In this document: positions 1 to 12,873 of the stretch, one piece after another | How positions within the stretch are numbered: the stretch's first letter is position 1 | Layout: each line of letters begins with the position of its first letter | Source of the DNA: Candidatus Peregrinibacteria bacterium RIFOXYB2_FULL_32_7 | GTDB taxonomy: Bacteria > Patescibacteriota > Gracilibacteria > UBA1369 > GWF2-33-10 | Assembly: GCA_001787465.1 (NCBI GenBank) | Contig: MFXJ01000005.1 | Coordinates: forward strand, 1-12,873 | Reading direction: 5' to 3' | DNA: 12,873 nt | Notes under the pieces: model-generated | Seen by the model: only the letters and a program-made list of their open reading frames with translations | Databases searched by the model: none | Told to the model about the DNA's origin: nothing | Translations under genes and position numbers: made by a program

Positions 1-96
1 TATTGTTTATTTACCTTATAAAATAAATAATTAAGCTTCGGAGCATATACTACTTAATTTTAAAATTTAAAAGCGGAGTAGTATAAATCTAAAAGA
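1..96. other. Gene-free left edge with an inverted repeat
   Basis: No coding region is visible before the TPR gene stop. Positions 47-53 (ATACTAC) and 78-84 (GTAGTAT) are perfect inverse complements separated by 24 bases of AT-rich sequence, and CGGAG occurs in the same orientation near both arms. The hairpin lies just downstream of the minus-strand TPR gene, so it could help end that transcript, but no clear U-tract follows it. The loop carries the AAAATTTAAAA motif found in other spacers of this window. Confidence 0.35.
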
Positions 97-681
97 CTAT
101 CTCTTTTTCTCGTATTCTTTTTTAAAAAACAAAGCGGTTTTTAAACATTGATGGACTTTTTCATTATTAGGATCAATATGAACTGCTCGATTAAGAAGTT
201 CAATTGTCCTATCAAAACTTTTTTCATGAAGATAACAAACTGCTAAATCACATAAAATTAAACAATCATTCACATTAAGATTCAAAGCTCTTTCCAAAAC
301 TATCAACCCTCTCTTTCGATTCCCACTGTGAAAATAAGACCAGCCAAGACAACGTAAAATCTCCGGATGGTTTCTTTCAATTTGATCAGATTCTTCCAAA
401 TGTTGAATTGATTCATGCCAGCTACCTAAGCAAGAATATAGGAATCCAATTAAATAATGAGCGTTAGCATTTCGGTTATCTAATTTCAAAGCATATTTCA
501 AAGCTTTTTCCGCTTTTTCATAATCTTTTAAAGATAAATAATTATCTCCTATCTCTTCATAAGCGGCAACACAATCAACATCGCTTAATAAAATTTTCTG
601 ACACAACTTAATGGCTTCTAAATGCCGACCTTCTAATTTAAGCTTATCAGCTTCTTTAATAAACGGATTATCTATGCTCAT
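97..681 (-). CDS. TPR repeat protein
   Basis: The product is a 194-residue protein made almost wholly of tetratricopeptide repeats, which build a superhelical surface for protein binding. About five consecutive 34-residue units can be followed. They show the usual pattern of a small residue after an aromatic in helix A and an A or S in helix B, for example EIGDNYLSLKDYEKAEKAL and DLAVCYLHEKSFDRTIELL. There is no signal peptide or membrane segment, so it is probably cytoplasmic. The frame stays open upstream to an ATG at 735, but that start would overlap galU and lie upstream of a strong promoter at 707-735. The ATG at 681 (MSIDNPF) fits the promoter, leaving a leader of about 20 bases. The binding partner cannot be told from sequence. 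Family call is firm; the specific role is unknown. Confidence 0.85.
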   Translation of the reverse strand: MSIDNPFIKEADKLKLEGRHLEAIKLCQKILLSDVDCVAAYEEIGDNYLSLKDYEKAEKALKYALKLDNRNANAHYLIGFLYSCLGSWHESIQHLEESDQIERNHPEILRCLGWSYFHSGNRKRGLIVLERALNLNVNDCLILCDLAVCYLHEKSFDRTIELLNRAVHIDPNNEKVHQCLKTALFFKKEYEKKR

Positions 682-706
682 TTGGGTATTTTTATTAAAT
701 CTGATT

Positions 707-735
707 ATTATATCAAAATTAACTACCCAAATCAA
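707..735 (-). promoter_or_regulatory. Sigma70-like promoter for the TPR gene
   Basis: On the minus strand the sequence reads TTGATT (735-730), a 17-bp spacer, then TATAAT (712-707), with TG one base before the -10 (extended -10). Transcription would begin near 700 and give a short leader before the ATG at 681. The -35 lies inside the last codons of galU, so the TPR gene can be expressed independently of galU. Confidence 0.7.
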
Positions 736-1591
736 GAGTCCTTAAATACTTTTTTAAACTATCTGCAAGAATCGGTCTTTTTAGAGCAAAATCAATGGTA
801 GCCTTAATAAACCCTAATTTATCACCAGTATCGTATCTTTTACCAGAAAATTTTAAACCATATATTTTTCTTTCATTTATTAAAACATTAAGCCCATCAA
901 TTAAACGCAATTCACCATCTTTGCCATGTGGAGCTTTTTTAAGAGCAGAAAATATATCAGGCGTCAAAACATATTTTCCAATAATACCTAGATTCGAAGG
1001 CGCAAACTTTGGATCAGGTTTTTCTACGAAATTTTTAGCAACATAAATCTTTCCTTCATTTGATATTGGATCAAAAATGCCATAATTCTTTGTTTCATTT
1101 TTAGGAACTTCATATAAAGCCATTACCGGAGAATTTTTCTTTTCAAAAACTTCTATTAATTGTTTCGATGCTGGAATCTCACTATCAACAATATCATCAC
1201 CAAAAAGCACCAAAAAAGGCTCATTACCAATAATTTTTTCAGCATGCAGGATAGCATCACCATCACCAAGCGGTCGAGCTTGTCTTATATAAATAAATTT
1301 TGCTAAATTTTCTATTCCTCTGATCTCTTCCAAAAGTTCGATTTTTCCTTTCTCAAGCAAATTATGTTCAAGTTCAAAACAATGATCAAAATGATCTTCA
1401 ATCACGCGCTTACCTCGACCAGTAATTAAAATTATTTCCTCAATCCCAGAAGCAACCGCTTCCTCAACCAAATATTGAATCACCGGTTTATCGACAATAG
1501 GCAACATTTCTTTTGGCTGAGCTTTAGTAGCAGGCAAAAATCGAGTGCCAACACCGCCAACAGGGAATACAGCTTTTGTAATGCGAGACAT
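719..1591 (-). CDS. galU: UTP--glucose-1-phosphate uridylyltransferase
   Basis: The enzyme makes UDP-glucose from UTP and glucose-1-phosphate, supplying activated sugar for surface polysaccharides and glycolipids in the cytoplasm. At 290 residues it has the usual length of bacterial GalU. The nucleotide-binding loop is at residues 12-31 (GGVGTRFLPATKA then PKEMLP), where most GalU proteins have AGLGTRMLPATKA. The uridine region QARPLGDGDAIL is at 104-115, the metal-binding GDD at 131-133 and the sugar-phosphate VEKP at 189-192. The C-terminal RYDTGDKLGF is at 252-261. The usual GLGHA in the third motif reads GDGDA, a mild departure. It has its own predicted promoter upstream and its 3' end carries the TPR promoter. 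RmlA-type thymidylyltransferase is the nearest alternative, but KEMLP and the GDKLG ending fit GalU. Confidence 0.93.
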   Translation of the reverse strand: MSRITKAVFPVGGVGTRFLPATKAQPKEMLPIVDKPVIQYLVEEAVASGIEEIILITGRGKRVIEDHFDHCFELEHNLLEKGKIELLEEIRGIENLAKFIYIRQARPLGDGDAILHAEKIIGNEPFLVLFGDDIVDSEIPASKQLIEVFEKKNSPVMALYEVPKNETKNYGIFDPISNEGKIYVAKNFVEKPDPKFAPSNLGIIGKYVLTPDIFSALKKAPHGKDGELRLIDGLNVLINERKIYGLKFSGKRYDTGDKLGFIKATIDFALKRPILADSLKKYLRTLDLGS

Positions 1592-1633
1592 TATAATGAA
1601 AAATTAAGGATGTCCTTCGAACACTTAAAAAAA

Positions 1634-1662
1634 TATATATAATTTGCAAAGCAAAACATCAA
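1634..1662 (-). promoter_or_regulatory. Probable promoter for galU
   Basis: On the minus strand TTGATG (1662-1657) is followed after 17 bp by TATATA (1639-1634). The predicted start near 1627 gives a leader of about 36 bases before the galU ATG. The -10 is only a fair match, so confidence is moderate. Confidence 0.45.
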
Positions 1663-1677
1663 TTTATCATTCATCAT

Positions 1678-2136
1678 TTATTCTATTTCAATCATTTTCA
1701 TTTTCGCTTTTTCAATTATTGGAATACTGATTATCAAAACGTTATTTTCAAAACTTGCTTTTAGTTTTGTAGTATCAACATCTTCCGGTAAAACGATTCG
1801 TCTTCGGAATTCGCCCCACTGGCATTCTTCTGTAATTGGCATCAATTCCCTATCTAAAGGAAATTTCCTCTCCCCTTCCAAAAGCAGAACATCAAAATGT
1901 AATAAAATCTTTATCCCGTTTTTTTTAATTCCAGGAATTTGAGCGATAATATACAAATTTTCATAATCTCGATAAACATCAACATCAAGCTCTCCGCAAG
2001 AAGCTTTGGACGCTAAATCTTCTACTTTATCATCCTGAATTTTATCAATCGTCAGATCATGCTCACGTTTAACTTGAGAAATTATAAGCTCCTCTTTTTT
2101 CTTTATACCAGTAATATTTTGGATGCCAATTGACAT
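1678..2136 (-). CDS. Hsp20/alpha-crystallin small heat-shock protein
   Basis: This 152-residue protein belongs to the small heat-shock family, ATP-independent holdases that form oligomers and keep unfolding proteins soluble. The alpha-crystallin domain spans about residues 50-139: DVDVYRD starts the sandwich, GEFRRRIVLPEDVD (108-121) is the typical central strand pair, and ASFENNVLIISIP (127-139) is the family's A-x-x-x-N-G-V-L-x-I-x-I-P motif with N in place of G. A C-terminal I-E-I (149-151) matches the I-x-I motif that docks between dimers. The N-terminal arm of about 48 residues is charged. It lies 29 bp downstream of ftsH on the same strand, so the two are probably co-transcribed as a quality-control pair. 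No separate promoter or CIRCE-like operator was seen. Confidence 0.9.
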   Translation of the reverse strand: MSIGIQNITGIKKKEELIISQVKREHDLTIDKIQDDKVEDLASKASCGELDVDVYRDYENLYIIAQIPGIKKNGIKILLHFDVLLLEGERKFPLDRELMPITEECQWGEFRRRIVLPEDVDTTKLKASFENNVLIISIPIIEKAKMKMIEIE

Positions 2137-2165
2137 AATTTAGGACAAAGGATAAAGAAAAAACA

Positions 2166-4016
2166 TTATTTTGCAGATACTATTTTCTTTACACTAAAGT
2201 ATTTTAAAAATTCCTCTCTCGTCAATGTTTCTTTCTTAATTAAATCTTCCGCAATTTCAATTAATTTATCTTTATTTTTTAGTAAAATTTCTTTTGTTTT
2301 TTTATAAGCTTTTTCCAAAATCGATTGTACATATTTATCAATTTCTTCAGCAGATTTCTCTGAATAATCTTTTGTATGAGCAAAATCTTTACCTAAAAAT
2401 ATTTCTTCATTTCTCTTACCAAATATCGTCAATCCAAGTGGACTCATAGCATATCTCGTTACCATATTTTTTGCAATCTGAGTTGCTCTTTCTAAATCAT
2501 TAGAAGGTCCAGTTGTTGTTTCTTTAAATATAATTTCCTCAGCCACATATCCGCCCAAAAGCGAAGATAATTCATCCTCAAATTTAGACCTAGAATATAG
2601 AACATAATCTTGTTCAGGCAAAAACCAAGTAACTCCAAGCGCCATACCTCTAGAAATAATTGAAATTTTCTGAACTGGATCGCAATTAGGAAGAGAATGC
2701 CCAACAATCGCATGCCCAACCTCATGATAAGCTGTGATTTTTTTCTCTTTTTCTGAAATTATCTTTGATTTTCGTTCAGGTCCCATCATAACTTTTTCAA
2801 TTGCCTGTTCGATATCTTTTTCTGAAATTTTCTTCTTATTATTTTTTGCTGTCAAAATCGCGGCCTCATTCATAGCATTTTCTAAATCAGCTCCAGAAAA
2901 TCCAGGTGTATGCCTAGCAATTAAAAACAAATCAACGTCTTTATCCAAAGGTTTATTGCGACTATGAACTTCTAAAATCTCTTTCCTTTCTTCAAGTCCA
3001 GGCAAATCAACAGTAACTCTACGATCAAAACGACCAGGACGAAGAAGCGCTGGATCAAGAACATCAGGCCTATTAGTTGCGGCAATAACAATCACATTAT
3101 CATTAATTTCAAATCCATCCATTTCCGTTAAAATCTGATTCAGAGTTTGCTCACGCTCATCATGTCCGCCCCCCATTCCAGCTCCACGATGCCTGCCAAC
3201 CGCATCAATTTCATCAATAAAAATTATACAAGGCGCGTTTCTTTTTGCTTTTTTGAAAAGATCACGAACTCGGCTCGCTCCAACTCCAACAAACATTTCC
3301 ACGAACTCAGAACCAGAAATTGAAAAAAATGGCACATCTGCTTCGCCAGCAATTGCCCGCGCTAACAAAGTTTTACCTGTTCCAGGCGAGCCAATTAATA
3401 AAACTCCCTTAGGGATTTTCGCCCCGATTACCGTATATTTACTAGGATTTTTTAAGAAATCAACAATTTCCACTAATTCTTCTTTTGCTTCTTTTGAACC
3501 AGCAACATCCTTAAATCCAACTTTTTTATCTTTTTCCTTATCAAAAATCCGCGCCCGACTATTACCAAAAGAAATAGCTTGATTATTACTATTCTGAGCA
3601 TGCCGCATTAATAATAAAAGAAATCCAATTACTAAAATAAATGGAAAAACACTAATAAAAATTTCTTTCCAAAAAGTATTGCTATTATCGTCAATATTAA
3701 TTTCAAGACCTTGTCTTTTAGCCAAAGGAATTTCATTTAAAATTTCCTGAACTGTCGCTTGATTTTCTCTTTGCGTATATTCTTTCTGACCGTCCTTTAG
3801 CAAAATTTCGATCCGATTATCATAAAAAGTCAAAGACGCTACCTCTCCACCCTGAGTTTGGCTTAAAAAACTAGAATAATTCACTTCAACAGAGGGCTCA
3901 ATCTCAGTTTTTCGTGTAAGATTCAAATAAAGCGCGCTTAAGATAAAAGCGATAATAATAATATACAACAAATTAAAATTATATTTTTTCTCCTGATTTT
4001 TTTTGTCCTGCGCCAT
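2166..4016 (-). CDS. ftsH: ATP-dependent zinc metalloprotease FtsH
   Basis: FtsH is the membrane-anchored AAA+ protease that extracts and degrades misfolded membrane proteins and some soluble regulators. The 616 residues are complete. Transmembrane helix 1 is at about 14-33, a periplasmic-side domain follows at 40-115, and helix 2 is at about 118-137. Walker A is GSPGTGKT (209-216, the second position S rather than the usual P), the pore loop FVG is at 242-244, Walker B IIFIDE is at 264-269, and the second region of homology [21 protein letters not shown] is at 313-333. The zinc site is HEVGH (431-435), with the third ligand D507 in SNDLERAT. The gene heads a likely ftsH-hsp20 operon and starts from a divergent promoter shared in space with the next plus-strand gene. 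No Shine-Dalgarno is visible before the ATG. Confidence 0.97.
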
Positions 4017-4052
4017 TTTTTAAAAAAATTTAATAATTTAATTCGGGTTTTT

Positions 4053-4081
4053 ATTTTAACCAAAATTTAGAAAAAAGTAAA
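4053..4081 (-). promoter_or_regulatory. Probable promoter for ftsH
   Basis: On the minus strand TTTACT (4081-4076) is separated by 17 bp from TAAAAT (4058-4053). The leader to the ATG at 4016 would be about 30 bases. The -35 lies only seven bases from the -35 of the divergent promoter, so the two may compete for or share a regulator. Confidence 0.5.
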
Positions 4082-4088
4082 AGGCATC

Positions 4089-4117
4089 TTGAAAAAAGAA
4101 AAATAATATGTTAAAAT
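4089..4117 (+). promoter_or_regulatory. Promoter for the coiled-coil gene; decides its start
   Basis: TTGAAA (4089-4094) is followed after 17 bp by TAAAAT (4112-4117), with TG at 4109-4110 making an extended -10. Transcription should start at about 4124, exactly at the first in-frame ATG. That ATG could only be used leaderless, so the ATG at 4154 is the better start. Confidence 0.65.
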
Positions 4118-4153
4118 CATCTGATGGCATTTTTATTTCTTAAAATTTTTTAT

Positions 4154-5134
4154 ATGTCACAAATTGACAAACTTCCACTAACCCAAAATCGTACTTCATC
4201 TTCACAAGAACGAAATTTACAAAAAGGAATAAAAGTAGCGCTAAACGAATCTCAATCTCTAGAAAAAAAAGAGTTTAATGAAAAATTAAAGCAAAAGATA
4301 GAAGCTCTTAAGGAAATTAGAAAGAGCCAAAAAGAAATGGAAAATGAAATAGAAACAGCGTCAAAAAATAAAAATCTAAGCAAAGAAGAATTAAGAAAAC
4401 TGCAAGAAAAAGAATTAAAACTGTCGGAACAATTTAATAAAAAATATTGGGAAACATCTGTATCTGATTCAAAAGAATTTGCTCGTTTACACAATATTTT
4501 AGATACAAAGATTACAAAGCCAAAAAATTTAGATGGTCTTATTATAAATTTAAAACAACTTGCCAAAGAAGAAACTGACAAAAGTGCAAAAAAAGATTTC
4601 GCATTATTAATAGATTATCTACAAATAGTTTCAGAAGCAGGATTGCAAGATGATATTTCTGGACACTCAATAGATGATTTAGGAATAAAGTGGCGGAAAA
4701 ATTTATTAGAGACAAATGAATCCTGGCAATTTTGCAAACATAATTATGAATTATATAAAAAGCAATGTTCAGATAACAAAACTCCAGGAAATCAAACAGA
4801 AACTGATTCCGTACTTACTGCATATAATAGATTATTTACAAAATTCGAAGAAATATTCCAAGAATCAGTTGTTTTGCATCATAGCCAAGATAAAAAAGCT
4901 GTCGTAGGAATTGTAAGTAAATATAAGGAACTTTTAAAAGAAGAATCTAATATATATAAAAAATTTGAATCAGAAGATACTTGGAAGAGGAATGAGTTAC
5001 TTGATCCCCAAACATGGACTGGCGAAATATTTACACAATTTGCTCCATTTAGACAGTCTGATCTTTTCCATCAATTTCAAAAAGAAAAAGGTGAAACGAA
5101 TTTAGAAGACTTTATAAATTGGTTAGAAAAATAG
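4154..5134 (+). CDS. Hypothetical coiled-coil protein
   Basis: I do not recognise this 326-residue protein. Residues 35-95 are rich in K, E, L and Q with heptad spacing and predict a long coiled coil (KLKQKIEALKEIRKSQKEM and following). The rest is mixed helical, with no cysteine cluster, no nucleotide-binding motif and no membrane segment. An upstream in-frame ATG at 4124 would add MAFLFLKIFY, but it coincides with the predicted transcription start. I therefore place the start at 4154 (MSQIDKLP). The gene stands alone between the ftsH divergent promoter and the transposase region. Coding is strongly lysine- and AAA-biased like its neighbours, so there is no sign of recent transfer. A structural or scaffold role is possible but not supported by any specific feature. 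Confidence 0.7.
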   Translation: MSQIDKLPLTQNRTSSSQERNLQKGIKVALNESQSLEKKEFNEKLKQKIEALKEIRKSQKEMENEIETASKNKNLSKEELRKLQEKELKLSEQFNKKYWETSVSDSKEFARLHNILDTKITKPKNLDGLIINLKQLAKEETDKSAKKDFALLIDYLQIVSEAGLQDDISGHSIDDLGIKWRKNLLETNESWQFCKHNYELYKKQCSDNKTPGNQTETDSVLTAYNRLFTKFEEIFQESVVLHHSQDKKAVVGIVSKYKELLKEESNIYKKFESEDTWKRNELLDPQTWTGEIFTQFAPFRQSDLFHQFQKEKGETNLEDFINWLEK

Positions 5135-5181
5135 AATTTCATCAAAAATTCATTTTCGGTTCATGAAAAATTCAGAATTGG

Positions 5182-5223
5182 ATGGGAAAATATAAATGAT
5201 ACTAAATTATATAATTTTTCCAT
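5182..5223 (+). repeat. Imperfect hairpin upstream of the Y1 transposase
   Basis: ATGGGAAAATATA (5182-5194) and TATATAATTTTTCCAT (5208-5223) form an inverted repeat with one mismatch and a small bulge around a short loop. It ends just before the conserved N-terminal codons of the transposase. Y1 transposases of the IS200/REP type bind hairpins near their element ends, so this may be a left-end or REP-like hairpin, though a chance AT-rich palindrome cannot be excluded. A TATAAT at 5210-5215 lies inside the right arm without a good -35. Confidence 0.4.
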
Positions 5224-5349
5224 ACGAATTTACCAAATAGACAATCTATTAGATTAAAAGGATTTAATTATTCACAATCAGGATATTATTTCATAACATT
5301 ATGCGCCAAAAATCGAAAAAACATTTTTGGAAACATATTAAATGAAAAA
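5215..5349 (+). pseudogene. N-terminal part of the Y1 transposase without a start codon
   Basis: In frame with the downstream CDS and open from a stop at 5212, this stretch encodes PNRQSIRLKG, then FNYSQSGYYFITLCAKNR, then KNIFGNILNEK. That is the conserved N-terminus of REP-associated Y1 transposases, which usually begins MPNRQSIRLKGYDYS. Here the codon before PNRQ is TTA (5230-5232), not ATG, and no ATG, GTG or TTG exists between the stop and 5350. Either the start has been lost or a rare codon such as ATT at 5248 is used. The segment includes the first beta strand (FITLCA) that frames the HUH active site. Confidence 0.6.
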
Positions 5350-5730
5350 ATGCATCTAAATCAATTTGGACAAATAATCCAAAAAGAATGGGAAAATACT
5401 CCAAATATAAGAAAAGAAATAATTTTAGACGAATTTATAATCATGCCAGATCATATTCATGGAATAATAAAAATAAATAATAATAGTACGGGCGTATGGC
5501 AATACGCAACGGAATACGCCCCAACATTTTTTAAATCCACATCAAAAACCTTAGGGGCATTTATCAGAGGATTTAAAGGAACAACTACTAAACAAATCAA
5601 TTTAATTAGAAACACTCCAAATTTTCCTTTATGGCAAAGAAATTATTATGAAAGAATAATCAGAAATGAAAATGCCTTAAATAATATTCGCAATTATATC
5701 AAAAATAATCCAAAAAATTGGGGAAAATGA
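5350..5730 (+). CDS. REP-associated tyrosine (Y1/HUH) transposase, N-terminally incomplete
   Basis: The product is the larger part of a Y1 single-strand transposase of the REP-associated (RAYT) branch of the IS200/IS605 superfamily, which cuts DNA next to hairpins through a phosphotyrosine. The 126 residues from the first ATG include the HUH metal motif H35-I-H37 in IMPDHIHGIIKI and the catalytic tyrosine region WQRNYYERIIRN (Y99 or Y100). The usual C-terminal helix NNIRNYIKNNPKNW closes it. The family's first strand and PNRQSIRLKG motif are encoded directly upstream at 5233-5349 but without a normal start codon, so the full protein of about 166 residues may no longer be made. A variable segment (GVWQYATEYAPT) contains a DNA hairpin. 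It is convergent with tilS, with a gap of 16 bp. Family call is firm; activity is doubtful. Confidence 0.8.
   Translation: MHLNQFGQIIQKEWENTPNIRKEIILDEFIIMPDHIHGIIKINNNSTGVWQYATEYAPTFFKSTSKTLGAFIRGFKGTTTKQINLIRNTPNFPLWQRNYYERIIRNENALNNIRNYIKNNPKNWGK
5490..5521 (+). repeat. GC-rich alternative hairpin inside the transposase gene
   Basis: GGGCGTAT (5490-5497) pairs perfectly with ATACGCCC (5514-5521). GCGTAT (5492-5497) also pairs with a nearer ATACGC (5502-5507) around a GGCA tetraloop, because AATACGC occurs twice, 12 bases apart. The two hairpins exclude each other. The sequence is markedly richer in G and C than its surroundings and encodes the variable WQYATEYAP segment. Confidence 0.55.
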
Positions 5731-5746
5731 TCAAAATCTATTTAAA

Positions 5747-6703
5747 TTAATTATCTCTAACAATTCCAGTCTTTCCTTCCACCAAAATCATTTGACCTGG
5801 TCCAAATTCTTTTTTCACATTTCCTTTCCCGGAATTCAATACTTTTAGAATCTGTTCCATGTGCTTAGAGGTAAAATAATAGGTCGATCCATGCGCTTTT
5901 TTATATAAATCAATCAAAAAAGCCTTTTGAAGAGCAAGATGTAATGCTCGAAATTCTACAATATTAAATTTAATCTCTCCCTTTACAAAAACAGCTAAAG
6001 GGATTTGTCGCTCAATCAAATCCTTAATTTCTCTTAAATTTTCTAAATTCTCCCAAAAACTTTTTTCTAAATTCGGATTAATTTTTTTCAATTCAGGAAT
6101 AACTTTCAAACGTAATCTATTTCTTGCATATTTCTCATCAAAATTCGTATAGTCATTATAAAATTTTAAATCATTTTCTGTAGCATATTTCAAAATTTCC
6201 TTCTTATTTATATGTAAAAACGGTCGAAAAATATCATTTCCGCAAATATTCATTCCAGTTAAACCATTTAATCCTGCTCCCCGCACAAAATTCAATAAAA
6301 CCGTCTCCAAATTATCATTCAAATGATGTGCGGTAACAACATATTTAGCCTTATATTTTCTCAAAAGTTTCCCGAAAAACTCATACCTTTTCTCACGGCA
6401 TTTGGCCTCCAAATTTGGAACGCAATTTTTCTTTTGTAGCGAATCTAAATCTAGTTTCTTAAATTCAAATTGTAATCCAAACTTTTTCGCATACCATTTT
6501 ACTAATTCCTCATCCGCATCACTCTCTTTTCCTCGTAATCCATGATTTACATGCGCAATAACCAATTTCAGAGGTGTTTTTTTTACAAATTTAACCAAAA
6601 TATCTAATAAAACAACTGAATCAACTCCGCCAGAAACACCCACAATTAAAACATCGTCCTTTTTTACAAATTTATCCAAAATTTGAAAAACTTTTTCCTC
6701 CAT
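5747..6703 (-). CDS. tilS: tRNA(Ile)-lysidine synthetase TilS
   Basis: TilS joins lysine to C34 of the CAU-anticodon isoleucine tRNA using ATP, so that this tRNA reads AUA instead of AUG. It is essential in most bacteria. The PP-loop SGGVDS is at residues 24-29, HVNHGLRG at 51-58, the AHHLNDNLET motif at 125-134 (often AHHxDDxxET), RGAGLNGLTGM at 141-151 and the tRNA-binding NDYTNFDEKYARNRLR at 183-198. At 318 residues it has the N-terminal catalytic domain and a short C-terminal extension, like the compact Aquifex-type enzyme rather than the longer E. coli form. The RNHCP gene lies 14 bp upstream on the same strand, so they probably share a transcript. ATA codons are common in this AT-rich window, which makes the enzyme clearly relevant. 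Confidence 0.95.
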   Translation of the reverse strand: MEEKVFQILDKFVKKDDVLIVGVSGGVDSVVLLDILVKFVKKTPLKLVIAHVNHGLRGKESDADEELVKWYAKKFGLQFEFKKLDLDSLQKKNCVPNLEAKCREKRYEFFGKLLRKYKAKYVVTAHHLNDNLETVLLNFVRGAGLNGLTGMNICGNDIFRPFLHINKKEILKYATENDLKFYNDYTNFDEKYARNRLRLKVIPELKKINPNLEKSFWENLENLREIKDLIERQIPLAVFVKGEIKFNIVEFRALHLALQKAFLIDLYKKAHGSTYYFTSKHMEQILKVLNSGKGNVKKEFGPGQMILVEGKTGIVRDN

Positions 6704-6717
6704 AAATATTTTTAAAT

Positions 6718-7053
6718 TTAAAATTTAAAATTCCAGCCCGAAGTTCTGGCGAGTAAAATTTCCTGATCATCATCTTTCGCCATTTTATTTCTCATAATTT
6801 TTCCGCATTTCTGACATTCATGCACCAAAATATAACCTTTTTTACCAGAATAATCCAAATTTTTAACTTTCATTAACCCTTCACATTTGCTTAAACGATC
6901 ACCTGGAACTTCATCATCAACATGCAAACTATAAAGACATTTCACGCAATGATTTCTAAGTCCGCCTTTTAATGGGACATTTTCAAAACTACAATTTTTA
7001 CATATAAATCCTGTATTTCTTCCTTGCGCAATAAAATTTCTTTTGATTTTCAT
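6718..7053 (-). CDS. RNHCP domain zinc-ribbon protein
   Basis: This small protein of 111 residues carries the RNHCP domain, named for its conserved motif, seen here as LRNHCVKCLYSLHVDDEVPG at 32-51. Seven cysteines are arranged as CxxC at 18/21, CxxC at 36/39, C57 and CxxC at 80/83, consistent with bound zinc. The biochemical role is not known; the fold suggests nucleic acid or protein binding. The frame is open up to an ATG at 7146, but the extra 31 residues overlap the pilN start and promoter and do not resemble the family. The domain begins at MKIKRNF, so I start at 7053. The last residues (ARTSGWNFKF) are encoded by a 42-bp dispersed repeat, and probably replace or extend the original end. 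It is upstream of tilS in a likely operon. Confidence 0.85.
   Translation of the reverse strand: MKIKRNFIAQGRNTGFICKNCSFENVPLKGGLRNHCVKCLYSLHVDDEVPGDRLSKCEGLMKVKNLDYSGKKGYILVHECQKCGKIMRNKMAKDDDQEILLARTSGWNFKF
6720..6761 (+). repeat. 42-bp dispersed repeat, copy A
   Basis: This block matches 9484-9525 at 37 of 42 positions, and all five differences are transitions. Both copies begin and end with AAAATTT and share the core TTCCAGCYCGAAGTYCTGRCG. Here it forms the last codons of the RNHCP gene, read on the opposite strand. CCAG (6733-6736) and CTGG (6746-6749) can pair as a small stem. Confidence 0.8.
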
Positions 7054-7071
7054 TTTTAAATAAGGTATAAT
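7043..7071 (+). promoter_or_regulatory. Promoter for the pilus operon
   Basis: TTGATT (7043-7048), a 17-bp spacer and a perfect TATAAT (7066-7071) precede pilN by about 45 bases, giving a leader of about 39 bases. The -35 overlaps the first codons of the divergent RNHCP gene. The same hexamers and spacing are used by the TPR promoter. Confidence 0.7.
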
Positions 7072-7116
7072 AATTAGATTTTCACAAATTTCTTTTAACT
7101 TTTTACTAAAATTACT

Positions 7117-7635
7117 ATGGAAAACAAAGAACGTATTTACGGACAAGGTCTAAGCTTAATTGCTATTGTCCTTATTGGCATCCTTATAATAACCATATTA
7201 TTCGGTGCTTATCTAGCTTTACATAAAAATTCATTAAATAAAACAAAAACTGAAGGAGAAACCAAATTAACTGAAATACAAAATGAAATTAGTAAATTAG
7301 AAGAACAAAAACTACCGATTTTAGTACATGCCAGCGAACTTCAAAAACAAAATGAACAAAGCATCCAATGGTCAAAAGTTGTAGAGAATTTAAACAAAGC
7401 GACTCCAAAAGATGTATTTATTAAATCCTATAACGGCCACAAATCAGGACAAATTTTCATTGCGGCTGAAGCACAAACAATTAAAAAGATCAGCGAACTT
7501 ATTGACATTTTGGCGGTAAAAGATTTCTTAAATGAAGTATTCGTTCCCAGCATAACAAAAGGAACAAATGAAAAAGGAGCGGTAGAATACAGCTTCAATC
7601 TAGAGCTTGACTACGCCAAAGTAGCACAAGAATAA
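7117..7635 (+). CDS. PilN-like type IV pilus assembly protein
   Basis: PilN is an inner-membrane protein that, with PilO, forms the alignment platform linking the cytoplasmic PilM ring and the pilus machinery. The 172 residues have a single transmembrane helix at about 11-34, a coiled coil at 40-80 (KTEGETKLTEIQNEISKLEE) and a C-terminal ferredoxin-like domain at 83-170. The sequence VVENLNKATPKDVFIKSYNG is typical of PilN. It is the first gene of a plus-strand run followed by pilO-like, pilC-like and prepilin genes, and that context supports the call more than sequence identity does. PilM is not next to it. It overlaps no real gene, since the divergent RNHCP gene starts at 7053. Confidence 0.75.
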   Translation: MENKERIYGQGLSLIAIVLIGILIITILFGAYLALHKNSLNKTKTEGETKLTEIQNEISKLEEQKLPILVHASELQKQNEQSIQWSKVVENLNKATPKDVFIKSYNGHKSGQIFIAAEAQTIKKISELIDILAVKDFLNEVFVPSITKGTNEKGAVEYSFNLELDYAKVAQE

Positions 7636-7647
7636 AAAAACAAAAGC

Positions 7648-7699
7648 GTCCGCAGGACAACTTTAATTCATAATTCATAATTACTAATTCATAATTCTA
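7648..7699 (+). repeat. Small palindrome plus 7-bp tandem repeats between pilN and pilO
   Basis: GTCCGCAGGAC (7648-7658) is a short hairpin. It is followed by five tandem 7-base units from 7665 to 7699: AATTCAT, AATTCAT, AATTACT, AATTCAT, AATTCTA. The array ends six bases before the pilO ATG. A similar arrangement of a GGAC-containing motif and AT-rich ATTCAT-type sequence occurs before galU on the minus strand (1592-1618), suggesting a recurring intergenic element. Confidence 0.55.
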
Positions 7700-7705
7700 A
7701 AAACT

Positions 7706-8242
7706 ATGTCTTCAAAATCAACTTCAAATTTAGTATCAGGGATTATCCTGATCGTCCTCATTGTTATTTTCATTGCTATTATTAATCCTTTAAGAAACGA
7801 TATATCTGAAATCAAACAAGGATTAGCAACTATTGAAAATGAAATTAACACAAATCAAGAAGAACTTGATAATTTAAATGCTTTAAACAAGGATCTGCCA
7901 AAAGACAGCGTTAATAGAACAAAATTGATGAAAGTTGCGCCAGAAGGATTAAGCCAATCTGACTTAATCAAAGATTTAAACGATATTGCTGTAAAAAATG
8001 GCATTACCCTCCATGCTATAAATTTTGACAAACAAGGAGAAAATGAAAGTATAAAAGGTCTCAATACCATTTCTATTTCAGCAAGTTTTTCAGGAACATA
8101 CGATGATTTAACTAAATTCTTGCAAGGAATTGAATTAAGTCAAAGAATTATCACTGTAAAATCAATTAATTTGCAAAAAGAAGAAAATACAGATAAAAGC
8201 CCGATCACTTTTACTCTTTCTCTTGAGACTTACTATCAATAA
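7706..8242 (+). CDS. PilO-like type IV pilus assembly protein
   Basis: PilO is the partner of PilN in the inner-membrane alignment complex. The 178 residues show one transmembrane helix at about 8-27, a coiled coil at 30-62 (ISEIKQGLATIENEINTNQE) and a C-terminal pilO-type ferredoxin domain. The segment SISASFSGTYDDLTKFLQGI (123-142), followed by SQRIITVKSINLQ, is the diagnostic strand-helix-strand with a separate-loop FSGTYDDL motif. It follows the pilN-like gene after a 70-bp repeat-bearing gap and precedes pilC, the canonical order. No independent promoter is evident. Confidence 0.8.
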   Translation: MSSKSTSNLVSGIILIVLIVIFIAIINPLRNDISEIKQGLATIENEINTNQEELDNLNALNKDLPKDSVNRTKLMKVAPEGLSQSDLIKDLNDIAVKNGITLHAINFDKQGENESIKGLNTISISASFSGTYDDLTKFLQGIELSQRIITVKSINLQKEENTDKSPITFTLSLETYYQ

Positions 8243-8250
8243 TTGAAAAT

Positions 8251-8284
8251 TTAAATCTAAAATTTAAAATTTAAAATTTAAAAA
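8251..8284 (+). repeat. AAATTTA-type repeat block before pilC
   Basis: The spacer before the pilC ATG consists almost wholly of repeated AAAATTTA units. Its first 19 bases, TTAAATCTAAAATTTAAAA (8251-8269), recur exactly at 11451-11469 before the GGDEF gene. Related units occur at 57-71, 6709-6729 and 9484-9530. No Shine-Dalgarno is present in it. Confidence 0.6.
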
Positions 8285-9451
8285 ATGGACCCAATTCTAG
8301 AAAAATTCAACTTAAATAACGAAGAAAACAAAGAAGAAATTGTGTATGGAGTTTATGACAATCGCAAAACAAATATTTTTACAAGAATAAATGATTTTTT
8401 GATCGACCATTCAAAAATTAGCATAAAAGATAAATCATACTTCTTTCATTTGCTTGCAGTCATGGTTGATTCAGGACTTCCGCTTGTCAGATCGCTAAAA
8501 GTTCTTGTTGATAGAACCGAAAACATACATTTGAAACGAGTTATTAACACCATTCAATATAATATGGAAAACAAAGGGCAAACGCTTGCCCAATCCATGC
8601 AAAAATTCCCAGATGTTTTTGATGAATCTGAAATTGGAATCGTAAAATCAGGAGAAGAAACAGGCAAATTAGACCAAATGCTTTTTAAATTGGCAAAACA
8701 ATTAGAAAGATCTTACGAACTTAAATTAAAAATTAAAGGCGCGATGGTTTATCCACTTACGGTTGTAATAGCTCTAATTCTTGCCGGTATAATTGTAATG
8801 ATATTCGTAATCCCAAAACTTAAATCTTTTTTCACAGAAAATAGTATAGATTTGCCTTTACCAACACAAATTTTAATAAATACCAGCAATTTTATGGGAA
8901 GCTATTGGTGGGCGGTACTACTCGTAATTATCGCTTTTTCACTTATCACAAATTTCTATATCAATACCGAACACGGTAAATTCAAATGGCATTATTATTT
9001 GCTAAAAACTCCTTTAATTGGACCGCTAATCGTAAAACTTTCTATTGTCAAATTTGTTAGATTTCTTGAAGTGCTTATTGCTTCAGGACTGCCAATAACA
9101 AAAGTTTTAAAAATTTGCGCAGACAGTATAGGCAACACCGTTTATCAGAAAAAACTTTATTCAACCGCAGAACACGTTCAGCAAGGTGAAAAAATTTCAG
9201 ATAATCTTGAAAATGCTACTTTAATTTTTCCTAAAACCTTAGTCGAGATGCTTCGAGTGGGTGAGAACTCAGCCGCAATTGATACTGCTTCAGCCAAAAT
9301 GGCCGATCATTTTGAAAGAGAAATCGAACATGATTTAAAAAACATTATTACAATTTTGGAACCGTCCATGATTGTTTTGATAGGATTTATAGTCGTTTTC
9401 ATGGCGTTTGCCATCATGGCTCCAATCTTCAATCTAAGTTCAATTAGTTAA
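8285..9451 (+). CDS. pilC: PilC/GspF family pilus inner-membrane platform protein
   Basis: PilC is the polytopic platform protein through which the assembly and retraction ATPases act on pilins. The 388 residues contain the two type II secretion F domains in tandem: the first at about 50-176 with FFHLLAVMVDSGLPLVRSL and GEETGKLD (123-130), the second at about 252-385 with FVRFLEVLIASGLPITKVL and GENSAAID (326-333). Transmembrane helices are at about 156-176, 206-226 and 358-382. Length is typical. It is preceded by pilO and followed after 21 bp by a prepilin gene. The ATPases PilB and PilT are not in this window, so they must be encoded elsewhere. Confidence 0.92.
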   Translation: MDPILEKFNLNNEENKEEIVYGVYDNRKTNIFTRINDFLIDHSKISIKDKSYFFHLLAVMVDSGLPLVRSLKVLVDRTENIHLKRVINTIQYNMENKGQTLAQSMQKFPDVFDESEIGIVKSGEETGKLDQMLFKLAKQLERSYELKLKIKGAMVYPLTVVIALILAGIIVMIFVIPKLKSFFTENSIDLPLPTQILINTSNFMGSYWWAVLLVIIAFSLITNFYINTEHGKFKWHYYLLKTPLIGPLIVKLSIVKFVRFLEVLIASGLPITKVLKICADSIGNTVYQKKLYSTAEHVQQGEKISDNLENATLIFPKTLVEMLRVGENSAAIDTASAKMADHFEREIEHDLKNIITILEPSMIVLIGFIVVFMAFAIMAPIFNLSSIS

Positions 9452-9472
9452 AAAGTCGGTAGTCATTAATAA

Positions 9473-10093
9473 ATGAATAATACAAAATTTAAAATTCCAG
9501 CTCGAAGTCCTGACGGGCAAAATTTAAAATTTCGCAAAGCGAAAAGCGCTTTTACCATAATAGAAATCCTAATTGTTATTACCATAATTGGCATCCTAAC
9601 TGCTGTTTTTCTTGGTAGTTACGGAGGAACTATTGAGCATGCCAAAGTAGAAAGCTCAGCTCAGGAGATAAAAAGCGTGCTTGAGTCATTAAAAATCAAA
9701 GCCAACAGCGGTATTTTTGAAGGAGAACAAGAATCTGCAATAAATAATAATGTAGCTTTATGCTACGGAATGAGTTTTGATCAAATGCAAGGAGAAGTTA
9801 TGACTTTTACAACTCCTTTTAATCATGAAGAACAAAAATGCAGTTATGAAAAATCAAATTTAGCTACTGTAGAAATTCAAAAAAGTGTTCAAATCGCTCA
9901 AATAAGTGATCTTCAACTCAATGATATAAATATTTATTTCTTCCCTCCACGCGGAGAGATAAATTTAACCTATTCAAACGAAAATATTGAATATAAAAAT
10001 AAATTAATCATAACTTTAAATCACAAAAACTATCCAGATTTCACAAAAACATTAAACATTGACGCTGTTACTGGCAGAATCGAAGTAAAATAA
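9473..10093 (+). CDS. Type IV prepilin-like protein (GspH/FimT-type)
   Basis: The protein carries the class III prepilin signal: a positively charged leader ending KAKSA, then F27-T-I-I-E31 followed by the hydrophobic helix ILIVITIIGILTAVFL. Cleavage by prepilin peptidase is expected after A26, with the key glutamate at +5. Alanine rather than glycine at -1 is unusual but tolerated. The mature part of 180 residues has two cysteines (C97, C123) that could form a disulfide, and it ends LNIDAVTGRIEVK, like GspH/FimT minor pilins. No alternative ATG, GTG or TTG lies between 9473 and the cleavage site. The leader is therefore unusually long (26 residues), and its residues 5-17 come from the 42-bp repeat. 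It is last in the pilus operon and meets the next gene tail to tail across 3 bp. Confidence 0.88.
   Translation: MNNTKFKIPARSPDGQNLKFRKAKSAFTIIEILIVITIIGILTAVFLGSYGGTIEHAKVESSAQEIKSVLESLKIKANSGIFEGEQESAINNNVALCYGMSFDQMQGEVMTFTTPFNHEEQKCSYEKSNLATVEIQKSVQIAQISDLQLNDINIYFFPPRGEINLTYSNENIEYKNKLIITLNHKNYPDFTKTLNIDAVTGRIEVK
9484..9525 (+). repeat. 42-bp dispersed repeat, copy B
   Basis: This is the second copy of the block at 6720-6761, 37 of 42 positions identical with transitions only. It encodes residues 5-17 of the prepilin leader (KFKIPARSPDGQN). It is directly followed by a TTTCGC/GCGAAA hairpin (9530-9544) and an overlapping 12-bp palindrome AAAAGCGCTTTT (9542-9553), both also in coding sequence. 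Confidence 0.8.
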
Positions 10094-10096
10094 AAT

Positions 10097-10732
10097 TCAT
10101 CCAAATAATTTCTGATACAAAATCCCCCCATATCGCTTCAAAAATTCTCGATAGCTTTTTTGAAAACCAATAATTTTCCGCTCCAGATCCAAAACATCAT
10201 TAAGACTTATATCATTAATCATCCTAATCAAACTCAACGCTCCAGAAAAAACATTTGTTCCTTTTAAAGGGATTAAACGTGCAAATAAAAAATTGCCTTT
10301 TTCAAATAAATAACTGCCTTTTACTTCAGAAATAAAAAAAATTTCCTCAGTAAAAATATCTTTTACTTCAAATCCAAAATCTCTTTTTATGTCTAAAACC
10401 TCAAAACAAGACCGATAACTTTTTTGAATACCAATCAAATATGCAAGTTCTCCCTGCGTTAAATGATCTTCATGCTCTAAAATATAAGTTTCCACCACCG
10501 TTTTACCGTCAAAAATAGGTATATCATACCAAAGCCATTCCCAAAAAAATTCTTCTTGATCATCACTTAAATATTCATCATCCATTTGCAATTCAGAAAC
10601 ACCGAAAAATTCGTCCAAATATTCATCTAAATCAATATCATCAGTAATAGGATAAGCAAAATCAGCGATTTTATTAATCAGCATATTATACGCAGAGATC
10701 GTATCGGCTGGGAATAAATTTTGCGAATTCAT
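10097..10732 (-). CDS. Hypothetical acidic protein
   Basis: I do not recognise a named family for these 211 residues. Residues 29-62 are very acidic (for example DDIDLDEYLDEFFG), followed by an aromatic stretch FFWEWLWYDIP (62-72). A region from about 90 to 165 runs LTQGELAYLIGIQKS, FEVLDI, EVKDIFTEE, GNFLFARLIPLKG. Its pattern of a helix, 'EVLDI', 'VKDIFT' and 'ARLIPL' recalls an unnamed domain seen beside SEC-C motifs in many bacterial hypothetical proteins, but the cysteine-rich SEC-C itself is absent. That resemblance is from memory and weak. There is no signal peptide or membrane segment. It is transcribed toward the pilus operon and divergently from the methyltransferase gene. The sequence does not show a function. 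Confidence 0.75.
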   Translation of the reverse strand: MNSQNLFPADTISAYNMLINKIADFAYPITDDIDLDEYLDEFFGVSELQMDDEYLSDDQEEFFWEWLWYDIPIFDGKTVVETYILEHEDHLTQGELAYLIGIQKSYRSCFEVLDIKRDFGFEVKDIFTEEIFFISEVKGSYLFEKGNFLFARLIPLKGTNVFSGALSLIRMINDISLNDVLDLERKIIGFQKSYREFLKRYGGILYQKLFG

Positions 10733-10757
10733 ATAATATTAGTTATAGGACTTAATT

Positions 10758-10786
10758 AAACTACTTCTGCGCACAAAAAGTGTCAA
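10758..10786 (-). promoter_or_regulatory. Possible promoter for the acidic protein gene
   Basis: A perfect TTGACA (10786-10781, minus strand) is followed after 17 bp by TAGTTT (10763-10758), a poor -10. The leader would be about 20 bases. The strong -35 is the only real support. Confidence 0.35.
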
Positions 10787-10804
10787 TGAGAAATAAGAGG
10801 AAAT

Positions 10805-10832
10805 TTGCAATAAACAATAAAAAAATTATAAT
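10805..10832 (+). promoter_or_regulatory. Probable promoter for the methyltransferase gene
   Basis: TTGCAA (10805-10810), a 16-bp spacer and a perfect TATAAT (10827-10832) lie upstream of the ATG at 10888, giving a leader of about 49 bases. Spacing is slightly short but acceptable for sigma70. Confidence 0.5.
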
Positions 10833-10887
10833 AGACTTACCGCATAATAATTTTCGTAAATAAATCACCTAAAAAACTCCTTCAAAC

Positions 10888-11418
10888 ATGCTCATCCTCA
10901 TCTTTGGGATCTTTGTTACTTTCATTGCGATAATTTTTATCATCACCGGAATAACCAATATTTTAACTCTTATTCCCTATGTGCCAACTAAGCACGAATA
11001 CATAAAAAACGTTTTAAAAAACTTAAAACTTAAAACTAAAAATCAAACACTTTATGATCTTGGTTGTGGCGACAGCCGAGTCCTTTTTATTGCCGAAAGT
11101 TTAGGATTCAAAGCTATCGGATATGAAAATTCTTTAGCTCCATTCCTTTATGGATATATCAAAAAATCACTTATCAAATCAAAAATAGATATCAAATTCC
11201 AATCTTTTTTCAAAGCAAATTTAAAAAAAGCCGATATAATTTTTGTTTATTTACTACCTTTTATCTTCACTCGTTTAGCTCCAAAAATAAAAAAGGAATG
11301 TCGCAAAGGCACCAAAATAATTAGCATCGGCTTCCAAATTCCAACTTTAAATTTAATTAAATTTAGAAAAAGAAACGAAGAAAAAAGATGGCCTTCAGTA
11401 TATTATTATGAGATTTAA
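10888..11418 (+). CDS. Membrane-anchored class I SAM methyltransferase (FAM173-like)
   Basis: The 176 residues start with a hydrophobic helix (about 1-29) that should anchor the protein in the membrane, then PYVPT (30-34) and a Rossmann-type methyltransferase domain. Motif I is LYDLGCGDSRVLF (55-67), the acidic residue at the end of strand 2 is E80 in GYE, and a later strand ends IIFVYLLP (117-124). A hydrophobic segment, P-x-V-P-T, LYDLGxGD and YLLP in this order are the layout of the FAM173 group. Its eukaryotic members (ATPSCKMT, ANTKMT) methylate lysines of the ATP synthase c subunit and the adenine nucleotide translocase. Bacterial members are uncharacterised, so a membrane-protein substrate is only a guess. 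The fold call is firm; the subgroup is likely. Confidence 0.8.
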   Translation: MLILIFGIFVTFIAIIFIITGITNILTLIPYVPTKHEYIKNVLKNLKLKTKNQTLYDLGCGDSRVLFIAESLGFKAIGYENSLAPFLYGYIKKSLIKSKIDIKFQSFFKANLKKADIIFVYLLPFIFTRLAPKIKKECRKGTKIISIGFQIPTLNLIKFRKRNEEKRWPSVYYYEI

Positions 11419-11422
11419 AAAT

Positions 11423-11451
11423 TTGACAAAAATTTAAAATTACTTTTTAAT
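11423..11451 (+). promoter_or_regulatory. Promoter for the GGDEF gene
   Basis: A perfect TTGACA (11423-11428) with a 17-bp spacer and TTTAAT (11446-11451, five of six consensus bases) lies only five bases after the methyltransferase stop. Transcription from about 11458 gives a leader of roughly 21 bases. The cyclase can thus be expressed on its own. Confidence 0.65.
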
Positions 11452-11478
11452 TAAATCTAAAATTTAAAAAGTTTTTTA

Positions 11479-12342
11479 ATGGATTCTGATATTTTAAATA
11501 CCAATCTTTTAGAAGATGAAACCTTTATACAAGATTTAATAAGAGCATATGAACTAAAATTTCAAAGATTAATTGAAATAGAAACAAAAGCATTTAATTG
11601 TAGATTAGATATATCTAAAAATACGCTTAACATAGAAAAAACCATAAGAGAAGCTTTAAAAATTGTCGCCTTAATGCAAGTACAATCCGAAGAAGATACT
11701 ATATTACAAATAAAGGCTTTTTTAAGAATTATTAATGATCAAATCCAAAGAATCATTTTTCGCTATCATAGTCAAGTTGGCGATAAAATGACTACATTGC
11801 AACACCTATCTATCACAGATCCTCTCACTAAAATATTAAATAGGAATGGATTAATGAGAGTTTTGAGAAATAAACTTGTAATACATGAAAATGGAAAAAG
11901 AGAAAAAAAAGAAACAGAACGCTCTATTTGTATAATTATGATCGACATTGATCATTTTAAAAATATAAATGATACACATGGCCATTTAGCCGGTGATTAC
12001 ATCTTAGAACAATTAGCTAGAATTTTAGAAGAAAGATTTAGAATAGGAGTTGATGCGATTGGAAGATTTGGCGGAGAAGAATTTATGATTGTATTCGAAG
12101 GTAACAAAGAAGATGCCGAAACAGCAACGGAACGTTTTCGTAAAACCATCGAAGATCATACTTTTTTATATAAAAATCCTAAAAATGAAATAATTTCTAT
12201 AAGAATTACTGTGAGTATTGGTATTAGCGATAATAAAAATTCTGTAGATCCTAATATTATAATCGAAACTAGTGATCAAGCCTTATATACATCAAAAGAA
12301 AATGGCAGGAATCAAATCACTTACCGAGCAACTCAAAATTAA
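11479..12342 (+). CDS. GGDEF diguanylate cyclase
   Basis: The C-terminal half is a GGDEF domain, which joins two GTP into the second messenger cyclic di-GMP. The first catalytic block MIDIDHFKNINDTHGHLAGD is at 154-173 with metal ligand D156, and the active-site GGEEF is at 198-202. The closing SDQALYTSKENGRNQI is at 265-280. The active site therefore looks intact. The product-inhibition site RxxD, normally ending six residues before the GG pair, reads IGVD here, with the arginine one place too early (R188), so feedback inhibition may be lost. Residues 1-105 are helical, without a recognisable sensor domain, membrane segment or phosphoacceptor, and probably dimerise the protein. No EAL or HD-GYP phosphodiesterase or PilZ receptor is in the window. 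The nearby pilus operon is a plausible but unproven target of the signal. Confidence 0.92.
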   Translation: MDSDILNTNLLEDETFIQDLIRAYELKFQRLIEIETKAFNCRLDISKNTLNIEKTIREALKIVALMQVQSEEDTILQIKAFLRIINDQIQRIIFRYHSQVGDKMTTLQHLSITDPLTKILNRNGLMRVLRNKLVIHENGKREKKETERSICIIMIDIDHFKNINDTHGHLAGDYILEQLARILEERFRIGVDAIGRFGGEEFMIVFEGNKEDAETATERFRKTIEDHTFLYKNPKNEIISIRITVSIGISDNKNSVDPNIIIETSDQALYTSKENGRNQITYRATQN

Positions 12343-12379
12343 ATTTCCATATTTCTTTCTTTTTGTCTATATATAAAAT

Positions 12380-12408
12380 TTGACGTTCTTTAAACGTTTT
12401 GATAAATT
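12380..12408 (+). promoter_or_regulatory. Promoter-like element reading into the large inverted repeat
   Basis: TTGACG (12380-12385), a 17-bp spacer and TAAATT (12403-12408), preceded by TG at 12400-12401 (extended -10), predict a start near 12415. Between the boxes ACGTT (12383-12387) and AACGT (12393-12397) form a small palindrome followed by TTTT. It could be an operator, or a weak terminator for the GGDEF gene. No credible coding region lies downstream, so any transcript would be non-coding. Confidence 0.5.
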
Positions 12409-12478
12409 AATATGAACAGATCGAGAAAGATTAAAAAAAATATAAAAACAAAAAAGTTCTTTTACATTTTCGTTTCTG

Positions 12479-12658
12479 CAAAGCACAAAAGCAATAGGGT
12501 TCTTCTCTTAAAAAAAACAAGAATCTTCTCTCCCGATAAACACAAAAATGGAGATCGTTGCGGTAAGCTCGTGGGCTTACTCACATCTCTTAAAACTTTT
12601 CTTTTTGAGGGAAGTCTCTTAATCCGAGAAAAAAGGACTCTATTGCTTTTCTGCTTTG
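12479..12658 (+). repeat. Large imperfect inverted repeat; candidate structured RNA or MITE
   Basis: The outer arms 12479-12504 and 12633-12658 match as inverse complements at 23 of 26 positions, centred on AAAAGCAATAG / CTATTGCTTTT. Further in, GAGAT (12551-12555) pairs with ATCTC (12585-12589), and GTAAGC (12563-12568) with GCTTAC (12575-12580) around a six-base loop. Between these stems the sides (12505-12550 and 12590-12632) pair poorly. Weaker similarity continues outward (TTCTTTT at about 12457-12463 and its complement near 12670), so the whole element may span about 12455-12690. A closing stem, a large central bubble and an apical hairpin resemble the general shape of 6S RNA, but no sequence match is claimed. 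No flanking target duplication was recognised. Confidence 0.65.
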
Positions 12659-12700
12659 TGATATGGAAAAAGAAGTGACGATCTTTTTCCCACACAAAAC

Positions 12701-12776
12701 TTGTCTGTTCCATTCCATAAACCTATTTATTTAATTTATGTAGAGTGGATATTCCCAGACAGTCCTTGGACGGACT
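12701..12776 (+). other. Nested hairpin region next to the inverted repeat
   Basis: Three inverse-complement pairs nest in order: TTGTCTG (12701-12707) with CAGACAG (12756-12762), TCCA (12709-12712) with TGGA (12746-12749), and ATAAA (12717-12721) with TTTAT (12735-12739). A separate hairpin AGTCC / GGACT follows (12761-12776), sharing two bases with the first stem. The ordered nesting suggests RNA structure, on either strand. The family is not recognised. Confidence 0.4.
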
Positions 12777-12810
12777 AAAAACCTCATCCAAAACAAGGCA
12801 GAGAAATTAA

Positions 12811-12833
12811 ACAAGAAATCGCGTCATTCTTGT
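12811..12833 (-). terminator. Possible minus-strand terminator hairpin
   Basis: ACAAGAA (12811-12817) and TTCTTGT (12827-12833) form a perfect 7-bp stem with a nine-base loop. Read on the minus strand it is followed by TTTAATTT, a rough U-tract, so it could end a minus-strand gene lying to the right of the window. The stem is AT-rich and the tract is interrupted. Confidence 0.3.
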
Positions 12834-12873
12834 AAAAACAAATATCCAAACAAAAACCTCAGCATATTACAAA

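Follow-up and report, generated by a model that had tools for sequence, protein, structure and literature searches.

A probable undescribed family of large structured RNAs in Peregrinibacteria- and Gracilibacteria-type Patescibacteria

We describe an intergenic locus that, with a probability that we place at roughly 0.75, belongs to a hitherto undescribed family of large, free-standing structured RNAs of Peregrinibacteria/Gracilibacteria-type Patescibacteria that would work in trans. The locus lies at the end of the window, by which we mean the whole 12,873-nt stretch of DNA that was analysed. A first-pass annotation of the window had proposed that this locus encodes a structured RNA, as yet undescribed, under a promoter of its own, and homologous copies, compensatory base changes and the absence of any Rfam match all uphold that proposal. 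It had also placed the end of the element at 12690, a boundary that does not hold because conserved structure runs on to the end of the window at 12873. The long hairpin at the heart of that annotation is one domain, variable in length, of an RNA gene that is larger and reaches beyond the window end. As read from the aligned sequences, the architecture runs from a promoter through a 5' region (with a boxA-like element in part of the copies) and the variable hairpin to a core of hairpin A, helix 2, helix 3 with its pseudoknot, and hairpin B, followed by linkers, a last hairpin and a terminator-like end (Table 1). As an RNA family it is new in the sense that no tested family fits; the broader kind, large structured bacterial RNAs without an assigned function, already exists. 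To our knowledge, bacteria have few conserved RNAs of such size and complexity, and the large bacterial RNAs that are understood are catalysts, scaffolds or regulators. In this order, where genomes measure ~1 Mb, the RNA is matched in 46 of ~88, frequently in two copies and at addresses that recur, which suggests that its job repays the cost.

Table 1. Predicted features of the RNA gene within the window
Feature	Position	Strand	Basis
Putative sigma70-type promoter: -35 TTGACG (12380-12385), 17 nt, -10 TAAATT (12403-12408)	12380..12408	+	letters present; like promoters at other copies
RNA gene, part within window	12414..12873	+	homology to C69:1010-1486, G001, G038 and further copies
boxA-like element GTTCTTTTACAT (NusB-S10 site type of rRNA leaders)	12456..12467	+	matrix from 13 rRNA leaders
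5' arm of long variable hairpin domain (closing stem)	12479..12504	+	repeat search, fold
Apical stem-loop GTAAGC-TCGTGG-GCTTAC (GTAAGC 12563-12568 paired with GCTTAC 12575-12580)	12563..12580	+	fold, comparison with G001
3' arm of variable hairpin domain	12633..12658	+	repeat search; CTGCTTTG end common to C69 and G001
Hairpin A GGAAAAAG/CTTTTTCC (loop contains TGACG 12676-12680, one kissing partner)	12665..12690	+	8/8 pairs changed on both sides, 41 sequences
Helix 2: GTCTG (12703-12707) / CAGAC (12756-12760)	12703..12760	+	84.3% of cells paired; 4/5 pairs changed on both sides
Helix 2 extension TTCCA/TGGA	12708-12712/12746-12749
Helix 3 hairpin AGTCC-TTGGAC-GGACT	12761..12776	+	97.0% of cells paired; 3/4 pairs changed on both sides
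Pseudoknot: loop TTGGA (12766-12770) with TCCAA (12787-12791)	12766..12791	+	third pair formed in 49/59 copies
Hairpin B ACAAGAA/TTCTTGT	12811..12833	+	loop CGTCA (12822-12826) complementary to hairpin A TGACG

Genomes are labelled G### and loci L###; G000 is the genome of the window itself (1.11 Mb in 116 contigs, 74% complete) and C## are contigs, those of G000 unless another genome is named. A DNA search of G000 found two strong copies, that of the window and one on contig C69, which is 72% identical over window positions 12638-12856, and additional copies were found in G001, from the same taxonomic family, and in G038, from another. With a covariance model built from four copies (R1) we searched the order (88 genomes here and 89 in another order search), and R2 and then R3 were built from sequences judged real on reading, with R3 comprising 41 copies and 17 pairs. 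Across the class, R2 matched 31 of 353 genomes at E <= 0.05 and R3 matched 50 of 353 at E <= 0.02, 46 of them within the order of the window and four outside it. Three of these four were read: G335 and G343, from one other order, are real and G296 is not; the fourth is G153 (E 0.02 with R3). Three matches were rejected on reading as resembling coding sequence: G296 (L117), G573 (L118) and L101 (G005:C8). Over 379 genomes drawn from the phylum, R3 matched four members of the order and the coding sequence of G573.

Altogether 66 copies were read in 47 genomes, 19 of which have two (the list was typed by hand); this set takes in G001 and G046, which are absent from the R3 class listing, and leaves out the matches of G067, G079 and G084 and the second match of G076. 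Nearly all relatives that have the RNA hold one or two copies. An exact pattern search of named genomes returned six records, namely Candidatus Peregrinibacteria (three), Candidatus Gracilibacteria (one) and Patescibacteria group bacterium (two), and a pattern search of viral contigs gave no match. BLAST matches in L011, L017, L022 and L023 resemble A-rich leaders, a terminator or unrelated DNA and were set aside; R3 found no match on L010, L013, L015, L016, L017, L022 or L023, and one weak match on L011 (E 0.043). On the minus strand of L015 (G051), near 1320-1390, a stretch cut by Ns resembles the hairpin A region of L073, and it may be a further copy of the RNA, uncounted and unscored by R3.

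The promoter letters reported by the first-pass annotation are indeed present in the window, and the match taken by itself is not above chance: positions 12000-12873 hold two matches of the TTGACG-17-TAAATT type, where shuffled sequence gives a mean of 2.9. What makes the window promoter credible is the company it keeps, because promoters with at least nine of the 12 letters, followed four bases on by TGA as in the window, precede 48 of the 63 copies read (shuffled mean 1.1). The C69 copy has the identical TTGACG-17-TAAATT promoter. Transcription of the window copy would start near 12413-12415. At its other end, the C69 copy closes with an intrinsic terminator, AACACCCGC-GAAA-GCGGGTGTTTTTTTT, and past 12873 the contig of the window shows 42 N and, beyond them, a terminator-like 3' half. 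Terminator-like sequences stand at 55 of the 63 copies, the window copy being one of the eight without, where the gap lies. Between promoter and terminator, both located by script in 42 copies, the RNA measures 349-619 nt (median 410), and the window copy would be ~520 nt long, provided that the gap has its nominal size.

We clustered the neighbours of the copies using up to two genes per side, counting near-duplicates and naming genes by reading their sequences, with no family search, and two recurring addresses emerged. At the first, a divergent gene, candidate for a DnaQ/DinG-type helicase, lies upstream in 18 loci, and a convergent gene, candidate for the carbamoyl-phosphate synthase small chain, lies downstream in 16 (as the nearest gene in 6 and as the second in 10), with a same-strand methyltransferase-like gene intervening in seven of those 16. 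At the second, a convergent candidate mechanosensitive channel gene lies downstream in 20 loci and is the nearest in 19, while the upstream neighbours vary. We read the two copies per genome as paralogues that in many genomes occupy these two addresses. The copies of the window and of C69 fall outside both clusters; directly upstream of the window RNA, in this small Patescibacteria-type genome, is the gene of a GGDEF-domain protein (11479-12342, PF00990, E 1e-33).

A cis-regulatory leader or riboswitch of the adjoining gene would also be structured and intergenic, and the gene after the window copy, which lies past the window at L020:1603-2277, is on the same strand, as are the genes 78-249 nt behind the core match at the seven loci of cluster 8. 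These same-strand downstream genes speak slightly for this reading, which we still consider very improbable: the nearest downstream gene is convergent in 19 of the 20 loci of the largest cluster, the next gene at C69 is likewise on the opposite strand, the neighbours differ between addresses, and terminator-like sequences close most copies. A free-standing RNA is favored because of its promoters, its terminator-like ends and the frequent placement of the next gene on the opposite strand.

The same neighbourhoods bear on whether the locus is a miniature transposable element or some other repeat. The first-pass annotation had reserved that verdict for many copies with target duplications. The inverted repeat and an IS200-like gene in the same window would suit such an element; against these stand the low copy number (two strong copies for G000 and, in nearly all relatives having the RNA, one or two), the recurring gene neighbourhoods, and the covariation of the pseudoknot and kissing loops, and together they leave this explanation practically no chance. 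Elsewhere in the window, positions 5350-5730 match an IS200-like Y1 transposase (PF01797, E 1.2e-6), and the frames at 4124-5134 (336 aa) and 10097-10732 (211 aa) have no Pfam match at E <= 0.001.

The predicted core fold is well supported by covariation. A model-free MAFFT alignment of the first four copies was tested against a structure drawn from these same copies: 95.5% of 44 cells pair, with 59.1% at most in slid controls, and six of 12 pairs are changed on both sides (shuffled mean 2.2). In 41 copies, 90.2% of 640 cells pair versus 74.8% shuffled, 15 of 17 pairs are changed on both sides versus 8.9, and 115 cells are doubly changed versus 35.3, with slid controls paired at 49.2% or less; the kinship of the sequences inflates these and all our other shuffle tests, for the helices, the kissing loops and the pseudoknot alike. 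The 41-copy set consists of 46 sequences minus the near-duplicates L054 and L087, the fragment L019, L073 and the false L101. Its alignment was fitted to a model with helices 1 and 3, and helix 2, although outside that aligning model, nonetheless pairs as often as Table 1 records. Beyond the core come A-rich linkers and a last hairpin, the latter seen by eye and kept outside the counts. The alignment of homologues that the first-pass annotation had recommended has yielded compensatory changes in three helices, in the pseudoknot and in the kissing loops.

Two predicted tertiary contacts tie the core together. In the pseudoknot, the third pair (made by the third base of the helix 3 loop) forms in 49 of 59 copies versus 31.6 (sd 2.5) when shuffled, with none of 5000 shuffles as good; four of 63 copies, in which no partner is recognisable, were left out of this count. 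In the kissing contact, the hairpin A loops of different copies, UGACCA, UGACUA, UAACC, UUACCA and AGACGA, match the hairpin B loops UGGUCA, UAGUCA, GGUUA, UGGUAA and UCGUCU, respectively. Summed over six pairs in 43 copies, the kissing score is 220 versus 203.4 (sd 3.0) with the B loops redealt, and none of 10,000 redeals scored as high. All 43 copies form the three central pairs; the outer pairs are looser and, with G-U counted, form in 30 (first), 37 (fifth) and 28 (sixth) of these copies. This test kept near-duplicates in and L019, L073, L101 and later-found copies out, and three loops misplaced by the script were set by hand. The contact gains further support from a side branch (L125-L134) and from L073, in which, on reading, both partners seem to be jointly absent. 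A permissive pattern count found both partners in 53 copies, neither in five, loop A only in four and hairpin B only in one (Fisher p 1e-4), a count that disagrees with the reading for six of ten side-branch copies.

Covariation between loops looks the same whether the contact is made within one molecule or between two. The RNA might accordingly be imagined as a self-assembling ornate RNA in the style of GOLLD, ROOL or OLE, its kissing loops joining separate molecules; size, A-rich linkers and conserved kissing loops are alike, and PMC12286853 reports intermolecular kissing loops in those RNAs. We consider this unlikely, given that the covariation is blind to the distinction and that Rfam gave no match. 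Somewhat less doubtful, and still speculative, is a pair of large structural RNAs specific to the Peregrinibacteria lineage, expressed like rRNA through boxA antitermination, whose kissing loops would build a defined particle of RNA only or of RNA and protein and possibly join copies of the same RNA or the two paralogues.

The variable hairpin of the window matches its earlier description closely. The closing stem consists of 26-nt arms complementary at 23 positions (88%), with 128 nt between them, and the apical stem-loop with GTAAGC and GCTTAC is found as reported; its loop TCGTGG is retained in G001, although the stem letters differ there. Positions 12410-12700 fold at -79.3 kcal/mol versus -50.7 (sd 4.35) in 200 dinucleotide shuffles, none of which is as good (z -6.6), so that the comparison with shuffled sequences proposed at first pass comes out clearly in its favor. 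Over 12470-12670, the plus strand folds at z -6.3 and the minus strand at -5.2; both fold well, and therefore folding alone does not give the strand. Among the copies, arms equivalent to the closing stem pair above chance in 21 of 63, a moderately positive result of a contiguous-match test, and in C69 the whole domain is, by reading, ~50 nt long.

It was this hairpin, with its closing stem, wide middle and apical stem, that the first-pass annotation had likened to 6S RNA, and a 6S RNA or a 6S-like open-promoter mimic binding sigma70 RNA polymerase would share with our RNA that it is free-standing. The likeness does not extend further. The model RF00013 finds no match here, and G000 has its 6S RNA, above the cut-off, at another place (C13:3190-3358, 50.0 bits versus a cut-off of 46.4); RF00013 matches 44 of 88 genomes of the order at E <= 0.1, 19 of them, G000 included, above the cut-off, and a control search matched five of 14 named genomes. 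The new RNA is also longer (its median length compares with 187 model positions), has a pseudoknot and kissing loops, and carries the resemblance in a domain that is length-variable and short in C69. We regard a 6S identity as highly improbable.

Searches against Rfam 15 over the whole window found no family at its gathering score. Over 12341-12873, at up to E = 5, there were seven matches (idnO, SNORA29 and others), all far below gathering scores and none of them 6S, and over three other loci, at up to E = 1, there were six, likewise far below their gathering scores. RNase P RNA and tmRNA are similar in size, and their folds are pseudoknotted. They differ from the new RNA in having genes of their own: RNase P RNA (RF00010), whose model has no match here, is encoded separately in 19 of 20 genomes, including G000 and not G056, and tmRNA (RF00023), with neither a model nor an ARAGORN match here, has a separate above-cut-off gene in 17 of the 20, with none above the cut-off in G000, G056 or G085. 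GOLLD, ROOL, OLE and raiA, whose models we take to be part of the Rfam library searched, gave nothing at gathering score in the window or the three other loci, and their host group and motif order are unlike those of the new RNA. The likeness to them is that of structured RNAs with tertiary contacts, as PMC11706538 describes for the raiA motif, and, in the other three, of kissing loops (PMC12286853). We found no paper on Peregrinibacteria noncoding RNA or RNA motifs in open-licence full texts, and no title or abstract about this RNA among those listed in a wider literature search; a word search of PMC11109978, on new RNAs from 50 genomes, did not find Patescibacteria, Peregrinibacteria or Gracilibacteria named.

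An RNA that encodes a short peptide, as a messenger or with a dual function, would be suggested by some copies of one paralogue (L035, L040, L047, L058, L061, L064, L066 and others) in which a short open frame comes after ATGATGCC; by eye, such frames run to ~6-25 codons in a number of copies. The start is absent in L059, L060 and L090, however, and L065 stops immediately; copies of the other type have no ATGATGCC start, and an 88-aa frame of the window (12412-12678) spans the very hairpin domain that is short in C69. A coding role strikes us as quite improbable.

The boxA-like element of the window, GTTCTTTTACAT, scores 14.1, the highest value among 25,724 positions when both strands of the window are scanned, and none of 100 shuffles is as good. 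The matrix came from 13 16S leaders of related genomes, picked with a pattern; boxA is present in 13 of the 14 16S leaders printed, that of G000 reading GTTCTTTAACAT, and the 16S leader of G343 has no clear boxA. Against GYTCTTTAANA, given as the gamma-proteobacterial consensus in PMC5725501, eight of 62 copies match exactly (shuffled 0.08), 18 with at most one mismatch (2.5) and 35 with at most two (20.0). With the first boxA matrix, the mean best score over the 62 copies is 5.4 versus 2.2 shuffled, and, taken singly, 26% of the copies are equalled by five or fewer of their 100 shuffles. Control leaders (four 6S loci, one RNase P locus and one tmRNA locus) score up to 6.1, and many single copies are therefore indistinguishable from controls, whose maximum exceeds the mean best score of the copies. 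A boxA is likely present in part of the RNA copies, that of the window included, as an enriched and not a universal element. Of 20 genomes tested, 18 encode NusB, the two in which it was not found being G000, which is 74% complete, and G343. In the 16S leaders L135-L148, a TGTAATAGAGAA-like block common to the clade lies 3' of boxA.

These data suggest how the RNA may work. RNA polymerase would start at the sigma70-type promoter, and, where boxA is present, NusB-S10 would shield the long untranslated transcript from Rho and aid its folding, in both respects as for rRNA. Once folded into a compact tertiary core, the RNA would act in trans, with a structural role or bound to protein. Ribosomal RNA leaders of the same clade and, according to PMC7862264, CRISPR arrays likewise place a boxA soon 3' of the promoter of a long untranslated RNA; the new RNA differs in being neither type of leader and in having boxA in part of its copies only. 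Such a boxA on another untranslated RNA, if true, would extend the range of transcripts known to use antitermination of the rRNA type.

Two minor motifs deserve mention. The stretch CCCTAGAA, mostly CGCCCTAGAAAAGC or CGCCCTAGAAC, is conserved in the 5' domain of one copy type, before or inside the variable hairpin (in L033, L091, L094, L127, L129, L130, L134 and others), and is a possible candidate for a binding site. A-rich stretches like the AAATAAAAACAAAA linkers of the RNA also occur, by eye, directly before start codons in L011 (near 1501) and L017 (near 1501).
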